DNA from: Gloeomargaritales cyanobacterium VI4D9
Lineage (GTDB): Bacteria; Cyanobacteriota; Cyanobacteriia; Gloeomargaritales; Gloeomargaritaceae
Reading direction: 5' to 3'
DNA: 64,000 bases
Assembly: GCA_927797885.1 (NCBI GenBank)
Contig: OV696605.1
Coordinates: 781,157-845,156, forward strand
The notes under the pieces are model-generated. The model was not told the DNA's origin, searched no databases, and saw only the letters and a program-made list of their open reading frames with translations. The position numbers were made by a program, and so were the translations under genes. This document shows, piece after piece, positions 1 through 64,000 of this stretch; the first letter of the stretch is position 1, and each line of letters opens with the position of its first letter.

Positions 1-1
1 C

Positions 2-580
2 TTTGAATTTAAGGATATTTTCTTTTTGGTTTGGGACGGTTCTTCCCATCACATTCCGGCGGAGAAATTAGCCTGGGTGGAAAAGGCTTTAGCGAGTCCC
101 CGGGCGCAACAGGCAAAGATGCGCATTTTACTGGGACATTTGCCCTTGTATGCGGTGGCGATTGGGCGCAATGACCCCGGCGAAGTGATGGAAAATGCGG
201 ATAAATTGCGCCTGATGCTGGAGAAATACAAGGTACATACCTACATCAGCGGGCACCACCATGCCTACTACCCGGCGCACAAGGGGAAATTGCAACTGTT
301 GCACATGGGGATTTTGGGGGCGGGACCCCGACCTTTGATTGCGGGCAACACCCCCCCCTGGAAAACCCTGACGATTCTGGATATTCGTTTCAACAGCCCG
401 GAATTGACCACCTACACCACCTACGATATGCGGACGATGCAGGTGATTGACCAAAAGGTATTACCTCGATTCCTTGCCGGACACAATGGCATGGTGCTCC
501 GCCGGGATGTGGATCAACTCACCGCCAGCGAGCAACAGACCTGCGAGGAACAGATCGGTGCCGCCTTGTGTACCGCCTAA
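2..580 (+). CDS. Metallophosphoesterase, C-terminal part (5' end outside window)
   Basis: The frame is open to the window edge, so the gene begins upstream; the TTG at 26 is only an internal codon. The visible 192 residues hold two late motifs of calcineurin-like/purple-acid-phosphatase-like enzymes: a GHLP metal-ligand His and an SGHHH segment typical of the last metal-binding block. Such enzymes hydrolyse phosphomonoesters or diesters with a dinuclear metal centre. No N-terminal DxH or GD blocks are visible because of the truncation, so substrate and localisation cannot be judged. The stop overlaps the end of the convergent dnaJ-like gene by 4 bp. Confidence 0.8.
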   Translation, partial: FEFKDIFFLVWDGSSHHIPAEKLAWVEKALASPRAQQAKMRILLGHLPLYAVAIGRNDPGEVMENADKLRLMLEKYKVHTYISGHHHAYYPAHKGKLQLLHMGILGAGPRPLIAGNTPPWKTLTILDIRFNSPELTTYTTYDMRTMQVIDQKVLPRFLAGHNGMVLRRDVDQLTASEQQTCEEQIGAALCTA

Positions 581-1488
581 AGGGTGATCCCCTTGAGGTG
601 GGTGCGGGGGTTGAAGGTGCGGAGGTTGGCGAGTTTGGTGTAGAGTTCCCGTTCGCTGGCACTCAGGTCTTTCGGAGCCACAATCTGAATTTTCAGCAAG
701 AGATCACCCCGTCCCCCCGTGGCTTGGGGCCACCCTTTCCCCCGCAGGCGCAACACCTGCCCGGAACGCATCCCCGCCGGAACGGTAACGGTGACCGAGC
801 CATCCGGGGTGGGCACTTCGATCGGCGCGCCCAACACCGCTTCATCCGGGGTAATCGGCACTTCGGCGGTTAAATTTGCCCCATCCAACTGGAAAAACCG
901 ATGGGGTGGCAGTTCGGCGATCAGGAATAAATCTTCCCGCTGGCCGGTGTAGGGCTGAAAGGGACCTTGCCCCCGCACCCGAATTTTTGTCCCTGGGCGT
1001 ACCCCCGCCGGAATCCGCACCTCAAAGGACTCACTGCCGATCTGTACCCGCTTTTGCGTGCCCCGAAACGCCTCGCTCCAGGTGAGGGTAATGGGGGCTT
1101 CCTTCGGGATATTGGTGGCGTAACGACCCGTGCGCCCAGAACCTTCCCCCATGCGCCCTAGTAATTCGTTGATAAATTCTTCAAAACTGGTGTAGCGCCC
1201 AAAGTCGAAGTCAAAATCCACCTGGGGTTCGGCGCTCGGGGGACGTTCCCCCACCTGTTGCCAATAACGCCCATATTGGTCATACTTGCGCCGTTTGTCC
1301 GGGTCAGAAAGCACCTCGTAGGCTTCGTTGATTTCCTTGAACCGGGCTTCCGCCGTGGGATTCCCAGGATTCACATCCGGGTGGTACTGCCGCGCCAACC
1401 GCCGATACACCCGCTTGAGTTCCTCCGGGCTGACATCCCGACTCACCCCCAGTACCCCGTAATAGTCTTTGTAGTTGGTACCCGTCAT
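577..1488 (-). CDS. DnaJ-like co-chaperone without zinc finger (type B / CbpA-like)
   Basis: This 303-residue protein has an N-terminal J domain (about residues 6-70) with the HPD tripeptide at 36-38, which stimulates DnaK ATPase. The C-terminal substrate-binding beta domains follow directly. The CxxCxGxG zinc repeats of DnaJ proper are absent, making it a type B (CbpA/DnaJ2-like) protein. I chose the ATG at 1488 because the J domain starts just after it; an in-frame ATG at 1527 would add 13 residues of no obvious domain. It ends in a 4-bp convergent overlap with the phosphoesterase gene and is divergent from ftsH. Confidence 0.9.
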   Translation of the reverse strand: MTGTNYKDYYGVLGVSRDVSPEELKRVYRRLARQYHPDVNPGNPTAEARFKEINEAYEVLSDPDKRRKYDQYGRYWQQVGERPPSAEPQVDFDFDFGRYTSFEEFINELLGRMGEGSGRTGRYATNIPKEAPITLTWSEAFRGTQKRVQIGSESFEVRIPAGVRPGTKIRVRGQGPFQPYTGQREDLFLIAELPPHRFFQLDGANLTAEVPITPDEAVLGAPIEVPTPDGSVTVTVPAGMRSGQVLRLRGKGWPQATGGRGDLLLKIQIVAPKDLSASERELYTKLANLRTFNPRTHLKGITL

Positions 1489-1611
1489 AATCCCTAAGTT
1501 ACAGAATTCCTCACAAAAATAAACCATACCTATTTTGATCCTAGGCTACTCGCCCCAGCTCCGACCAGTCCGACCGCTCCCCACCCCTCCCCAGTCCATC
1601 CCCGTTGGGTT

Positions 1612-1626
1612 ATTATTAAGAATAAT
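1612..1626. promoter_or_regulatory. Short inverted repeat upstream of ftsH
   Basis: ATTATT (1612-1617) and AATAAT (1621-1626) form a perfect 6-bp inverted repeat with a 3-bp centre, about 46 bp upstream of the ftsH start in the divergent dnaJ-ftsH region. It may be an operator or simply AT-rich promoter DNA. No regulator can be assigned. Confidence 0.25.
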
Positions 1627-1671
1627 GAACACCTTTTTAAGGTTCTCTACGCCCTAGGCAGGAGTTGTGTG

Positions 1672-3549
1672 ATGAAATTGTCTTGGAGAGTCGTACTGCT
1701 GTGGTTATTACCGGTAGCCATCATCGGGTTTTTCTTTTGGCAGGGAATGATGGGGCCGGTCTGGCGGGAAAGCGGCTTGAATGCGGCCACGGCGCGCATG
1801 ACCTACGGGCGTTTTCTGGAGTATTTGGACGGGGGGCAAGTGCAACGGCTGGACCTTTATGAGGGGGGACGCACGGCGGTGGTGGAAATTACCGACCCGG
1901 AGTTGAGCAATCGGTTCCAGCGGATTCGGGTGGATTTGCCGACGGCGGGGCCCGACCTGATCAGCCGGTTGCGGGCGGCTCATGTGGATTTTGACATTCA
2001 CAGCAGTCGGAATAATGCGGCTTTGTGGGGGCTGTTGGGGAATTTGGTGTTTCCTTTGGTGCTGATTGGGGGGTTGATTTTCCTGTTCCGCCGCTCTGGG
2101 AATATGCCGGGGGGGCCGGGGCAGGCGATGAGCTTTGGTCGTTCCCGGGCGAGATTTCAGATGGAAGCCAAAACCGGGGTGAAGTTTGCCGATGTGGCGG
2201 GGGTGGATGAGGCGAAGGAAGAATTGCAAGAGGTGGTGACGTTTCTGAAACAGCCGGAGCGGTTTACGGCGGTGGGCGCCAAAATTCCCCGGGGGGTGTT
2301 GCTGGTCGGGCCGCCGGGGACGGGGAAAACCCTGTTAGCCAAGGCGATTGCCGGGGAAGCGGGGGTGCCGTTTTTTAGCATTTCCGGTTCCGAATTTGTG
2401 GAGATGTTTGTGGGGGTGGGCGCGTCCCGGGTGCGGGATTTGTTCAAAAAAGCCAAGGAAAATGCCCCGTGTATTATTTTCATTGACGAAATTGATGCGG
2501 TGGGTCGCCAGCGGGGGGCGGGCATCGGCGGCGGCAATGATGAACGGGAGCAGACCCTGAACCAGTTGTTGACGGAAATGGACGGGTTTGAGGGGAATAC
2601 GGGGGTGATCGTGATTGCGGCGACCAACCGGGCGGATGTACTGGATGCGGCGCTCCTGCGTCCGGGGCGGTTTGACCGGCAGGTGACGGTGGACATTCCC
2701 GATATTAATGGGCGGTTGGCGATTTTGCGGGTACACGCCCGCAACAAAAAGCTGGATGGGAGTATTTCCCTGGAGATGATTGCCCGGCGCACTCCGGGGT
2801 TTTCCGGGGCAGATTTGGCGAACTTGCTCAACGAGGCGGCGATTCTCACGGCACGGCGGCGCAAGGATGCCATCGGTCTGAGCGAAATTGATGCGGCGAT
2901 TGACCGGGTGGTGGCGGGGATGGAGGGCACGCCCCTGGTGGACAGCAAGAGCAAGCGGCTGATTGCCTACCATGAGATTGGTCATGCGATTGTGGGTACA
3001 TTGTTGCCTCACCACGACCCGGTGCAAAAAGTCACCCTGATTCCCCGGGGGCAGGCACGGGGGTTGACCTGGTTTATGCCGGGGGAAGATGCGATGCTGG
3101 TGTCCCGGGCGCAGTTGTTGGCACGGATTACGGGCACGTTGGGGGGACGGGCGGCGGAAGCGGTGGTGTTTGGGGAATCGGAGGTGACCACGGGGGCGGG
3201 GAATGACCTGCAACAGGTGGCGGCGCTGGCACGGCAGATGGTGACCCGGTTTGGGATGTCGGATTTTGGGCTGTTGTCCCTGGATGGGCAGATGGGGGAA
3301 GTGTTCCTGGGGCGGGATTTGGTCGCCCGGTCGGACTATTCCAACGAGGTGGCTTCCCTGGTGGATGCCCAGGTGCGGGAGATTGTCAGCCGGTGTTATC
3401 AACTGGCGTGCGACCTTATCCAAGCCAACCGGGTGGTGATTGACCGTTTGGTGGATTTGCTGATCGAAAAAGAAACCATTGATGGGGACGAGTTTCGGCA
3501 AATTGTGGCGGAATATACGCCTTTGCCCCAGGTGACTGCCCCGGTCTAA
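1672..3549 (+). CDS. ftsH: ATP-dependent zinc metalloprotease FtsH
   Basis: FtsH is a membrane-anchored AAA+ protease; cyanobacterial members degrade damaged photosystem II D1 protein in thylakoids. The protein of 625 residues has an N-terminal membrane helix, a periplasmic/lumenal segment, a second helix near residue 125, Walker A GPPGTGKT near residue 212, Walker B FIDEID, the SRH motif and the zinc site HEIGH near residue 434. The HEIGH spelling, with Ile instead of the usual Ala, is unremarkable in this family. The ATG at 1672 has GGAG at 1661-1664 with 7-nt spacing, better than the GTG at 1669. Four FtsH paralogues are usual in cyanobacteria, and which one this is cannot be settled by eye. 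Confidence 0.97.
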
Positions 3550-3598
3550 ACCCCGAAACCCAGCCAAAATTAGCGCCCATCGCCGATAATGGTCGTTG

Positions 3599-4648
3599 AT
3601 GCGGGTACTGATCAGCGGCTATTACGGTTATGGGAACGGGGGGGACGAAGCCCTGCTGGTGACCCTCTTGCAGATGTTGCCGCCGGGGGTGGAACCGGTC
3701 GTCTTGTCAGCGCAACCGGCGGTGACCGAACGGCTGTACGGGGTACGCACCTGTGACCGCTGGCGCTGGGGGGACATCGGGCGGGAATTGCGGCGCAGTC
3801 AGGGGTTCCTCTGGGGTGGGGGGAGTTTGATTCAGGACAGTACCAGTTGGGCTAGTCCTTTGTACTATTTGGGGTTAATGCTCCTGGCGCAGGGGTTGGG
3901 GCGGCAAACCGTGGCTTGGGCGCAGGGGATTGGTCCCTTGCGGCGGCGGTGGGTGCGGGGGTTGGCGGGGTATGTGTTTCGCCGCTGTACCCAGGTGAGC
4001 GTGCGGGATGCCCCGGCGGCAGAGCAGTTACAGCGTTGGGGACGGTCGGGGTTGTTGGCACCTGACCCGGTGTGGGCATTGCCGGACCAGCCCTATCCGC
4101 CTTTGAGCGACCTGCCTGCCCCCCGTATGGCGGTGATTGTGCGCCCCCATCGTTGGCTCACCCCGGTCTGGCGGGAGACCATGACCAAGGCACTGCAACA
4201 ATTTCAACAGGCGACGGGGGTCTGGGTGGTGCTACTGCCCTTTCAACCGGCTACGGATATGGCTTTGGCGACCGAATTACAACAGGCGTTGGGGGCGCAA
4301 ACCACTATCCTACAACCGGAACACCCTGCCCAGCTAAAAGGGGTGATGCGGGGGATTGAATTGGTGGTGACCATGCGCTATCACGGTTTGGTCATGGGGG
4401 CGGCGGCGGGGTGTCGGTGTTTTAGCTTGAGTTATGACCCGAAGGTGCGCCAATTACAGCAGGAATTGGGTATGCCGGGGCTGGATTTAGCGCAAGCACC
4501 CCCACCCGCCCATGTGTTGAGCCGCCAGTGGCTAGATGTGTACGCCAACGGGGAGGGATTATCCCCGGAGCAGGTGCAATCCTGGGTAGATCGGGCGTTG
4601 TTGCACCGGGAATTGTTGCATCACCTTTGGGCAAAATCAGACGTTTGA
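3599..4648 (+). CDS. csaB: Polysaccharide pyruvyl transferase CsaB-like
   Basis: The 349-residue protein begins with an ISGYYGYGNGGDEA motif, the N-terminal nucleotide-fold signature of CsaB-type polysaccharide pyruvyl transferases. It also has WGGGSL and MRYHGLVM motifs typical of the family. CsaB adds ketal-linked pyruvate to cell-wall polysaccharide and in S-layer bacteria creates the ligand for SLH domains; many cyanobacteria carry both CsaB and SLH porins. I prefer the ATG at 3599 over the in-frame TTG at 3596 because the conserved region starts immediately. The gene lies 49 bp after ftsH, possibly cotranscribed, and is followed by a repeat cluster. Confidence 0.9.
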   Translation: MRVLISGYYGYGNGGDEALLVTLLQMLPPGVEPVVLSAQPAVTERLYGVRTCDRWRWGDIGRELRRSQGFLWGGGSLIQDSTSWASPLYYLGLMLLAQGLGRQTVAWAQGIGPLRRRWVRGLAGYVFRRCTQVSVRDAPAAEQLQRWGRSGLLAPDPVWALPDQPYPPLSDLPAPRMAVIVRPHRWLTPVWRETMTKALQQFQQATGVWVVLLPFQPATDMALATELQQALGAQTTILQPEHPAQLKGVMRGIELVVTMRYHGLVMGAAAGCRCFSLSYDPKVRQLQQELGMPGLDLAQAPPPAHVLSRQWLDVYANGEGLSPEQVQSWVDRALLHRELLHHLWAKSDV

Positions 4649-4788
4649 TAACCCCTGTGTGCATGAGTAAAAATATGGCAACCTCAGATAATTTATGGAA
4701 ATAACAAGGTTATGAGACCCAAGGCGATACCCTGAAACCATTGATTCTCTAAACATAAAATTTTTGTGCATAATTGCAGTGAAATTAC

Positions 4789-4889
4789 TATAGCAATCCT
4801 ATTTGATTAACCAACAAAAATTCTCCAGAACCAAGGACGGGGGCGGTGCCCCTGCGACCCCTATTTCATCCTCATTTAGGATTGCTATA
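4789..4889. mobile_element. MITE-1 copy (101 bp, short form)
   Basis: The element runs from TATAGCAATCCTA to TAGGATTGCTATA, perfect 13-bp terminal inverted repeats, with the characteristic GC-rich core GGGGGCGGTGCCCC. It has no coding capacity. TA at both outer ends suggests a TA target site as in IS630/Tc1-type transposition (inference). Confidence 0.85.
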
Positions 4890-4960
4890 TTTGATTAACC
4901 AACAAAAATTTCCCAGAACCAAGAACGGGAGGGTGCCCCTGCGACCCCTATTCTATTTTC

Positions 4961-5071
4961 GGCGTTGCTGATTGAAAGTATAAAACTACGCACGTTGTTA
5001 ATTCAACCGTCGCTGTAGGTGGAGTTTTCCCCGTGTGATTTTTGAAAATCATACCTAGATTCAGCAACGCC
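4961..5071. mobile_element. MITE-3, 111-bp element with 8-bp target duplication
   Basis: Ends GGCGTTGCTGA (4961-4971) and TCAGCAACGCC (5061-5071) are perfect 11-bp inverted repeats. The flanks carry the direct repeat CTATTTTC at 4953-4960 and 5072-5079, an 8-bp target duplication. There is no open frame, so this is a non-autonomous element inserted into a MITE-1 copy. A degenerate right-end-like stretch occurs near 6391-6411. No parent transposase is present in the window. Confidence 0.75.
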
Positions 5072-5096
5072 CTATTTTCTTTCATTTAGGATTGCT

Positions 5097-6204
5097 CAGA
5101 AGTGTTGAAAGGTAGGTAAAGGCAGAAAAAGAGGGGTCAAAATATGGTATTCTAATTCATATAAACCAAAACATGAAACAACTATGAAATTCAATTCTTT
5201 TCCCGGGATTGTCAAATTTTTACTCAAAGACCTGCCAACTAATGATTATCCAGTTCTAAATTCTCGCTTATTTTGTTCAATCTGGTTTGCTGGCATTTTA
5301 GACAAAGGAATCAACAGTTTACGGGACTTATTTTACCAATTAAATCATGCGGGCATTAAGGTTGACTTATCCACGTTTTCTAAGGCGAACAAGACAAGAG
5401 ACCCACAAATTTTTATGCATCTTTATCATAAATTATTGCATTATATTGAGGAAGCTCATCCTGAAAAGAGGTTGGTTTTATGTCCTTTTGATGCTACCGT
5501 AATACCGCTGATGAGTAAGTTATTTTGGCTCCAAGGCTATCGCCAAGTAAAGTTAATAACCACTTTGAATCAAGATACGAAATCTACTGGTCATTTAATT
5601 GTTAGTCCTGGACAGGCACATGAGATTAATTTTGGTGAAGATATTGTGAAAATGCTACCGGAAAATGGAGTCGCAGTCGGGGATAGAGGGTTTTGCAGTC
5701 ACAAAGTATTTGAACAATTTATCGAAAATGATGCCCTTTTTATTATCCGTATTAAGTCGAATTGGAAATGGGATGAAAACTATCATATCACCACAGAACG
5801 AGGTAAGGCGAGAGTAGTTTGTTTTGGCAATGTTCAACAGAAAGTAGACTATTATTTAGCTACCAATATTCCTGAGGATGTAATGAGTAATGAAGAGATA
5901 GGGGAAGCCTATAGACAACGCTGGGCGATAGAGGTACTATGGAAATTTCTAAAGATGAACTTAAAGCTCGATAAAATGATGAGTAAAAATTTGAATGGAA
6001 TTACCATTCAAATTTATGTAATTTTAATAGTTTACTTGATATTGCAACTGTTAAAAGTTCCACGGATGTACGGAAGTAAATTGGCAGATAAGTTCCGATA
6101 TATACAAATCTTAATACGGCAGGAGTGGAATTTTGTCCATTGGCTCAATCGGGTCGTCCCACGCCTAAATATGTAAAGTTTTATTGCAGGATTCAACACT
6201 TGTG
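5097..6204 (+). mobile_element. IS4-type insertion sequence, copy 1 (1108 bp)
   Basis: The ends are CAGAAGTGTTGAA and TTCAACACTTGTG, imperfect inverted repeats, with one transposase gene inside. The flanking direct repeat AGGATTGCT (5088-5096 and 6205-6213) is a 9-bp target duplication cut from the end of a MITE-1. Two more copies encoding the same protein lie at 51078-52185 and 52475-53582. Confidence 0.95.
5184..6176 (+). CDS. IS4-family DDE transposase (copy 1)
   Basis: The 330-residue transposase catalyses cut-and-paste movement of its element. The DDE triad can be placed: first Asp in FDATVIPL, second in GDRGF, and Glu in the IS4 signature Y-x2-R-x3-E-x6-K, present here as YRQRWAIEVLWKFLK. 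Length and the 9-bp target duplication fit the IS4 superfamily (IS10-like duplication length). The gene appears intact. It is clearly more AT-rich than neighbouring host genes. The encoded protein is identical in all three window copies, which implies recent spread. Confidence 0.93.
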   Translation: MKFNSFPGIVKFLLKDLPTNDYPVLNSRLFCSIWFAGILDKGINSLRDLFYQLNHAGIKVDLSTFSKANKTRDPQIFMHLYHKLLHYIEEAHPEKRLVLCPFDATVIPLMSKLFWLQGYRQVKLITTLNQDTKSTGHLIVSPGQAHEINFGEDIVKMLPENGVAVGDRGFCSHKVFEQFIENDALFIIRIKSNWKWDENYHITTERGKARVVCFGNVQQKVDYYLATNIPEDVMSNEEIGEAYRQRWAIEVLWKFLKMNLKLDKMMSKNLNGITIQIYVILIVYLILQLLKVPRMYGSKLADKFRYIQILIRQEWNFVHWLNRVVPRLNM

Positions 6205-6212
6205 AGGATTGC

Positions 6213-6314
6213 TATAGCAATCCTATTTGATTAACCAACAAAAATTTCCCAGAACCAAGGACGGGGGCGGTGCCCCTGCGACCGCTTGTTTCATTCTCAT
6301 TTAGGATTGCTATA
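6213..6314. mobile_element. MITE-1 copy (102 bp, short form)
   Basis: This copy has TATAGCAATCCTA at the left and TAGGATTGCTATA at the right, with the GGGGGCGGTGCCCC core. It abuts the right target duplication of IS copy 1, so three MITE-1 copies were originally in tandem here. Confidence 0.85.
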
Positions 6315-6423
6315 CTCTATAACCATTGATTTTATAAACATAAAATTTCCAAATTTCTTTTTACAATTTTAGTGAAATTACCATATCTGGATTCAGGAAC
6401 ACCCGGAATTTAATGAACAATTT

Positions 6424-6885
6424 CTACAAATTCAAACCAGTTTTACCCGCTATATCCAGGGCAATGCTGGGGGATACAGGGAGAACCGATAAACGATTTC
6501 CTGGTCGAATCACCAGGAATTCATCGGGTTTGTAATGTTGGCGCAAATCCGCCAGAGTCAAAGGGGCAACACAGGTTTGCAGATAACCCACTTCCACCGT
6601 CCACCAGCGCGGTTGATCCCGGGAAGATTTGGGGTCATAATAGGAGCTATTGGGGTCAAATTGGGTGGGGTCAACTAAGTTAATTTGCGTAATTTCCATC
6701 AAACCAAAAATACCTGGTGGGTCTGCATTGGAATGGTAGAAAAATGCCCGTTCTCCCAAACGCATCTGCTGCAAAAAATTGCGGGCTTGATAATTGCGTA
6801 CCCCGTCCCAAATCGTGCGCCCATCCCGTTTGAGGTCGTCAATACTGTACACATTGGGTTCGGATTTCATTAACCAATAAGCCAT
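6424..6885 (-). CDS. EVE domain protein
   Basis: A 153-residue protein consisting of a single EVE domain (PUA-like fold, thymocyte nuclear protein 1 family). It starts with the typical YWLMKSEP motif and contains WDGVRNYQARNF and AFFYHSN blocks. EVE domains bind modified bases in RNA or DNA; bacterial members are often linked to modified-DNA recognition, but a lone EVE protein has no settled role. The ATG at 6885 begins right at the conserved motif. It stands alone between repeats, so context gives no further hint. Confidence 0.88.
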   Translation of the reverse strand: MAYWLMKSEPNVYSIDDLKRDGRTIWDGVRNYQARNFLQQMRLGERAFFYHSNADPPGIFGLMEITQINLVDPTQFDPNSSYYDPKSSRDQPRWWTVEVGYLQTCVAPLTLADLRQHYKPDEFLVIRPGNRLSVLPVSPSIALDIAGKTGLNL

Positions 6886-6895
6886 CGCCGCTCCA

Positions 6896-7093
6896 GGGCA
6901 TCTCTATTTATTTGAGCCAACTATAGCAATCCTACTTGATTAACAAACAGAAATGCTCCAGAACCAAATGCGGGGGCGGTGCCCCTGCGACCCCTATTCT
7001 ATTCTCGTTTAGGATTGCTATATAAATCTCATCCCAGAACCAAGGGCGCGGGGTGCCCCTGCGACCGCTAACTTTGCATTGATAGAGGTGCCC
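6896..7093. repeat. MITE-2-like element containing a MITE-1
   Basis: GGGCATCTCTATTTATT at 6896-6912 and GATAGAGGTGCCC at 7081-7093 are matching MITE-2 ends. A complete MITE-1 (6922-7022) lies inside, followed by a partial core copy. The flanks do not show a clean target duplication, so it is probably old or rearranged. Confidence 0.55.
6922..7022. mobile_element. MITE-1 copy (101 bp, short form)
   Basis: This copy has the standard TATAGCAATCCTA and TAGGATTGCTATA ends and the GC-rich core. It lies within a MITE-2-like element between the EVE gene and lipA. Confidence 0.85.
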
Positions 7094-7159
7094 TCCCGTA
7101 AAATTACCTCCAGTGTGCCATAGGGTTCCCGCTTCCCCAAATTTGTTACAATCAAACCC

Positions 7160-8071
7160 ATGACCCAATCCCCCCCTTCTCCCCGCAAACCCGATTGGCT
7201 CCGGGTAAAATTAGGTCAAGGATCCGTATTCGGTCAGGTCAAACATTTATTACGGGACTTACAGTTAAATACGGTTTGCGAAGAAGCCTCCTGTCCCAAC
7301 ATTGGGGAATGTTTCAGCCAGGGTACCGCCACTTTTTTGATCATGGGACCTGCCTGCACCCGGGCGTGCCCCTACTGCGATATTGATTTTGTGAAAAAAC
7401 CCCCGGCACTCGACCCGGAAGAACCCCGGCGACTAGCCGAAGCTGTCAAACGACTAAATCTGCAACACGTTGTCATCACTTCCGTTAACCGGGATGACCT
7501 GCCCGATGGGGGTGCTGAACAATTTGTGCAATGTATTCACAGTGTGAGAACCTTATGCCCAGAAACCACCATTGAGGTTCTGATCCCTGACCTGTGTGGC
7601 AATTGGGAAGCCCTGCGGAGGATTGTCAGTGCCCAGCCCGATGTCCTCAACCACAACACGGAAACCGTGCCCCGTTTGTACCGCCGGGTGCGTCCCCAGG
7701 GAGAATACAACCGCAGTTTATTGTTATTACGCAAGACTCGGGAATTGCGCCCCCAAATTTACACCAAATCTGGCTTGATGGTGGGCTTGGGGGAAACCTG
7801 GGAAGAGGTGGTGCAGGTGATGCAGGATTTACGGCAGGTGGACTGCGACATTCTCACCCTGGGGCAGTATTTGCAACCCAGCCCCAAGCATTTGCCCGTT
7901 GTCCGCTATGTCCCCCCGCCGGAATTTGACCAGTGGCGCACTGTGGGGGAAGGGATGGGCTTTTTGCAGGTGGTGGCTTCCCCCTTGACCCGCAGTTCCT
8001 ACCATGCCGCTGAGGTCAAAAATTTGATGCGCCGTTATCCCCGCCCCACTTCCTCCAACTCAGTCAGTTAA
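7160..8071 (+). CDS. lipA: Lipoyl synthase
   Basis: LipA is a radical-SAM enzyme that inserts two sulfurs into protein-bound octanoyl groups to make the lipoyl cofactor of 2-oxoacid dehydrogenases and the glycine cleavage system. The 303-residue protein shows both iron-sulfur sites: the auxiliary cluster motif [12 protein letters not shown] (Cys 40, 45, 51) and the radical-SAM motif CTRACPYC (Cys 66, 70, 73). The C-terminal RSSYHA segment is also typical. The length is normal. Cyanobacteria often encode two LipA copies, and this one has no lipB next to it. The ATG at 7160 fits the family length. Confidence 0.96.
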
Positions 8072-8117
8072 GTAAGTATTTGTGCCGAGACAATTGGGAA
8101 TCATTAGCCAAACTAAT

Positions 8118-8145
8118 CCCACCTATGCTAAACATTCATGGGTGG
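8118..8145. terminator. Possible hairpin after lipA
   Basis: CCCACC (8118-8123) can pair with GGGTGG (8140-8145) around a 16-nt loop, 46 bp after the lipA stop. No T-run follows, so it is a weak terminator candidate or a structural element in the ccmK2 leader. Confidence 0.2.
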
Positions 8146-8248
8146 ATGATTGCCAAGGGGGACACCGAAGATTTATGCTGAAAACTGAAGTAAGCTAAGT
8201 TCGCTATCCCCGTCCCTATCAGGGTTTGAGCGAGTAGCCATTCTTATG

Positions 8249-8271
8249 ATTGACAAACATTTTTTGTCAAT
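8249..8271. promoter_or_regulatory. Perfect 9-bp inverted repeat upstream of ccmK2
   Basis: ATTGACAAA (8249-8257) and TTTGTCAAT (8263-8271) form a perfect inverted repeat with a 5-bp spacer, ending 42 bp before the ccmK2 start. The position and symmetry fit an operator for a dimeric regulator of the carboxysome operon. It does not obviously match the TTA-N7-TAA pattern of LysR-type CmpR/NdhR sites, so the regulator is unknown. Confidence 0.45.
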
Positions 8272-8313
8272 TGTAACTCGATTTTTACGTTATGCAACAA
8301 AGGAGTCACGTTC

Positions 8314-8622
8314 ATGCCGATTGCAGTGGGAATGATTGAAACCAAGGGGTTTCCGGCGGTGGTGGAAGCTGCCGATGCGATGGTGAAAGCCGCTCGGGTT
8401 ACCTTGGTGGGTTACGAGAAGATTGGGAGCGGGCGGGTGACGGTGATCGTCCGGGGGGATGTGTCCGAGGTGCAAGCATCGGTGTCAGCGGGGATTGAGT
8501 CTGCCAAGCGGGTGGCGGGGGGGGAAGTCCTGTCCCACCACATCATTGCCCGTCCCCACGAAAATTTGGAGTACGTTCTGCCCATCCGCTACACCCCGGA
8601 AGTGGAACAGTTTCGGGTTTAG
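8314..8622 (+). CDS. ccmK2: Carboxysome shell protein CcmK2 (BMC-H)
   Basis: The 102-residue single BMC domain protein forms hexamers that tile the carboxysome facets and pass bicarbonate and RuBP through a central pore. It starts IAVGMIET and contains the [13 protein letters not shown] block of CcmK proteins. A good ribosome site AAAGGAG (8299-8305) precedes the ATG at 8 nt. It is first in the ccm operon, followed after 30 bp by a close paralogue. Which copy is K1 or K2 is assigned from gene order and length: the shorter first copy matches the usual K2. Confidence 0.93.
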
Positions 8623-8652
8623 TTGGTCACGGTACATTAGGAGTAGGAAGTA

Positions 8653-8994
8653 ATGGCAATTGCAGTAGGAATGATTGAAACCCTGGGATTTCCAGCGGTG
8701 GTGGAAGCCGCCGATGCGATGGTCAAAGCAGCCAGGGTCACCTTGGTGGGCTACGAGAAGATTGGTAGTGGTCGGGTGACGGTGACGGTGCGGGGGGATG
8801 TGTCCGAGGTGCAAGCGTCGGTCGCCGCCGGGATTGAGTCCGTCAAGCGGGTGGCGGGGGGGCAGATGTTGTCCCACCACATTATTGCCCGTCCCCACGA
8901 AAACCTGGAATACGTTCTGCCGATCCGTTATACGGAGCAGGTGCAACAGTTCCGGGAAGATGCGACCAATATCCGTCCTTACCTGCGTCCCTAA
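8653..8994 (+). CDS. ccmK1: Carboxysome shell protein CcmK1 (BMC-H)
   Basis: A second BMC hexamer subunit, 113 residues, nearly identical to CcmK2 through the domain but with a longer C-terminal tail, as known for CcmK1. It probably forms facet tiles, perhaps mixed with CcmK2. The start has AGGAAG just upstream. Its stop TAA shares its last base with the ATG of ccmL, so the two are translationally coupled. The high nucleotide identity between the two ccmK genes makes recombination or gene conversion plausible. Confidence 0.93.
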
Positions 8995-9299
8995 TGCGGA
9001 TTGGGCGGGTGGCGGGCACGGTGGTCAGCACCCAAAAAGAACCCACGCTCCAGGGGGTGAAATTCCTCCTGGTGCAGTTGGTGGACCTCCAGGGGCAACT
9101 CACTTCCGGGTATCAGGTCGCCGCCGACCGGGTGGGTGCCGGGGTGGACGAGTGGGTGCTGGTGACCGAAGGGAGTTCGGCTCGGAAAATTGATCGGGGC
9201 GAGGCTCTGCCGGTGGATGCCGCCGTGATTGGCATCATTGATACGGTGACAGTTGCAGGACAATTGCTGTATAGCAAGCGGGCGCAGGCTCGCAGTTAA
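8994..9299 (+). CDS. ccmL: Carboxysome vertex protein CcmL (BMC-P)
   Basis: The 101-residue EutN/CcmL-family protein forms pentamers that cap the twelve vertices of the icosahedral shell. It begins [17 protein letters not shown], typical of the family, and ends near IDTVTVAGQLLYSK. The start codon overlaps the ccmK1 stop by one base. Gene order K-L-M-N is the standard beta-carboxysome layout. Confidence 0.95.
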   Translation: MRIGRVAGTVVSTQKEPTLQGVKFLLVQLVDLQGQLTSGYQVAADRVGAGVDEWVLVTEGSSARKIDRGEALPVDAAVIGIIDTVTVAGQLLYSKRAQARS

Positions 9300-9340
9300 A
9301 ACCAGCGTTGAGTTTACTGATGTTGCGTTGAGGCATGGTT

Positions 9341-11293
9341 ATGGCAGTGCGTAGTGCGGCGGCTCCCCCCACCCCTTGGTCAAAGACCTTGGCGGAACCG
9401 CAGATTGACCCGACGGCTTTTGTCCATTCGTTCTCCAACATCATTGGGGATGTGCGGATTGGGGCGGAGGTGTTGGTGGCACCGGGGACTTCGATTCGTG
9501 CCGATGAGGGGAGTCCGTTTTATATCGGGGCGGGAAGCAATGTGCAGGATGGGGTGATCATCCACGGTCTGGAGCAGGGACGGGTGACGGGGGATGATGG
9601 GCAAGCCTATTCCGTGTGGATTGGCGAGGACAGTTCGATTACCCACGGGGTGTTGGTGCATGGACCGGCTTATGTGGGCAAAAATTGCTTCATCGGTTTT
9701 CGTTCCACCATCTTCAACGCCCGGGTGAATGATGGCTGTATCGTGATGATGCACTGTCTGATCCAGGATGTGGAAATCCCGGCGGGGCGGTATGTGGCTT
9801 CCGGGAGCGTGATCACGACCCAACAGCAGGCGGACCGGCTCCCACCGGTGAGTACGGAGGATGTGGCGTTTGCCCAGCACGTGGTGGGGATCAACGATGC
9901 CCTGCGGGCGGGGTATCGCTGTGCCGCCAATATTGAATGTATTGCTCCCCTCAAACAAGGAATGTCTATGGGTAATGGCAGTAATGGCTATGGGGGACGC
10001 ACCCGGTTGGCTCCCCAGGTGGTGGCGCAGGTGCAACAGTGGTTGAGCCAGGGGTATCGGATTGGCACGGAACACGCGGACGAACGGCGGTTCAAGACCA
10101 GTTCCTGGCGCAGTTGCAGTCCGATTGCGGCGACCCACCTGCCGGAGGTGATCCAGGCGTTGGAAGCCTGTTTGCAGGAACACGAGGGGGAATACGTGCG
10201 GTTGTTGGGGATTGACCCCAAGGCGAAAAGACGGGTGGGAGAGCAGGTGATTCAACGCCCGGGGGATAGGCTCACCGCCGCCCCCTCCCATGCCTTTACG
10301 GCATCGGCTTCATCCGCATCACCTGCCTCGGCGACTCCCGGAAGCCCTAAAACCCAGGTGACCAACAGTTCCCTAGCACCCGACCTCACCCAGCAGGTGC
10401 GGCAGTGGTTGGGGCAGGGCTATCGCATTGGGGCAGAGGTGGCGGACCCCCGGCGGTTCAAGACCAGTTCTTGGGTGAGTGCGAGTTTGCCTGCCTCTAG
10501 GAATGAATACGAGGTGGTGGCGGCGATTGAAGCCCTTTTGAGTGAATCAAAGGGGGATTATGTGCGGTTGATTGCCATTGACCCGACGGCAAAAAAACGG
10601 GTGAGTGAACAGATTATCCAGCGTCCCCAGGGGAGTCCCACCCCCACAACGACCCGGACGACGACCTTTGCCGCCAGTGCCACTGGTTCTGGGGCGAACC
10701 CTGCGGTTGGGACGATGGGGCAACAGGTGCGCCAATGGCTCATACAGGGGTATCGCATCGGGGCGGAGGTGGCGGACCCCCGCCGGTTTAAGACCAGTTC
10801 CTGGCTGAGTGTGAGTTTGCCCAGCAGTAGCCATGAGGGAGAAATCACGGCGGCGATTGAGAACCTCCTGCGGGAATCCCCAGGGGATTATGTGCGTTTG
10901 ATTGCCATTGACCCGAAATCCAAACGGCGGGTGAGTGAGCAGATTATCCAGCGTCCCCAGGGGGCGACCCCACCCACTCCGGCACCAGCCAGCAGTCCCA
11001 CGGTTAACCCGACGGCAACGGCTCCCGCCAGTGGGTTAGATGGGGCGGTGGTCGCCAAGGTGCGGCAGTTGCTCGCCCAGGGCTATCGGGTGGGGGCGGA
11101 ACACGCTGATACGCGCCGGTTCAAGACCGGTTCCTGGTTGGGGTGTGCCCTGCCCGCCAGCCAACGGGAGGGGGAGGTTTTATCCGCCCTCGCCAGCGTC
11201 CTCCGGGATTACCAGGGGGAATACGTGCGCCTGCTGGGCATTGACCCCAAGGCGAAACGGCGGGTCCTCGAACACATTATCCAGAAGCCCTGA
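9341..11293 (+). CDS. ccmM: Carboxysome assembly protein CcmM (gamma-carbonic anhydrase plus four SSUL modules)
   Basis: CcmM organises Rubisco inside the beta-carboxysome. The first ~200 residues form a left-handed beta-helix gamma-carbonic anhydrase domain; four Rubisco-small-subunit-like modules joined by Pro/Ala/Thr/Ser linkers follow. Counting from the ATG at 9341 (GAGG at 9330-9333), candidate zinc ligands are His75, His102 and His107, and a Cys194/Cys200 pair is present. These match the residue set of the active Thermosynechococcus enzyme as I recall it, so an active carbonic anhydrase is predicted. The first SSUL module has two Cys 18 residues apart, the redox pair known from Synechococcus; modules 2 and 3 lack Cys. 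An upstream ATG at 9335 is badly spaced from its ribosome site. Confidence 0.95.
9957..9970 (+). promoter_or_regulatory. Internal ribosome site and start for short CcmM
   Basis: Inside ccmM, AAGGA (9957-9961) lies 6 nt before an in-frame ATG (9968-9970), just after the carbonic anhydrase domain and before the first SSUL module. Initiation here would make a ~442-residue protein of SSUL modules only, equivalent to the M35/M58-type short CcmM known in other beta-cyanobacteria. An alternative in-frame ATG at 9962 is too close to the site. Confidence 0.6.
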
Positions 11294-11294
11294 C

Positions 11295-11807
11295 GTGTTG
11301 ACCATTCCCGCCCCGGTTCATCCCAGTCCCCATCTCCACGGGGAGGTACACCTTGACCCCCAGGCGGTGGTGGCTCCAGGGGTCTGCCTGATTGCCAATC
11401 CGGGCAGTCGCATTCAGATCGGGGCAGGGGTGTGTTTGGGGATGGGCACGATTCTCCACGCTGATGGGGAAGGGATTGTGCTGGAAACGGGCGTGATTGT
11501 CGGGGCGGGGGTGTTGCTGATCGGCACGGTGCGGGTGGGGGCACAAAGCTGTATTGGTTCCGCCAGTACGGTCTATAACGCCACCATTGCCCCTGGTCAG
11601 GTGATTGCCCCTGGCTCCCTGCTGGGGGAAACCGGGCGGGCAACCCCGGCGGAAGCGGTTCCCGAACCACCGGCACCCCCCCCCCAACCAACCGAGGAAA
11701 CCATTGTGGTGGAAACCGCCCAGGCAACGCAACCTCAGCCCTCGGTAGTGGGGTTGCAGTACTTTAACCAACTGCGGGTCACCCTGCGGACAAGGGGGGG
11801 CTTATGA
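11295..11807 (+). CDS. ccmN: Carboxysome assembly protein CcmN
   Basis: CcmN links the CcmM-Rubisco core to the shell. The 170-residue product has N-terminal hexapeptide repeats (beta-helix), then a Pro/Glu/Thr-rich linker and a C-terminal amphipathic segment (about the last 20 residues, SVVGLQYFNQL...) that fits the encapsulation peptide binding CcmK. The start is taken as GTG at 11295, one base after the ccmM stop; TTG at 11298 is an alternative. The frame stays open upstream into ccmM, but that part is a shadow of ccmM. Confidence 0.88.
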   Translation: MLTIPAPVHPSPHLHGEVHLDPQAVVAPGVCLIANPGSRIQIGAGVCLGMGTILHADGEGIVLETGVIVGAGVLLIGTVRVGAQSCIGSASTVYNATIAPGQVIAPGSLLGETGRATPAEAVPEPPAPPPQPTEETIVVETAQATQPQPSVVGLQYFNQLRVTLRTRGGL

Positions 11808-11917
11808 TTGCGATTGATTGCGCTTTTTGGCAGGATATAACAATTTTTGGTAGAAATGGGGGGGGTGACTGCTTCGTTCTGTTAAGTTTTTAGATACGAG
11901 TTTTTGAGGCGACTGCT

Positions 11918-12229
11918 GTGGATAAATTTAATCGCTATCGGTTCGTGTGTACCTTGACCTTTGGGGACATCTACGGTCAGGTGATTGCCTGGTTGGTGGT
12001 AATTTTTCTGAGTCTGGCGGTATCCCTGTCGTTTTTGTCAACCAGTCCTGTTTTTGCCCTCGCCGCTGTGGGGTTAATTTTGGTGCTATCTCTGCCCTTT
12101 TTGTTGTTTGCCTTTGTCACGACTTTGTTTAGCCATGTGGAGATGTACGCCGTCGAATCTGCCCTGCAAACCCAGCGGGGACGGACGACCAAGGAAGCTC
12201 CGGCGGCTCCCACCAAGGTGACAGCTTAG
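11918..12229 (+). CDS. Small two-helix membrane protein in the ccm operon
   Basis: The 103-residue product has two hydrophobic helices (about residues 20-42 and 45-68) with a short cytoplasmic N-terminus and a polar, Lys/Thr/Ala-rich tail. The GTG start at 11918 is preceded by GAGG. I do not recognise the family. It is 110 bp after ccmN and only 2 bp before the dehydrogenase gene, so it is probably cotranscribed with both. A role in inorganic-carbon uptake would be a guess from location only. Confidence 0.75.
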   Translation: MDKFNRYRFVCTLTFGDIYGQVIAWLVVIFLSLAVSLSFLSTSPVFALAAVGLILVLSLPFLLFAFVTTLFSHVEMYAVESALQTQRGRTTKEAPAAPTKVTA

Positions 12230-12231
12230 GC

Positions 12232-13194
12232 ATGGCGGGGGGTTTACTGATTCCCCACGGGCGAGGGTCGGTAACCCAGGGTTGGCGCAAAGTGGTGATT
12301 GTGGGCACGGGTCAGGTGGGGGTAGCCTGTGCCTTGACGATGGCGGTGCGGCAGCGGGCGGATGAATTGCTGTTGATTGATGCGGATGGTCTGCGGGCGG
12401 AAGGGGAAGCCCTGGATTTACAACATGGTCTGTCCTTTGGGGAACCCCTGCGGGTGCGCGCTGGGGGCTATGGGGATGCGGTCGGTGCTCAGGTGGTGGT
12501 GATTACGGCGGGGGCACGGCGGGGAGCGGATGAAAGCCGTTTGGTTTTGTTAAAAAAAAATGCGGACATCCTGCGGGAGATTGTTGGGGAATTAAAGTCT
12601 GTCTGTAGCGAGGCGGTCTGGGTGGTGGTGAGCAACCCGGTGGACGTGATGAGCTACTACGCCTGGAAATGGTCGGGACTGCCCAAGGAGCGGGTGGTGG
12701 GTTCCGGCACGTTGTTGGATATGGCGCGCTGGCAAGGGATTTTGGCGCAAAACTTGGGGGTGGCGGCGAGCAGTGTCCAGGCACCGGTGCTGGGAGAGCA
12801 TGGGGACAAGGCGGTGCCCCTGTGGAGTCGGGTGACGGTGGGGGGTGCCCCCTGGGAGATTCCCACCTCGGAACGGGAGGCTTTGTGGAACCAAGTCCTG
12901 CGGGCGGGGCAGGAAGTGATTCGGCGCAAAGGGAATACCTCTTCTGGCATTGCCCTGGCGGTGGATCATCTGGTGGGGGCAATTTTGGGGCATCAAGAGC
13001 GGGTTTTGCCGGTCAGTTGTCTGGCGCAGGGCTATTACGGTTTGGGGGAAGTTTATTTAAGTTTGTTAACCGTGGTGAACCGGCAAGGGGTCAGTCGGGT
13101 GGTAAATCTTCCTTTGAATGAGCAGGAATATCAAGGGTTACAGGCGGCGGCGCAGGTGCTCCAGCAGGCTCAGGCTGAGCTTAGTTCGTCTTAG
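12232..13194 (+). CDS. Malate/lactate dehydrogenase family protein, probably malate dehydrogenase
   Basis: The 320-residue NAD-dependent 2-hydroxyacid dehydrogenase has the nucleotide motif VGTGQVG followed by an NAD-selective Asp (LLIDAD), and the catalytic His in GEHGD. The specificity loop reads AGARRGADESR: the position that is Gln in lactate dehydrogenase is Arg here, pointing to malate/oxaloacetate, although the following Glu is more lactate-dehydrogenase-like. The first ~18 residues are an extension before the usual N-terminus. The TAG stop lies inside the TTAG target duplication of a MITE-2 copy. Confidence 0.88.
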   Translation: MAGGLLIPHGRGSVTQGWRKVVIVGTGQVGVACALTMAVRQRADELLLIDADGLRAEGEALDLQHGLSFGEPLRVRAGGYGDAVGAQVVVITAGARRGADESRLVLLKKNADILREIVGELKSVCSEAVWVVVSNPVDVMSYYAWKWSGLPKERVVGSGTLLDMARWQGILAQNLGVAASSVQAPVLGEHGDKAVPLWSRVTVGGAPWEIPTSEREALWNQVLRAGQEVIRRKGNTSSGIALAVDHLVGAILGHQERVLPVSCLAQGYYGLGEVYLSLLTVVNRQGVSRVVNLPLNEQEYQGLQAAAQVLQQAQAELSSS

Positions 13195-13326
13195 GGGCAC
13201 CTCTGTAAATTCATCTGTAAATTCAAAGTTAGCGGTCGCAGGGGCACCGCCCCCGTATTTGGTTCTCAATAATACTGGCATTCCAGCGAGATAACCTTCT
13301 GATAATGCGAATAAGTAGAGATGCCC
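13195..13326. mobile_element. MITE-2 copy (132 bp) with TTAG target duplication
   Basis: The ends GGGCACCTCTGTAAATT and AATAAGTAGAGATGCCC are MITE-2 terminal repeats. The perfect direct repeat TTAG is at 13191-13194 and 13327-13330. TTAG fits the YTAR target of IS5-group elements. The interior holds the GTCGCAGGGGCACCGCCCC core also found in MITE-1. Confidence 0.8.
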
Positions 13327-13347
13327 TTAGGTTAATCTGGGTTAATT

Positions 13348-14211
13348 TCAGTGCATAATCTCAGCCATCATCCGTTCTGCCTGTTGCCAATAAGACCCGC
13401 CGAATAAATTGAAATGATTCAAAATATGGTAAAGGTTATAGATCATTTTACGTTCAGCATACCCATCGGCGAGTGCCCATACGGATTGATAGCCTCGATA
13501 GAATTCCAGGGAAAATCCACCGAATAATTCACTCATCGCCACATCCACTTCCCGATGCCCATAGTAAACTGCCGGGTCAAAGATCACCGGCTCACCCGCA
13601 GACGTAAAAGCCACATTTCCACCCCACAAATCCCCATGCACTAACACCGGTTCTACGTTAGTTAAATGCAAAATATGCCGCACCCGATTCAATAGCTTTT
13701 CAGTGTGTGGGAACGATGCCCCCCGCCGTCGGGCTAATTGTAATTGATACCCCAAACGACAATCACAAAAAAAATCCGCCCAATTAGAATGCCAATCATT
13801 TTTTTGTGGTGTAGCACCGATATAATTATTCCGTTCCCAGCCGAACCTTTGCCCCACACTTTGACGGTGCATTTGCGCTAATTGTTGCCCCATGAGAAAC
13901 CAATTTCCCCGTTGGGTTAAGGTTAAAAACTCTAAAATCAGATAGGCTTGCCCATCAGCAGTTCCCCACCCAATCACCTGGGGAATTTTCAGGCAATTCA
14001 CTGCCGCTAGTGCCTGCAAACCGAGGGCTTCCGTGATGAATAAATCCAGTTGAGATTCCCGATTGATTTTGATAAAAAATTGCCGTTCTCCATCGCTAAT
14101 CACTTGATTTTCGTGGATACAACCTCCCCCCCGACTGCCCTGGGGTGTACCCGCAAAAGGTTGACCAGTAATGTGCGAAATCCGTTGGTTAATTTCCTGC
14201 CAAAAATTCAT
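13348..14211 (-). CDS. Fructosamine-3-kinase family protein
   Basis: The 287-residue protein kinase-fold enzyme has HGDLWGGN (catalytic loop) and IFDPAVYYGHRE (metal-binding Asp) motifs characteristic of fructosamine/ketosamine kinases. These phosphorylate sugar adducts on protein amines so that the adducts fall off (protein deglycation). The N-terminal Gly-rich segment SRGGGCIHEN fits the ATP-binding loop. It is the last gene of a leftward operon and overlaps the thiE stop by 4 bp (ATGA). Confidence 0.88.
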   Translation of the reverse strand: MNFWQEINQRISHITGQPFAGTPQGSRGGGCIHENQVISDGERQFFIKINRESQLDLFITEALGLQALAAVNCLKIPQVIGWGTADGQAYLILEFLTLTQRGNWFLMGQQLAQMHRQSVGQRFGWERNNYIGATPQKNDWHSNWADFFCDCRLGYQLQLARRRGASFPHTEKLLNRVRHILHLTNVEPVLVHGDLWGGNVAFTSAGEPVIFDPAVYYGHREVDVAMSELFGGFSLEFYRGYQSVWALADGYAERKMIYNLYHILNHFNLFGGSYWQQAERMMAEIMH

Positions 14212-15230
14212 GATTTTGCTTGCAATTGCGCTAAAAATTTTTGGGTAGTGAGACCTGGGTCTTCGGCGGACATAATCGCTCGGACGACCGCAATCCGTTT
14301 AACTCCCGCTTGCAAAACCACTTCACAATTCTCCAAATCAATGCCCCCGATGGCAAACCAGGGCTTCTGCCACGTGCGAGCAACGTGCGCCACATAATCC
14401 CAGCCCGCCGGAGGTTTTCCCGCCTTGGTCGGAGTCGCATAGACCGGTCCAACCCCCACATAGTCCGCACCGCCGTTAATAGCTCGTGCTAATTCATCGG
14501 GATTGGTGGTGGAACAGCCGATAATCCGTTGATGTCCGAGTAATTTACGAGCAATGGGTAAGGGCATATCCTGTTGACCTAGATGCACCCCATCCGCATT
14601 CACCGCCAGGGCAATATCCACCCGGTCATTGACAATAAATAGGGCATTATATTCATGGCATAAAGCACAGAGTTTCTCAGCTATTTCATAACGATAATTG
14701 TCCGTTTGTTCCTTATCTCGATATTGCACTAAAGTTAGACCTGATTTCAAAGCGGATTCAACAATGGCAAATAGATTAGCACAGGGCATGGTAATTAAAT
14801 ATAAATGGGCTTGGGCTAGTTTTTGCTGGCGTTGGTTGGCAAGTAAACTACTTTCTAATTGATAAATTTGGTAGCGCAATCGTTTCATCGCTTGGGATAA
14901 ATTTTCATCTAGTAATTTCCCATATTCTTCTAATACCCGCAGGGCTTCTTGTATTCGACAAAAATTCGCCTGTAATACGGATTGGATATTATCTCGCCGA
15001 GTCTCTTGGGGATGGGTTAAGCTGGTTCCTACATCCCCATCGGTATCACGAGCTGTCCGAAATTCGGGACGGTGCCAACGAGCTAGTTCCTGCCGATAAT
15101 TTTTGCATAATTCCGCCGTGTGGGACTGGTTCAAACCGAAGCGACACCATTCCTCAATCACCCGCAACCCTTCCCTGGCTCGGTCAAGATTGGCATCTAA
15201 AATGCGCTGGGTAATGGTTAGATCATTCAT
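14208..15230 (-). CDS. thiE: Thiamine phosphate synthase (cyanobacterial long form)
   Basis: ThiE joins HMP-diphosphate and thiazole phosphate to make thiamine phosphate. The 340-residue product has an N-terminal helical extension of ~130 residues (ANLDRAREGLRVIEEWCRF, QEALRVLEEYGK) found in cyanobacterial ThiE. The TIM-barrel domain follows, with QYRDK, VNDRVDIAL, GVHLGQQD, STTN and VGPVYATPTK motifs. It overlaps both neighbours (8 bp upstream, 4 bp downstream), implying translational coupling. I see no TPP riboswitch ahead of the operon. Confidence 0.95.
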   Translation of the reverse strand: MNDLTITQRILDANLDRAREGLRVIEEWCRFGLNQSHTAELCKNYRQELARWHRPEFRTARDTDGDVGTSLTHPQETRRDNIQSVLQANFCRIQEALRVLEEYGKLLDENLSQAMKRLRYQIYQLESSLLANQRQQKLAQAHLYLITMPCANLFAIVESALKSGLTLVQYRDKEQTDNYRYEIAEKLCALCHEYNALFIVNDRVDIALAVNADGVHLGQQDMPLPIARKLLGHQRIIGCSTTNPDELARAINGGADYVGVGPVYATPTKAGKPPAGWDYVAHVARTWQKPWFAIGGIDLENCEVVLQAGVKRIAVVRAIMSAEDPGLTTQKFLAQLQAKS

Positions 15231-15858
15231 ATTGAATAGGGGATTCTATAATCGGGGAATTTTTTGATTGGTTAACTCCTTGCCAAAGTCTATGAAACTC
15301 AGAACATACAGAATTATCCAATTGTTCCCCATAACTTTCTGGTAAGTTAAGGACTCGGATTAATTCCTGTACATCCGCCAAGTCCTTGAGGCGATCCGGC
15401 GCAGATAGACCCGAAGCGAGTTTCAATTCAATGAGGTTTTTTAAGTCAATAATACGCAGTTTATCCACCTCAATTGATGCTGAATTGGGTTCGGGGAAAC
15501 AAATGGGTTTAGGACGACCATCTCCTGGAAATTCACCAGCAATCAGGAACTCAATCCTAATGTTGGTTTGCGTATCCCTAAAGGTTTTTTGTGCCCCTGG
15601 AAACATGGGCAAAAATCCACGACCAATCATTTTTTTTTGAAAATCAGATAAACCACGCTTGGTTAATAAAATATTAATATCTTGAGTGCTTCTTTTATAA
15701 CCATGATAAAATAAAGAAATACCACCAACAATAGCGTAATCTATACCGTTTTCTTGCAAGCACTTGGACAGTCTTTGCAAGGTTTGAAAAATTTTACCTT
15801 GTTCCATAAAAAATTGATCCAACTCATATAGACTTAAACCCGGTGAAGATGGTGACAT
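15223..15858 (-). CDS. Nucleotidyltransferase-fold protein (AbiEii/MNT-like)
   Basis: The 211-residue protein has the pol-beta-type nucleotidyltransferase core: AIVGGISLFYHGY followed by KRSTQDINIL. The usual metal-binding pair is DxD; here the second position is Asn (DIN), so catalysis may be lost or altered. A later segment (RIIDLKNLIELKLASG...RLKDLADVQELI) resembles the helical part of the AbiEii/DUF1814-like family. It overlaps the upstream gene by 1 bp and thiE by 8 bp, an odd place for a toxin-like protein. It could be a toxin relic, an active variant, or a non-catalytic partner. Confidence 0.7.
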   Translation of the reverse strand: MSPSSPGLSLYELDQFFMEQGKIFQTLQRLSKCLQENGIDYAIVGGISLFYHGYKRSTQDINILLTKRGLSDFQKKMIGRGFLPMFPGAQKTFRDTQTNIRIEFLIAGEFPGDGRPKPICFPEPNSASIEVDKLRIIDLKNLIELKLASGLSAPDRLKDLADVQELIRVLNLPESYGEQLDNSVCSEFHRLWQGVNQSKNSPIIESPIQYE

Positions 15859-16652
15859 TATTGATGTATGCCTATTTCTGCAAAGACTATACCAACTTCA
15901 TCCCCAATTTTAGCACCTAAAAGTCTCGCCGCATGACCCTGATGACAGGCGATTTCCACATAGCCATGACTGCCCACTAACGCCACCAATTCCCCCACCG
16001 GCACTGCGCCGTAATGGGTTCCCCAAGGGATGGTGATGTCTCGCCATTGGACTTGCGGCAGTACATTAAGCGGCACTTGGCTCGCCGGAATGGTGCTGAT
16101 CAAATTCCCAAAGCGGTCAATGTATTGAATGTGCCCCCGCCAACCGGTGGGTGTTGCCAGCGGTGTAAGCAACGGGTGGGTGACCAGCGTCGTCGGGTCG
16201 AGGGGTTCCCCTACTTGCCCCAGGGGTACGCCCCGACTCAAATGTGCCGCCACCGGCGCAAAAATATCCCGCCCATGAAACGTCTGGCTCGGCTGGGGAG
16301 TCCTCCAGTAGGTCGGGTTATTCAACTCAACCACCTCCTGCACCTGTGGGAATAGGGGCTGTAACACCCCATTATCCGGCGCAACATAGGTGCCCGTCGG
16401 GGTTTTTAGGGCAATGGGTCGTCGGGTTCCTCCCACCCCAGGGTCAACAATGACAAGGTAGATCGTGCCTGGGGGAAAGTACGGTATCGCCTGCGTCAAC
16501 AAGAACTGCGCCGCCGTTGGTTCGTAGGGCGGGAGGTCATGGCTGAGGTCAATCATCTGCGCCTGGGGAGCAATGCCCAAAATCACCCCCTTGACCACGC
16601 CCACATAATGGTCTTGTTCCCCAAAATCCGTGAGTAACACAATTGCTGGCAT
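15858..16652 (-). CDS. SAM hydroxide adenosyltransferase (DUF62 / fluorinase-chlorinase family)
   Basis: The 264-residue protein starts VLLTDFGEQDHYVG and contains DLSHD and VIVDPGVG motifs of the DUF62 family. Most members hydrolyse S-adenosylmethionine to adenosine and methionine; a few halogenate it. It is the first gene of the leftward operon to nucleotidyltransferase, thiE and fructosamine kinase. A pairing with thiamine synthesis has no obvious biochemical reason beyond SAM or adenosine clean-up. It is divergent from the small gene at 16751. Confidence 0.9.
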   Translation of the reverse strand: MPAIVLLTDFGEQDHYVGVVKGVILGIAPQAQMIDLSHDLPPYEPTAAQFLLTQAIPYFPPGTIYLVIVDPGVGGTRRPIALKTPTGTYVAPDNGVLQPLFPQVQEVVELNNPTYWRTPQPSQTFHGRDIFAPVAAHLSRGVPLGQVGEPLDPTTLVTHPLLTPLATPTGWRGHIQYIDRFGNLISTIPASQVPLNVLPQVQWRDITIPWGTHYGAVPVGELVALVGSHGYVEIACHQGHAARLLGAKIGDEVGIVFAEIGIHQ

Positions 16653-16750
16653 GGGTCACCGCTGGCGCAATAGACGGGTCACGCTAATTTTGCCAAAATC
16701 GGAGCGTTGAGAATGTTAAGATACACTCGTTCACACCCGGTTTTAATTCT

Positions 16751-16867
16751 ATGTTGGCTCTGAAATACACCGTTTATGCGACCGTCGCCTTTTTTGGGCT
16801 GTTGTTTGTGTTTGGGTTACTCTCTTCTGACCCGTCCCGCAACCCCAAGCGTCGTGATTTGGAGTAA
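16751..16867 (+). CDS. Tiny single-helix membrane protein (38 aa)
   Basis: A short gene reads [18 protein letters not shown], continues through one hydrophobic helix (about residues 7-25), then ends in a basic/polar tail [14 protein letters not shown]. Size and shape resemble the low-molecular-mass thylakoid subunits of photosystems or NDH-1, but I cannot name it with certainty. The ATG at 16751 has no clear ribosome site, common in cyanobacteria. It sits divergent from the DUF62 operon, 54 bp before the LptD-like gene. Confidence 0.7.
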
Positions 16868-16921
16868 CGTCCGGCTGTTGGTGATCTAACCCCAATTCGG
16901 GTGGTGTGAGGTTCGCTCCCA

Positions 16922-18817
16922 ATGCCATATTTTGCCCCCATTCCCCCGGGAACCCCGTCCCAGGCGGTCGCCCTACAGGATGTCCGTCCCGCTTCAAGTC
17001 AGGACATTGACTATACGTCTTTGCCCGCTTGGGAGCGGCTCGTGCAGGCGATTGACCCAAAAGGGCGGGTGGAGGTGGAGGCGGACCGCCAGACCTTCAA
17101 TGAGCAGACCCAGGTGTTTACCGCCACGGGGAATGTGGTCATGCGCTACCGGGGGGCGGTGCTGGAGGCGGATGAAATTGAAGTTAACCTAATTACCCGC
17201 AAGGCGACCGCTATTGGGGAAGAGGTGGTCTTAACTCGGGGCGAGCAGGTACTGCGGGGAAAACGCCTGGATTACGACCTGGATGCGGAAAGCGGGGTTT
17301 TTTACCAGGTGCGGGGGGGGGTGCGGCTCCAGGAGGCGGATCGGGATACCAATTTGATAGATGCCCCCATTCTCGTTGACCCAGGGGCACCCCCACGGGT
17401 GGTCTTGCCCCAAACAGCGGTAGAAAGTCCGGGGCGGGGGTTGCAACGGTTTACGGCGGATGAACTCACGTTTGACGCCAAAGGGGGGGGAACCGCCACC
17501 AATCTCCGCATCACCAACGACCCCTTTGACCCGCCGGAGTTGGAGCTACAGTCCCGCAAGGCGATTCTCACCCGCTTACCCAATGGGGATAGCGAGATTC
17601 GTGCCCAGGGGGGGCAGTTAGCCTTTGACCGCCGGATTGCCGTGCCGCTCCTGCGGGATCGGGTGGTGATTTCTCGGCGACGGCGAGACCCCTTGCCCTT
17701 TGAATTGGGCTATGACCAGCGGGATTTGGGGGGGGTGTTTCTCAGCCGGACGTTTGATGTGGTGGATGAGCGAAATATTACGTTTCAAATCACCCCGATT
17801 TTGCTATTACAACGCACGATTGAACGGGGGTTTAGCCCTGTGGGGACGAATTTCGCCCTTAGTTCCCGGTTGGTGGCGGATGTGGCGCGTGATACCACTG
17901 TGAAATTAGATGGTCTGCTGAGCCGGTTGGATTTTCGGGATACGGATGAGCGATTGCGGGCACGCTTCCGTTTAGAACACCGCTGGTTGCGAGTGCATAG
18001 TGTGATTGTGGATGCAGCCTACCGGCAGAGAGTCTTTAATGGTTCTTTGGGCTTTGAAGATGTGCGGTTTGGGGGGGGGGTAGCCTTAGCTTCAAACGAA
18101 CCGATTATTTTGGACAAGGCGAGAACTACCCAGTTGCAGTATTTGCTGAGTGCCCGCATTATCCAAGCGAACAGCGACGATACCAATGACCCAGATGGGC
18201 AAGAACTGCGTACCCTGGGACGTTATCAAGGGGTGATTACCCTAAGTCGGGGGATTACCCTGTGGCAGGGGAAGGCATTACCACCCACAGCTACTCAGGG
18301 GTTACGGTTTAGCCCCCAGCCTTTGACTCCCTACCTAAGTTTTGGTGTGGGGATGACCAGTATTAACAATTTTTATAGCAATGGTACGACTCAGATTGTC
18401 TTAGGGGGGAATATTGGATTGAGTGCCCAATTTGGCAATTTTGCGAAGAACTTTTTTGATTACACAGCTTTTAGCATATTCTATACACCTCGTTTTCGTC
18501 TGACTGATCCATCCCCTTTTTTCTTTGACCGTCAAGTAGATCAACAGGTTATTAACATCTCGTTAGGGCAACAAATCTTTGGTCCCCTGCGGGCAACAGC
18601 CAATATCGTCCTGAGTTTGGATAATGGGGGAGCGCAAATTGTGGATGCCACTTATGGTTTGGAATACAGCCGTCGCACCTATGGGGTGTCCGTATTTTTT
18701 AATCCGGAGCGGGCACAGGGCGGTATAGTGTTCCGTTTGAATGAATTTAACTGGACGGGGAATCCCGAACCGCTCTTGGAACGGGAGCAAATTACCCCAC
18801 GCTTGGATGTGCAGTGA
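16922..18817 (+). CDS. LptD/OstA-like outer-membrane protein (DUF3769-type)
   Basis: The 631-residue protein has an N-terminal OstA/LptA-type domain (about residues 48-120: VEVEADRQTFNEQ, GNVVMRYRGAVLEADEIEVN), followed by a long alternating hydrophobic/polar region that looks like a beta barrel. It resembles the cyanobacterial DUF3769 family related to the LPS-transport barrel LptD. No signal peptide is visible: a TGA at 16907-16909 closes the frame upstream and no start codon lies between it and the ATG at 16922. This is unusual for an exported barrel. Confidence 0.8.
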   Translation: MPYFAPIPPGTPSQAVALQDVRPASSQDIDYTSLPAWERLVQAIDPKGRVEVEADRQTFNEQTQVFTATGNVVMRYRGAVLEADEIEVNLITRKATAIGEEVVLTRGEQVLRGKRLDYDLDAESGVFYQVRGGVRLQEADRDTNLIDAPILVDPGAPPRVVLPQTAVESPGRGLQRFTADELTFDAKGGGTATNLRITNDPFDPPELELQSRKAILTRLPNGDSEIRAQGGQLAFDRRIAVPLLRDRVVISRRRRDPLPFELGYDQRDLGGVFLSRTFDVVDERNITFQITPILLLQRTIERGFSPVGTNFALSSRLVADVARDTTVKLDGLLSRLDFRDTDERLRARFRLEHRWLRVHSVIVDAAYRQRVFNGSLGFEDVRFGGGVALASNEPIILDKARTTQLQYLLSARIIQANSDDTNDPDGQELRTLGRYQGVITLSRGITLWQGKALPPTATQGLRFSPQPLTPYLSFGVGMTSINNFYSNGTTQIVLGGNIGLSAQFGNFAKNFFDYTAFSIFYTPRFRLTDPSPFFFDRQVDQQVINISLGQQIFGPLRATANIVLSLDNGGAQIVDATYGLEYSRRTYGVSVFFNPERAQGGIVFRLNEFNWTGNPEPLLEREQITPRLDVQ

Positions 18818-18820
18818 GGC

Positions 18821-18923
18821 ATCTTGGTAATCCTAAATGAGAATAGAACACAAGTCACAGGGACACCACCCCCATTCTTGGTTCCAGGAAATTTTTGTTC
18901 ATTAACCAAATAGAATTGCTATA
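18821..18923. mobile_element. Degenerate MITE-1 copy
   Basis: The left end is decayed (TTGGTAATCCTAAATGAG) and the right end reads TAGAATTGCTATA, with a mutated core. It lies between the LptD-like gene and the convergent secreted-protein cluster. Confidence 0.65.
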
Positions 18924-19017
18924 GAGGAATCCTACTTTCTTTCCTGCACTGGTGTAAGGCGAACCGCCCCAGTCAAGAACCAAGGCGGTGTAGTGCAAAA
19001 GGCGGGTTGAGTGAATG

Positions 19018-19548
19018 TTAGTGCAGTTTGTACACCTGCATTACTAAAAAGTTACGCTCCACATTACCCGTACTGGGCACCGATAGGGGGTTTTGCCAAC
19101 CATCGGGAACCTCATCTATCATCGGACCTCCACCGAAATACAGTACGGATAGGTAGCCCTTTTTGCCCTTGGCGTTATCGGGAACCGTCAAGGAATAGTT
19201 ACAGCCCAGACCCAGGTGGTTGCCGGTCATGTTCACCTTCACTGGGTCAAAGCCCTCGCCTGGGAATTTGGACTTTTTGGGTTGGTTGGGATCACTGTCT
19301 GATAGCATAACCTGCATCAAACTGCACTTCGGTGCACCCAATTGACTTAGGTTTTTCAGTTGCTGTGGGTCTTTCACCGTGATTGTCCCGCTGATGGTGG
19401 TTCCGAATTTGAGGTCCTTGGGAATGCCTCTCACGTCGGGTGGAGGCATGGAGGGCATCTCTTTGGGTTTCGGCACCTGTTGGGCTTGGACTGCCAGCGG
19501 GGCAACGGTCGTCAAGGCTAAAACTAAAGGCAAGAAACGCAGATTCAT
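19018..19548 (-). CDS. Secreted protein, tandem paralogue A
   Basis: A 176-residue exported protein with signal peptide MNLRFLPLVLALTTVAPLAV, cleaved near AQA/QQ. The mature part shares with the next two genes a Pro/Lys-rich N-terminus, a GTTISGTIT segment, a Cys in PKCS, and TGNHLGLGCNYSLTVPD with a second Cys. The two Cys could form a disulfide. An AGGAG ribosome site precedes the start. I do not recognise the family. The last of three tandem copies in transcription order, it carries an insertion (SLMQVMLSDSDPNQPKK) different from the others. Confidence 0.85.
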   Translation of the reverse strand: MNLRFLPLVLALTTVAPLAVQAQQVPKPKEMPSMPPPDVRGIPKDLKFGTTISGTITVKDPQQLKNLSQLGAPKCSLMQVMLSDSDPNQPKKSKFPGEGFDPVKVNMTGNHLGLGCNYSLTVPDNAKGKKGYLSVLYFGGGPMIDEVPDGWQNPLSVPSTGNVERNFLVMQVYKLH

Positions 19549-19590
19549 AGAAAACTCCTGAAGGGTAAGTAACGTGAAGCAGGTTTGGGG

Positions 19591-20118
19591 TTACTTAATG
19601 TCAATTACATTCACCACAAAGTTACGCCATGTGCCTATCATATATGGCACGGGCATGGGGTTTTGCCAACCTTTGGGAGAGACAACCAAAGACTGGTGTG
19701 GACTGGCAACCCACAAATAACCCTGTTGACCCTTGGCAGTGTCAGGAATTGTCAGAGCAAAACTACAGCCTAGACCCAAGTGGTTGCCGGTCGCCTGAAC
19801 TGTCACCGGGGCATAACTGTCTGGGAATTTAGACTTTTGGGGTTCACCGGGAACTTGCACAATCACATTACTGGGATTACTTTGCTGTAGCGTGACCTTG
19901 AAGTCACGGCACTTTAGGAGACCAAATTCCTTAGTTACTTTTGCCAAGTCGTTGGCTGTGATCGTACCTTTGAGAACCTTTCCCACTTCGAGGTCTTTGG
20001 GAGTAACTCTCAGGTCAGGTGCGGGCATTTCATTGGGTTTCGGCATCTGTTGAGCTTGGACTGCCAGCGGGGCAACGGTCGTCAAAGCCAACACCAAAGG
20101 TAAGAAACGCAGATTCAT
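19591..20118 (-). CDS. Secreted protein, tandem paralogue B
   Basis: A 175-residue exported protein with nearly the same signal peptide as its neighbours. The frame opens further upstream, but the ATG at 20118 has a strong AGGAG ribosome site and starts the signal peptide, so it is the true start. The mature protein has the shared GTITANDLAKV, KCRDFKVTLQQSNPSNV, PGEPQKSKFPDSYAPV and TGNHLGLGCSFALTIPD blocks. Long stretches are nearly identical in DNA to paralogue C, pointing to recent duplication or gene conversion. Confidence 0.85.
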   Translation of the reverse strand: MNLRFLPLVLALTTVAPLAVQAQQMPKPNEMPAPDLRVTPKDLEVGKVLKGTITANDLAKVTKEFGLLKCRDFKVTLQQSNPSNVIVQVPGEPQKSKFPDSYAPVTVQATGNHLGLGCSFALTIPDTAKGQQGYLWVASPHQSLVVSPKGWQNPMPVPYMIGTWRNFVVNVIDIK

Positions 20119-20161
20119 AGAAAACTCCTGAAGGATAAGTAAAGTGCAGAGGGTTTGGCGG

Positions 20162-20707
20162 TTACTTGATGTCAAATTCACTCACGCCCACGACAAAGTT
20201 ACGTCCTACACTGCCAGAAGTCGGAACCGGCATGGGATTTTGCCAACCCTGGGGAGATGTTACTAAGAGGTCTCCTTGCTTGTTTTCAACCCCTTTGAGC
20301 ACCACCAGATAACCCTGTTTACCCTTGGCTTTATCGGGAACCGTCAGGGAATAGTTACAGCCCAGACCCAAGTGGTTGCCGGTCGCCTGAACTGTCACCG
20401 GGGCATAACTGTCTGGGAATTTAGACTTTTGGGGTTCACCGGGAACTTGCACAATCACATTACTGGGATTACTTTCCTGTAACGTCACCTGGAACTGACT
20501 GCACTTCACCTGACCAAATTTCTTAGTCACATACGCCAGGTCTTTCGCCGTGATCGTCCCGCTGATGGTCGTTCCCATTTTGATTGGGGGAATCTTTTGG
20601 AAGTCAGGTGCAGGCATTTCCTGAGGGTTCGGCATCCGTTGGGCGTGGACTGCCAGCGGGGCAACGGTCGTCAAAGCTAACACCAAAGGTAAGAAACGCA
20701 AATTCAT
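20162..20707 (-). CDS. Secreted protein, tandem paralogue C
   Basis: The first of the three tandem genes in transcription order, 181 residues, with signal peptide and start at 20707 behind AGGAG. Shared blocks are GTTISGTITAKDLAYV, KCSQFQVTLQESNPSNV and TGNHLGLGCNYSLTVPD. Each gene has its own copy of the region just upstream of the start (same ribosome site and spacing), so the unit of duplication included the leader. The function is unknown; a cell-surface or periplasmic role is inferred only from the signal peptide. Confidence 0.85.
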   Translation of the reverse strand: MNLRFLPLVLALTTVAPLAVHAQRMPNPQEMPAPDFQKIPPIKMGTTISGTITAKDLAYVTKKFGQVKCSQFQVTLQESNPSNVIVQVPGEPQKSKFPDSYAPVTVQATGNHLGLGCNYSLTVPDKAKGKQGYLVVLKGVENKQGDLLVTSPQGWQNPMPVPTSGSVGRNFVVGVSEFDIK

Positions 20708-20900
20708 AGAAAACTCCTGAAGGGTAATGAGGTGGTTTAAGAAGCTACAGAATGTAACCTCTATACTTTTCAAATTAACTGATGCAAATGAGGCTGTATA
20801 GGATCAAAAATACTGCCTAGAAGTGATCTCGATCTCTATAACCACTTCAGAAAAAAGCCAGCAAATTTCTAGGTATAAATTACTCCTAAAAATAGCCTAT

Positions 20901-21344
20901 TCAACCGCACCAAAACCCCCGCAACCAATGCCAAAAGTCCCGGATTTTTTGCTCCCAGAAGTAAAACACCTGATCCAACCACTGGAGGAACCGTTCTAGC
21001 CAATGGGGTTCATAACCTTCGGCGACCGATGCCACCTCTAAGGTCGGTTCCGGCAAAACCGGGGCTACCGGCACAATCGGTAAGGCGGGTGCTTCTGGTG
21101 TACCCGGCAATTGTTCCACCGGCGGCGCACCTCGCAAAAGGGGAAACCGGCTGAGTTGTTCCCACAATTTTTTTAACCAACATTGCCACCAAGGGACTGC
21201 AGGCGGGGTGGCAGGCGTTAAAGTCGGTGGTGGCACCGGACGCAACCGCATCCACCGGAACCACTGCCACAATTGCACCCACCCCTGTCTCAGCCGCTGA
21301 GGCATCTGCAACAACCAAGTCATGAGCCAGCTGCGATAGACCAT
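20901..21344 (-). CDS. Tryptophan-rich, proline-rich hypothetical protein
   Basis: A 147-residue frame with 16 Trp. Amphipathic Trp/Arg/Leu-rich segments at both ends (RQGWVQLWQWFRWMRL and WLERFLQWLDQVFYFWEQK) flank a Pro/Val/Ala-rich middle. It could be a peripheral membrane protein. No family is recognised, and coding status rests on length, composition and position between two genes. It could also be a chance frame. Confidence 0.5.
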   Translation of the reverse strand: MVYRSWLMTWLLQMPQRLRQGWVQLWQWFRWMRLRPVPPPTLTPATPPAVPWWQCWLKKLWEQLSRFPLLRGAPPVEQLPGTPEAPALPIVPVAPVLPEPTLEVASVAEGYEPHWLERFLQWLDQVFYFWEQKIRDFWHWLRGFWCG

Positions 21345-21429
21345 AGCCGCAGGTGAAGTGGGACTAAATCAATCCCTTTATTATAGGCAAGCCCCACCCA
21401 ACTAATTGTTGCAACTGGTTAACGAACCC

Positions 21430-21480
21430 TTGAAAACTTAGCGTCAAACCCCTATACTGCACTAGGGTTATGTAACCCTA
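21430..21480 (+). promoter_or_regulatory. Sigma70-type promoter with operator-like palindrome for the DUF3155 gene
   Basis: TTGAAA (21430-21435), a 17-bp spacer and TATACT (21453-21458) make a near-consensus promoter. A perfect inverted repeat TAGGGTTA-TG-TAACCCTA (21463-21480) covers the expected transcription start. A repressor bound there would block initiation, so the DUF3155 gene is probably regulated by a dimeric factor. Confidence 0.6.
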
Positions 21481-21524
21481 ACTACAAAAAACCCAACTCT
21501 CACACGTTTTAGGAGGAGAGCGCT

Positions 21525-21830
21525 TTGGCTAGAAGACGTAAGCGCAGAAGTCGTCGTCGCCTGGAAGGTCGAAAAATCTTAGAATGTGTTCCCCAATTCA
21601 CCCTGGAAACCGGTGAGGACAAGCCGGTGACAGCGGCTCGGCGTTTTATCCATGCCAACGGGATTGCTCCACCGGCATTACTTTTGGTGCGGCGGAATGA
21701 GCATACGGTTGACCGATATTTCTGGGCGGAAAAGGGCTTGTTTGGGGCACAGTACGTCGAAGAAAATCACTTCCTCTTCCCCAGTCTGCGAACGCAAGAA
21801 TTAGCAGAGCAAGTTGGGGCGGCCAAATAG
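21525..21830 (+). CDS. DUF3155 protein
   Basis: A 101-residue basic protein (MARRRKRRSRRRLEGRK start) with TGEDKPVTAARRFI, PPALLLVRRNEHT and YFWAEKGLFGAQYVEENHFLFPSL blocks characteristic of the cyanobacterial DUF3155 family. The function is unknown; the Arg/Lys-rich N-terminus suggests nucleic-acid binding. The start is TTG at 21525, 6 nt after a strong AGGAGGAG (21511-21518). It has its own promoter with a palindrome. Confidence 0.88.
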   Translation: MARRRKRRSRRRLEGRKILECVPQFTLETGEDKPVTAARRFIHANGIAPPALLLVRRNEHTVDRYFWAEKGLFGAQYVEENHFLFPSLRTQELAEQVGAAK

Positions 21831-21907
21831 GTTACGGACGGTTTTTTGCCCTAGTCACCCCTAGAAATCGTTGATAAGCTCGATCCTAGGGTCGAGATGG
21901 TTCAACC

Positions 21908-22945
21908 ATGTCCTTAATCAACGTGTTTCCCAGGGTGGGGCAGTTACCGCCGGGAATGGGTTTGTGCCACTGGGAAGTGGGGGCAAAACTGGCCGTGGGA
22001 CTGCTGGCGGCGGATATGCCTGCTTGGGTGTTGGTCTCCCCGCCGGAGATGGCTGGGGCAACGGCGCTGTGGTTGGATAGCCGGGAATTGGCTCCGGGTG
22101 ACCATTTGCTCTGCATCCGTAGCGCCCAGTGGGTCTTTGCCCTGCTGGCTACTCCGACGGGTCAGGTTGCCCATAGCTTTCATCCCCAAGTGGTGCGGCG
22201 GCTGTGGCAGGAACTTTTGGCGCAGGTTCCGGAGCGGGCGTGGCTCGACCGCCTTAAAGCCCTGCCGGATCACTGGCCGGTGGCACCGGTGGAGATGGTG
22301 GAGCAATTTTATCAAGGGTGGCTCTACCAAACGGTTCAACCCCCGGAGGAGTGGGCCCGTTCCGTACTGCATGAAATCTATACTCCCCTCAGTACCATCG
22401 GCATTTGGACGGATATATTGCTGAAATATCAACAGCAACTCCCCCAACGGGTCAAAGAGGGGTTGCAGGCCATTGCCCAGGAGGTGCGGGTGCGCCGGGA
22501 ACGCTGGCAGTCCTGGTTTGAACCCCAGCAATGTCAGTCCGGGTTGGGGGATTGGCGGGCACAGGCGCAGGCCCGGGGCATCCAGATGGATTTTGACCTG
22601 GGAACCCCTTTGCCGGGAATTTTGCGCCACCTGCTCGCCCAGGTGATGCCCCTGCTACTGGGAGAACTGCCTGCGGGTGCCCAGATTTATGGGGCGGTGA
22701 AACAAACCCAACAGCAGGAACGGAAAGTCATTGTTTTATACCTACGTTTTACGGATTTGGGGGAACGGCGCACCCTGGGGGCAGGTTGGGAATGGAGTCC
22801 CGCCACCGGGCGGCTCTACCCCAGTTTGACCCAGTGGCAGGAACGGTTGGCGGCTCTGGGGGGGGAACTCCACTGGCAGGCGCAGGGGTTGGACTTGACC
22901 TTGCCCCTAGAATCCCTGGGTCAACAGGGCTTGGGCGATGAGTAG
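21908..22945 (+). CDS. Degenerate sensor histidine kinase-like protein
   Basis: A 345-residue protein with an N-terminal sensor-like region (DICT/GAF-like, not assigned) and a HisKA-like H-box LHEIYTPLSTIGIW near residue 160, where His could be phosphorylated. The expected C-terminal ATPase domain is short, and I see no N, G1 or G2 boxes, so autokinase activity is doubtful. It could be a phosphotransfer or scaffold protein. Its 3' end overlaps the convergent ispD by 39 bp. Confidence 0.65.
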   Translation: MSLINVFPRVGQLPPGMGLCHWEVGAKLAVGLLAADMPAWVLVSPPEMAGATALWLDSRELAPGDHLLCIRSAQWVFALLATPTGQVAHSFHPQVVRRLWQELLAQVPERAWLDRLKALPDHWPVAPVEMVEQFYQGWLYQTVQPPEEWARSVLHEIYTPLSTIGIWTDILLKYQQQLPQRVKEGLQAIAQEVRVRRERWQSWFEPQQCQSGLGDWRAQAQARGIQMDFDLGTPLPGILRHLLAQVMPLLLGELPAGAQIYGAVKQTQQQERKVIVLYLRFTDLGERRTLGAGWEWSPATGRLYPSLTQWQERLAALGGELHWQAQGLDLTLPLESLGQQGLGDE

Positions 22946-23584
22946 GTCGGGGGGGGTGGTGATTTTCAGGTTGGTGTCCTCCCCAGGGACGACCTGCACC
23001 GGGTACTGACACCGTTCTAACAAAGCCGCATCATCGGTAACCTGCCATTGGTGGGTGAGGGCGTGGGTGTGGCAGGTTTTGAGAATGGACACCTGGAAGC
23101 CCTGGGGGGTTTGGGCCGCCCATAGATGCGCCCGCTCCGGGGTTTCGGCAATCAGGGGCGGTTCCCGCACGACCTTAATCGTATCCCGCACGGGAATGGC
23201 GGTAATCACCCCACTGGCAGTGCTGAGGGCGGCTTGACACCGATGAAACAGGGCGGGACTAGCCAGACAACGGGCACCATCGTGGATCAACACCGTGTCT
23301 GCCCCAGGGGGGAGGGCGCAGAGACCTTGCCAGACCGAGGCTTGCCGGGTGTCCCCCCCCGGAATGATCTGCACTGGCACCGGGGGAGCCAATTCCGTGA
23401 CTATGGCTTCGATCGCCGGCCAGTCCGCCGGTTGCGCCATCACCCCCACCCAGGTAGGCTGAGCCTGGAACACCCGGAGCAACGTCCACGCCAAAATCGG
23501 TCGCCCCTGGAGGGTCAACAGGAGTTTATTCCGGTCATGCCCCATCCGTTTGCCCTGACCGGCGGCGGCAATCAGTACATACAT
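22907..23584 (-). CDS. ispD: 2-C-methyl-D-erythritol 4-phosphate cytidylyltransferase
   Basis: IspD couples MEP to CTP in the isoprenoid (MEP) pathway that feeds carotenoids, chlorophyll phytyl and quinone tails. The 225-residue protein begins MYVLIAAAGQGKRMG with the CTP-binding loop, and has HDGARCL, DTIKVV, AAQTPQ and TDDA motifs. The ATG at 23584 puts the start directly at the conserved core; the frame upstream is open but not conserved. Another MEP enzyme, dxr, lies at 41224-42405. Confidence 0.93.
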   Translation of the reverse strand: MYVLIAAAGQGKRMGHDRNKLLLTLQGRPILAWTLLRVFQAQPTWVGVMAQPADWPAIEAIVTELAPPVPVQIIPGGDTRQASVWQGLCALPPGADTVLIHDGARCLASPALFHRCQAALSTASGVITAIPVRDTIKVVREPPLIAETPERAHLWAAQTPQGFQVSILKTCHTHALTHQWQVTDDAALLERCQYPVQVVPGEDTNLKITTPPDLLIAQALLTQGF

Positions 23585-23606
23585 AGGGGCATTATCCCAC
23601 AATCCC

Positions 23607-24077
23607 CTAATTGATCGCCGGGGCGGCAGGCACGGCAATCATCTGGTAATCCCCCTTTTGGTCAATGTAGCTGTAGAAAAGGTCGCACCACACCGCCGCC
23701 GCTACGGGTTCCCGGGGCACCCAAAATACCCAATGCCGTTGGATGTCCAGAGCCGAGCGCACTGTGGCAAAAGGTTCCCGTTTCACTTGCTCCAAAGTCC
23801 CGTAGGCTTTTGACTCTACGGTTTCCAGCCAGACCGCCACCCGTTCCGGGGTACCCCCACTGGTTTCCAATTCCAAAACCCCATGCACCCGCAACTGCTC
23901 CCACCACACCAGCGGGTCATTCATATCCAAACCCCGGTGGCTCATCCGGCGGTAGGCATCCCCCATCCTGGTCTTCACCAAGTCTTGCACCTGGGGTAAG
24001 CGATCCAGTTCAAATTTTGTCCCTAAAACCTGTAGTTGGCGGGCAGTCCGACGGAACCATAACACGTGTGCAGACAT
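23607..24077 (-). CDS. Conserved-looking cytoplasmic protein of unknown function
   Basis: A 156-residue soluble protein with many Trp and Arg and no signal peptide. The ATG at 24077 is preceded by TGGAGG at good spacing, better than the upstream in-frame ATG at 24089. It ends 22 bp before the ispD start and may be cotranscribed with it. The family is not recognised. A substrate-like motif is not visible. Confidence 0.7.
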   Translation of the reverse strand: MSAHVLWFRRTARQLQVLGTKFELDRLPQVQDLVKTRMGDAYRRMSHRGLDMNDPLVWWEQLRVHGVLELETSGGTPERVAVWLETVESKAYGTLEQVKREPFATVRSALDIQRHWVFWVPREPVAAAVWCDLFYSYIDQKGDYQMIAVPAAPAIN

Positions 24078-24217
24078 TTTAACCTCCACTTTTTGAACAG
24101 CAGAATCAACCCTATCGGGGTTAACTCTGGTTCCAGGTAGAGGCGTTTTTCCGCCCAGCCCTAATGTAACCCAGGTGCGGTTGCCCCGTCAATTGCTGGG
24201 TGCAATCAGTCCTGCCG

Positions 24218-25192
24218 TCAGGGTTCCGAGTGCAAGCGAATGCGGGGATCCGCCCACTGCAATAAAATATCCGCCAACAAATTGCCCAGAATTAACATCA
24301 CCGAACCGAGCATCAAACTCGCCATCACCAGATACAAATCCTGCGCCGTCACCGCCTGTAAAATTAAGCGACCAAGACCCGGCCAATTGAAAAAATATTC
24401 GGAAATAAAAGCACCGCTCAAGAGGGTGGCAAATTCAAATCCCAGCAGGGTAATTAAGGGGTTAATGGCATTGCGGAGGGCGTGGACATAAATCACCCGG
24501 GATTCCGGTAAGCCCTTGGCACGGGCGGTACGGATATAATCTTGCCCCAGCACATCCAGTAAATTGCCCCGCATCAACCGTTGCAGACCCGCAAAGCTAA
24601 TAATGGTTAACGTCAAAGCCGGTAACATCAGATGCCAAAGGATGTCCAAAACCTTACCTAGGGGTGTTAAATCCACAAAATCAATGCGGGTCATATCCCC
24701 CACCGGAAACCAACCGGTACGTTGGGCAATAAATAATAAAATTAACCCGGCAATAAAACTGGGAAACCCCTGGGCTAAATAGCTAATTCCTTGCAAAAGG
24801 TAATCCGGGCGGCGGTTTTGATAAACAGCGGCGACAATGCCCAAGGGAATCGCCAAACCCCAGGTGAGGATCAACGAAGCCACAGCTAATAATAACGTTG
24901 CTGGCACCCGTTCCCAAAGCAATAGGGCGACGGGACGACGATAGACAAAACTTTCCCCAAAATTGCCCCGGATGGCTTGGGATAGCCACAGAAAATACTG
25001 CTCAACGGGAGATTTATCCAAACCAAATTGTTGCCGTAGGGCTTCTATCGTTTCGGCGGAAATGGTGGGGTTTTGTTGCAGGCTATTCAAATAGTCGCCG
25101 GGTGCCAATTGAATGATGGCAAAGGACAAAGCTGAGGCTAAAAATAAGGTTAAAACTGCTTGCAGAATGCGCTTGATCCAATAACGTGCCAT
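24218..25192 (-). CDS. ABC transporter permease, oligopeptide/nickel (DppB/OppB) type
   Basis: The 324-residue inner-membrane protein with about six helices begins ARYWIKRILQAVLTLFLASAL, typical of DppB. It has the OppB signature PGDYLNSL and the EAA-like loop with ARAKGLPESRVIYVHALRNAI. It would form the channel of a peptide/nickel-type importer together with a DppC partner and ATPases, none of which are adjacent. The family-5 solute-binding lipoprotein at 30181 may belong to the same transporter (inference). Confidence 0.92.
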   Translation of the reverse strand: MARYWIKRILQAVLTLFLASALSFAIIQLAPGDYLNSLQQNPTISAETIEALRQQFGLDKSPVEQYFLWLSQAIRGNFGESFVYRRPVALLLWERVPATLLLAVASLILTWGLAIPLGIVAAVYQNRRPDYLLQGISYLAQGFPSFIAGLILLFIAQRTGWFPVGDMTRIDFVDLTPLGKVLDILWHLMLPALTLTIISFAGLQRLMRGNLLDVLGQDYIRTARAKGLPESRVIYVHALRNAINPLITLLGFEFATLLSGAFISEYFFNWPGLGRLILQAVTAQDLYLVMASLMLGSVMLILGNLLADILLQWADPRIRLHSEP

Positions 25193-25237
25193 CGGTAACT
25201 CCGGTTGCTTGGATTGCTTTTCAGAATACCTAGAGAA

Positions 25238-25357
25238 TATAACAATTTTAACTGAGTATAGAATAGCGTTCGCAGGGCACCACCCCGTCCTGGGTTCTCC
25301 AGAATTTTTGTATGCCTACCGCACGCAAACTAACGTTAATCACGTAGGATTGTTATA
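25238..25357. mobile_element. MITE-1 copy (about 120 bp, degenerate left end)
   Basis: The left end reads TATAACAATTTTAACTGAG and the right end TAGGATTGTTATA. It carries the insertion TATGCCTACCGCACGCAAAC of the long MITE-1 form. It is followed one base later by a MITE-2. Confidence 0.7.
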
Positions 25358-25358
25358 T

Positions 25359-25489
25359 GGGCACTTCTAAAAACAAGTCGCAGCCCCCATTTTAGTTCTC
25401 GATAGCCTGCGTGGCGTAGCCATTGATATGGGCATTCTAGCGAAATAAGCGAAATAATCTTCCAGTGGTGGCAATAAATAGAAGTGCCC
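25359..25489. mobile_element. MITE-2 copy (131 bp)
   Basis: The left end is GGGCACTTCTAAAAAC and the right end is AATAAATAGAAGTGCCC. No clear target duplication is visible. It carries a short GCGTGGCGTAGCCAT repeat also seen near 29521 and 53977. Confidence 0.6.
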
Positions 25490-25597
25490 TCTTAAAACTT
25501 ATTCCTAATCCTAATAAGTTTACCTGGTGAACACTGCTCCACCAAATCGGCAGGAAAAGTAAGGTTTTTAGCCGGGGGAGTACATCTGCCCCTATGA

Positions 25598-25700
25598 TAT
25601 TAAAGCCGACCTTTCGGGAAAATCCGGTGCGAATCCGGTGCTGTGCCGCAGCAGTGATGGGAGTTCCCTCAGCCTGAATGCCGTTGGTCGGTTTGTCCCT
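25598..25700 (+). promoter_or_regulatory. Cobalamin riboswitch
   Basis: The leader of cbiX holds the conserved cobalamin-aptamer core: GGGAAAATCCGGTGCGAATC, then GGTGCTGTGCCGCAGCAGTGA, and the late box CAGCCTGAATGCCG. GCCGACC (25605-25611) pairs with GGTCGG (25686-25691) to close the aptamer. A small hairpin (GACC...GGTC, about 25706-25724) lies just before the AAGGAG ribosome site and could be the expression platform controlling translation. Binding of a B12 form would lower cbiX expression. Confidence 0.85.
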
Positions 25701-25737
25701 ACATTGACCTGCGTTGCACGGGTCTAAGGAGTTGAAC

Positions 25738-26712
25738 ATGGTTGCATTTGTTTCGCATCGGGAGCCTCGGCTGGTGCCCTTGCCCCAACCCCGTCCCCTG
25801 CTGTTGATTGGTCACGGTACCCGGGATGCCCAAGGGCGGGCGGATTTTCTGAATTTTGCCCAGCAGTACGGTGCCCTCGATCCCAGTCGCCCGGTGATCC
25901 CCTGTTTTTTGGAGTTGACCGAACCCCTGATTGAGGCGGGGATTGCTCGCTGTGTGGCGGCGGGTTGGTGGGAACTGTCGGCGGTGCCCCTATTGCTCCT
26001 GGCGGCACGGCATCTGAAGCTGGACATTACCCGGGAGTTGGACCGGGCACGGAGTCACTATCCGGGGTTGACCATTCACTACGGGCGGCATTTGGGGCTG
26101 GCACCGGAAATTCTGAAACTGTGGCAGGAACGGTTAGCCCAGGTGGATCATCCCACCATTCCCCGCAGTGAAACTGTTGTACTGCTGGTGGGGCGGGGGG
26201 CAAGTGACCCGGATGCCAATAGCGACACGCTGAAATTGTCCCGTTTGTTGTGGGAGGGCAGTGGCTATCTGACGGTGGAAACCTGTTTTGTGGGCATTAC
26301 CCATCCCCGGCTGGAGGAGGGGTGGCGGCGGGTGTGGCTCTATCAACCGAAACGGGTGATTGTCCTGCCCCATTTCCTGTTTACGGGGGTGTTGGTGCAA
26401 AAAATTCAGGCAATGGCGCAGGCGATGCAGACTGCCCACCCGGAGGTAGAAGTGACCTGCCTGGGTGAGTTGGGGATTACCCCGGAGTTGTTTTCCCTGG
26501 TGCGCCAGCGGGAATGGGAAACCTTCGGTGCGACGATGCCCATGAATTGCGATATGTGTAAATTCCGCCAGCAGGTTTTACATGGGAATTCCCACGGGCA
26601 TTCACACGACCATTCCCATCACCACCACGACCATTCCCACCATGATCACAGTCACGGCTACAATGACCCCTACCGGGACTTGAGCCAATACCACCAGCGG
26701 ATTTGGCAGTGA
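25738..26712 (+). CDS. cbiX: Sirohydrochlorin chelatase CbiX (long form) with His-rich tail
   Basis: The 324-residue chelatase inserts cobalt (or iron) into sirohydrochlorin for cobalamin or siroheme synthesis. Two CbiX half-domains are visible: LLLIGHGTRDAQGRADF at about residue 21 and VGRGASDPDANSD at about 150. The C-terminus has MNCDMCKFR and then a run of His-Ser/His-Asp repeats (~40 residues) fit for Co/Ni storage. The ATG at 25738 has AAGGAG at 6 nt; the open frame before it is riboswitch. The stop overlaps the next gene by 4 bp. Confidence 0.93.
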   Translation: MVAFVSHREPRLVPLPQPRPLLLIGHGTRDAQGRADFLNFAQQYGALDPSRPVIPCFLELTEPLIEAGIARCVAAGWWELSAVPLLLLAARHLKLDITRELDRARSHYPGLTIHYGRHLGLAPEILKLWQERLAQVDHPTIPRSETVVLLVGRGASDPDANSDTLKLSRLLWEGSGYLTVETCFVGITHPRLEEGWRRVWLYQPKRVIVLPHFLFTGVLVQKIQAMAQAMQTAHPEVEVTCLGELGITPELFSLVRQREWETFGATMPMNCDMCKFRQQVLHGNSHGHSHDHSHHHHDHSHHDHSHGYNDPYRDLSQYHQRIWQ

Positions 26713-27845
26713 AGTACGATGTGATTATCGTAGGGGCGGGTCCAGGGGGGGGCAGTGCCGCCTACCATCTGGCAAAGCGGGGGCGGTCGGTGCTGTTGCT
26801 AGAACAGGCTACCTTACCCCGTTACAAGCCCTGTGGGGGTGGGGTGTCGCCCCAGGTGCAAGAGTGGTTTGATTTTGACTTTGCTCCGGCGATTTCCTGT
26901 GTGAGTCAAGAGATTCATTACACCTGGAAGCTGGGGGAGCCGGTGGCGGTGGCGTTGACGGGTTTGGAACCCATTTGGCTGGTGCGCCGGGATGTGTTTG
27001 ACCATTTCCTAGTGCAACAGGCGCAGAAACAAGGGGCACTTGTGCGGGATGGCACGGCGGTCACGGGGATCGCCTGGCAGGGGGAGGCGTGGCAGGTCCA
27101 CACGGCGGGGGACGTTTACCAGGGGCGGTATTTGGTGGCTGCCGATGGGGCGAAGGGGAAACTGCCCGGTTGGTTGGGGTTTCGGGAGCGCAAACGCCGG
27201 TTGGCGGGGGCATTGGAAGCGGAGGCTCCCTTGCGGGATATTCCCCCAGCCCATATTTATTTTGAATTTGGTTTGGTGAAAAATGGCTACCTCTGGAATT
27301 TTCCCAAGCGAGACGGGTTTTCCTTGGGGGTGGGGACGTTTTGCGGCGGCGGCGAGACCCAGGATTTTCGCCAAATTCTCACAAACTATGCGGGGCATTT
27401 TGGCGTGGATTTAGCCAGCACCAAGCAGTACGGTCACCCCCTGTGCCTTTGGGATGCGCCCCAAGCCCTGCACACCCAAAACGCCCTGTTGGTGGGGGAA
27501 GCGGCCTGTGTGGTGGACCCATTTACCGCTGAGGGGATTCGGCCTTCCCTGTGGACGGGCTGGCAGGCGGCCTTAGCCTTAGACCGGGCTTTGGCGGGGG
27601 AACTGGATGCCCTGGCTAACTATACAAAAACAGTACAAGAGACCTGGGGCAAAGACATGGTGTGGGCAAAACGGTTGGCGCAGGTATTTTATCGTCTGCC
27701 GGGGTTGGCGTACCGGGTGGGGGTGAAACGTCCGGCGGCGACCCGTAAATTTGCCGAATTATTCACGGGTAAAACCCACTACCAAGCGGTCGCCCAGTTG
27801 GCTCTGCGGCGGTTAGGGCAGGTCAATCCCCTGGCGAAAAATTGA
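26709..27845 (+). CDS. Geranylgeranyl reductase family FAD protein
   Basis: A 378-residue flavoprotein with the FAD-binding VGAGPGGGSAA motif at the N-terminus, KPCGGGVS, VAADGAKG and GEAACVVDPFTAEGI, all typical of the ChlP/geranylgeranyl reductase family. Such enzymes saturate isoprenoid side chains of chlorophyll, tocopherol or quinones, but several family members have other substrates. It is too divergent for me to call ChlP itself. The GTG start overlaps the cbiX stop (GTGA), so both share the riboswitch-controlled message. Confidence 0.88.
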   Translation: MKYDVIIVGAGPGGGSAAYHLAKRGRSVLLLEQATLPRYKPCGGGVSPQVQEWFDFDFAPAISCVSQEIHYTWKLGEPVAVALTGLEPIWLVRRDVFDHFLVQQAQKQGALVRDGTAVTGIAWQGEAWQVHTAGDVYQGRYLVAADGAKGKLPGWLGFRERKRRLAGALEAEAPLRDIPPAHIYFEFGLVKNGYLWNFPKRDGFSLGVGTFCGGGETQDFRQILTNYAGHFGVDLASTKQYGHPLCLWDAPQALHTQNALLVGEAACVVDPFTAEGIRPSLWTGWQAALALDRALAGELDALANYTKTVQETWGKDMVWAKRLAQVFYRLPGLAYRVGVKRPAATRKFAELFTGKTHYQAVAQLALRRLGQVNPLAKN

Positions 27846-27886
27846 CGACGCTCAACCCTGGTGTAAAAATTTTTTTGCAGTTCAAA

Positions 27887-28025
27887 TATAGCAATCCTAA
27901 ATAAAAATGGAACAGGGTTGCAGGGGCACCGCCCCCGTCAAAGAAGCACCTGCGGTGTAGGGTTCTAGGAAATTTCTGTATGCCTACGGCACGCAGGCTA
28001 ACGTTAATCAAATCGGATTGCTATA
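27887..28025. mobile_element. MITE-1 copy (139 bp, long form)
   Basis: It starts TATAGCAATCCTAAATAAA and ends TCGGATTGCTATA. It has the GGGGCACCGCCCCCG core and both extra blocks of the long form (AAGCACCTGCGGTGTA and GCCTACGGCACGCAGGCTAA). Confidence 0.85.
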
Positions 28026-28105
28026 TTAGGGAAACAACTATGGCAATCCTAAATGAGAGCGGCGGTCGCCCTTGGCTCTGGGGAATTACTGTTCATTAAT
28101 CAAAT

Positions 28106-29348
28106 GGGCACCTCTATTTATTCAAAATATGAGAACGAAACACAAAAACAGCATAGCATTGCTCAGTACTTTTTTGTACTAAGATGACTGGGTTTTATAG
28201 ATTGCTGTAGATATGATTGAAAAGAGACTTAGTAGGGGGTCAAAACTCACAGATTATCGGCCAGGGACTGCCGCTCCCAAAACGCATAACGGCGGAAATT
28301 ATAAGCCAAATTTTTCAAACCAATTGCCGCTTCTACTCTGGTTTTACCAATCAGACGCATGAATTTACCCCCAAGACACATCACCCACTGACCAAATACG
28401 TGTTCCACCTTGGCTCTCACTTTAGATTTGATGCGATTCTTTTCATTTTGCTCTGCGGTTAGGGGCTGATTTCGGTAGCCTTTTTCATGGATGTGACTGG
28501 TAAATCCAATCCTGGCTAACGTCCATTCTAAATCCGTGCTGTGATAGGCACTATCTCCCCAGATTTCCGACCCATCAATATCCACCAGTTGACTGAATAC
28601 TTGTGAGTCATGCACGGAGGCATCCGTGACCACATAATGACGCACAAAACCATATTTTACATCCACACTGATATGATTTTTATAGCCAAAATAGCTGACA
28701 CCATTTTTCTTTACCCAACGGGCATCTCTATCCTTTTGCCGTAAAACCTGGGGTTTTTCCTCCCATTGCTTAGGAATTTTCCCTTCCTTTACTTCTTGAT
28801 TTTCTTGCCGAGTATTTCGTTGGACTGGCACGGGAATGAGAGTGGCATCCACAATCTGACCAACTTCGACAATATATCCTTTTTCTCTCAGGTAATTATC
28901 AAAGTGAGCAAATACTTCTTTGACTAGATCGTGCTTGGCGAGATTATCCCGAAATAGCCAGACCGTTTTGGCATCAGGGATAGCGTCTTCGATACCCAAT
29001 CCTAGGAATTCCATGAACGAGATACGGTCATTCACTTGAAACTCGAGTTCATCGTCACTAAGGGCATACATTTGTTGGAGAATCAACAATTTAAACATCA
29101 CAATGACGTCGGTGGGTTTTCGACCCGCATTACTCTTTCTTTCCTTGTCATATATGGTTTCTAATATGGGTCGGAAATCTTCCCAGTTAATATTTTCATT
29201 GAGCCACTTCAGCATGGGCTTTTTCTGATTGAGTTTTTCCCGCCGCTCTTGCTCATCCCAAAATCCTTTTTGACCCATTTTTTCTCTCCACGTCGTTAAT
29301 ACTAATTATCTCACAAATCCCTCCCAAAATCAATTAATAGAGGTGCCC
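28106..29348 (-). mobile_element. IS5-type insertion sequence (1243 bp), likely helper of MITE-2
   Basis: The ends are GGGCACCTCTATTTATT (28106-28122) and AATTAATAGAGGTGCCC (29332-29348), imperfect 17-bp inverted repeats. The direct repeat AAAT flanks it (28102-28105 and 29349-29352), a 4-bp target duplication. One intact transposase gene fills it. The terminal repeats are the same as those of the MITE-2 family. Confidence 0.85.
28247..29278 (-). CDS. IS5-family transposase
   Basis: The 343-residue DDE transposase begins MGQKGFWDEQERREKL. Catalytic residues can be placed as Asp in VDATLIPVPV, Asp in GDSAYHS and Glu in KVRAKVEHVFGQW, the IS5-group Y/R-x-x-E-x-x-F arrangement. It appears intact. 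The element's terminal repeats match those of non-autonomous MITE-2 copies across the window, so this enzyme may move them in trans. Confidence 0.92.
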   Translation of the reverse strand: MGQKGFWDEQERREKLNQKKPMLKWLNENINWEDFRPILETIYDKERKSNAGRKPTDVIVMFKLLILQQMYALSDDELEFQVNDRISFMEFLGLGIEDAIPDAKTVWLFRDNLAKHDLVKEVFAHFDNYLREKGYIVEVGQIVDATLIPVPVQRNTRQENQEVKEGKIPKQWEEKPQVLRQKDRDARWVKKNGVSYFGYKNHISVDVKYGFVRHYVVTDASVHDSQVFSQLVDIDGSEIWGDSAYHSTDLEWTLARIGFTSHIHEKGYRNQPLTAEQNEKNRIKSKVRAKVEHVFGQWVMCLGGKFMRLIGKTRVEAAIGLKNLAYNFRRYAFWERQSLADNL

Positions 29349-29482
29349 AAATGAGATTGCCGTATGGCTATTTCAAACCAGTTTGCGACATTGACCTTTA
29401 CCTACAACCCCTGTCCTAGAGGGAGATAGAGCGATTGAAGGTGCCTCAAAGAGGTTACATTTTTTTGTGAAATGACGGCTTT

Positions 29483-29606
29483 GACATATTCCCCGCCCTA
29501 AAGGGCAGGGATTCTTGATGCTATGGCTACGCCACACAGGTTATCACAGACCGATGCTGGCAAGCCAGTCTTACTCAATTAATTCTGCGGGGTTTTAGAC
29601 CCGGTT
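29483..29606. repeat. Palindromic IS200/IS605-type end remnant
   Basis: A hairpin CCCCGCCCTAAAGGGCAGGG (29491-29510) follows GACATATT and precedes GATTCTTGATG; at the other side lies GCGGGGTTTTAGACCCGG (29587-29604). These resemble the left and right hairpin ends of cyanobacterial IS200/IS605 elements without any transposase between. The inverse of the second motif recurs at 46220-46260. Confidence 0.45.
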
Positions 29607-29617
29607 TTTTGCTAACT

Positions 29618-30121
29618 TTAACGGGGCAAAACCTCAAAAGAATCAATCACTGCCCCATACACTGGCGGCAAAATTCCCTGCTGAAATGCCCGCAATGGCC
29701 CAGTCATCCCCAGGGTATAAACCCGCTCATTGGCATAAACAAACAAAAACCACCGGTGCAGGTCATCAGGAGCTTTGCCGGGACGCACCACTTCCTCCGC
29801 CCGAAACCCTTGACCCCCCCGGATCGTTAGCGGCACAACGTTGGTGTACAGCGGGTCATCCTTATATTTCCTGAAATGGACGTTAAACGCCGCCGCCGCC
29901 CCCGCCATCGGTTCCGTGTGGACATAAATCGTGGTGGGCGTGGGAAAACGGGGCCCTGACCAGGAACCCGCACCTGCAGGCTGAAATTCCACCGGCACCC
30001 GCAGGCGATAGCCCTGGGATGGGTCGCTGTACGTGTTGGTTTGTCCTGAAAAAAAACTTTGACTGAGGAAAAAAACCGCCGGTTGTACCCCCAATAGGCT
30101 GACCAAAACCAGGTCAATCAT
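29618..30121 (-). CDS. Exported hypothetical protein, PsbP-like fold possible
   Basis: A 167-residue protein with an N-terminal hydrophobic signal (MIDLVLVSLLGVQPAVFF). The mature part begins YSDPSQGYRLRVPVEF, reminiscent of the SxxGYxFxYP start of PsbP/CyanoP-like domains, and ends with a VIDSFEVL strand typical of that fold. The resemblance is weak. The ATG at 30121 avoids overlap with the divergent gene; an upstream ATG at 30163 is possible. It is divergent from the solute-binding protein gene. Confidence 0.6.
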   Translation of the reverse strand: MIDLVLVSLLGVQPAVFFLSQSFFSGQTNTYSDPSQGYRLRVPVEFQPAGAGSWSGPRFPTPTTIYVHTEPMAGAAAAFNVHFRKYKDDPLYTNVVPLTIRGGQGFRAEEVVRPGKAPDDLHRWFLFVYANERVYTLGMTGPLRAFQQGILPPVYGAVIDSFEVLPR

Positions 30122-30180
30122 AGCCGTTGCGACTCCACACAGGTATCCTAAACTCAGACGCACTGGGGAGGCAGAAGTTC

Positions 30181-31956
30181 ATGGTTCGGGGGCAAACCTG
30201 GAAACGGCAATGGTTAAAATGGTTCGCCTTGTGTTTGTGCCTGGGATTACTAAGTGGAAATCTCACCGCCTGTAGCCTGCGAAATGCCACCGCCCAAGTG
30301 CCCCAACTGGTATTAGCCACCCCCTCTGGCCCAGCAACCTTTAATTATCCCCTCAATACTTCATTTTATAGCGTTTTTGGCTTTATTTACGAAGGGCTAC
30401 TGGAAACCAACGGACTCACCTTAGAATTGGAACCTGCCTTAGCCGAATCCTGGCAAATCAGCCCCGATCAAAAGCAAATTATTTTTACATTACGGGACAA
30501 TTTACGCTGGTCGGACGGGAAACCCCTAACCAGTGACGATGTGGTTTTTTCCTATCAAGAAGTTTATCTTAATCCCAAAATTCCTTCCGGCATTCAAGAT
30601 ATTTTGCGGGTAGGACAAAGCCGTGCATTCCCAACCGTTAAAGCCCTGGATTCCCGGCGGGTGGAATTTCGCATCCCCGAACCCTTTGCCCCTTTTTTGC
30701 GATTTGTGGGGGGCATTCCGATTTTACCGGCTCACATTTTACGTCCTGGCATTCAAACCCTCGATGCCCAAGGCAATCCCCGTTTTCTTTCCATGTGGGG
30801 GATTGATACCCCGGTGCAGGAAATTGTTGGGAATGGAGCTTATGTGATGGAGCGTTATACCCCCAGCCAACGGGTGGTTTTTCGCCGCAATCCCTACTAT
30901 TGGAAAAAGGATGAACAGGGCAAAAATTTACCCCATATTGAACGGATTATCTGGCAAATTATTGAATCTACCGATACCCAACTCCTGCGGTTTATGTCTC
31001 AAGAATTAGATGCCATCTCGGTCACGCCGGAGGCATTTCAACTTTTGAAAAAAGAGTCAAAAAAACGGAATTTTACCATTTTTAATGCCGGGTCAGAAAC
31101 CTTGAGTACCTTTATTGCCTTTAATCTCAACCGTGCCCAAAATAATCAGGGGGTGCCTTTGGTTGACCCGGTCAAATCCCGCTGGTTTAATAATCGCAAG
31201 TTTCGGCAAGCGGTGGCTTATGGGATCAACCGGGAGCGGATGCGGGATACAATTTTTCGTGGTTTGGGGGTGTTGCAAAATTCTCCCCTGCACCCGGATA
31301 GTCCCTACTACGATCCCCAGGTGAAAGTTTATAACTATAACCCCAATCGCGCAAAGCAATTACTTGCCGAAGCCGGGTTTCAATTCAATCCCCAGGGACA
31401 ATTGGTAGATGACCAGGGCAACCCGGTAAAATTTACTTTATTGACCAATATCGAACGGCGGATTCGTCCGGCAATGGCGGCGCAAATTAAGCAGGATTTA
31501 GCAGGATTGGGGATGCAGGTGGATGTGCAAACCATGAGTTTTAATCCCTACATTGAACGGTTGGGCAAAACCCGGGATTGGGATTGTTATCTCGGGGGAT
31601 TTGGGGGCGGTGGCATTGACCCCCACAGTGGTTTTAATATCTGGTACAGTCGGGGCAGTTTACATACGTTTAATCAAGGCTCTCTCCCCGGACAACCCCC
31701 ACTCAAAAATTGGTCGGTGCATCCCTGGGAATTGCAAATTGATGACCTGTTGATCCGGGGTTCGCAAACCATAGATGAGTCCAAACGCAAGGAAATTTAT
31801 CGGGAATTTCAAGCCTTAACCCAAGAGGAATTACCGTTTATTTATTTGGTGAACAATTTAGCTTTGGAAGCAGTGCGAAATCGGGTCAAGGGCATTGCAT
31901 TTTCCGCCTTGAGTGGGCCGTTTTGGAATTTGCCAGAATTGGAATTGGCGGATTAG
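30181..31956 (+). CDS. ABC transporter solute-binding lipoprotein, family 5
   Basis: The 591-residue lipoprotein has a signal peptide ending in lipobox LTAC (Cys near residue 32) and a family-5 (DppA/OppA/NikA) binding fold: FIYEGLLETN, ALAESWQIS, LRDNLRWSDGKPLTSDDVVFS and the INRERM region. It captures peptides or metal chelates and delivers them to a DppBC-type permease. The start at 30181 is preceded by GGAGG. A matching permease is at 24218-25192. Confidence 0.93.
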   Translation: MVRGQTWKRQWLKWFALCLCLGLLSGNLTACSLRNATAQVPQLVLATPSGPATFNYPLNTSFYSVFGFIYEGLLETNGLTLELEPALAESWQISPDQKQIIFTLRDNLRWSDGKPLTSDDVVFSYQEVYLNPKIPSGIQDILRVGQSRAFPTVKALDSRRVEFRIPEPFAPFLRFVGGIPILPAHILRPGIQTLDAQGNPRFLSMWGIDTPVQEIVGNGAYVMERYTPSQRVVFRRNPYYWKKDEQGKNLPHIERIIWQIIESTDTQLLRFMSQELDAISVTPEAFQLLKKESKKRNFTIFNAGSETLSTFIAFNLNRAQNNQGVPLVDPVKSRWFNNRKFRQAVAYGINRERMRDTIFRGLGVLQNSPLHPDSPYYDPQVKVYNYNPNRAKQLLAEAGFQFNPQGQLVDDQGNPVKFTLLTNIERRIRPAMAAQIKQDLAGLGMQVDVQTMSFNPYIERLGKTRDWDCYLGGFGGGGIDPHSGFNIWYSRGSLHTFNQGSLPGQPPLKNWSVHPWELQIDDLLIRGSQTIDESKRKEIYREFQALTQEELPFIYLVNNLALEAVRNRVKGIAFSALSGPFWNLPELELAD

Positions 31957-32028
31957 GCAAACCTGCCCCCAGGTGTTCTACAGTAGAAACTATCAGCAAT
32001 CAATCAGTCCCCGCATCCAGGTATCCCG

Positions 32029-32484
32029 ATGGAACTAGAGCAACAACTGCAAAAACTAATTGACGAAGCTCCCCAGGGGGACAACACAGCGCAACTGGTG
32101 CGGGTGATTGGGCCTTTACTGTTGAATATCGCCCAAAATTTTCGCCATAAACAGTATTATATTGTACAAACATTGGATAAACGTTGGCAGACCAGCATTT
32201 GGGCCAATCAGGATGGGGCTGAGCGTACCATACTCTATGCGTACTGCACATTACAAGACGCTACCGACAGTATTCCCATGCCCAAAGACCCCTGGTTGAT
32301 GGCCTTACCGGTGCCGGTGGTGCAGATTATTTTTCAGTTGTTGGGGATGGAGCCGGTGGAGAGTGTGATTTTTTGGGAAGAAGCGGGGCCGAAATTGGGG
32401 GCGGAACTGAAGCGCAGTGACCTGCAACTGTGGGTACAAAATCACCTGTTGCAACTATCCGGGCCGCCTGCGGATTTGGCTTAG
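32029..32484 (+). CDS. Hypothetical cytoplasmic protein (151 aa)
   Basis: A soluble alpha/beta-looking protein without signal peptide. It has an N-terminal coiled-coil-like start (MELEQQLQKLIDEA) and a conserved-looking middle (YYIVQTLDKRWQTSIWANQDGAERTI). I do not recognise the family. It overlaps the stop of the convergent IMPase gene by 4 bp. Confidence 0.7.
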   Translation: MELEQQLQKLIDEAPQGDNTAQLVRVIGPLLLNIAQNFRHKQYYIVQTLDKRWQTSIWANQDGAERTILYAYCTLQDATDSIPMPKDPWLMALPVPVVQIIFQLLGMEPVESVIFWEEAGPKLGAELKRSDLQLWVQNHLLQLSGPPADLA

Positions 32485-33332
32485 ACCGCTTCTGTTATTT
32501 GCACCGCCTCCTGGATCAAAGGCAGTAATTTCGCCAGGGCATCGGGCCAGCCCACCAAAATCCGTTGCCGGTGACAGAGGGTCGCCACATCCACCGCTCC
32601 TGAGTCAAACCGCAGGGGGTTGCCCACCAAATCACAGCAGGTCAAACCAGCAGCTTGGGCAAGAGCCAGAGGTCCTACCGTGTCCCAGATTTTTACCCGT
32701 TGATTGAGGTACAGATACACCAACGCCCGCCCCCGAATCACCTCCACCACCTTGAGGCCAAAACTGCCCATACTTTGGAAATCCACCCCGGGGATCAACC
32801 GGGTCAATGCGGCTCCATAGCGCTGGCGGTCCTTGTCCCCAATCACTAACGGGCAGTACCACTTGGAGGGGGGTTCCGGGACTTTACTTGGCAGTTCTGT
32901 AATCGAATGATCAGGCAATTGTTGATACAAACCCTGCCCGACCCCCCCCCAATACATCCGTTCCAGAACCGGGGCATACACCCAGCCCGCCGTGGGTTGG
33001 TAGCGTTCCAACAGGCCGATCATCAGCGCATAATAGGGGCGGTGGTGGACAAAATCATCCGTCCCATCAATCGGGTCAATGCACCACAACCGTTGGGAAC
33101 CTTGGGCGTAGGCGTGGCGGGAATCCGGGTTCTCCTCTGTGATCAGCCCGTCCTGGGGAAACCACTGGCGAAAATGCTGGGTAAATTCCCGATCCAACGC
33201 CTGATCCACCGTGGTTACATAGTCCGCCGGGCCTTTTTCCATCACCGTAAAGCCACTTGCGGTCATCCGCCGTGCCTGGGTGCCGCACCGCAGTAGCAAA
33301 TCCCGAATCGCCTGATCCCATCGCCAATCCAT
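32481..33332 (-). CDS. Inositol monophosphatase family phosphatase
   Basis: The 283-residue Mg-dependent phosphatase shows ITEENPDS, the core DPIDGTDDFVH and the late WDTVGPLAL motif of the IMPase/CysQ/FBPase superfamily. Candidate substrates are inositol phosphates or 3'-phosphoadenosine 5'-phosphate (CysQ-like). The DPIDGTDDF spelling, instead of DPLDGTxNF, leans to the CysQ side without deciding. It is convergent with the 151-aa gene. Confidence 0.88.
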   Translation of the reverse strand: MDWRWDQAIRDLLLRCGTQARRMTASGFTVMEKGPADYVTTVDQALDREFTQHFRQWFPQDGLITEENPDSRHAYAQGSQRLWCIDPIDGTDDFVHHRPYYALMIGLLERYQPTAGWVYAPVLERMYWGGVGQGLYQQLPDHSITELPSKVPEPPSKWYCPLVIGDKDRQRYGAALTRLIPGVDFQSMGSFGLKVVEVIRGRALVYLYLNQRVKIWDTVGPLALAQAAGLTCCDLVGNPLRFDSGAVDVATLCHRQRILVGWPDALAKLLPLIQEAVQITEAV

Positions 33333-33432
33333 GCCCTTACCTCACCTGCGCCTATTGTAACGCCTTTGTTACATTCTTCTGAGGTCAACCCTGATGCTTT
33401 ACCCTAAAAATGAAAGTGGGGGAGGGCAAGCC

Positions 33433-34128
33433 ATGGGAAGGATCACGCTATGCACCGATTTTGATGGCCCCGTGGTGGATGTATCCGAACGTTATTACCA
33501 GGTGTACCGTTTTTGCCTACACAAAGTCCAGCAAAATGACCCTGACATTCCCCTGAAGGTGTTGAGCAAGGCGGAATTTTGGGCGATGAAACGAGCCAAG
33601 GTATCGGAGTTGGAAATTGGCAGGCAGTCTAGGTTGAACCCCGCCCAAGCCCAGGAGTTTAGCCAATGCCGTCGGGCAACGGTGCATACTTTTCCCTATT
33701 TTGAGTTTGACCAAATCCTGCCCGGGGTACGGGAAACCCTGATGAACCTGCGCTCCCAGGGGATAGCACCCCATATCATCACCATGCGCCGCCAGCGGGA
33801 ACTCACCTTTGCCCTGGCACAATTCCAGTTGAGCGACCTGTTTGCCCCGGACCACCGCCACTGCATTGGGGATGATTTTGTCAAAACCCAAGACCATCTG
33901 GATAAACCGGTGTTGATGGCGCAAGCCCTGGCGCAGATCGCCCCGGCTGACCCCGTGTGGATGGTGGGGGATACGGAGGCGGATATTATCGCCGCTCAGA
34001 CCCACGGTATCCCGGTGGTGGCGGTGTTGAGTGGGATTCGGGATGAGGAGCGGTTGCGGGCTTACCAGCCGGACGTTATCCAACCGGATTTGGCGGCGGC
34101 GGTAGCCTGGATTTTGCGCCATGCCTAA
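33433..34128 (+). CDS. HAD-superfamily hydrolase
   Basis: A 231-residue phosphatase-type HAD protein. Motif I is CTDFDGPVVD (nucleophile Asp, then Asp), motif II lies in IITMRRQ, and motif IV is MVGDTEADIIAA. The ATG at 33433 has GGAGG upstream; the ATG at 33394 would add an unconserved tail. The substrate is unknown. It ends in a 4-bp convergent overlap with uppP. Confidence 0.88.
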   Translation: MGRITLCTDFDGPVVDVSERYYQVYRFCLHKVQQNDPDIPLKVLSKAEFWAMKRAKVSELEIGRQSRLNPAQAQEFSQCRRATVHTFPYFEFDQILPGVRETLMNLRSQGIAPHIITMRRQRELTFALAQFQLSDLFAPDHRHCIGDDFVKTQDHLDKPVLMAQALAQIAPADPVWMVGDTEADIIAAQTHGIPVVAVLSGIRDEERLRAYQPDVIQPDLAAAVAWILRHA

Positions 34129-34988
34129 CGCCAATAGCCCCACGCCCAACCGATGATAATGATGACCCCCAAAACGATGCGGTAAATAATAAAAATCCGG
34201 GTACTGTGGTGTTGCAGAAATTTCAGCAAAAAATCAATGGCGAGGTAGGAGAAAACAAACGCCGATAGGGTGCCCAAAATTACACTCACTAAGCTCTCGG
34301 TGGTGAATTGAATTTCCGTCGCAAATTCCACAATTCCTGCTAAAAATAGGGCGGGGATGCCCAATAAAAAGGAAAACCGAGCCGCCGCCGGTCGGTCAAA
34401 CCCCAACAGCAACCCCCCGGTCAAGGTTGCCCCCGAACGGGACACCCCCGGAATCAACGCCACCGCCTGGGCACACCCCACCCAAAACCCATCCTTGACC
34501 CGAATGTCCGCCATTCCCCGCGTGCGACTGCCCACCCGTTCCGCCCAGCCCAGCAAAATCCCCAGACCAATCAACGCCGCCGCAATCACCAGCAGACTCC
34601 GGGGCGGCGAACCCACTGTGTATTTAATCACCCCCCCCGCCAGGAGAAGCGGCAGGGTACCCACCCCAATCCCAAGCAACACCCGGGCTGGGAGCGACTG
34701 CCATTGCCGTTTGCGTACCGCCTGGACAAACCCCAACCCCACCTGCTGTAAATCCCGGCGGAAGTACCACAACAGTGCCACCAAACTGCCCAACTGAATC
34801 ACCGCACTAAAGGACACCCCAAAGTCCGGCCACCCCAAAAAAGCGGGAATAATCCGCAGGTGAGCGATGCTACTGATGGGCAAAAACTCCGTCGCCCCCT
34901 GGATAAAACCCAGGATGACCGCCTGCCACCAGGAGGGAATGGCTGGGGGACTCGCCAAAAATAGGGGCAAAACTAATTCTGGTTGCAT
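34125..34988 (-). CDS. uppP: Undecaprenyl-diphosphatase
   Basis: UppP (BacA) recycles undecaprenyl diphosphate to the monophosphate carrier used for peptidoglycan and surface polysaccharide. The 287-residue membrane protein has the QGATEFLPISS motif with the catalytic Glu near residue 33, and PGVSRSGAT with the Ser/Arg pair, plus about eight helices. The next residues after PISS are IAHL rather than the common TGHL, a mild variant. Confidence 0.95.
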   Translation of the reverse strand: MQPELVLPLFLASPPAIPSWWQAVILGFIQGATEFLPISSIAHLRIIPAFLGWPDFGVSFSAVIQLGSLVALLWYFRRDLQQVGLGFVQAVRKRQWQSLPARVLLGIGVGTLPLLLAGGVIKYTVGSPPRSLLVIAAALIGLGILLGWAERVGSRTRGMADIRVKDGFWVGCAQAVALIPGVSRSGATLTGGLLLGFDRPAAARFSFLLGIPALFLAGIVEFATEIQFTTESLVSVILGTLSAFVFSYLAIDFLLKFLQHHSTRIFIIYRIVLGVIIIIGWAWGYWR

Positions 34989-35139
34989 CGGTTATCCCAT
35001 CCGTAACATGGGTGATCGCATCGGTTCCGTTGGGTAGGTAAACGCACCAATTTCCCTTTTTGACCACAATTCAGTAAGATACACTTAAAAAGACCCGCCT
35101 TTAGAGCGGCATCAATGATCCAATCATTCCCCAGATGAT

Positions 35140-36177
35140 GTGACGACTTCCGCCGCCTATCTATTGGTAACGACCCCCACGGGCGAGCAATATATTCCCC
35201 TGGTGGGTGGAACTACCTGGAACATTGGTCGGGCAGACCGCAATGGCATTGTACTGGCGGATCGCTGGGTGTCCCGCAACCACGCCATGATCCAGCGGTT
35301 GGATACAGGAGAATACTATTTTATTGATTTTGGGAGCCGCAATGGCTCTTTTCTGCGGGGGCGACGGGTGAGCATTCCCATGCCCTTACGGGACGGGGAT
35401 CAACTGGTGATTGGGGAAACCAAAATGGTCTTCCATGTCCGCAACTCGATCCAACCCACGACGGTGCCCCCCCAGTCCCCGGAGGGGAACGAAAGTGCCA
35501 CGGAGGTGTTGCACGTCCGCTGTCTGATTTCGGTGTTGGTGGTGGATATTCGGGAATTTAGTGTGTTGGCGCGGCAGGTGGACGAAGCCCTGTTGTCCCA
35601 GGCGATTGGTTCCTGGTTTCGCCAGGTGGGGGAAATTATCCAACGGTTTGGCTCCCGGGTGGACAAGTACATTGGGGATGCGGTGATGGCGGTCTGGATT
35701 CACAACACCCAAGGCCCCTCCCAAAATGATATGTTGCGCCTGCTCCGCACCATTTGGGCGATTGATAAAACCACGGCGAATTTACATTACCAACATCCCC
35801 TGCCAGGCCCCCTACGGATTGGGGTGGGGCTGAATACGGGCTATGCGATGGTGGGCAACAGTGGGAGCGGGGAACGCCCGGAATATACGGCTTTGGGGGA
35901 TACGGTCAATACCGCCTTTCGCCTGGAATCCGCCACCCGTACCTTGGGTTTGGATGTGGCGTTAGGACAAAGTACATTTCGTTACATCGAGGGGATGGAT
36001 CAGGTGAAGGACTTTTTTACCCCCCACACCGCCACCCTTAAGGGCTACGAGGAACCCGTACCCCTGTGGGGCACTTCGTTTAACCATCTGCGCCTGTTTT
36101 TGCAACTCCATAACCCGGAAGGGGGCACCCGGAGCGGCACCTTTACCTTCCCCAGCGGTTCCCTTGATGGGTCGTGA
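35140..36177 (+). CDS. FHA domain - class III adenylate cyclase fusion
   Basis: The 345-residue soluble protein pairs a phosphothreonine-binding FHA domain (IGRADRNGIVL, VSRNHAMIQ, GSRNGSF; residues ~25-85) with a class III nucleotide cyclase domain from ~130. The metal Asp are in VVDIREFS and YIGDAVMAVW; the Lys in VDKYIGD and Thr in EYTALGDTVN fit ATP recognition, and Arg in NTAFRLESATR is the transition-state residue. It probably makes cAMP in response to a Ser/Thr kinase signal. The GTG start is at 35140. Its TGA overlaps the GTG of the next gene, so both are translationally coupled. Confidence 0.92.
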   Translation: MTTSAAYLLVTTPTGEQYIPLVGGTTWNIGRADRNGIVLADRWVSRNHAMIQRLDTGEYYFIDFGSRNGSFLRGRRVSIPMPLRDGDQLVIGETKMVFHVRNSIQPTTVPPQSPEGNESATEVLHVRCLISVLVVDIREFSVLARQVDEALLSQAIGSWFRQVGEIIQRFGSRVDKYIGDAVMAVWIHNTQGPSQNDMLRLLRTIWAIDKTTANLHYQHPLPGPLRIGVGLNTGYAMVGNSGSGERPEYTALGDTVNTAFRLESATRTLGLDVALGQSTFRYIEGMDQVKDFFTPHTATLKGYEEPVPLWGTSFNHLRLFLQLHNPEGGTRSGTFTFPSGSLDGS

Positions 36178-37067
36178 TCCGGATCGCTGTGGTGGGGGAT
36201 GTCCACGACCAGTGGCAAGCCGGGGATGCCCTCGCCCTGGAGCATTTGCGCGTGGATTTGGTTTTGTTTGTGGGGGATTTTGGCAACGAGTCCCTGGGGG
36301 TGGTGCAACAGGTTGCCGCATTGCCTCTGCCGAAGGCGGTGGTGCTGGGTAACCACGATGCCTGGTACACGGCTACGGATTGGGGCCGCCGCAAATGTCC
36401 CTACGACCGGCAAAAAGAAGACCGATTTCAAGCCCAGTTGGCGGTTTTGGCGGATTTGCACGTGGGCTATGGGGGGCGGGAATTTTCCGATTGGGATGTG
36501 ACCGTGGTGGGGGGGCGACCCTGTAGCTGGGGCGGTGGTGAGTGGAAATTGGGGGAATTTTACCAGCAGTACTTTGGGGTGAAGGACTGGGCGGAGTCCC
36601 AAGCCCGGATTACCCAAGCCATTCGGCAGGCTCCCTCCCGGCGGGTAATTCTGCTCAATCACAATGGTCCGACGGGTTTGGGGGAAGCACCCCAGGCCCC
36701 CTGTGGTCGGGACTGGACACCCGTGGGGGGGGACTACGGCGACCCGGACTTGCGGGGGGCGATCCAGCACGCCCAACAGGAAGGCATCCCCATTCCCCTG
36801 GTGGTATTTGGGCATATGCACCACCAACTGCGGGGCAATTTGGGTCAGCGGCAGATGTGGCAGAGGGATGAGACGGGGACGGTCTATTTCAACGCCGCCG
36901 TGGTGCCCCGCATCCGTACCGTGGCGGGGGAATCCTGGCACCATTTTGGCTTGGTGGAATTGGGAACCCAGGGGGTGCAGAGCGTTGCCCAGGTGTGGGT
37001 GCATCCCGCCACCGGCAGGGTGGAAACGGAATGGCTCCTGCAACCCACGGTGTTAGGGCGCAATTAG
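36174..37067 (+). CDS. Calcineurin-like metallophosphoesterase (TIGR04168-type)
   Basis: The 297-residue phosphoesterase has all metal-binding blocks: VVGDVHDQW, FVGDFGNES, VLGNHDAWY, LNHNGP and VFGHMHH. It fits the cyanobacterial/plastid family TIGR04168, whose substrate is not established. The GTG start shares the GTGA overlap with the cyclase stop. The coupling makes a cyclic-nucleotide phosphodiesterase role attractive, but this is inference. Confidence 0.9.
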   Translation: MIRIAVVGDVHDQWQAGDALALEHLRVDLVLFVGDFGNESLGVVQQVAALPLPKAVVLGNHDAWYTATDWGRRKCPYDRQKEDRFQAQLAVLADLHVGYGGREFSDWDVTVVGGRPCSWGGGEWKLGEFYQQYFGVKDWAESQARITQAIRQAPSRRVILLNHNGPTGLGEAPQAPCGRDWTPVGGDYGDPDLRGAIQHAQQEGIPIPLVVFGHMHHQLRGNLGQRQMWQRDETGTVYFNAAVVPRIRTVAGESWHHFGLVELGTQGVQSVAQVWVHPATGRVETEWLLQPTVLGRN

Positions 37068-37074
37068 GGCAAAA

Positions 37075-37473
37075 TCAAGCCGCCAACGTAGCGAGCAACT
37101 GCACCACCCGTTCTTTCACCTGCTCCCGCACCCGCCGAAACGTATCCAATTCCCCCCCCTCCGGGTCCTCCAACTGCCAATCGGCGAAATAATCCCGGGT
37201 CAGCCACTCCGGCGGCAAACTCACCCCACACCCGCACAGGGAAATCACCGCATCAAAATCTTCCGGCTGAAAATCACTCAGGGGCTTGGACTGCTGCTGG
37301 CTAATGTCAATCCCAACTTCCTGCATCACCTGCACCGTCAAGGGATCCACAAAACTGGATTCTAAGCCCGCACTCGCCACCTGCACCCGATCCGCCCCCA
37401 AACTGCGGGCAAACCCCTCCGCCATCTGGGAACGCCGGGAATTTTTCTTACACACAAACATGACCCGCTTCAT
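37075..37473 (-). CDS. arsC: Arsenate reductase
   Basis: The 132-residue protein has a low-molecular-weight phosphatase fold that reduces arsenate to arsenite. Key residues are visible: Cys8 in the P-loop FVCKKNSRRSQ, and Cys80 and Cys82 in LCGCG. The same positions are used by the glutaredoxin-linked Synechocystis ArsC. It lies 21 bp after acr3 on the same strand, so the two form an operon. Confidence 0.93.
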   Translation of the reverse strand: MKRVMFVCKKNSRRSQMAEGFARSLGADRVQVASAGLESSFVDPLTVQVMQEVGIDISQQQSKPLSDFQPEDFDAVISLCGCGVSLPPEWLTRDYFADWQLEDPEGGELDTFRRVREQVKERVVQLLATLAA

Positions 37474-37494
37474 GATTACCCTCCGTTGTGTTGG

Positions 37495-38544
37495 TTAACC
37501 TGACAATGTACCAGGAAAAAACTTGCGGGTGCGATTGGCAAACGCCACCAGGGACAACATCACCGGCACCTCCACCAACACCCCCACCACCGTCGCCAAC
37601 GCCGCCCCCGAATTCAGACCAAATAAACTGATTGCCACCGCCACCGCCAGTTCAAAAAAGTTGGACGTACCAATTAAAGCCGCCGGAGCCGCCACCGCAA
37701 AAGGCACCCGCCAGAAATACCCCCAGGCGTAGGCAATGATAAAAATCCCGTAGCTTTGGATCAGCAAAGGAATCGCAATTAAAACAATCACCAAGGGTTG
37801 CGCCACAATCGTCTGCGCCTGAAACCCAAACAACAACACCACCGTCGCCAATAGCCCCAGGATGGAATAGGGCTTGATCTGGGCGCAAAATTCCGCAATC
37901 GCCACCTCATGCCCCCGGGCATCCAACCGTTTCCGGGTTCCATACCCCGCCGCCAAGGGAATCACCACATAGAGAATTACCGACAGCAAAAGCGTTTCCC
38001 AAGGCACCTGCACCTGCGTCACCCCCAGCAACCAGGACACAATCGGCGCAAACGCCACCACCATAATCAGGTCATTGATCGACACCTGCACCAGCGTATA
38101 ATTGGCATCCCCCCGCACCAACTGACTCCACACAAACACCATCGCCGTACAGGGAGCCGCCCCCAGCAAAATCATCCCCGCAATATACTCTTTTGCCACC
38201 GCTGGCGTGACCAAACCGGCAAAAATGTAATTAAAAAATAAAACACCCAGTAATGCCATTGTAAACGGCTTGACCAGCCAATTTACCACCAAAGTAATAC
38301 ATAAACCCTTGGGTTTGCGCCCCACCTCCCGAATGGAAGCAAAATCCACACTCACCATCATCGGGTAAATCATCACCCAAATCAGCACCGCCACCACAAA
38401 ATTCACATTGGCATACTCCAACCGGGCAATCAATTGAAATAAACCCGGCAATGCCAGCCCCAATTTCACCCCGATCAGGATTCCCAAAGCCACCCACAGG
38501 GATAAATACCGCTCAAATACCCCCAACGGCGAAGCGGATTTCAT
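37495..38544 (-). CDS. acr3: Arsenite efflux transporter Acr3
   Basis: The 349-residue, ten-helix membrane protein begins [17 protein letters not shown], typical of ACR3, with the functional Cys in [15 protein letters not shown] and the conserved [12 protein letters not shown] segment. It extrudes arsenite from the cytoplasm. It is divergent from arsR across 158 bp, which should contain the ArsR operator. Confidence 0.95.
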
Positions 38545-38652
38545 AGCAAACCTACAACGACACCCAAACCCCTCGTATCATATCGAATCCCATCTATATT
38601 GACAAGATATTGCGAACCCAGGTCAGAACCGGGGAAAAATCAGTACGATGAA

Positions 38653-38709
38653 ATGGACTTGATGGACTTGATGGACTTAATGACCTTATCGAAGCAATCA
38701 GGATGGTAG
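38653..38709 (+). repeat. 9-bp tandem repeat forming a small leader frame before arsR
   Basis: ATGGACTTG occurs at 38653-38661 and 38662-38670, with the variant ATGGACTTA at 38671-38679 and a degenerate fourth unit. Read as codons it gives MDLMDLMDLMTLSKQSGW and a TAG at 38707-38709, overlapping the arsR start. It may be a leader peptide or a chance expansion. Confidence 0.35.
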
Positions 38710-39056
38710 AAGTAACCAGGATGTCCGCTGGGGTGAGTGCCCCCCCCTTATGGCAATGCTGTCCCCCTTTGTTGGCGGGGAAATTGACCCCAACCGAAGC
38801 GACTGCCCTGGCGGGAATCTTTCGGGTATTGGGGGACCCGACCCGCTTGCATTTGCTGAGTTTGATTGCCGCCCAGCCCCAACAGGAAGTGCCCGCCTGT
38901 GCCCTGGTGGAAACCCTGGGTTTGTCCCAACCCACCATCAGCCACCACCTCAAGGTGATGTACGAGGCGGGGTTATTGACCAAACAACGGCGGGGAACGG
39001 CAATTTACTATCGGCTGGTGCCAGAATGTTTGGCGACCCTGCGGGAAGTCCTATAG
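38703..39056 (+). CDS. arsR: ArsR-family arsenic repressor, C-terminus set by a MITE
   Basis: The 117-residue winged-helix repressor has FRVLGDPTRLHLLSLI, the recognition helix in LGLSQPTISHHLKVMYEAGL, and the wing RRGTAIYYRL. A Cys pair near residue 19 and a Cys in PACALVE are candidate arsenite ligands. It is divergent from acr3-arsC, which it should repress. The final codons CTA-TAG are made by the TATAG end of the MITE-1 at 39052, so the native C-terminus has been cut or altered. The start could also be the ATG at 38721. Confidence 0.88.
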   Translation: MVEVTRMSAGVSAPPLWQCCPPLLAGKLTPTEATALAGIFRVLGDPTRLHLLSLIAAQPQQEVPACALVETLGLSQPTISHHLKVMYEAGLLTKQRRGTAIYYRLVPECLATLREVL

Positions 39057-39192
39057 CAATCCTAAATGAGAATGGAACAGAGGGTCGCAGGAGCACCGCC
39101 CCCGTAAAAGAAGCACCTGCGGTGTATGGTTCTGAAAAATTTTTGTATGCCTACGGCACGCAAGCTAATGCAAATCAAGTAGGATTGCTATA
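39052..39192. mobile_element. MITE-1 copy (141 bp, long form) ending arsR
   Basis: It has the complete ends TATAGCAATCCTA and TAGGATTGCTATA. It is almost identical over its full length to the copy at 61991-62131 (one difference noticed, in the core), a sign of recent movement. It lies between arsR and a fragment of an IS5-type element. Confidence 0.88.
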
Positions 39193-39193
39193 G

Positions 39194-39524
39194 ATGTCGG
39201 TACTGCTTTAACTTGTGAAAAAAAACATTCGATTAAATGCCTTTCTTTGTATAAATGTTTATCATAATGTTGCTGTTTTTTTCTATTCTTTTTAGATGGA
39301 ATGACTGTTTTACTTTCCCCTATTTTTTCAATCAACTTATTGGCATCATATCTCCTGAGGTCACGGAGTGTGAACGGTGAGATATTGTGAAATGCTTCTC
39401 CAGACGCATGACATAAAGCCATATGTTGGTTGGCAATTTCCGCCTCATCGAGTTGCTTCTTGATGCTGAGGACTTGTTCCTTGGTCGGTTCCAACAGGGC
39501 ATCCAGGCTTACTCTTGCGCCCAT
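39194..39524 (-). pseudogene. IS5/IS427-type transposase fragment joined to an unrelated frame
   Basis: From 39194 to about 39352 the sequence matches the 3' part of the IS5-type element at 52196-54116; its protein reads NKLIEKIGESKTVIPSKKNR...HLIECFFSQVKAVPTS. Upstream of that (39353-39524) the frame continues into unrelated residues starting MGARVSLDALLEPTKEQV. No DDE triad is complete. The open frame runs into the MITE at its 3' end (to 39165). It is a recombined remnant, not a working gene. Confidence 0.65.
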
Positions 39525-39698
39525 CCTCTACCTTCACCCACTCAACTTTAGCCATTTCGTTTAGCCAATTTTTAGCCAGTTTTCACGCTTCCAAGATACC
39601 CTAACCGCACCTAAACTGCTACCAACTAAGACTATGTGTACTAACGGGGAAACGGTGGGATGCGCGTTGTAGCGGGGGAAAGGGGCTTAAAATGGGCA

Positions 39699-39770
39699 AG
39701 CCCGTGACGAGGATTGAACTCGTGGCCTCACCCTTACCAAGGGTGTGCTCTACCACTGAGCTACACGGGC
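39699..39770 (-). tRNA. trnT: tRNA-Thr (GGT)
   Basis: The minus strand folds as a cloverleaf: acceptor GCCCGTG/CACGGGC, D arm GCTCAGTGGTAGAGC, anticodon stem CACCC/GGGTG with loop TTGGTAA (anticodon GGT), and T arm ACGAGTTCAATCCTCGT. CCA is not encoded. It is paired with tRNA-Tyr upstream of prfB, a common cyanobacterial arrangement. Confidence 0.96.
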
Positions 39771-39779
39771 AAATGGTGG

Positions 39780-39861
39780 TGGGCCGGGCTGGATTTGAAC
39801 CAGCGTAGGCAGAGCCAGCGGATTTACAGTCCGCCCCCATTAACCACTCGGGCACCGACCC
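39780..39861 (-). tRNA. trnY: tRNA-Tyr (GTA)
   Basis: A class II tRNA on the minus strand: acceptor GGGTCGG/CCGGCCC, a long variable arm (GGCTCTGCCTACG region), anticodon stem CGGA/TCCG and anticodon GTA. It has an 82-nt body with discriminator A and no encoded CCA. It lies 9 bp from tRNA-Thr, probably cotranscribed. Confidence 0.96.
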
Positions 39862-39979
39862 AAAATATGCCAGAGTACTACTATACTACATTATTATTTA
39901 GGACTACCTCCTAAGCGGAAATAAATAGGGCAGGGCGACTAATGATATATTGAATACTTACGAGGTTGTAACATTCCCT

Positions 39980-41090
39980 ATGGAACTGAGTGAGTTAAAA
40001 CATCAATTGGATCACCTCAATGTACGCCTGGGTCATGCCCAGGACTATCTTTGACCCGGAAGCCTTGACCGCCCAACTCCGGGATTTGCAACAGGTGGCG
40101 GGGCAACCGGATTTTTGGGACGACCCCCAGCGAGCGCAGACCACCCTGCAAACCCTTAATGACACTAAAGCGAATCTAGAGCAATTAAACCGCTGGCGCA
40201 GGCAAATTGACGACTGTCGGGTCATTGTGGAATTATTGACGACCGAACCAGATGCCGCCCTGGAAGAGGAAGCAGTGCAGACCTTAGCAGAACTAGACCG
40301 GGAATTGAATCGTTGGGAATTGGAGCGGTTACTATCTCAGCCCTACGATGCCCAGGGTGCCGTACTAACCATTAACGCCGGGGCAGGGGGCACCGACGCT
40401 CAGGATTGGGCGGAAATGTTATTACGGATGTACACCCGCTGGGGCGAACGCCAGGGCTACAAGGTGCGTCTGAGCGACCTCTCCGAAGGGGAAGAGGCGG
40501 GGATCAAGTCCGCTACTTTGGAAATCGAGGGACGCTACGCCTACGGCTATCTGCGGGGGGAAAAGGGCACCCACCGGCTGGTACGCATTTCGCCTTTCAA
40601 TGCCAACGGTAAACGGCAGACCAGTTTTGCAGGCGTGGAGGTGATGCCCATGCTGGCGGAGCAAATGGTACAGGATGTAGAAATTCCCGAAACCGACTTG
40701 GAAATTACCACTTCCCGGGCGGGCGGCAAAGGCGGTCAAAACGTCAATAAAGTGGAAACAGCGGTGCGGATTGTGCATCTGCCCACCGGGTTGGCGGTGC
40801 GGTGTACCCAGGAACGCTCCCAGTTGCAAAACAAACAGAAGGCATTGGCCTTATTAAAGGCTAAATTATTGGTTATTTTACAGGAACAACGTTTGCAAGA
40901 AATCGCCCAAATTCGGGGGGATGCGGTGGCCGCCACCTGGGGTAACCAAATTCGCAACTATGTGTTCGACCCTTACCAATTGGTCAAAGATGTGCGTACC
41001 AAAGCGGAAACCCCCGCCATTGATGCAGTTTTGGGGGGAGATTTAGATTTATTTATCCAAAGTTATTTGCGTCAGGAACCCCAACGGTAG
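39980..41090 (+). CDS. prfB: Peptide chain release factor 2, with programmed +1 frameshift
   Basis: RF2 reads UAA and UGA stops. The gene starts at the ATG at 39980 ([20 protein letters not shown]), reaches CTT TGA C at 40049-40055, and continues in the +1 frame as DPEALTAQL, giving a 369-residue protein. The recognition motif SPF (RISPFNANG) and the catalytic GGQ ([11 protein letters not shown]) are present. The frameshift is the known autoregulatory device: low RF2 favours shifting at its own UGA. Confidence 0.95.
40049..40055 (+). promoter_or_regulatory. prfB programmed frameshift site
   Basis: CTT TGA C, the canonical RF2 slippery site, with TAT before it. The internal Shine-Dalgarno that stimulates shifting in E. 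coli (AGGGGG three bases upstream) is not present; only AGGAC occurs at 40041-40045. Confidence 0.9.
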
Positions 41091-41139
41091 CATCCGTATC
41101 ACAGCAGGTTTTGCCGAAGTTTAATGTGTGAACAGGCTG

Positions 41140-41193
41140 TATAGCAGTCCTCCTCAATTAACCAACAGCAATTCCCCACAACCAAATACGTGG
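41140..41193. repeat. Partial MITE-1 between prfB and dxr
   Basis: TATAGCAGTCCT then CAATTAACCAACAGCAATTC and AACCAAATACG match the left half of MITE-1; the core and right end are missing. It is preceded by GTGAACAGGCTGTA, a motif that recurs at 46604-46618. Confidence 0.5.
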
Positions 41194-41223
41194 AACCTAT
41201 TTTAAGAGATGTCCTTAAATAAA

Positions 41224-42405
41224 TTAAATAAACAATACAGGGGGCGGGGCATAGGAGGTGCGTACCGTTTCCCTTGCCCAGCGGTCTGCGGCCAAAATCT
41301 GATCCAGATCAGGGTTCGCACAATTCATGGATTCATAACGGGTGCAGGTGAATTCGATCAAACGGGGAATATCGGCAAAGGTAATTTTTTCCGCTAAAAA
41401 TAAGCTCACCGCCTGCTCGTTGGCCGCATTCAAAACCGCTGGCATGGCACCACCTGCCCGTCCCGCCGCATAGGCCAAATTCATACAGGGATATTTGTGA
41501 TGATCCGGTTCCCGAAACGTTAAACTGCCAATGCTGACTAAATCTAAAGCTTTCCAAGGCGTCGGCCACCGCTCCGGCCAGGACAAACTATACAACAGGG
41601 GCAAACGCATATCCGGCCAACCCAATTGCGCCAACACGGAAGTATCCTGCAATTCGATCAAAGAATGAATAATACTTTGGGGGTGAATGACGATATGAAT
41701 ATGCTCATAATCCAAACCAAATAAATAGTGGGCCTCAATCACCTCTAAACCTTTATTCATTAAGGTCGCAGAATCAATGGTAATTTTTTGCCCCATGCTC
41801 CAATTGGGATGTTTGAGGGCATCCGCAACGGTAACCTTAGCCATTTGTTCCACCGGCCAATCCCGAAAAGCACCCCCGGACGCAGTGAGAATAATCCTTT
41901 TTAAGCCACCCTCCGGCACCCCTTGTAGGCATTGAAAAATGGCCGAATGTTCCGAATCAGCGGGTAATAATTTCACCCCATATTTGGCGATCAAAGGTAG
42001 GATCACTGGTCCACCCGCAATCAAGGTTTCCTTATTCGCTAAGGCAATATTTTTCCCCGCTTGAATAGCGGCAATCGTGGGCAATAACCCGGCACAGCCA
42101 ACAATTCCGGTGACGACAATTTCCGCATTCCCATAACTTGCCACAGTTGCCATTCCCGATGCTCCGGCGAGAATCTGTGGTTGGGGTTGCAATTCACGAA
42201 TAGCCACCCGTAATTCGGGGATTAAATCCTCATCCTGTATCGCGACAATTTCCGGTTGAAACCGGCGAATTTGTTGGGCAAATAGATTGATGTTGCGTCC
42301 GGCGGTTAATCCTACCACCTGAAATTTATCGGGGTATTGGGTCACAATCTCTAAGGTCTGCGTCCCAATGGAACCCGTCGCCCCCAAAATCGTAATTCGC
42401 TTCAC
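41224..42405 (-). CDS. dxr: 1-deoxy-D-xylulose 5-phosphate reductoisomerase
   Basis: Dxr makes MEP, the second step of the isoprenoid MEP pathway, using NADPH and Mg. The 393-residue protein shows the NADPH motif [26 protein letters not shown], the metal/substrate segment [20 protein letters not shown] and [20 protein letters not shown]. Its length is normal. IspD of the same pathway is encoded at 22907-23584. Confidence 0.97.
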
Positions 42406-42583
42406 CGATTACCTCTCAATAACCCGGCCAAAACACCTTGATTCCCCTTTAACCATACCACCGCTGTTCCCCTGCGCCAAGGTGATGCTTAAAAAATTTG
42501 GAAATGTCTGCTCAGGAACAAATCGGGGCAGAACTGATGTCTGTTTGGCATAGTAATTGGGTTCATTCCTAAGAGAGCGTACC

Positions 42584-43027
42584 ATGCCCTTTGCCCGCAG
42601 TGTGATTTTGACGACCGCCCTACTCGGCTTAGCACCCGCCGCTTTGGTTGTGGCCAGCCCGCTGCTGGTCGCACAGGTCAATGCCGAGGCTTTACTCAAA
42701 GCAATGCCCCGCCCCAAGGAAACCAGTACCGCTGTCAGCTTGCCGTTTGCAGCGAATGCCTATCAGCAAAAATCCATCAACTATCAGGCTCAAATGGGTC
42801 CCGAACCAGCCCTAAAATTTTTTCAAAGTTCTTTAGCCAGCAAGGGTTATATGGAGCGCAAGGTTAATACCACCAGTGGGCAGTGGGGCTTTAGCGTGGT
42901 GTTTGACCTCCCCCCTACCCTGGTCATGAAACCCACAATCCCTGGCAAAACGGTGGTGCTGGTGTATCAAGGCACGATGCTGGCTCCCAATAGGATCAAT
43001 ATCAATGCCCGTTTTGAAGAAATTTAA
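42584..43027 (+). CDS. Exported hypothetical protein (147 aa)
   Basis: The signal peptide MPFARSVILTTALLGLAPAA ends near VVA/VAQ. The mature part contains AALLKAMPRP-like Lys/Pro residues and a C-terminal beta-rich region. The ATG at 42584 is preceded by AAGAGAG; the frame upstream is not signal-like. I do not recognise the family. It is divergent from dxr. Confidence 0.72.
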   Translation: MPFARSVILTTALLGLAPAALVVASPLLVAQVNAEALLKAMPRPKETSTAVSLPFAANAYQQKSINYQAQMGPEPALKFFQSSLASKGYMERKVNTTSGQWGFSVVFDLPPTLVMKPTIPGKTVVLVYQGTMLAPNRININARFEEI

Positions 43028-43303
43028 CCGCTTGCCCCTGTAATCACAACATGGCAATCCCCATGGAATTATCAACAGCATTTATAGGGGTAAAGTGTCC
43101 CGGTAGCGCCATCATTACAATGTCACTATAATGTCACTATAATCAGCACCATGCCCTCCCACCAGAGTGGATGCCACTGCAGGCGGTAGGCTCTCTAACT
43201 TCTCGGTGGTAAATTCCCGCAAAGCCCTATCTGATGGGTATTTGAGCCGCCCGTGACGCTTCGCCCTAGCGAAGTAAGGCCATCTACCCGCCCCACGCTA
43301 TGC
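43028..43303. other. Intergenic stretch with a tandem repeat and a small hairpin
   Basis: AATGTCACTAT is repeated twice at 43119-43140. CTTCGCCCTAGCGAAG at 43258-43273 is a hairpin similar to short dispersed repeats elsewhere. No open frame or RNA gene could be assigned. Confidence 0.35.
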
Positions 43304-43404
43304 TATAGCAATCCTACTTGATTTACAAACAAGAATTTTCCAGAACCAAAGACGGGGGCGGTGCCCCTGCGACCCCTGTTCTAAACTCATTTGGGATTGC
43401 TATA
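43304..43404. mobile_element. MITE-1 copy (101 bp, short form)
   Basis: Left TATAGCAATCCTACTTG, right TTGGGATTGCTATA, core GGGGGCGGTGCCCC. The remaining ~250 bp to the response regulator contain no gene; a near-palindrome ATGATTAATTAAATCAT lies about 35 bp before its start. Confidence 0.85.
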
Positions 43405-43651
43405 GCACTACTAGAATGGAACAGATCGTGGAGATGCATCCGTCCTGCTTCCAAAGTTGGTTTGCCAAGGGTTGCCACTGTACCCCTTAATTAATAGGCC
43501 ATACCAGCATTTCAGTCGTTTTGAATATCCAAGTTTATTTTCCCTTTGTACCAGCGACCGGGTTTGAGCTTCTGCGGCCATATTTCTGAATTAATGGTAA
43601 TCTATTCATGATGATTAATTAAATCATTAGCATTGATTAAGTGAAACGAGT

Positions 43652-44308
43652 ATGGCGCATCACATTCTCTTGGTGGATGACGAACCAGGGTTACGGCAAG
43701 CGGTACAGGCCTATTTGGAAGATAGCGGCTTCACAGTGACTACGGCGGCGAATGCTCAGGTAGCTTGGGAACTGTTGCAACAGCAGAAACCTGACCTGGT
43801 GGTCTCTGATGTAATGATGCCCCAGGTGAGTGGCTATCAGTTTCTGAAACAACTGCGGGATGACCCTCGGTTTCAGCATTTGCCAGTGGTTTTTCTCACC
43901 GCCCGGGGGATGACCAAAGACCGGATTGCTGGGTTTCGTGCTGGGGTGGACGGCTATATCGCCAAACCCTTTGACCCGGATGAGTTGGTGGCGGTGATTG
44001 AGAATCTTCTGCGAAAAGCCGAACCACAGCCTACGGATATGGCACAGGAATTGGCAGAAATTAAGGCGCTTTTGGCTCGACAGGGGGGAATGATTGCCAA
44101 AGAACCACTGGATTTGGATTTGACCCCCAGGGAACGGAGTGTGTTGGAATTGCTGGCGCAGGGGTTGATGAACAAGGAGATTGCCCATCAGTTGGAAACA
44201 AGCGTGCGGAATGTGGAAAAGTATGTGAGCCGTTTATTCAGCAAAACTGGCACTAACAGCCGTACCGAATTGGTGCGCTTTGCCCTGGAACACGGCCTAG
44301 CCAAGTAA
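43652..44308 (+). CDS. NarL/LuxR-type response regulator, Ycf29/Rre1-like
   Basis: The 218-residue regulator has a receiver domain (ILLVDDE, phospho-acceptor Asp in VVSDVMMPQ near residue 53, Lys in YIAKPF) and a LuxR-type HTH (LTPRERSVLELLAQGLMNKEIAHQLETSVRNVEKYVSRLF, given as two halves here: TPRERSVLELLAQG and RNVEKYVSRLF). The C-terminal SRTELVRFALEHGL is typical of the cyanobacterial Rre1/Ycf29 group, linked to stress responses with the kinase Hik2. No kinase is adjacent. Confidence 0.88.
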   Translation: MAHHILLVDDEPGLRQAVQAYLEDSGFTVTTAANAQVAWELLQQQKPDLVVSDVMMPQVSGYQFLKQLRDDPRFQHLPVVFLTARGMTKDRIAGFRAGVDGYIAKPFDPDELVAVIENLLRKAEPQPTDMAQELAEIKALLARQGGMIAKEPLDLDLTPRERSVLELLAQGLMNKEIAHQLETSVRNVEKYVSRLFSKTGTNSRTELVRFALEHGLAK

Positions 44309-44510
44309 CGTTTTGGGATTGCCCATTCAGGTCAGAGGTTGACTCATAGATGCCCCCAATGCCCGAATCAAAATTTGTAGAAAATTTGTTTTTTGGCGAC
44401 CTTGACTGTTTCTGAACCTATTAGGTTGGGTGCAAAAGCATTCAAAAATAACACCCCTGCCATTACCCATGACAGAATAAAGCCAGAGTCAAACAAGCTA
44501 CCCAAAATGC

Positions 44511-45545
44511 TCATTGGGGTCGTTGCAACGTCACTTCATCCGAATTGGGCTTTTTCCAAAAGGTTTGGGTTTGCTCAGTCACCACCGAATCGTATTCCGC
44601 ACAGGAAATCTTCCAAGTATAGCGGACTTCTTGGACTTTTGCATCTACAAAACAGGTTTGTTTGGGGGATAACTTCCGCTGGGGGTAAGGGTGAGTCGCC
44701 AGTTCAACAGCGGGGGGGAGGCGGGGTGTGTCTTCGGTGCCCTCAGCGACAGCGGTGCGTAGGGGTCGCCAGCGCACGATGGTGTAGGTGTACCACGTGG
44801 CATAGACCGGCTCATCCCTATAGACGGGAACCTCCTGGGTCTCCGTGCGATAACGGGTTTCGTAGATAGGTTCATCCGAGCAGACCCGTTCCCCGGTGCC
44901 GTCACCCCGAGATACGGTGGTGCATTGTTCACGGGTGCCGACTCGTTTTTCATAAGCAACTCTGACCTTCTCCGTCCTAGTGCCTACCTGGACTCGGCGG
45001 GTGGATTTCTGCCGTTGTTGGGTACGCACATTGTAAGCGCCTGCTGGCAATGTCCAACCCCCTTCGGAACCGGGGCGTTGTTCCTCAATGGGTACCTCTA
45101 CCCGCCAATGGCGACGCAGTACCTCGGCGGTCACAACGGTAGGACGAGTAATGAGCCAGTTGAACCCTGTAACCACACCAAAACTGCAAAAGCCGCACAG
45201 ACCCACTAAGAGCAATTGGATAGGAGTGCCCCATGACCTTGATGAATTGCTGGTTTGGGAATATGCCACAACCCCCCTAGTCATTGGGCTGGTGGGCGAG
45301 CCTGTGCTTCGTTGCCGTACATTACCGTGTGACGAACTTTGTGGCTGGCGGCGTTCCACCTCTACGCCGGTCGGGAGGGTCTCCAGCGGTGCCGTGCCCC
45401 CACCGAAATCAATTTGCTGCGCATGGCATATACCACATACCAATTTTTCTCGGGGTTCGCCAGTTTCGGGATTGGCCGCCCCACACGTCCTGCAAATCCA
45501 GTCGGGGCCAGCATAGCGAGCCACCTCTGCGGGCGACAGCACCAC
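44511..45545 (-). CDS. Zinc-ribbon membrane protein with a Lys/Arg-rich repeat region
   Basis: The 344-residue frame starts at the GTG at 45545 and holds a four-Cys zinc ribbon (ICRTCGAAN and LVCGICHAQ), one membrane helix (~residues 108-130), and an extracytoplasmic part with VGTRTEKVRV-like repeats and four further Cys. The same frame is coding-like upstream to ~45660, with another zinc ribbon (CPYCGHKH, RRCPGC). That extension has no standard start; an ATG at 45687 is in a different frame, offset near a run of ATT/TTT. The gene may thus be frameshifted at its 5' end. The family is not recognised. Confidence 0.7.
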   Translation of the reverse strand: MVLSPAEVARYAGPDWICRTCGAANPETGEPREKLVCGICHAQQIDFGGGTAPLETLPTGVEVERRQPQSSSHGNVRQRSTGSPTSPMTRGVVAYSQTSNSSRSWGTPIQLLLVGLCGFCSFGVVTGFNWLITRPTVVTAEVLRRHWRVEVPIEEQRPGSEGGWTLPAGAYNVRTQQRQKSTRRVQVGTRTEKVRVAYEKRVGTREQCTTVSRGDGTGERVCSDEPIYETRYRTETQEVPVYRDEPVYATWYTYTIVRWRPLRTAVAEGTEDTPRLPPAVELATHPYPQRKLSPKQTCFVDAKVQEVRYTWKISCAEYDSVVTEQTQTFWKKPNSDEVTLQRPQ

Positions 45546-45716
45546 CGAATCGGGAACCTCGTAAAAGTTAACTGTGCGATCCCGCCACCAGAAACACCCA
45601 GGACAGCGACGGGTAGGCCCCGGAATATGCTTATGACCGCAGTACGGACAATCCCAAAATAATAATATTATTTCCCCTACGGGTCATGATATTCACCAAC
45701 CCGACACTCTCATTTT

Positions 45717-45887
45717 ATGAACCTTCTGAAAATTTGCCCAGGAGTAGCCTGCGTCCCATCGAGCGGTAATTCCAAAAACGAAATCTCCATTGGCATTCGG
45801 GTTCCCAAAGCGGTCAAAGCCCAAGAATTGGTAGTGCTACAGTCTTTTGAGCGGTTATGGGATACAGTTGAACCCCACTTGCCGTAG
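45717..45887 (+). CDS. Small frame of uncertain status (56 aa)
   Basis: Reads MNLLKICPGVACVPSSGN and ends VLQSFERLWDTVEPHLP. It has protein-like composition but no recognised family, no clear ribosome site and no partner. It may be the tail of a lost gene or a chance frame. A sequence resembling its end (GGTTACGGGATACGGTTG) recurs at about 46517-46534. Confidence 0.25.
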   Translation: MNLLKICPGVACVPSSGNSKNEISIGIRVPKAVKAQELVVLQSFERLWDTVEPHLP

Positions 45888-46025
45888 GTCAATCATGGTA
45901 AGCCTTTGGAATAATCGAGGCTTTTTGTATTCTTTAATTGATTAATTGATAAATAGACTGTATCTTTGTCATACGCAAGCAAGGGTTAACCACAACTCTA
46001 GGGAATCACCTGGAAACCATCTTTA

Positions 46026-46146
46026 GGGCACCTCTATTTATTGATTTTTGTACTTACACGGCAGGCTTAGAAGCCCGATTCTCTTGTGGGCAATTATCAA
46101 TAACGCAGGGGTCATTCGCAATGGTTGCGAATTAATAGAGGTGTCC
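46026..46146. mobile_element. MITE-2 copy (121 bp) with TTTA target duplication
   Basis: The ends are GGGCACCTCTATTTATTG and AATTAATAGAGGTGTCC. The direct repeat TTTA lies at 46022-46025 and 46147-46150. The interior (TACACGGCAGGCTTAGAAGC) matches the inverse-oriented copy at 61866-61986. Confidence 0.8.
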
Positions 46147-46219
46147 TTTAGGGAATGTAGGGTTAGAGATTGCTTAAATGTCCACAAGATCAGACTTTGC
46201 GGGAATTATCACGAAAGCT

Positions 46220-46260
46220 GGGTCTAAAACCCCGCCCTGAAGGGCGGCTTTTCTTGATTT
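46220..46260. repeat. Hairpin resembling an IS200/IS605 right end
   Basis: GGTCTAAAACCCCGCCCT precedes the stem CCGCCCTGAAGGGCGG and then CTTTTCTTGAT. It is the inverse of the motif at 29587-29604. It could also act as a terminator. Confidence 0.4.
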
Positions 46261-46286
46261 TGAATGTACGCTAGGGGCAAAATAGC

Positions 46287-46387
46287 TATAGCAATCCTAA
46301 ATAAGAATCGAACAGAAGTCGTAGGGGCATAGCCTCGGTATTTGGTTCTGGGTAATTTTTGTTTGTAAATTAAGTAGAATTGCTATA
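46287..46387. mobile_element. MITE-1 copy (101 bp, mutated core)
   Basis: Left TATAGCAATCCTAAATAAG, right TAGAATTGCTATA. The core is mutated (GGGGCATAGCCTCGG). Confidence 0.75.
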
Positions 46388-46503
46388 TCAACGGGCGACC
46401 GGGAATTGGGTTAGGAACCCTTGGGTGGCTGGCAAAACAAGGCGGTTGACAACCCAAGCCCGCCGGGGCATCCCCACCATATCAATAAACCCAAGACTCT
46501 AGT

Positions 46504-46619
46504 TACAGCCTATTAAGGGGTTACGGGATACGGTTGTCAACCCACTCGCTCTAAACCTCGTCAAGGCTCAGCCTTGGAAACACATTTTTTGTATCCTTTA
46601 ATCTGTGAACAGGCTGTAC
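46504..46619. repeat. Possible 116-bp element with TACAGCCT/AGGCTGTA ends
   Basis: TACAGCCT (46504-46511) and AGGCTGTA (about 46611-46618) are inverted. The right part GTGAACAGGCTGTA also occurs at about 41127-41140. No target duplication was found. Confidence 0.3.
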
Positions 46620-46623
46620 TGGG

Positions 46624-47487
46624 CTAAATCTCCATTTCATCCTCTGGTAATTCCAAACCAATTTGCCCCAAGGCTCCCTTGCGAAAATCGTTGAGTACCA
46701 TTTGGGCACTGCGGTTGAGGTCGCCCCCGCATTTCTTTTCTGCCAATGCCGCCAAATACCCCGCCGGTGTGTGGTCTTGGGGACAGAGTTGATAACGTTT
46801 TTCCAGTCCATTTTGGGGGTGACTGGCATGGGCGGGCAAGTGCCACAACCGTTCCAAAAGTGCCAGACCAATCAAATAGTGGTCATACACCGCCTCGCTA
46901 ATATCGTCACAGATTGCCAGGTGAATTGCGGCTTGCTGGTCTTCCAAACGAGGGGGCAGAATGCCGGGTGTATCCAGCAGTTCTAGATCACCTCCCAGGC
47001 GTACCCATTGACATTGCCGGGTCACCCCCGCTTTAGGCGCACTAGCGGCAACCCTACGTCCTAACAACCGGTTGATCAACGCCGATTTCCCCACGTTGGG
47101 ACAGCCCACCACCGCCACCCGCACCGCCCGGGGCAACATCCCTCGCCTCTGCCGCCGTTGATTTACCCCCTGCCCCACCCGGGTCAAGGCCTGGCGTAGT
47201 TGGCCTAACCCCTGTCCCTGGCGGGCTTCGGTCAAAATTACGGGACGGTCAGGGCGGGTTAAATACGCCATCCACGCCTGAGCCAAAGGGATGGGAATCT
47301 GATCCCGGCGGTTCAGGACAATCACCCCGGTGGGCGCCAGGGTCGCCAGCAACGGATGGGTACTACTGCGGGGAATCCGGGCATCCCGCACCTCGATCAC
47401 CACATCCACCCGTTGGAGATGCGCCGCCAGGGTTTTGACCGCCCGAGCCATGTGACCCGGGTACCATTGCAAAGGAGGTGACTGCAT
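46624..47487 (-). CDS. rbgA: Ribosome biogenesis GTPase YlqF/RbgA
   Basis: A circularly permuted GTPase of 287 residues that helps late 50S assembly. Motifs come in permuted order: NRRDQ (G4), then VVGCPNVGKSALINRLLG (G1), then LDTPGI (G3). The typical N-terminus QWYPGHMARA follows the ATG at 47487, so the longer frame starting at 47538 is not used. It is divergent from infB, giving a small translation-related pair. Confidence 0.94.
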   Translation of the reverse strand: MQSPPLQWYPGHMARAVKTLAAHLQRVDVVIEVRDARIPRSSTHPLLATLAPTGVIVLNRRDQIPIPLAQAWMAYLTRPDRPVILTEARQGQGLGQLRQALTRVGQGVNQRRQRRGMLPRAVRVAVVGCPNVGKSALINRLLGRRVAASAPKAGVTRQCQWVRLGGDLELLDTPGILPPRLEDQQAAIHLAICDDISEAVYDHYLIGLALLERLWHLPAHASHPQNGLEKRYQLCPQDHTPAGYLAALAEKKCGGDLNRSAQMVLNDFRKGALGQIGLELPEDEMEI

Positions 47488-47596
47488 CAGGCGACAAAGG
47501 CTTACAATAGACAATACAACTAGGTCTAATAAGCCCAAATAAGTCCGAATCCCTCCACCATTATCCCCAATTCATCTCCTGAGTATCCTGCCCCGC

Positions 47597-50290
47597 ATGA
47601 GCAACGACCGTATCCGCATCTACGACCTCTCCCGTGACCTGAACTTGGACAACAAATCCGTGCTGGAGTTGTGCGACCGTTTGAATGTCAGTTACAAAAC
47701 CTGTAGTAGCACCATCACCGAAGAAGAGGCTGAGCGTATCCGGCAGGCGGTGCAAAATCGCCCTACCCCGCCCCGTCCCATCCCCAGAGGCGAAACCCGC
47801 CCCAGCCAACCCAAGGAACCCCCCACCCCCCGGAACAAAGAATTACAAATTCGGAGCTACACCTATCGCCAGAGCGAGGAAGGGCAACCCAGCCACAAAC
47901 CCGAGGCTCCCGTCCGCCGGGAACCCCCTCGCCCCAGCCAACCCGCCGCCCGCCCCCCCCGCCCGGAACTGCGTCCCCAACGCCCGGCTCTGCGTAGCCC
48001 TAGCCCGGAGGCACCGGTACCAAAACCTGCCACTCCCCCCCGCCGCCCTGCCCCCGCCCCCCCCCCGGAGCCAGTGGTCGTCCCTGCCCTCAAAGCCCCG
48101 CGGATGCGTCCCGACCCTACCCCCGAACCCAGCACCGTGGAAGTGGTACTGTTTCCGCCCAAGCCCAAACCGGACAGTAAAACCTCCCCCAAGCGCAAGA
48201 CCCGGGAACAGGAACTGGCCGACGAAGAAAAGCTGAACAAACTCAACGCCAGCCTCAAGGGGAAACGGCGCCACCGGGGACGGGAACTGGACGAGGATGA
48301 AGACCTCGACTTGGTAGATTTAGAGCCAGAAATGGACACCCGGGAGACCACCAACGGGGGGAACAGCACCGCCAGTATGTACCTGGTGCGCCCGCCCAAG
48401 CCCAAAAGTGCCACCACCCCCACCACCGTCAAACCCAACCGCCCCCAAACCAGCCGTCCCCGCCGGGGCGAACCTGTGAGCCGTACCCCAGAGGACACGA
48501 CCCACCCCCCCAGCAAACCGGAACTCTTGGAAGTCACCGGGAACTTGACCGTGCAACAGTTGGCGGAACAGTTGGCCGTCCCCGAAACCGAGATCATCAA
48601 AACCCTCTTTCTCAAGGGCAAAATGGTCACCGTCACCCAAGCCCTCGACCTCCCCACCATTGAACTGGTCTGCCAGGAATTGGGGGTGGAAGTGGTCACC
48701 ACCACCACCGACAACAGCACGGCGGCACGGAAAGAGAGCGAGATGCTCGAAGCCGCCGACTTGGATAACCTGCACCGTCGTCCCCCCGTGGTGACGGTCA
48801 TGGGGCACGTGGATCACGGCAAAACCACCCTCTTGGATGCCATCCGCAAAACCCGGGTCGCCCAAGGGGAAGCGGGGGGAATTACCCAGCACATCGGGGC
48901 GTACCACGTGGATGTGCCCCACGAGGGGACGACCAAACGCATCGTCTTTTTGGATACCCCCGGCCACGAAGCCTTTACCGCCATGCGGGCTCGGGGTGCC
49001 AAGGTCACGGATGTGGCCATTCTGGTGGTCGCCGCCGACGATGGGGTGCGTCCCCAAACCATTGAGGCCATTCGCCACGCCCAGGCCGCCCAGGTGCCGA
49101 TCATTGTCGCCATCAACAAAATTGACAAGGAGGGGGCGCAACCGGAGCGGGTGAAAACCGAACTCATGAACTATTCCCTGGTGGCGGAGGAATACGGCGG
49201 CGACACGATCATGGTGCCGGTGAGTGCCCTCAAGGGGCAAAATCTGGACACCTTGCTGGAAATGATCCTGTTGGTGGCGGAGGTCACCGACCTGTATGCC
49301 AACCCAGACCGCCCCGCCAAAGGCACGGTGATCGAAGCCCACCTCGACCGCTCCCGGGGGCCTGTGGCGACCCTCCTGGTGCAAAATGGTACCCTGCGGG
49401 TGGGTGACCCCTTAGTGGCCGGCGCCGTCTTTGGCAAGGTACGGGCGATGATTGACGACCAGGGACAACGGTTGGAAGCCGCCCCGCCCTCCTCTGCGGT
49501 GGAAGTGTGGGGGTTGACCGAAGTGCCCATCGCCGGGGATGAATTTGAGGTTTACCCAGAGGAAAAGCAAGCCCGGGCGATTGCCCAGGAACGGGCGCAG
49601 CAGGAACGGAACCGCCAACTCACCCACCGGCAAATCAGTTTAGGAACCTTCTCCCAACAGGCGCAGGCCGGGCAATTAAAAGAATTAAACCTGATCCTGA
49701 AAGCGGACGTGCAGGGTTCGGTGGAGGCGATTGTCAATTCCCTCAAACAACTGCCCCAGCAGGAGGTGCAACTGGGGATTCTCCTGGCCGCCCCTGGGGA
49801 GGTCACGGAAACCGATGTGGATTTAGCCGCCGCCAGTGGTGCGGTGATCATTGGGTTCAATACCACCCTCGCCCCCGGTGCCCGCAAGGCCGCGGACATC
49901 GCCGGGGTAGATATTCGGGAGTACAACATCATCTACAAACTCCTGGAGGACATCCAGGGGGCAATGGAGGGCTTACTGGAGCCGGAATTGGTGGAAGAAC
50001 CCCTGGGGCAGGCGGAAGTCCGGGCGGTGTTTCCCCTCTCCAAGGGAGTGGTGGCCGGGTGTTATGTGCAATCCGGCAAGCTGCAACGCAACTGCCATCT
50101 GCGGGTACACCGGGGCAACCAAGTGGTCTGGCAGGGCACCCTGGATTCCCTGCGTCGGCTCAAGGACGATGTGCGGGAAGTGGCCGCCGGTTATGAATGT
50201 GGGGTCGCCTGTAGCGATTTCCAAACCTGGCAGGAAAACGACCAGATCGAAGCCTTTCTGCGGGTCACCCAACGGCGCAAACTCTCCTAA
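47597..50290 (+). CDS. infB: Translation initiation factor IF-2
   Basis: The 897-residue IF-2 loads initiator tRNA on the 30S subunit. It has the IF2_N helical module at the start ([20 protein letters not shown]), a ~300-residue Pro/Arg/Glu-rich linker, a second IF2_N-like module, then the GTPase with [12 protein letters not shown] near residue 404, DTPGH and NKIDK, and domains II-IV. The usual nusA-ylxR-infB cluster is not present; infB stands alone. Confidence 0.97.
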
Positions 50291-50345
50291 CTGGACAAAC
50301 CGGGGCAAGTGATGGACAATAGCAGAAAAATTGCAGTATGAATCC

Positions 50346-51002
50346 ATGCGTTTATCATCACCGAAACCCCCCAGTCAGGCGCGCCATCCCCAGCATTTAG
50401 CCGAAGTGGTGGAAACCAGCACCAGCGAATTTTGTGCCCAGTGTTTAGAGCCACCGGTGTTGGATTTTCCCGTCATGCCCCCCTTTGGGTGTTGGGTGCG
50501 TTCGGAAGACAGCGAAACCAAAAATCAAATTTTTGGCATCGTTTATCACGTCAGTTCCAGCCCCATTGATAGCGTCCATCGCACCCGTGCCCTGGGCTTA
50601 TCCTTAACGGAATTGCGGGAACAGCAACCCCAGATTTTTGCCATGCTGAAAACCGAATTTCGGGCAGTGATTGTTGGCTTCCAACCCCCCAAAACCCGCA
50701 CCTATTATCAATATTTGCCCCCCCGCCCCCCCCAAATTCACCAGGCGGTGTATCAATGCGAGCCAAAGGAAATTATTGCCTTTACGGAGCAGTTGGAATT
50801 TTTGCGCACCTTGACCCAACTCACTTCGGCACCGGTGGATGGATTAGTAGGAGCGGTATTACGTCACTTGTATGAAATTCGCAACGCCGACTCCCAATGG
50901 TTGATCCAAGCGGGACGGAAATTGAGTTTGATTTTGAAAGATGATTATGACCGTTTGCGGGCGATTTTAGACCAGTGCAAATATGAGGAACATTTTTATT
51001 GA
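50346..51002 (+). CDS. HAS-barrel-like cyanobacterial protein
   Basis: A 218-residue protein resembling the HAS-barrel domain found at the N-terminus of HerA-type ATPases (GCWVRSEDSETKNQIFGIVYHV). A C-terminal helical region follows (TSAPVDGLVGAVLRHLYEIRN). No ATPase domain is attached. I take the ATG at 50346; the open frame begins a few codons upstream with TTG. It follows infB by 55 bp. Confidence 0.65.
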   Translation: MRLSSPKPPSQARHPQHLAEVVETSTSEFCAQCLEPPVLDFPVMPPFGCWVRSEDSETKNQIFGIVYHVSSSPIDSVHRTRALGLSLTELREQQPQIFAMLKTEFRAVIVGFQPPKTRTYYQYLPPRPPQIHQAVYQCEPKEIIAFTEQLEFLRTLTQLTSAPVDGLVGAVLRHLYEIRNADSQWLIQAGRKLSLILKDDYDRLRAILDQCKYEEHFY

Positions 51003-51077
51003 TTCCAGGGCACATCCAGGACATTTCTATAACAATCAAGTAATTTATTTATGCGAACAAAAAGGTTACGGATAACT

Positions 51078-52185
51078 CAGAAGTGTTGAAAGGTAGGTAA
51101 AGGCAGAAAAAGAGGGGTCAAAATATGGTATTCTAATTCATATAAACCAAAACATGAAACAACTATGAAATTCAATTCTTTTCCCGGGATTGTCAAATTT
51201 TTACTCAAAGACCTGCCAACTAATGATTATCCAGTTCTAAATTCTCGCTTATTTTGTTCAATCTGGTTTGCTGGCATTTTAGACAAAGGAATCAACAGTT
51301 TACGGGACTTATTTTACCAATTAAATCATGCGGGCATTAAGGTTGACTTATCCACGTTTTCTAAGGCGAACAAGACAAGAGACCCACAAATTTTTATGCA
51401 TCTTTATCATAAATTATTGCATTATATTGAGGAAGCTCATCCTGAAAAGAGGTTGGTTTTATGTCCTTTTGATGCTACCGTAATACCGCTGATGAGTAAG
51501 TTATTTTGGCTCCAAGGCTATCGCCAAGTAAAGTTAATAACCACTTTGAATCAAGATACGAAATCTACTGGTCATTTAATTGTTAGTCCTGGACAGGCAC
51601 ATGAGATTAATTTTGGTGAAGATATTGTGAAAATGCTACCGGAAAATGGAGTCGCAGTCGGGGATAGAGGGTTTTGCAGTCACAAAGTATTTGAACAATT
51701 TATCGAAAATGATGCCCTTTTTATTATCCGTATTAAGTCGAATTGGAAATGGGATGAAAACTATCATATCACCACAGAACGAGGTAAGGCGAGAGTAGTT
51801 TGTTTTGGCAATGTTCAACAGAAAGTAGACTATTATTTAGCTACCAATATTCCTGAGGATGTAATGAGTAATGAAGAGATAGGGGAAGCCTATAGACAAC
51901 GCTGGGCGATAGAGGTACTATGGAAATTTCTAAAGATGAACTTAAAGCTCGATAAAATGATGAGTAAAAATTTGAATGGAATTACCATTCAAATTTATGT
52001 AATTTTAATAGTTTACTTGATATTGCAACTGTTAAAAGTTCCACGGATGTACGGAAGTAAATTGGCAGATAAGTTCCGATATATACAAATCTTAATACGG
52101 CAGGAGTGGAATTTTGTCCATTGGCTCAATCGGGTCGTCCCACGCCTAAATATGTAAAGTTTTATTGCAGGATTCAACACTTGTG
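51078..52185 (+). mobile_element. IS4-type insertion sequence, copy 2 (1108 bp)
   Basis: The same element as at 5097, with CAGAAGTGTTGAA and TTCAACACTTGTG ends. The target duplication CGGATAACT is perfect at 51069-51077 and 52186-52194. It lies one base from the left end of an IS5-type element. Confidence 0.95.
51165..52157 (+). CDS. IS4-family DDE transposase (copy 2)
   Basis: The protein is identical to the 330-residue transposase at 5184-6176, with the same DDE residues and YREK signature. It appears intact. Confidence 0.93.
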   Translation: MKFNSFPGIVKFLLKDLPTNDYPVLNSRLFCSIWFAGILDKGINSLRDLFYQLNHAGIKVDLSTFSKANKTRDPQIFMHLYHKLLHYIEEAHPEKRLVLCPFDATVIPLMSKLFWLQGYRQVKLITTLNQDTKSTGHLIVSPGQAHEINFGEDIVKMLPENGVAVGDRGFCSHKVFEQFIENDALFIIRIKSNWKWDENYHITTERGKARVVCFGNVQQKVDYYLATNIPEDVMSNEEIGEAYRQRWAIEVLWKFLKMNLKLDKMMSKNLNGITIQIYVILIVYLILQLLKVPRMYGSKLADKFRYIQILIRQEWNFVHWLNRVVPRLNM

Positions 52186-52474
52186 CGGATAACTAGGTCG
52201 TGTTGATCTTTTATTTAAGCCAGAAGAGGGTACAGACAAAGTAGAGAAAGCTCAAGAAGTTTCTGGCCAATTTATCAAAACGAGAAAGTAAATGTCGGTA
52301 CTGCTTTAACTTGTGAAAAAAAGTATTCGATTAAATGCCTTTCTTTAAACAAATGTTTATCATAATGCCGCTGTATTTTTCTATTCTTTTTAGATGGAAT
52401 AACTGCTTTGTCTTCCCCTATTTTCTCAATCAACTTATTGGTATTATATCCTTTATCGCCGATGACTTTTGTAT

Positions 52475-53582
52475 CACAAGTGTTGAATCCTGCAATAAAA
52501 CTTTACATATTTAGGCGTGGGACGACCCGATTGAGCCAATGGACAAAATTCCACTCCTGCCGTATTAAGATTTGTATATATCGGAACTTATCTGCCAATT
52601 TACTTCCGTACATCCGTGGAACTTTTAACAGTTGCAATATCAAGTAAACTATTAAAATTACATAAATTTGAATGGTAATTCCATTCAAATTTTTACTCAT
52701 CATTTTATCGAGCTTTAAGTTCATCTTTAGAAATTTCCATAGTACCTCTATCGCCCAGCGTTGTCTATAGGCTTCCCCTATCTCTTCATTACTCATTACA
52801 TCCTCAGGAATATTGGTAGCTAAATAATAGTCTACTTTCTGTTGAACATTGCCAAAACAAACTACTCTCGCCTTACCTCGTTCTGTGGTGATATGATAGT
52901 TTTCATCCCATTTCCAATTCGACTTAATACGGATAATAAAAAGGGCATCATTTTCGATAAATTGTTCAAATACTTTGTGACTGCAAAACCCTCTATCCCC
53001 GACTGCGACTCCATTTTCCGGTAGCATTTTCACAATATCTTCACCAAAATTAATCTCATGTGCCTGTCCAGGACTAACAATTAAATGACCAGTAGATTTC
53101 GTATCTTGATTCAAAGTGGTTATTAACTTTACTTGGCGATAGCCTTGGAGCCAAAATAACTTACTCATCAGCGGTATTACGGTAGCATCAAAAGGACATA
53201 AAACCAACCTCTTTTCAGGATGAGCTTCCTCAATATAATGCAATAATTTATGATAAAGATGCATAAAAATTTGTGGGTCTCTTGTCTTGTTCGCCTTAGA
53301 AAACGTGGATAAGTCAACCTTAATGCCCGCATGATTTAATTGGTAAAATAAGTCCCGTAAACTGTTGATTCCTTTGTCTAAAATGCCAGCAAACCAGATT
53401 GAACAAAATAAGCGAGAATTTAGAACTGGATAATCATTAGTTGGCAGGTCTTTGAGTAAAAATTTGACAATCCCGGGAAAAGAATTGAATTTCATAGTTG
53501 TTTCATGTTTTGGTTTATATGAATTAGAATACCATATTTTGACCCCTCTTTTTCTGCCTTTACCTACCTTTCAACACTTCTG
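52475..53582 (-). mobile_element. IS4-type insertion sequence, copy 3 (1108 bp, inverted)
   Basis: Minus-strand orientation. The target duplication CTTTTGTAT is perfect at 52466-52474 and 53583-53591. It is inserted into the IS427-like element. With copy 2 it forms an inverted pair 289 bp apart, a substrate for inversion. Confidence 0.95.
52503..53495 (-). CDS. IS4-family DDE transposase (copy 3)
   Basis: The protein is identical to the other two copies and apparently intact, on the minus strand. Confidence 0.93.
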   Translation of the reverse strand: MKFNSFPGIVKFLLKDLPTNDYPVLNSRLFCSIWFAGILDKGINSLRDLFYQLNHAGIKVDLSTFSKANKTRDPQIFMHLYHKLLHYIEEAHPEKRLVLCPFDATVIPLMSKLFWLQGYRQVKLITTLNQDTKSTGHLIVSPGQAHEINFGEDIVKMLPENGVAVGDRGFCSHKVFEQFIENDALFIIRIKSNWKWDENYHITTERGKARVVCFGNVQQKVDYYLATNIPEDVMSNEEIGEAYRQRWAIEVLWKFLKMNLKLDKMMSKNLNGITIQIYVILIVYLILQLLKVPRMYGSKLADKFRYIQILIRQEWNFVHWLNRVVPRLNM

Positions 53583-54116
53583 CTTTTGTATCTTCTTCTT
53601 GCCAGTTCTCTATCAATTCTTCGCCTTGAGTAATATCATTTCTTTCCCCTACTGTGACTCTCAATTCTAGCGGATTCCCCAATCCATCTACACTCGCATG
53701 AATCTTAGTGCTGTATCCCCCCCGGCTTCCCTTTTTTCCGACGAAGGGTGCGCTCGAACCGTAGTTGAATCAATAATTAGATGCTCTAAATCAGGGTCTT
53801 CAATGAAATACTTGAACATTTCCACACTCCAAAACGACTCCACCGATGAAATCTTTGATAAATTGTGTACCATTTGCCATATGCTTCCGGGAGATAACGC
53901 CAAGGCGCACCAAAGCCATCCAGAGAACTGCTTCAATAAACTGCCTGCATCCCACTTCTTTCCCATAGCGAAGTGTGGCGTAGCCATATATTGACTCTGT
54001 CTTCTGTCTGCAAAAAAGCAAGTATCTTCTGCCATTTATTTTCATCTAAAACAACAAGACTCATCTCCTTCCTTCCATAAACAATCCCCTCTGTTTTACA
54101 TAAGATCAACACGACC

Positions 54117-54217
54117 TATAGCAATCCTATTTGATTAACCAACAAAAATTTCCCAGAACCAAGGACGGGGGCGGTGCCCCTGCGACCCCTATTCCATTTT
54201 CATTTAGGATTGCTATA
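54117..54217. mobile_element. MITE-1 copy (101 bp, short form)
   Basis: It has complete ends and core. Its left TA is the right flank of the IS427-like element, so that element inserted exactly at the MITE border. To its right, a minus-strand start at 54276 (MDTDQKAQMQAHVRAI) is cut by the MITE, probably a truncated gene or transposase remnant. Nothing else is seen up to 54520. Confidence 0.85.
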
Positions 54218-54520
54218 GTTTGGATAATGATCGCTCGGACATGGGCTTGCATCTGCGCTTTTTGGTCTGTGTCCATAGGAGATTTGCGACTAAGAGAGTT
54301 GGTCACAGTGTCGCCTAATTCACAAAAACAACCCCAAGCATTTATACTCATTAGAAAAATGGGATGCACTTGAATCATAGCGCACTCATCTGAATATTTG
54401 AAAGAACAGGAGGGAAATGCCTATTGATGGAAGTACCATAACTTGGAAAGTTTTTTGTAAGTTTAAGCGTCACCAACTCCAGGTTTGGGTGAGGAATCGG
54501 AGCATCATAGAAGTTCCAGG

Positions 54521-55477
54521 TCAATCAGAGTTTTTAGGTTTAAATAATCTCACCAACCAAGTACCCAGTCCTTTACCCAATAAGCCAAGTATCAAGTTCT
54601 TGAGCAATCGTTTTGTCGGGCTAATACTCCTTTGTATTTTATTGCGGACATCAAAGAATTTCCGTTGCAATTTGTATGTAATTGTGCGCTCATAGTAGGG
54701 TTGCCCCCCCCACCAAATCCATCTTTTGTAATTCTTTTCCCATTGGGGGAAATGCCATCCATTCCAGAATTTGGGTTGACTATAAGCGTGAATAATTTTG
54801 GCATTGTGGATATAATCTTTTTGGCTAGGGTGACAGTCGTAAATTAATGGGTTTAGAGATTTTTCCACATCAATATTAAATTCTTGCCAAAGCAAAGTAA
54901 ATACAGCCGTTTCCGGTAACCACAAAGCATCGGCGTATTTTTCTAAGGCGAAATAGCACCACTCCCACATTTTTTGATGGTTAGGTAGATGATCCCAAAC
55001 AACATGAAAAGAGCCATGAAAACTTTCTTTATTCATATCATAGCCATCAATTTCTTGGTAGAACATATCTCGAATTGGATTTGTGGCTGAAACCACTCGC
55101 CACCCCGATGGACAAGCTTTGAATATTTCTGATAAATCCCCTTGAATAAGGATGTCATAATCCGAAAAGATAACCCGTTCATATTCTTGGAGTAGTCTTA
55201 ATGATTCAAACTTAGAAAACACCATTGGGGTAAAATAATTTCGTGCAGAATCGTTAAGTTTTGAAACTTCAAATGGGAAACTATACTCATAGAATCTAGT
55301 GGGCAAAATTCGACTGAGAAGTTTCTTGTCTCGGTTGCTGATACCATCATGGAAAATGACAACTTCATCAATGAAATTTAGGCAGTACTTTTTGATGTCC
55401 ATCATTACCGATGCGGCGGCAAAAGTAAAATTAGAAGTCAATCCGAAAGCCCAACAGGTTTTTTTATATCTTTCCAT
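54521..55477 (-). CDS. Glycosyltransferase family 8-like protein
   Basis: The 318-residue sugar transferase has a nucleotide-sugar DxD motif in VIFSDYDILIQGDL and a late IIHAYSQPKFWNGWH segment with the metal-binding His expected in GT8 enzymes. The C-terminus is basic and hydrophobic (KNLILGLLGKGLGTWLVRLF) and may touch the membrane. AT-rich codon use differs from the backbone. It is 11 bp downstream of the capsule-type gene, so the two are an operon, probably acquired. Confidence 0.82.
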   Translation of the reverse strand: MERYKKTCWAFGLTSNFTFAAASVMMDIKKYCLNFIDEVVIFHDGISNRDKKLLSRILPTRFYEYSFPFEVSKLNDSARNYFTPMVFSKFESLRLLQEYERVIFSDYDILIQGDLSEIFKACPSGWRVVSATNPIRDMFYQEIDGYDMNKESFHGSFHVVWDHLPNHQKMWEWCYFALEKYADALWLPETAVFTLLWQEFNIDVEKSLNPLIYDCHPSQKDYIHNAKIIHAYSQPKFWNGWHFPQWEKNYKRWIWWGGQPYYERTITYKLQRKFFDVRNKIQRSISPTKRLLKNLILGLLGKGLGTWLVRLFKPKNSD

Positions 55478-55488
55478 AGTTATGAATC

Positions 55489-57180
55489 CTATAAATCATG
55501 GTTGTTTACATAAATATTTCCTAAGCTAGATTGAGCCAAATATGACACGAGAGAATTGGTCAAATTTTCCATTTGTTGCTCAATATCTTTTGGGGGCAGG
55601 TAAAAGGAAGTCTCTTCTAAAGCTTGTAGAAACAGTTTCAACTTATCTGGATCAGGTTTGAAGTTTTCATCAATGATTTTACGAATAGCGCTTTGGCAAT
55701 CTTCAATGGTAGAAATTTGTAGTACGCCGGGAGCATATTGGTACACATAGTGACCAAACATGAGCACGGGTTTTCCCTTGAAAAGAGCTTCCCAGCCAAC
55801 AGTACCTGTAGCAGTAGCCACGGCTAGGGCATTCTTTGTTAGCTCAAAGGTATTATACTTCCTCGTAATCAAGCGTACATTTGGTATCGCAAGCATTTCT
55901 TGGTAAAACTTAATGGAGCGATAGAAGGCATCTTGATTGGGATGTTCCTTCACATAAATGAGTACATCATCAGGAACACAGTATGCCAGCATTTGGACAA
56001 TCAGCAGTTGATTGGCGAAAATACCTGCTACTGGCATTGTTGTCGCTTCGGGTTGATAGTGCAATGCCACATAGATATACTTCTGACTCAAATCAGGTTC
56101 TATGGCATGGTTTTCATAGAAGCCAAATAGTTCAAGTCGTTTTAGATTAAGTAGGATTTCCTCTCGTTGACTCTCTAATTTTTCTTGGCTTCTGCGTAAT
56201 TGGAGAATTAAATAATTTTTAAATCGCCGAATCAACCAGACATCTAAGGTGATCAATCTTAGCCAAAGGTCCATATCTTTCAATTTAACTTGTAGCGTTT
56301 CCCAAAAGCCATATTTAATCCTGCTTCCGTGCGGCTTCAAAGGTAACAGCAACCTAATTATCATACGTTTCAGAAATAACCTAATATTGAGCAATTTTAA
56401 TTGCAATTTGAGATTTTTTATAAACTTGGCATCATCCAGGTGTGAAAAGACTTTTCTTCGAGGTTCGATGTACTCCTGCCACTCTTTAGTTTGCGTATAC
56501 ATGGGTATAGGATTTGGATCATGGGTTTGACGGTCGTAGTGTGCTTGCATCACTTCGGATAACTGGATCGTACTCCCATTCTTGTTTTGAAGTAACTCTT
56601 GATACCTCATGTAGGTATTGACCGCAGATTTCTCCCAATCCTCAATCCATATAAATCTATCAGTAAGAGGAGTCCAAGATAGAGATAAAAACTTTATATT
56701 TTTTAGCTTGCATAGACTATAGACAAAATTATCAAATGCAATATGAGGGACAGAAAATTCCACTACCAAGTTAATTTTATGGGTATCTAAAAACCAATTC
56801 CAGTATCTCAAGTGTTTAAAATATAAGTTGTAGAAATAATCAAAAAAATTGCTTTCTTCAACAAAAGATTGATTGGCCGAGCGATCGTTCCATCTAAAAA
56901 TAATCATTCCGAAAGATAAAACGTCTTCAAAGGAAACAGATTCAATAACATCTTCATCAAGAGGAGGAATCTCATGCCAGTCAACATAAGATTCATACTC
57001 ACCAGCAATAACTTTGTTGCCATCTAAATAATTGATCTTATCATTAGGAATCTGTTGATCACCAACGCAGAGGCAGTAATCTAAATTCATTTTGGGGTAA
57101 AGATCATTGAGTATCCATTGATCACGATAAGGCTCCATAAAAGATATGATGATCGCCCTAAACACAGGGGTTACCCTCAA
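55489..57180 (-). CDS. Capsule polysaccharide biosynthesis-type protein
   Basis: A 563-residue soluble protein. The C-terminal third resembles capsule biosynthesis (KpsS/KpsC-like) transferases: YVALHYQPEATTMP, VYVKEHPNQ-type (IYVKEHPNQ) and TATGTVGWEALFKGKPVLMFG. A basic helical middle and a distinct N-terminal domain precede it. It probably acts with the GT8 protein on a surface glycan. The gene is markedly AT-rich relative to neighbours. Confidence 0.78.
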   Translation of the reverse strand: MRVTPVFRAIIISFMEPYRDQWILNDLYPKMNLDYCLCVGDQQIPNDKINYLDGNKVIAGEYESYVDWHEIPPLDEDVIESVSFEDVLSFGMIIFRWNDRSANQSFVEESNFFDYFYNLYFKHLRYWNWFLDTHKINLVVEFSVPHIAFDNFVYSLCKLKNIKFLSLSWTPLTDRFIWIEDWEKSAVNTYMRYQELLQNKNGSTIQLSEVMQAHYDRQTHDPNPIPMYTQTKEWQEYIEPRRKVFSHLDDAKFIKNLKLQLKLLNIRLFLKRMIIRLLLPLKPHGSRIKYGFWETLQVKLKDMDLWLRLITLDVWLIRRFKNYLILQLRRSQEKLESQREEILLNLKRLELFGFYENHAIEPDLSQKYIYVALHYQPEATTMPVAGIFANQLLIVQMLAYCVPDDVLIYVKEHPNQDAFYRSIKFYQEMLAIPNVRLITRKYNTFELTKNALAVATATGTVGWEALFKGKPVLMFGHYVYQYAPGVLQISTIEDCQSAIRKIIDENFKPDPDKLKLFLQALEETSFYLPPKDIEQQMENLTNSLVSYLAQSSLGNIYVNNHDL

Positions 57181-57245
57181 AGTAATTACGCATTGACATT
57201 AAATTAAGTATACCCGAATAAGGTTTCCCGTTTCATCCATTGCCC

Positions 57246-57851
57246 TTACCCTCCCCCCAAGGCTTGCGTAAGGACGTACAAGGCTCCCACTAAAATTGCT
57301 CCGCCCGCCCAACGCATGGTGGCTGGTGGACAGTACCGCCGGATCAGTTGCCCCGCCAATAAACCCAAGCCATTCAACCCCAAGGTCGCCAGGGCAAACC
57401 CCAACCCATAACTCCACCCCGAGACATCCCCAGGCATCTCAGTTCCGTGGGCATAACCATGAAAAAGTGCCAAAAAGCCCACCAAGGGGGCACTGGCGGC
57501 TAGGGGCAAACGGGTGCCTAGCAGAACCAACACCCCAAAAATCACATCCGAAGCGATAATTGCCGGTTCCACGCCGGGTAAGGGTACCCCAACCATCCCC
57601 CCAACCGCCCCCAGGGTCATCACGCCCACAAACGCCAGGGGCACCACCCACAGTGCCATGCCCCCCAGTTCCGTAGCCCACAGCCCCACCGCCAGCATCG
57701 CCAGCAGATGGTCTAAGCCACCGAGGGGGTGTTCCAAGCCATGCCAAAAGCCGTGGGTGACCCCGGCCTGCACGTGAGCCAGACTGGCGGGAGCCACCAG
57801 GAACAGCCAAGTGAGGCACAATAACCAGCCAAAAGAGTACCGCTTCCGCAT
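57246..57851 (-). CDS. hupE: HupE/UreJ family nickel/cobalt permease
   Basis: The 201-residue membrane protein begins with a cleavable-looking signal (SFGWLLCLTWLFLVAPASLA) followed by HVQAG. It has the His motif HGFWHGLEHPLGGLDHLLAM and the later FHGYAHGTE, both metal-contact motifs of HupE/UreJ. It imports Ni or Co for hydrogenase, urease or cobalamin. The ATG at 57851 fits the family; it is 43 bp downstream of the CRP-like gene on the same strand. Confidence 0.9.
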   Translation of the reverse strand: MRKRYSFGWLLCLTWLFLVAPASLAHVQAGVTHGFWHGLEHPLGGLDHLLAMLAVGLWATELGGMALWVVPLAFVGVMTLGAVGGMVGVPLPGVEPAIIASDVIFGVLVLLGTRLPLAASAPLVGFLALFHGYAHGTEMPGDVSGWSYGLGFALATLGLNGLGLLAGQLIRRYCPPATMRWAGGAILVGALYVLTQALGGG

Positions 57852-57894
57852 GGGATGACCGCAAACCAATAGGCAAACCTGTTTGATTGTAGCC

Positions 57895-58584
57895 CTAACT
57901 GTCCACCAATGCTTCCAGTTTCCGGCGATCCGGCAGGTAAAAATGCTCCGCATCCGGGCGGGTGAGCAGTCCCTCTTGTTCTAGCTTTTTCAGTACCCGG
58001 GTGACGGTTTCCCGGGTGAGGCCACAGAGATTCCCCAGTTCCCGGTGGGGCAAATTGGGGATCAGTACCCCGCCTTTTTGCACCTGCCCCTGCCCCTCGG
58101 CTAAAAACAGCAACACATCGGCTAACCGGGCACTGCTCTCGGATTCCCGCACCTGGAGGCGGCGGTTGAGTTGTTGAATCCGTTTCACCAATAATTGAGC
58201 CAAGCGAAACCCGACCTGGGGTTCGGTGGTGATCAATTCCCGAAAATCCTGCGCTGGTATGCTTCCCACGGTTACGGGGGTGAGGGTCACCACATCACTG
58301 GAACGGGGGGACGATTCCAGGCTGGCCATTTCCCCAAACAGATTCCCCGGCCCCAGGATATTTAACGTGATGTCCCGGCCTTCCCGATTGTGGGTGACGA
58401 TTTTCACCCAGCCCTGCATGAGTAAATACACACAATCCCCCCAGTCCTGTTCCAGAAGCAGGGTGGCTCCCGCCGGATGTTGCCGCAGTACCAACCGTTG
58501 GCTCGCCCGGTTTTGGATCGGGGTCGGTAGCCCATGAAACAGGAGGGTGGAGTTGAGAAATTCCGTCAGGGGCGGCGGGGGCAT
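57895..58584 (-). CDS. CRP/FNR-family transcription regulator (CRP-like)
   Basis: A 229-residue dimeric regulator with an N-terminal cyclic-nucleotide-binding domain (GEMASLESSPRSSDVV has the Glu and Arg-Ser of a cAMP phosphate cassette) and a C-terminal HTH. The recognition helix contains RETVTRVLKKLE, sharing the R-E-x-x-x-R residues by which E. coli CRP reads TGTGA. This is closer to SYCRP1/CRP than to NtcA. It probably forms a unit with hupE. Confidence 0.88.
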   Translation of the reverse strand: MPPPPLTEFLNSTLLFHGLPTPIQNRASQRLVLRQHPAGATLLLEQDWGDCVYLLMQGWVKIVTHNREGRDITLNILGPGNLFGEMASLESSPRSSDVVTLTPVTVGSIPAQDFRELITTEPQVGFRLAQLLVKRIQQLNRRLQVRESESSARLADVLLFLAEGQGQVQKGGVLIPNLPHRELGNLCGLTRETVTRVLKKLEQEGLLTRPDAEHFYLPDRRKLEALVDS

Positions 58585-58725
58585 CGGCTCCGGGGATGAG
58601 GCTTCTAGGGTTTAGCTGGATTTACTTTATTGTCGGAGAAATCTGGCTCCCTGCCCAGGGGTTGAGTTAATAAATCTGTTAAAATGCACCGTAACCTGGC
58701 CATCACTGTCACAAGGGGGCGGATC

Positions 58726-59754
58726 GTGGGTTTATTCAGTCGCTTTTCACGGGATATGGGGATTGACCTGGGCACGGCCAATACGCTGGTCTATGTGTCC
58801 GGGCGGGGGGTGGTTCTCCAGGAACCCTCGGTGGTGGCCATTGACCAGGATTTGAAAATTCCCCTGGCGGTGGGGGAGGATGCCAAACGGATGTTGGGGC
58901 GAACCCCGGGGAATGTGGTGGCGGTGCGGCCTTTGCGGGATGGGGTGATTGCGGATTTTGATACGGCGGAATTGATGTTGAAGCATTTTATCCGGCAGGT
59001 GCATGGGGGACGGTCTTTGGCGCAACCCCGGATTGTGATCGGCATTCCCAGCGGCGTGACGGGGGTAGAACGGCGGGCGGTGATCGATGCGGCCATGCGT
59101 GCCGGTGCCCGGAAGGTAGATTTGATCGATGAACCGGTGGCGGCGGCAATTGGGGCGGGTCTGCCGGTGGATCAACCGATCGGCAACATGATCGTGGACA
59201 TTGGCGGGGGAACCACGGAAGTGGCGGTGTTGAGTTTGCAGGGGGTAGTGCTGAGCGAATCCGTGCGGGTGGCGGGGGATGAACTCAGCGAAGCGATTAT
59301 GAGCTATATGAAAAAGGTGCATAACCTGGTAATCGGGGAACGGACGGCGGAGGATATTAAAATTGATGCCGGTTCGGCCTACCCGGTGGGGAACGATGAC
59401 CAGATTGTGGAGGTGCGGGGGTTACATTTGCTCTCCGGGTTGCCCCGCACGGTGACGATCAAGGCTCCGGAGGTGCGGGAAAGTATGGCGGAACCCCTGG
59501 CGGTGATTGTGGATGCGGTGAAACGGACGTTGGAGCGCACGCCCCCGGAATTGGCCGCCGATATTGTGGACCGGGGGATTATGCTGGCGGGGGGAGGTGC
59601 CCTACTGCGGGGGCTGGACACCCTGATCAGCCATGAAACCGGGATTGTGGTGCATATTGCCCCAGAACCCCTGAATTGTGTGGTGCTGGGGACGGGCAAG
59701 GTGTTGGAAAGTGCCCGCGGGTTAGACCGGGTGTTCAGCAGTCGTTCCGGTTAG
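58726..59754 (+). CDS. mreB: Rod-shape-determining protein MreB
   Basis: A bacterial actin of 342 residues that guides cell-wall synthesis. It starts MGLFSRFSRDMGIDLGTANT with GTG at 58726 behind GGGGG. Phosphate loops DLGTANT and DIGGGTTE and the GGGALLRGL segment are present. The longer frame starting at 58684 is not family-like. It is first of mreBCD. Confidence 0.96.
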   Translation: MGLFSRFSRDMGIDLGTANTLVYVSGRGVVLQEPSVVAIDQDLKIPLAVGEDAKRMLGRTPGNVVAVRPLRDGVIADFDTAELMLKHFIRQVHGGRSLAQPRIVIGIPSGVTGVERRAVIDAAMRAGARKVDLIDEPVAAAIGAGLPVDQPIGNMIVDIGGGTTEVAVLSLQGVVLSESVRVAGDELSEAIMSYMKKVHNLVIGERTAEDIKIDAGSAYPVGNDDQIVEVRGLHLLSGLPRTVTIKAPEVRESMAEPLAVIVDAVKRTLERTPPELAADIVDRGIMLAGGGALLRGLDTLISHETGIVVHIAPEPLNCVVLGTGKVLESARGLDRVFSSRSG

Positions 59755-59796
59755 GGAACAATCGGTGTAGGATGAGGGTAGTTGGCGTGCGGTGCA

Positions 59797-60555
59797 ATGA
59801 CCCGGTTTGAACTCCTCCGGCGGTGGTGGCAACGTTATACCTCGCAAATTCTCGGTGGGGTGGGGGTCGTGGCATTGGCAGTGTATTTACAAACGACCCA
59901 AGCCTGGGTACTGCGGGAACTGTATCGGGGGTTACAGGGGGGGCGGGTGCCGGATACCCGTTTGACGGACAGCCGTTTGCAGGAGTTGGAAACCCAGGTG
60001 CAGGAATTGCAAATCCAAAACCGCCAGCTTCAGCAGTTACTCAACTATCAGCAAAAAATGCCCTTGGCAACGGTGGCGACGACGGTGGTGGGGCGCAGTG
60101 CCGGGCATTGGTGGCATCAGATTTGGGTGGGGGAAGGGAGTGGCAAAGGGATTACGCCAGGGTCGGTGGTGCTGGCACCGGGGGGCTTGGTGGGACGGGT
60201 GTTGGATGTCACGCCCCATACCAGTCGAGTGTTGTTGGTCACGGACCCCAGTAGCAAGGTGGGGGTGATGGTCAACCGTTCCCGGGCGATGGGGATTTTA
60301 GTGGGGCAAGGGACGGGGCAGACGGTGTTGGAGTTTTTTGATAAAAATCCCGATGTGAAACCGGGGGATACGATTGTCACATCTCCTTTTAGCACGATTT
60401 TCCCGGCGGGGATTGCGGTGGGCAAGATTGAGAGTATTGATTGGCGCGCCATGCCTGCGCCCCAAGCGACGGTGCAACTCTATGCCCCGATAGAGCGGTT
60501 GGAATGGGTTTTATTGCATAACTATGGTGCGAAACCGGCTCTCCTCGCTCCCTAG
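59797..60555 (+). CDS. mreC: Rod-shape-determining protein MreC
   Basis: A 252-residue bitopic membrane protein: one N-terminal helix (GGVGVVALAVYLQTT), a coiled coil (LQELETQVQELQIQNRQLQQLL), then the beta-rich MreC core (GITPGSVVLAPGGLVGRV, PGDTIVTS). It links MreB to the periplasmic wall machinery. It overlaps mreD by 32 bp. Confidence 0.94.
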   Translation: MTRFELLRRWWQRYTSQILGGVGVVALAVYLQTTQAWVLRELYRGLQGGRVPDTRLTDSRLQELETQVQELQIQNRQLQQLLNYQQKMPLATVATTVVGRSAGHWWHQIWVGEGSGKGITPGSVVLAPGGLVGRVLDVTPHTSRVLLVTDPSSKVGVMVNRSRAMGILVGQGTGQTVLEFFDKNPDVKPGDTIVTSPFSTIFPAGIAVGKIESIDWRAMPAPQATVQLYAPIERLEWVLLHNYGAKPALLAP

Positions 60556-61057
60556 TTTTGGCGGGGTACTGGCCACCGTCCTGTCGGCATGGGCTTCCCT
60601 GGCGCTCCTGCCCCTGCGGTTACCGGGGATGGAATTGGCGGGGATTGCCCCGGACTGGCCGCTCATCTGGGTGGTGGCCTGGAGTGTGAAACGTACGGCC
60701 TGGCAGGGCTTAATCGCCGGGGTGACCCTGGGGATTTTGCAGGATGCGCTGGTGAATCCGGGGGGGGGTTGGTGGCCGTCCCATGCCTTGGGGTTGGGGG
60801 TGGCGGGGGCGTTGACGGCGCTGTTGCAAAAAGACCGTCTGATTCAGGAGGATTTTATCTCAGTGGCTCTCATTGTCTTTGCGATGGCGGCGATTAGTGA
60901 GACCTTGATGGCTCTGCAATGGAGTGTGCTGGGGCACCGTCCCCTGGGGCAAATTTGGTTGGATCACCAGCGGTTAACCCTGGCGTCGGCGATTTTGAGC
61001 AGTCTGTGGGCACCTTTGGTATATGTGCCCTTGAGTCGGTTGTGGCCGGAGGATTAA
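60524..61057 (+). CDS. mreD: Rod-shape-determining protein MreD
   Basis: A 177-residue protein with about five membrane helices and GILQDALV, the MreD-like central motif. The start overlaps mreC by 32 bp; GTG at 60527 is an alternative. It completes mreBCD. It has a 4-bp convergent overlap with the next gene. Confidence 0.9.
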   Translation: MVRNRLSSLPSFGGVLATVLSAWASLALLPLRLPGMELAGIAPDWPLIWVVAWSVKRTAWQGLIAGVTLGILQDALVNPGGGWWPSHALGLGVAGALTALLQKDRLIQEDFISVALIVFAMAAISETLMALQWSVLGHRPLGQIWLDHQRLTLASAILSSLWAPLVYVPLSRLWPED

Positions 61058-61461
61058 AGCCCTTTTTCTAAAACGGTTTGGATTTCATCCCGTTTGGTTG
61101 TCCAACTGTCCGCCCAACTGGTAACCGGATAGGCTAAGGTGAGGATGCCGTATTCAAAACTGGGGTTGGTGTAGGTGCTTTCGCCCCGGATCAGGACTTT
61201 TTTTAAGCCTTCCTTGAGGGCTTCTTTGCCCAAATCGTCAATACAAATCCCCTTAAATGCTTCAATCAGGGGGCGGAAAAATACCTTGGGTAAATTTTCT
61301 TCGTACTGTTCTGAGTAGCCTTCTGATACAGCCATGATGGTATCCCAATCCACAACCACCGGCACATCAAAACCCGCCGCCGCATCCATTTCCGTTTTGA
61401 GTTTGGGGTATTTGTTTTCCTGAAATGCCTTGATTGCCCGCCGTTCGGTCAAACCCATCAT
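61054..61461 (-). CDS. Hypothetical protein (135 aa)
   Basis: A soluble protein with MGLTERRAIKAFQENKYP start, a central VPVVVDWDTI and a C-terminal TSWADSWTTKRDEIQTVLE. The ATG at 61461 is preceded by GGGAGA. It looks conserved, with low sequence complexity nowhere, but I do not recognise the family. Confidence 0.75.
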   Translation of the reverse strand: MMGLTERRAIKAFQENKYPKLKTEMDAAAGFDVPVVVDWDTIMAVSEGYSEQYEENLPKVFFRPLIEAFKGICIDDLGKEALKEGLKKVLIRGESTYTNPSFEYGILTLAYPVTSWADSWTTKRDEIQTVLEKGL

Positions 61462-61494
61462 ATTTCTCCCTTTCGCCATATCGCCCTGTATCAT

Positions 61495-61669
61495 AGCTGA
61501 TTTGCCAACACTCTGACCATGCCTATGTGAATGATGAATGCGGATGGCACCAGGACATTACCTATCAAGGGCACTTCTAAATGTAAGCTCCAGGAGCGCA
61601 CCCCCCGGACTTGGCTCTCTAGAATCTCTGTATTCCGGCAATAGATTGTTTGGCTAATTCAAATAAACA
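61495..61669. other. Intergenic DNA with a lone MITE-2-like end
   Basis: GGGCACTTCTAA at 61569-61580 looks like one MITE-2 end, followed by a decayed core (GGAGCGCACCCCCCGG). No matching right end was found before the MITE-1 at 61670. No gene is seen. Confidence 0.4.
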
Positions 61670-61788
61670 TATAGCAATCCTAAATGAGGACGGAACAGGG
61701 GTCGCAGGGGCACCGCCCCCGTCAAAGAAGCACCTGCGGTGTATGGTTCTGGAAAATTCTCGTTTGTAAATCAAGTAGGATTGCTATA
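61670..61788. mobile_element. MITE-1 copy (119 bp, intermediate form)
   Basis: Complete ends. It has the AAGCACCTGCGGTGTA block but not the GCCTACGGCACGC block, so it is intermediate between short and long forms. Confidence 0.85.
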
Positions 61789-61865
61789 GCAATTTCACTT
61801 GAATTGTGAGTAAAAATTTTACACCTGTAGAGTTCAGTGTTCTTAATAGAAATATCACCTGAATT

Positions 61866-61986
61866 GGACACTTCTATTAATTCATGGCTATTGAGAATGA
61901 CCCCTGCATTATTGATAATTGCCAACGAGAGAATGGGGTTTCCAAGCCTGCCGTGTAAGTACAAAAATCCATAAATAGAGGTTCCC
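61866..61986. mobile_element. MITE-2 copy (121 bp, inverted relative to 46026)
   Basis: The ends GGACACTTCTATTAATTC and ATAAATAGAGGTTCCC are mutated. The interior CCTGCCGTGTAAGTACAAAA is the reverse complement of that in the 46026 copy. No clear target duplication is seen. Confidence 0.7.
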
Positions 61987-61990
61987 TAAA

Positions 61991-62131
61991 TATAGCAATC
62001 CTAAATGAGAATGGAACAGAGGGTCGCAGGGGCACCGCCCCCGTAAAAGAAGCACCTGCGGTGTATGGTTCTGAAAAATTTTTGTATGCCTACGGCACGC
62101 AAGCTAATGCAAATCAAGTAGGATTGCTATA
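61991..62131. mobile_element. MITE-1 copy (141 bp, long form)
   Basis: Nearly identical in full to the copy ending arsR (39052-39192). The rest of this 0.8-kb intergenic region holds no gene. Confidence 0.88.
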
Positions 62132-62296
62132 GATGCGCCCGAATTATGAGTAGAAATATACTCAGACATTTAAGGATCGCAGGGCTTAGCCGTGCAACCT
62201 TATGACTCACAGGAATCGTCCCATTTACGTTCGAATGCCCATAGGTAATGGTGGTTTAATTGCCCCCTGTAAGGTAAATTTAGACCAAACCCACCC

Positions 62297-63610
62297 CTAA
62301 ATTCCCATCAACGCTTCCACAAATTCATAGCTTGAAAAGGGGCGTAAATCCATCATCCCTTCCCCAGCACCAATGAAGCGAATGGGTAAGCCCAATTCCT
62401 GAGTAATGGCGAGGGCAATCCCCCCCCGGGCGGTACCATCGAGTTTGGTTAAAATTACCCCGGTTAATTGCGCCGCCTCGGTAAACACTTGGGCTTGGCG
62501 CAGACCATTTTGTCCCAGGGTGGCATCCAGAACCAAGAGAGATTCTACTTTGGCGTTGGTCGCTTTTTTATCAATAATGCGGCGGACTTTTTGCAATTCC
62601 GCCATCAAATTCTGCTTGTTTTGTAACCGCCCTGCCGTATCCACCAAAAGTAATTCTACCCCCCGGGCTTGCGCCGCACTGATGGCATCAAAGACCACAG
62701 CGGCGGGGTCGGCATTGGGGCTGGGATTGCTGATGACCTCCACACCCGCCCGTTCCCCCCAAATTTTCACCTGCTCCACGGCGGCGGCTCGGAAGGTATC
62801 GGCGGCGGCAATCAGGCACTTGTACCCGGATTTGGTCGCCAGGTGCGCCAACTTGCCAATGGTAGTGGTTTTGCCTACCCCGTTCACCCCGGTGATCAGC
62901 CAGAGGTTCAACTGCCCCGGCAGTGGCGTTAAATTGCGGGGATGTCCTTGCTGGTAGGGACGTTCCAACACCTGCCGCAGTAGCCCCCCCATCAGTTTCA
63001 GGGCGACCTCGGGGGGCAATGCTTCTCGGCGAATTTGGGCTTGGATTTGCTGAATCACCCAGTCCGTGACCGTCACCCCTACATCCGCTTGCAACAGCAG
63101 GGTTTCCAGTTCCGTCACCGCCCGTTCGTCTAGGGGCCCTTGCCCGACAATGGCTTTGAGTTGGTTGAGCAGATTGCGGCGGGTTTTGGCTAAGCCCTGG
63201 CGCAGTTTTTGGAGCCAGTTGATTTCCTCGAGGGTGACTTCCTCCGGTTTCCGGCCTTGGGCGGCTAAAATTTCCGCCGACCACAAAAACCCCTCATCTA
63301 ATTCGGGAGCGGGGGGGACTGGGGTGGGCGGGGGGGTCGCCTCCGTCGGGGCGGGGGCTGGGGGTGCCAGGGATTCTTTCAAGGCCGCCAACCGACTCTG
63401 ACGCAAGGCGGCGGCACGGGCTAAAAACGAAGTGGGTGCCGGGGGTTCAGCCTCCTCCGGCGGGGCTTCGGCTGGGGGTGTGGGGGTGGGTTCGCTCTGC
63501 TGTTGTTGCCGGATATGCTCATAGGCTTGTTTGGCCCAGGCCACATAATCCGGTGGGGTATCGGCAGTCGGTGTGGTAGCAATACCCCGTTCAAACCAGT
63601 TCAAGCTCAT
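62297..63610 (-). CDS. ftsY: Signal recognition particle receptor FtsY
   Basis: The SRP receptor GTPase of 437 residues that brings ribosomes to the membrane. It has a Pro/Ala/Glu-rich N-terminal A region (~120 residues), the N domain, then the G domain with GVNGVGKTTTIGKLA, DTFRAAAVEQ, DTAGR, TKLDG and GAGEGMMDLRPF. I chose the ATG at 63610 over a TTG two codons earlier. Confidence 0.96.
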   Translation of the reverse strand: MSLNWFERGIATTPTADTPPDYVAWAKQAYEHIRQQQQSEPTPTPPAEAPPEEAEPPAPTSFLARAAALRQSRLAALKESLAPPAPAPTEATPPPTPVPPAPELDEGFLWSAEILAAQGRKPEEVTLEEINWLQKLRQGLAKTRRNLLNQLKAIVGQGPLDERAVTELETLLLQADVGVTVTDWVIQQIQAQIRREALPPEVALKLMGGLLRQVLERPYQQGHPRNLTPLPGQLNLWLITGVNGVGKTTTIGKLAHLATKSGYKCLIAAADTFRAAAVEQVKIWGERAGVEVISNPSPNADPAAVVFDAISAAQARGVELLLVDTAGRLQNKQNLMAELQKVRRIIDKKATNAKVESLLVLDATLGQNGLRQAQVFTEAAQLTGVILTKLDGTARGGIALAITQELGLPIRFIGAGEGMMDLRPFSSYEFVEALMGI

Positions 63611-63932
63611 GGGCAATCGGGTTCCCGGTGTGGTCAGATTTTAGCATACCCACCCCCGGCGCCGAATGTTGGGCCGCATGGGCATCGGTACCGCCATGCT
63701 CAGAAACAGCGCCCCCCTGCTGGACTGACGTTTGGGAAGACATTGGTTCACCACTTGGATAGATTGAAGCCTTACACCCGCTACACCGCCAGCGATGGAT
63801 GCCCCAATTGGGTGGGTACTCCATAAGGTGTCCCGAATGTAGGCATATAAAAGTTAAATGATTCCGTGATTCTGAGGGACTCTTGAGAATAGGTGCCTAG
63901 GATAAATTTAAGCCTAAATATGAGGGTTTGCC
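63611..63932. other. Intergenic stretch without recognisable gene
   Basis: A minus-strand frame at 63591-63824 includes a CxxC-like RWRCSGCKAS but shows no family, ribosome site or composition that would support it. The last ~100 bp are AT-rich and probably hold the promoter of the gene at 63933. Confidence 0.4.
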
Positions 63933-64000
63933 ATGCAAGGGCAATTGGAAACGCAACTGGAACAACTCAGCAAAAAAGTGGAAGCCCTGGAGGGACTCAT
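63933..64000 (+). CDS. Start of a coiled-coil protein (3' end outside window)
   Basis: ATG at 63933 with GAGGG about 8 nt upstream; the 22 visible residues (MQGQLETQLEQLSKKVEALE) form heptad-like coiled coil. Nothing more can be said because the window ends. Confidence 0.55.
   Translation, partial: MQGQLETQLEQLSKKVEALEGL

Follow-up and report, generated by a model that had tools for sequence, protein, structure and literature searches.

A tandem array of three genes for small exported proteins was found in the window, a stretch of 64,000 nucleotides from Gloeomargaritales cyanobacterium VI4D9. We give a probability of about 0.5 to the reading that the array consists of tandem, probably co-transcribed genes of an uncharacterised family of exported single-domain accessory binding proteins. 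The genes arose by duplication, carry a common leader and encode proteins with two conserved Cys residues that fit no family model in the databases searched. The family is distributed patchily, its copies have recombined with each other, and it was lost in a relative. Overall, the finding is real but modest.

The three genes are arranged head to tail along the minus strand, with gaps of 43 and 42 bp between them. Copy A (20162–20707), the first gene, encodes 181 amino acids with two Cys residues (69 and 117) and was delimited by its open reading frame, the common start and the family alignment. Copy B (19591–20118, minus strand) is the middle gene, with 175 amino acids and 72% identity to A. 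Copy C (19018–19548, minus strand), the last gene, encodes 176 amino acids, is 61% identical to A over the alignment and is without an 8-residue stretch of the VIVQVPGE type. All copies have an ATGAAT start with CTTCAGGAGTTTTCT before it (positions 20707, 20118 and 19548). The AGGAG ribosome site, located by alignment at 20714–20718 (minus strand) for A, is found with the same spacing at 20125–20129 for B and at 19555–19559 for C, within the identical leader CTTCAGGAGTTTTCTATGAAT. Because the ATG is common to all copies and AGGAG precedes it at identical spacing, the starts of A, B and C are fixed; longer open reading frames from GTG or TTG codons begin upstream of the conserved leader. The sequence-only reading had reported three tandem frames here, and their places on the minus strand were confirmed. 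Its positions 19018, 19591 and 20162 stand and are the stop ends of C, B and A, but its outer end of 20773 belongs to an over-long TTG start.

The signal peptide of A (20642–20707, minus strand), as read from the sequence, comprises about 22 residues, ends with AVHA before Q and is of type I, the lipobox Cys being absent. Those of B (20053–20118) and C (19483–19548) on the same strand are nearly identical to it. Going by the gene spacing, A, B and C are likely co-transcribed as one operon; a promoter and terminator scan of the array gave nothing above its shuffles. The GC content of the copies (0.49–0.52) matches that of the window (0.52) and thus gives no compositional sign of recent import. 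Upstream of the array lies a 147-aa gene outside the family (20901–21344, minus strand), which is a conserved neighbour in the sister species (G003) and in G004.

In-register repeats, three leader matches and the identity of the proteins together settle the common origin of the copies. Repeat families of 283, 136, 99, 45 and 33 nt lie in register in the array, and the other copies show 61–72% protein identity to A. The leader sequence occurs three times with 0 mismatches (0.00 expected), in agreement with the near-identical signal peptides and ribosome sites described earlier. A whole-genome search found no further copy in the window genome. None of the three frames is interrupted, each mature protein contains exactly two Cys residues, and both Cys, the GWQNP motif and the block TGNHLGLGC, which had also been pointed out before, are present in every copy. 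Long near-identical DNA, as claimed for the whole set, exists mainly between A and B in the form of a 112-nt tract, whereas the longest exact matches of B with C (32 nt) and of A with C (29 nt) both fall in the leader. Beyond the leader and outside the 112-nt tract, A and B have about 60–75% nucleotide identity.

This tract (20364–20475 in A, minus strand) is identical to 19772–19883 in B, and 0 of 20000 column shuffles reached a run of 112. As judged from the sequences, it is a recent gene conversion between A and B. A further exchange is visible in the sister species. There, one gene occupies the locus of the array, as shown by 96% identity on the upstream side, starting at 20834, and by the sequence that follows copy C on the downstream side. 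The 5′ flank and the first third of this gene are A-like (24/30 informative sites), while in the remainder 109 of 115 informative sites match C and 6 match A. The switch from A to C lies inside the short identical stretch ATCACGG (20548–20554 in A, 19377–19383 in C, minus strand) and was reached in 0 of 5000 permutations. The VIVQVPGE stretch of A and B has a counterpart in outgroups (G005, Leptolyngbyaceae-like) and is missing in C and in the gene of the sister species. Therefore, most likely both types were present in the common ancestor and the sister species lost the middle of the array by unequal crossover; an expansion in the window genome from a single gene like that of the sister species is the less simple reading. 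The 'central insertion' noted before, carried by A and B, is found in outgroup sequences as well, so that a deletion in C explains it better. The array is a clean case of contraction with a readable crossover point, and this A/C crossover is its most distinctive feature.

Pairwise dN/dS values between A, B and C are 0.39–0.46, without an excess of non-synonymous change that would indicate positive selection. C compared to its relative in the sister species gives 0.28, and neighbouring genes give 0.02–0.17. The family evolves faster than its neighbouring genes, yet under purifying constraint, and the values for the paralogues are compatible with simple relaxed constraint. Hence, of the diversification proposed from the sequence, the recombination of the copies and the differences of their C-terminal parts stand, but diversifying selection is not borne out by these dN/dS values.

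The higher dN/dS of the paralogues would also be expected if the array were a passing consequence of duplication, in which a dispensable gene exists in relaxed, nearly neutral copies and gains no function from their number. The single copy in all other genomes with an intact gene and the remnant or fragments in G004 and G001 agree with this. Nevertheless three frames have stayed intact, each with both Cys and GWQNP, at a dN/dS well under 1, and we consider this explanation rather unlikely. The conversion tract, the A/C chimera and the variable C-terminal loops may also mean that the array serves as a store from which recombination draws variants of a selected, surface-exposed protein, in the manner of antigenic or phage-receptor variation. 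Such a role is very improbable: non-synonymous change is not in excess, silent cassettes are absent, there are just three copies and no more than two recombination events were inferred. Hardly more probable is the reading that, in this early-branching cyanobacterium, the tandem array diversifies an exported binding protein through recombination, with conversion and unequal crossover giving chimeric single genes in sister species.

Searches of Pfam, NCBIfam and PHROGs gave no convincing model for the family, the PDB contained no sequence match, and a literature search found nothing on this protein. The earlier statement that no family could be recognised thus holds; membership in a defined family was not found. 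A Pfam match to Zn-ribbon_GIR1 (E 1.4e-4, 22 bits versus a cut-off of 26) covers 22 residues in 2 of 18 members, and those to CUB_2 and Keratin are short, below cut-off and restricted to one or two members; all three were rejected as chance. An endolysin match in PHROGs (E 0.03, one member) was likewise rejected. We also rejected a phage or plasmid origin, since copy A had no tblastn match in either collection and no viral-contig relative was found.

The array proteins have the features of an orphan family: a signal peptide, a Cys pair with GC.Y...VP, a GW.NP-type motif and one domain. As had been anticipated, the two Cys are conserved; they are kept in nearly all relatives, down to about 20–30% identity and including Thermosynechococcus-like and Nostocaceae-like ones. 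Nearer relatives retain the two Cys together with GC.Y...VP and P.GW.NP-type motifs, the most distant ones the two Cys and the GC.Y segment. A single Trp is invariant in the family alignment. Neither lipobox, sorting signal nor donor-strand extension was seen in the sequences, and inspection by eye revealed no LPXTG. We regard the array as an uncharacterised cyanobacterial family of exported single-domain proteins without a database model, whose probable fold class is common and whose tandem duplication is ordinary.

AlphaFold models of copy A and of the core of copy C were built with five sequences. Both are of low confidence (pLDDT 60.5 for A and 58.7 for the C core) and all-beta, with nearly the same strand order. 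Their structural neighbours comprise the putative adhesin 5cag (Z 7.5 and 7.0), Cna-B-type pilins (sandwich at Z 5.4–6.7), PA1324, DUF3823/DUF4876 and also intradiol dioxygenases; no VIA Z value reaches 8, and scores this low may reflect nothing beyond a common arrangement. In structural classification these neighbours and CBM20 belong largely to the prealbumin-like class. Because all Z values are <8, where common arrangements abound, the matches suggest a fold class and not homology. The models support a prealbumin-like beta-sandwich for the mature part but do not prove it. Antibody domains were also matched, which we put down to the generic nature of the sandwich. Cna-B/SpaA domains, carboxypeptidase-regulatory-like domains, Bacteroides adhesins (5cag), DUF3823/DUF4876 and PA1324 would have the same general prealbumin-like sandwich as the modelled array proteins and likewise a secreted or surface setting, but differ from them in that Z is <8 and sequence identity 5–15%. 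The proposed extracellular, disulfide-stabilised fold gains support from the co-conservation of the Cys residues, the signal peptide and the two low-confidence all-beta models.

The low-confidence model of copy C also aligns over the full CBM20 domain (PF00686, for instance the C-terminal domain of cyclodextrin glycosyltransferase) with a Foldseek E of 2.9e-3, probability 1.00 and TMq 0.45; VIA gives Z 6–7 and an rmsd of 3.2–3.8 over about 90 residues. In GWQNP, the invariant Trp precedes a hairpin and the last strand; its place presumably corresponds roughly to that of the Trp in the WE.G.N motif of CBM20. In contrast to CBM20, the array proteins are stand-alone exported proteins with a Cys pair and only one invariant Trp. 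Binding site 1 of CBM20 has paired Trp residues, against the one invariant Trp of the family alignment. Profile-profile tests were run against cyanobacterial CBM20 and CarboxypepD_reg domains. Membership in CBM20 was rejected on sequence grounds: far from scoring above the Pfam gathering threshold, none of 18 members matched PF00686 even at E up to 1, the window genome has no match to it anywhere, and the hhalign probability was 0.05%. The same applies to CarboxypepD_reg (PF13620), which had no match in 18 members or in the window genome and an hhalign probability of 0.22%.

Under the preferred reading, each protein would be exported by the general secretory route, which its AxA-type signal peptide supports without proving it, and the two Cys probably form one disulfide. 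The product may be a small binding module in the periplasm or at the cell surface, without enzymatic activity, whose ligand would be a glycan or another extracellular one; its function would be accessory rather than essential. A stand-alone exported binding protein would be in keeping with the signal peptide, the one probable disulfide, the presence of just one sandwich domain and the lack of a conserved neighbour. Ligand binding itself is suggested by the modelled fold and by export. As the ligand we would guess a glycan first, since glycan binders, CBM20 among them, turn up repeatedly as structural neighbours of the copy C model. By exchanging segments, the tandem copies of one operon could yield binders that differ slightly, and the array itself could grow, become homogenised and collapse through unequal recombination.

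The best neighbours of the copy A model, namely an adhesin, pilin domains and a secretion pilotin (5cag, 3kpt, 5wec), have the same general sandwich and would also suit a structural or assembly component of the envelope. Such a sandwich, resembling a minor pilin, an adhesin or a pilotin, would bind protein partners instead of a glycan or small ligand. We think this unlikely: the neighbouring genes that were read include no recognisable assembly gene, be it for a pilus, sortase or secretin, and no lipobox, sorting signal or donor-strand extension was seen in the sequences. No conserved neighbour or fused domain pointing to a ligand of the proposed binding protein was found either. Neighbour-based assignment of a function was abandoned, as the contexts differ in each species read (acyl-ACP reductase, TrpA, phosphoglucomutase, CobD and a desaturase, triosephosphate isomerase, an IS1-like transposase).

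Whole-genome searches gave a sequence match in 6 of 7 species of the window's genus, presumably Gloeomargarita. One of these six (G001) has only an N-truncated frame and a broken fragment. G004, which we take to be the carbonate-forming type strain Gloeomargarita lithophora, has a short in-frame remnant (TTGNPLGWGCTFSLPVPS...GGRNFVVNA; L049 9474–9566) just after the conserved 147-aa gene. Its genome-wide score is only E 0.012, and the remnant is credible because of its syntenic position. All 11 genomes of genus g29, taken by us as Thermosynechococcus (G036 as Thermosynechococcus BP-1), contain a homologue, two of them in pieces on draft contigs. Family f16 has 3 close and 1 distant homologue among 42 genomes, and phylum-wide only 12 of 386 genomes match, even with a profile including distant relatives. 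Among the genomes searched, the family is found only in scattered cyanobacteria and is patchy. The triplet occurs only in the window genome; every other genome with an intact gene has a single copy.

The homologues in Thermosynechococcus-like and Leptolyngbyaceae-like genomes, e.g. Leptolyngbyaceae cyanobacterium HOT.MB2.61 (L047), resemble the array proteins in length, signal peptide, Cys pair, GC.Y...VP and GW.NP-type motifs and the IK/IH end, but are single-copy and have other neighbours. The Thermosynechococcus-like members show about 30% identity and lack a central stretch. We did not adopt a simple horizontal transfer in which the Leptolyngbyaceae-like group received the gene from Gloeomargarita; the tree is compatible with it at weak support (51–84), but a topology that joins the Gloeomargarita sequences in one clade is not rejected either (p-AU 0.45).

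With only a remnant in G004 and fragments in G001, the protein appears dispensable in places and thus accessory. It is kept in all 11 genomes of g29 and is therefore not junk, and this retention suggests that it is useful there. The two main genera, presumably Gloeomargarita and Thermosynechococcus, are known carbonate formers. A requirement of the protein for intracellular carbonate formation was rejected, given that the presumed G. lithophora has only the remnant. In one genus, probably a thermophilic one, all sampled genomes have retained this small exported family, which was lost or shuffled in others. If the binding role were true, an extracellular binding protein would be added to lineages whose secreted proteins are little studied.

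The distant members in two Nostocaceae-like genomes (L070 2094–3312, L071 2092–2646) adjoin genes with VSFRS.NF.DRYIRH motifs. These genes look like AbfB/CBM42-type domains, a possible, weak link to glycans.

Synteny between the window genome and the sister species breaks right behind the array (18962 in the window, 8950 in L048). Beyond the break lies a gene for an outer-membrane-like protein of 631 aa in the window and an NdhB-like gene in the sister species. A MITE-like dispersed repeat of about 140 bp is present at 18829–18898, 25238–25373 and 27887–28026 of the window and at 9654–9792 of L048; the copy of the sister species is inserted just upstream of its single gene and matches the three places in the window. 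Furthermore, the window contains three copies of an IS-type transposase frame of 330 aa (5184–6176 and 51165–52157 on the plus strand, 52503–53495 on the minus strand). Their translations look identical, and two of them lie in opposite orientation about 350 bp apart.
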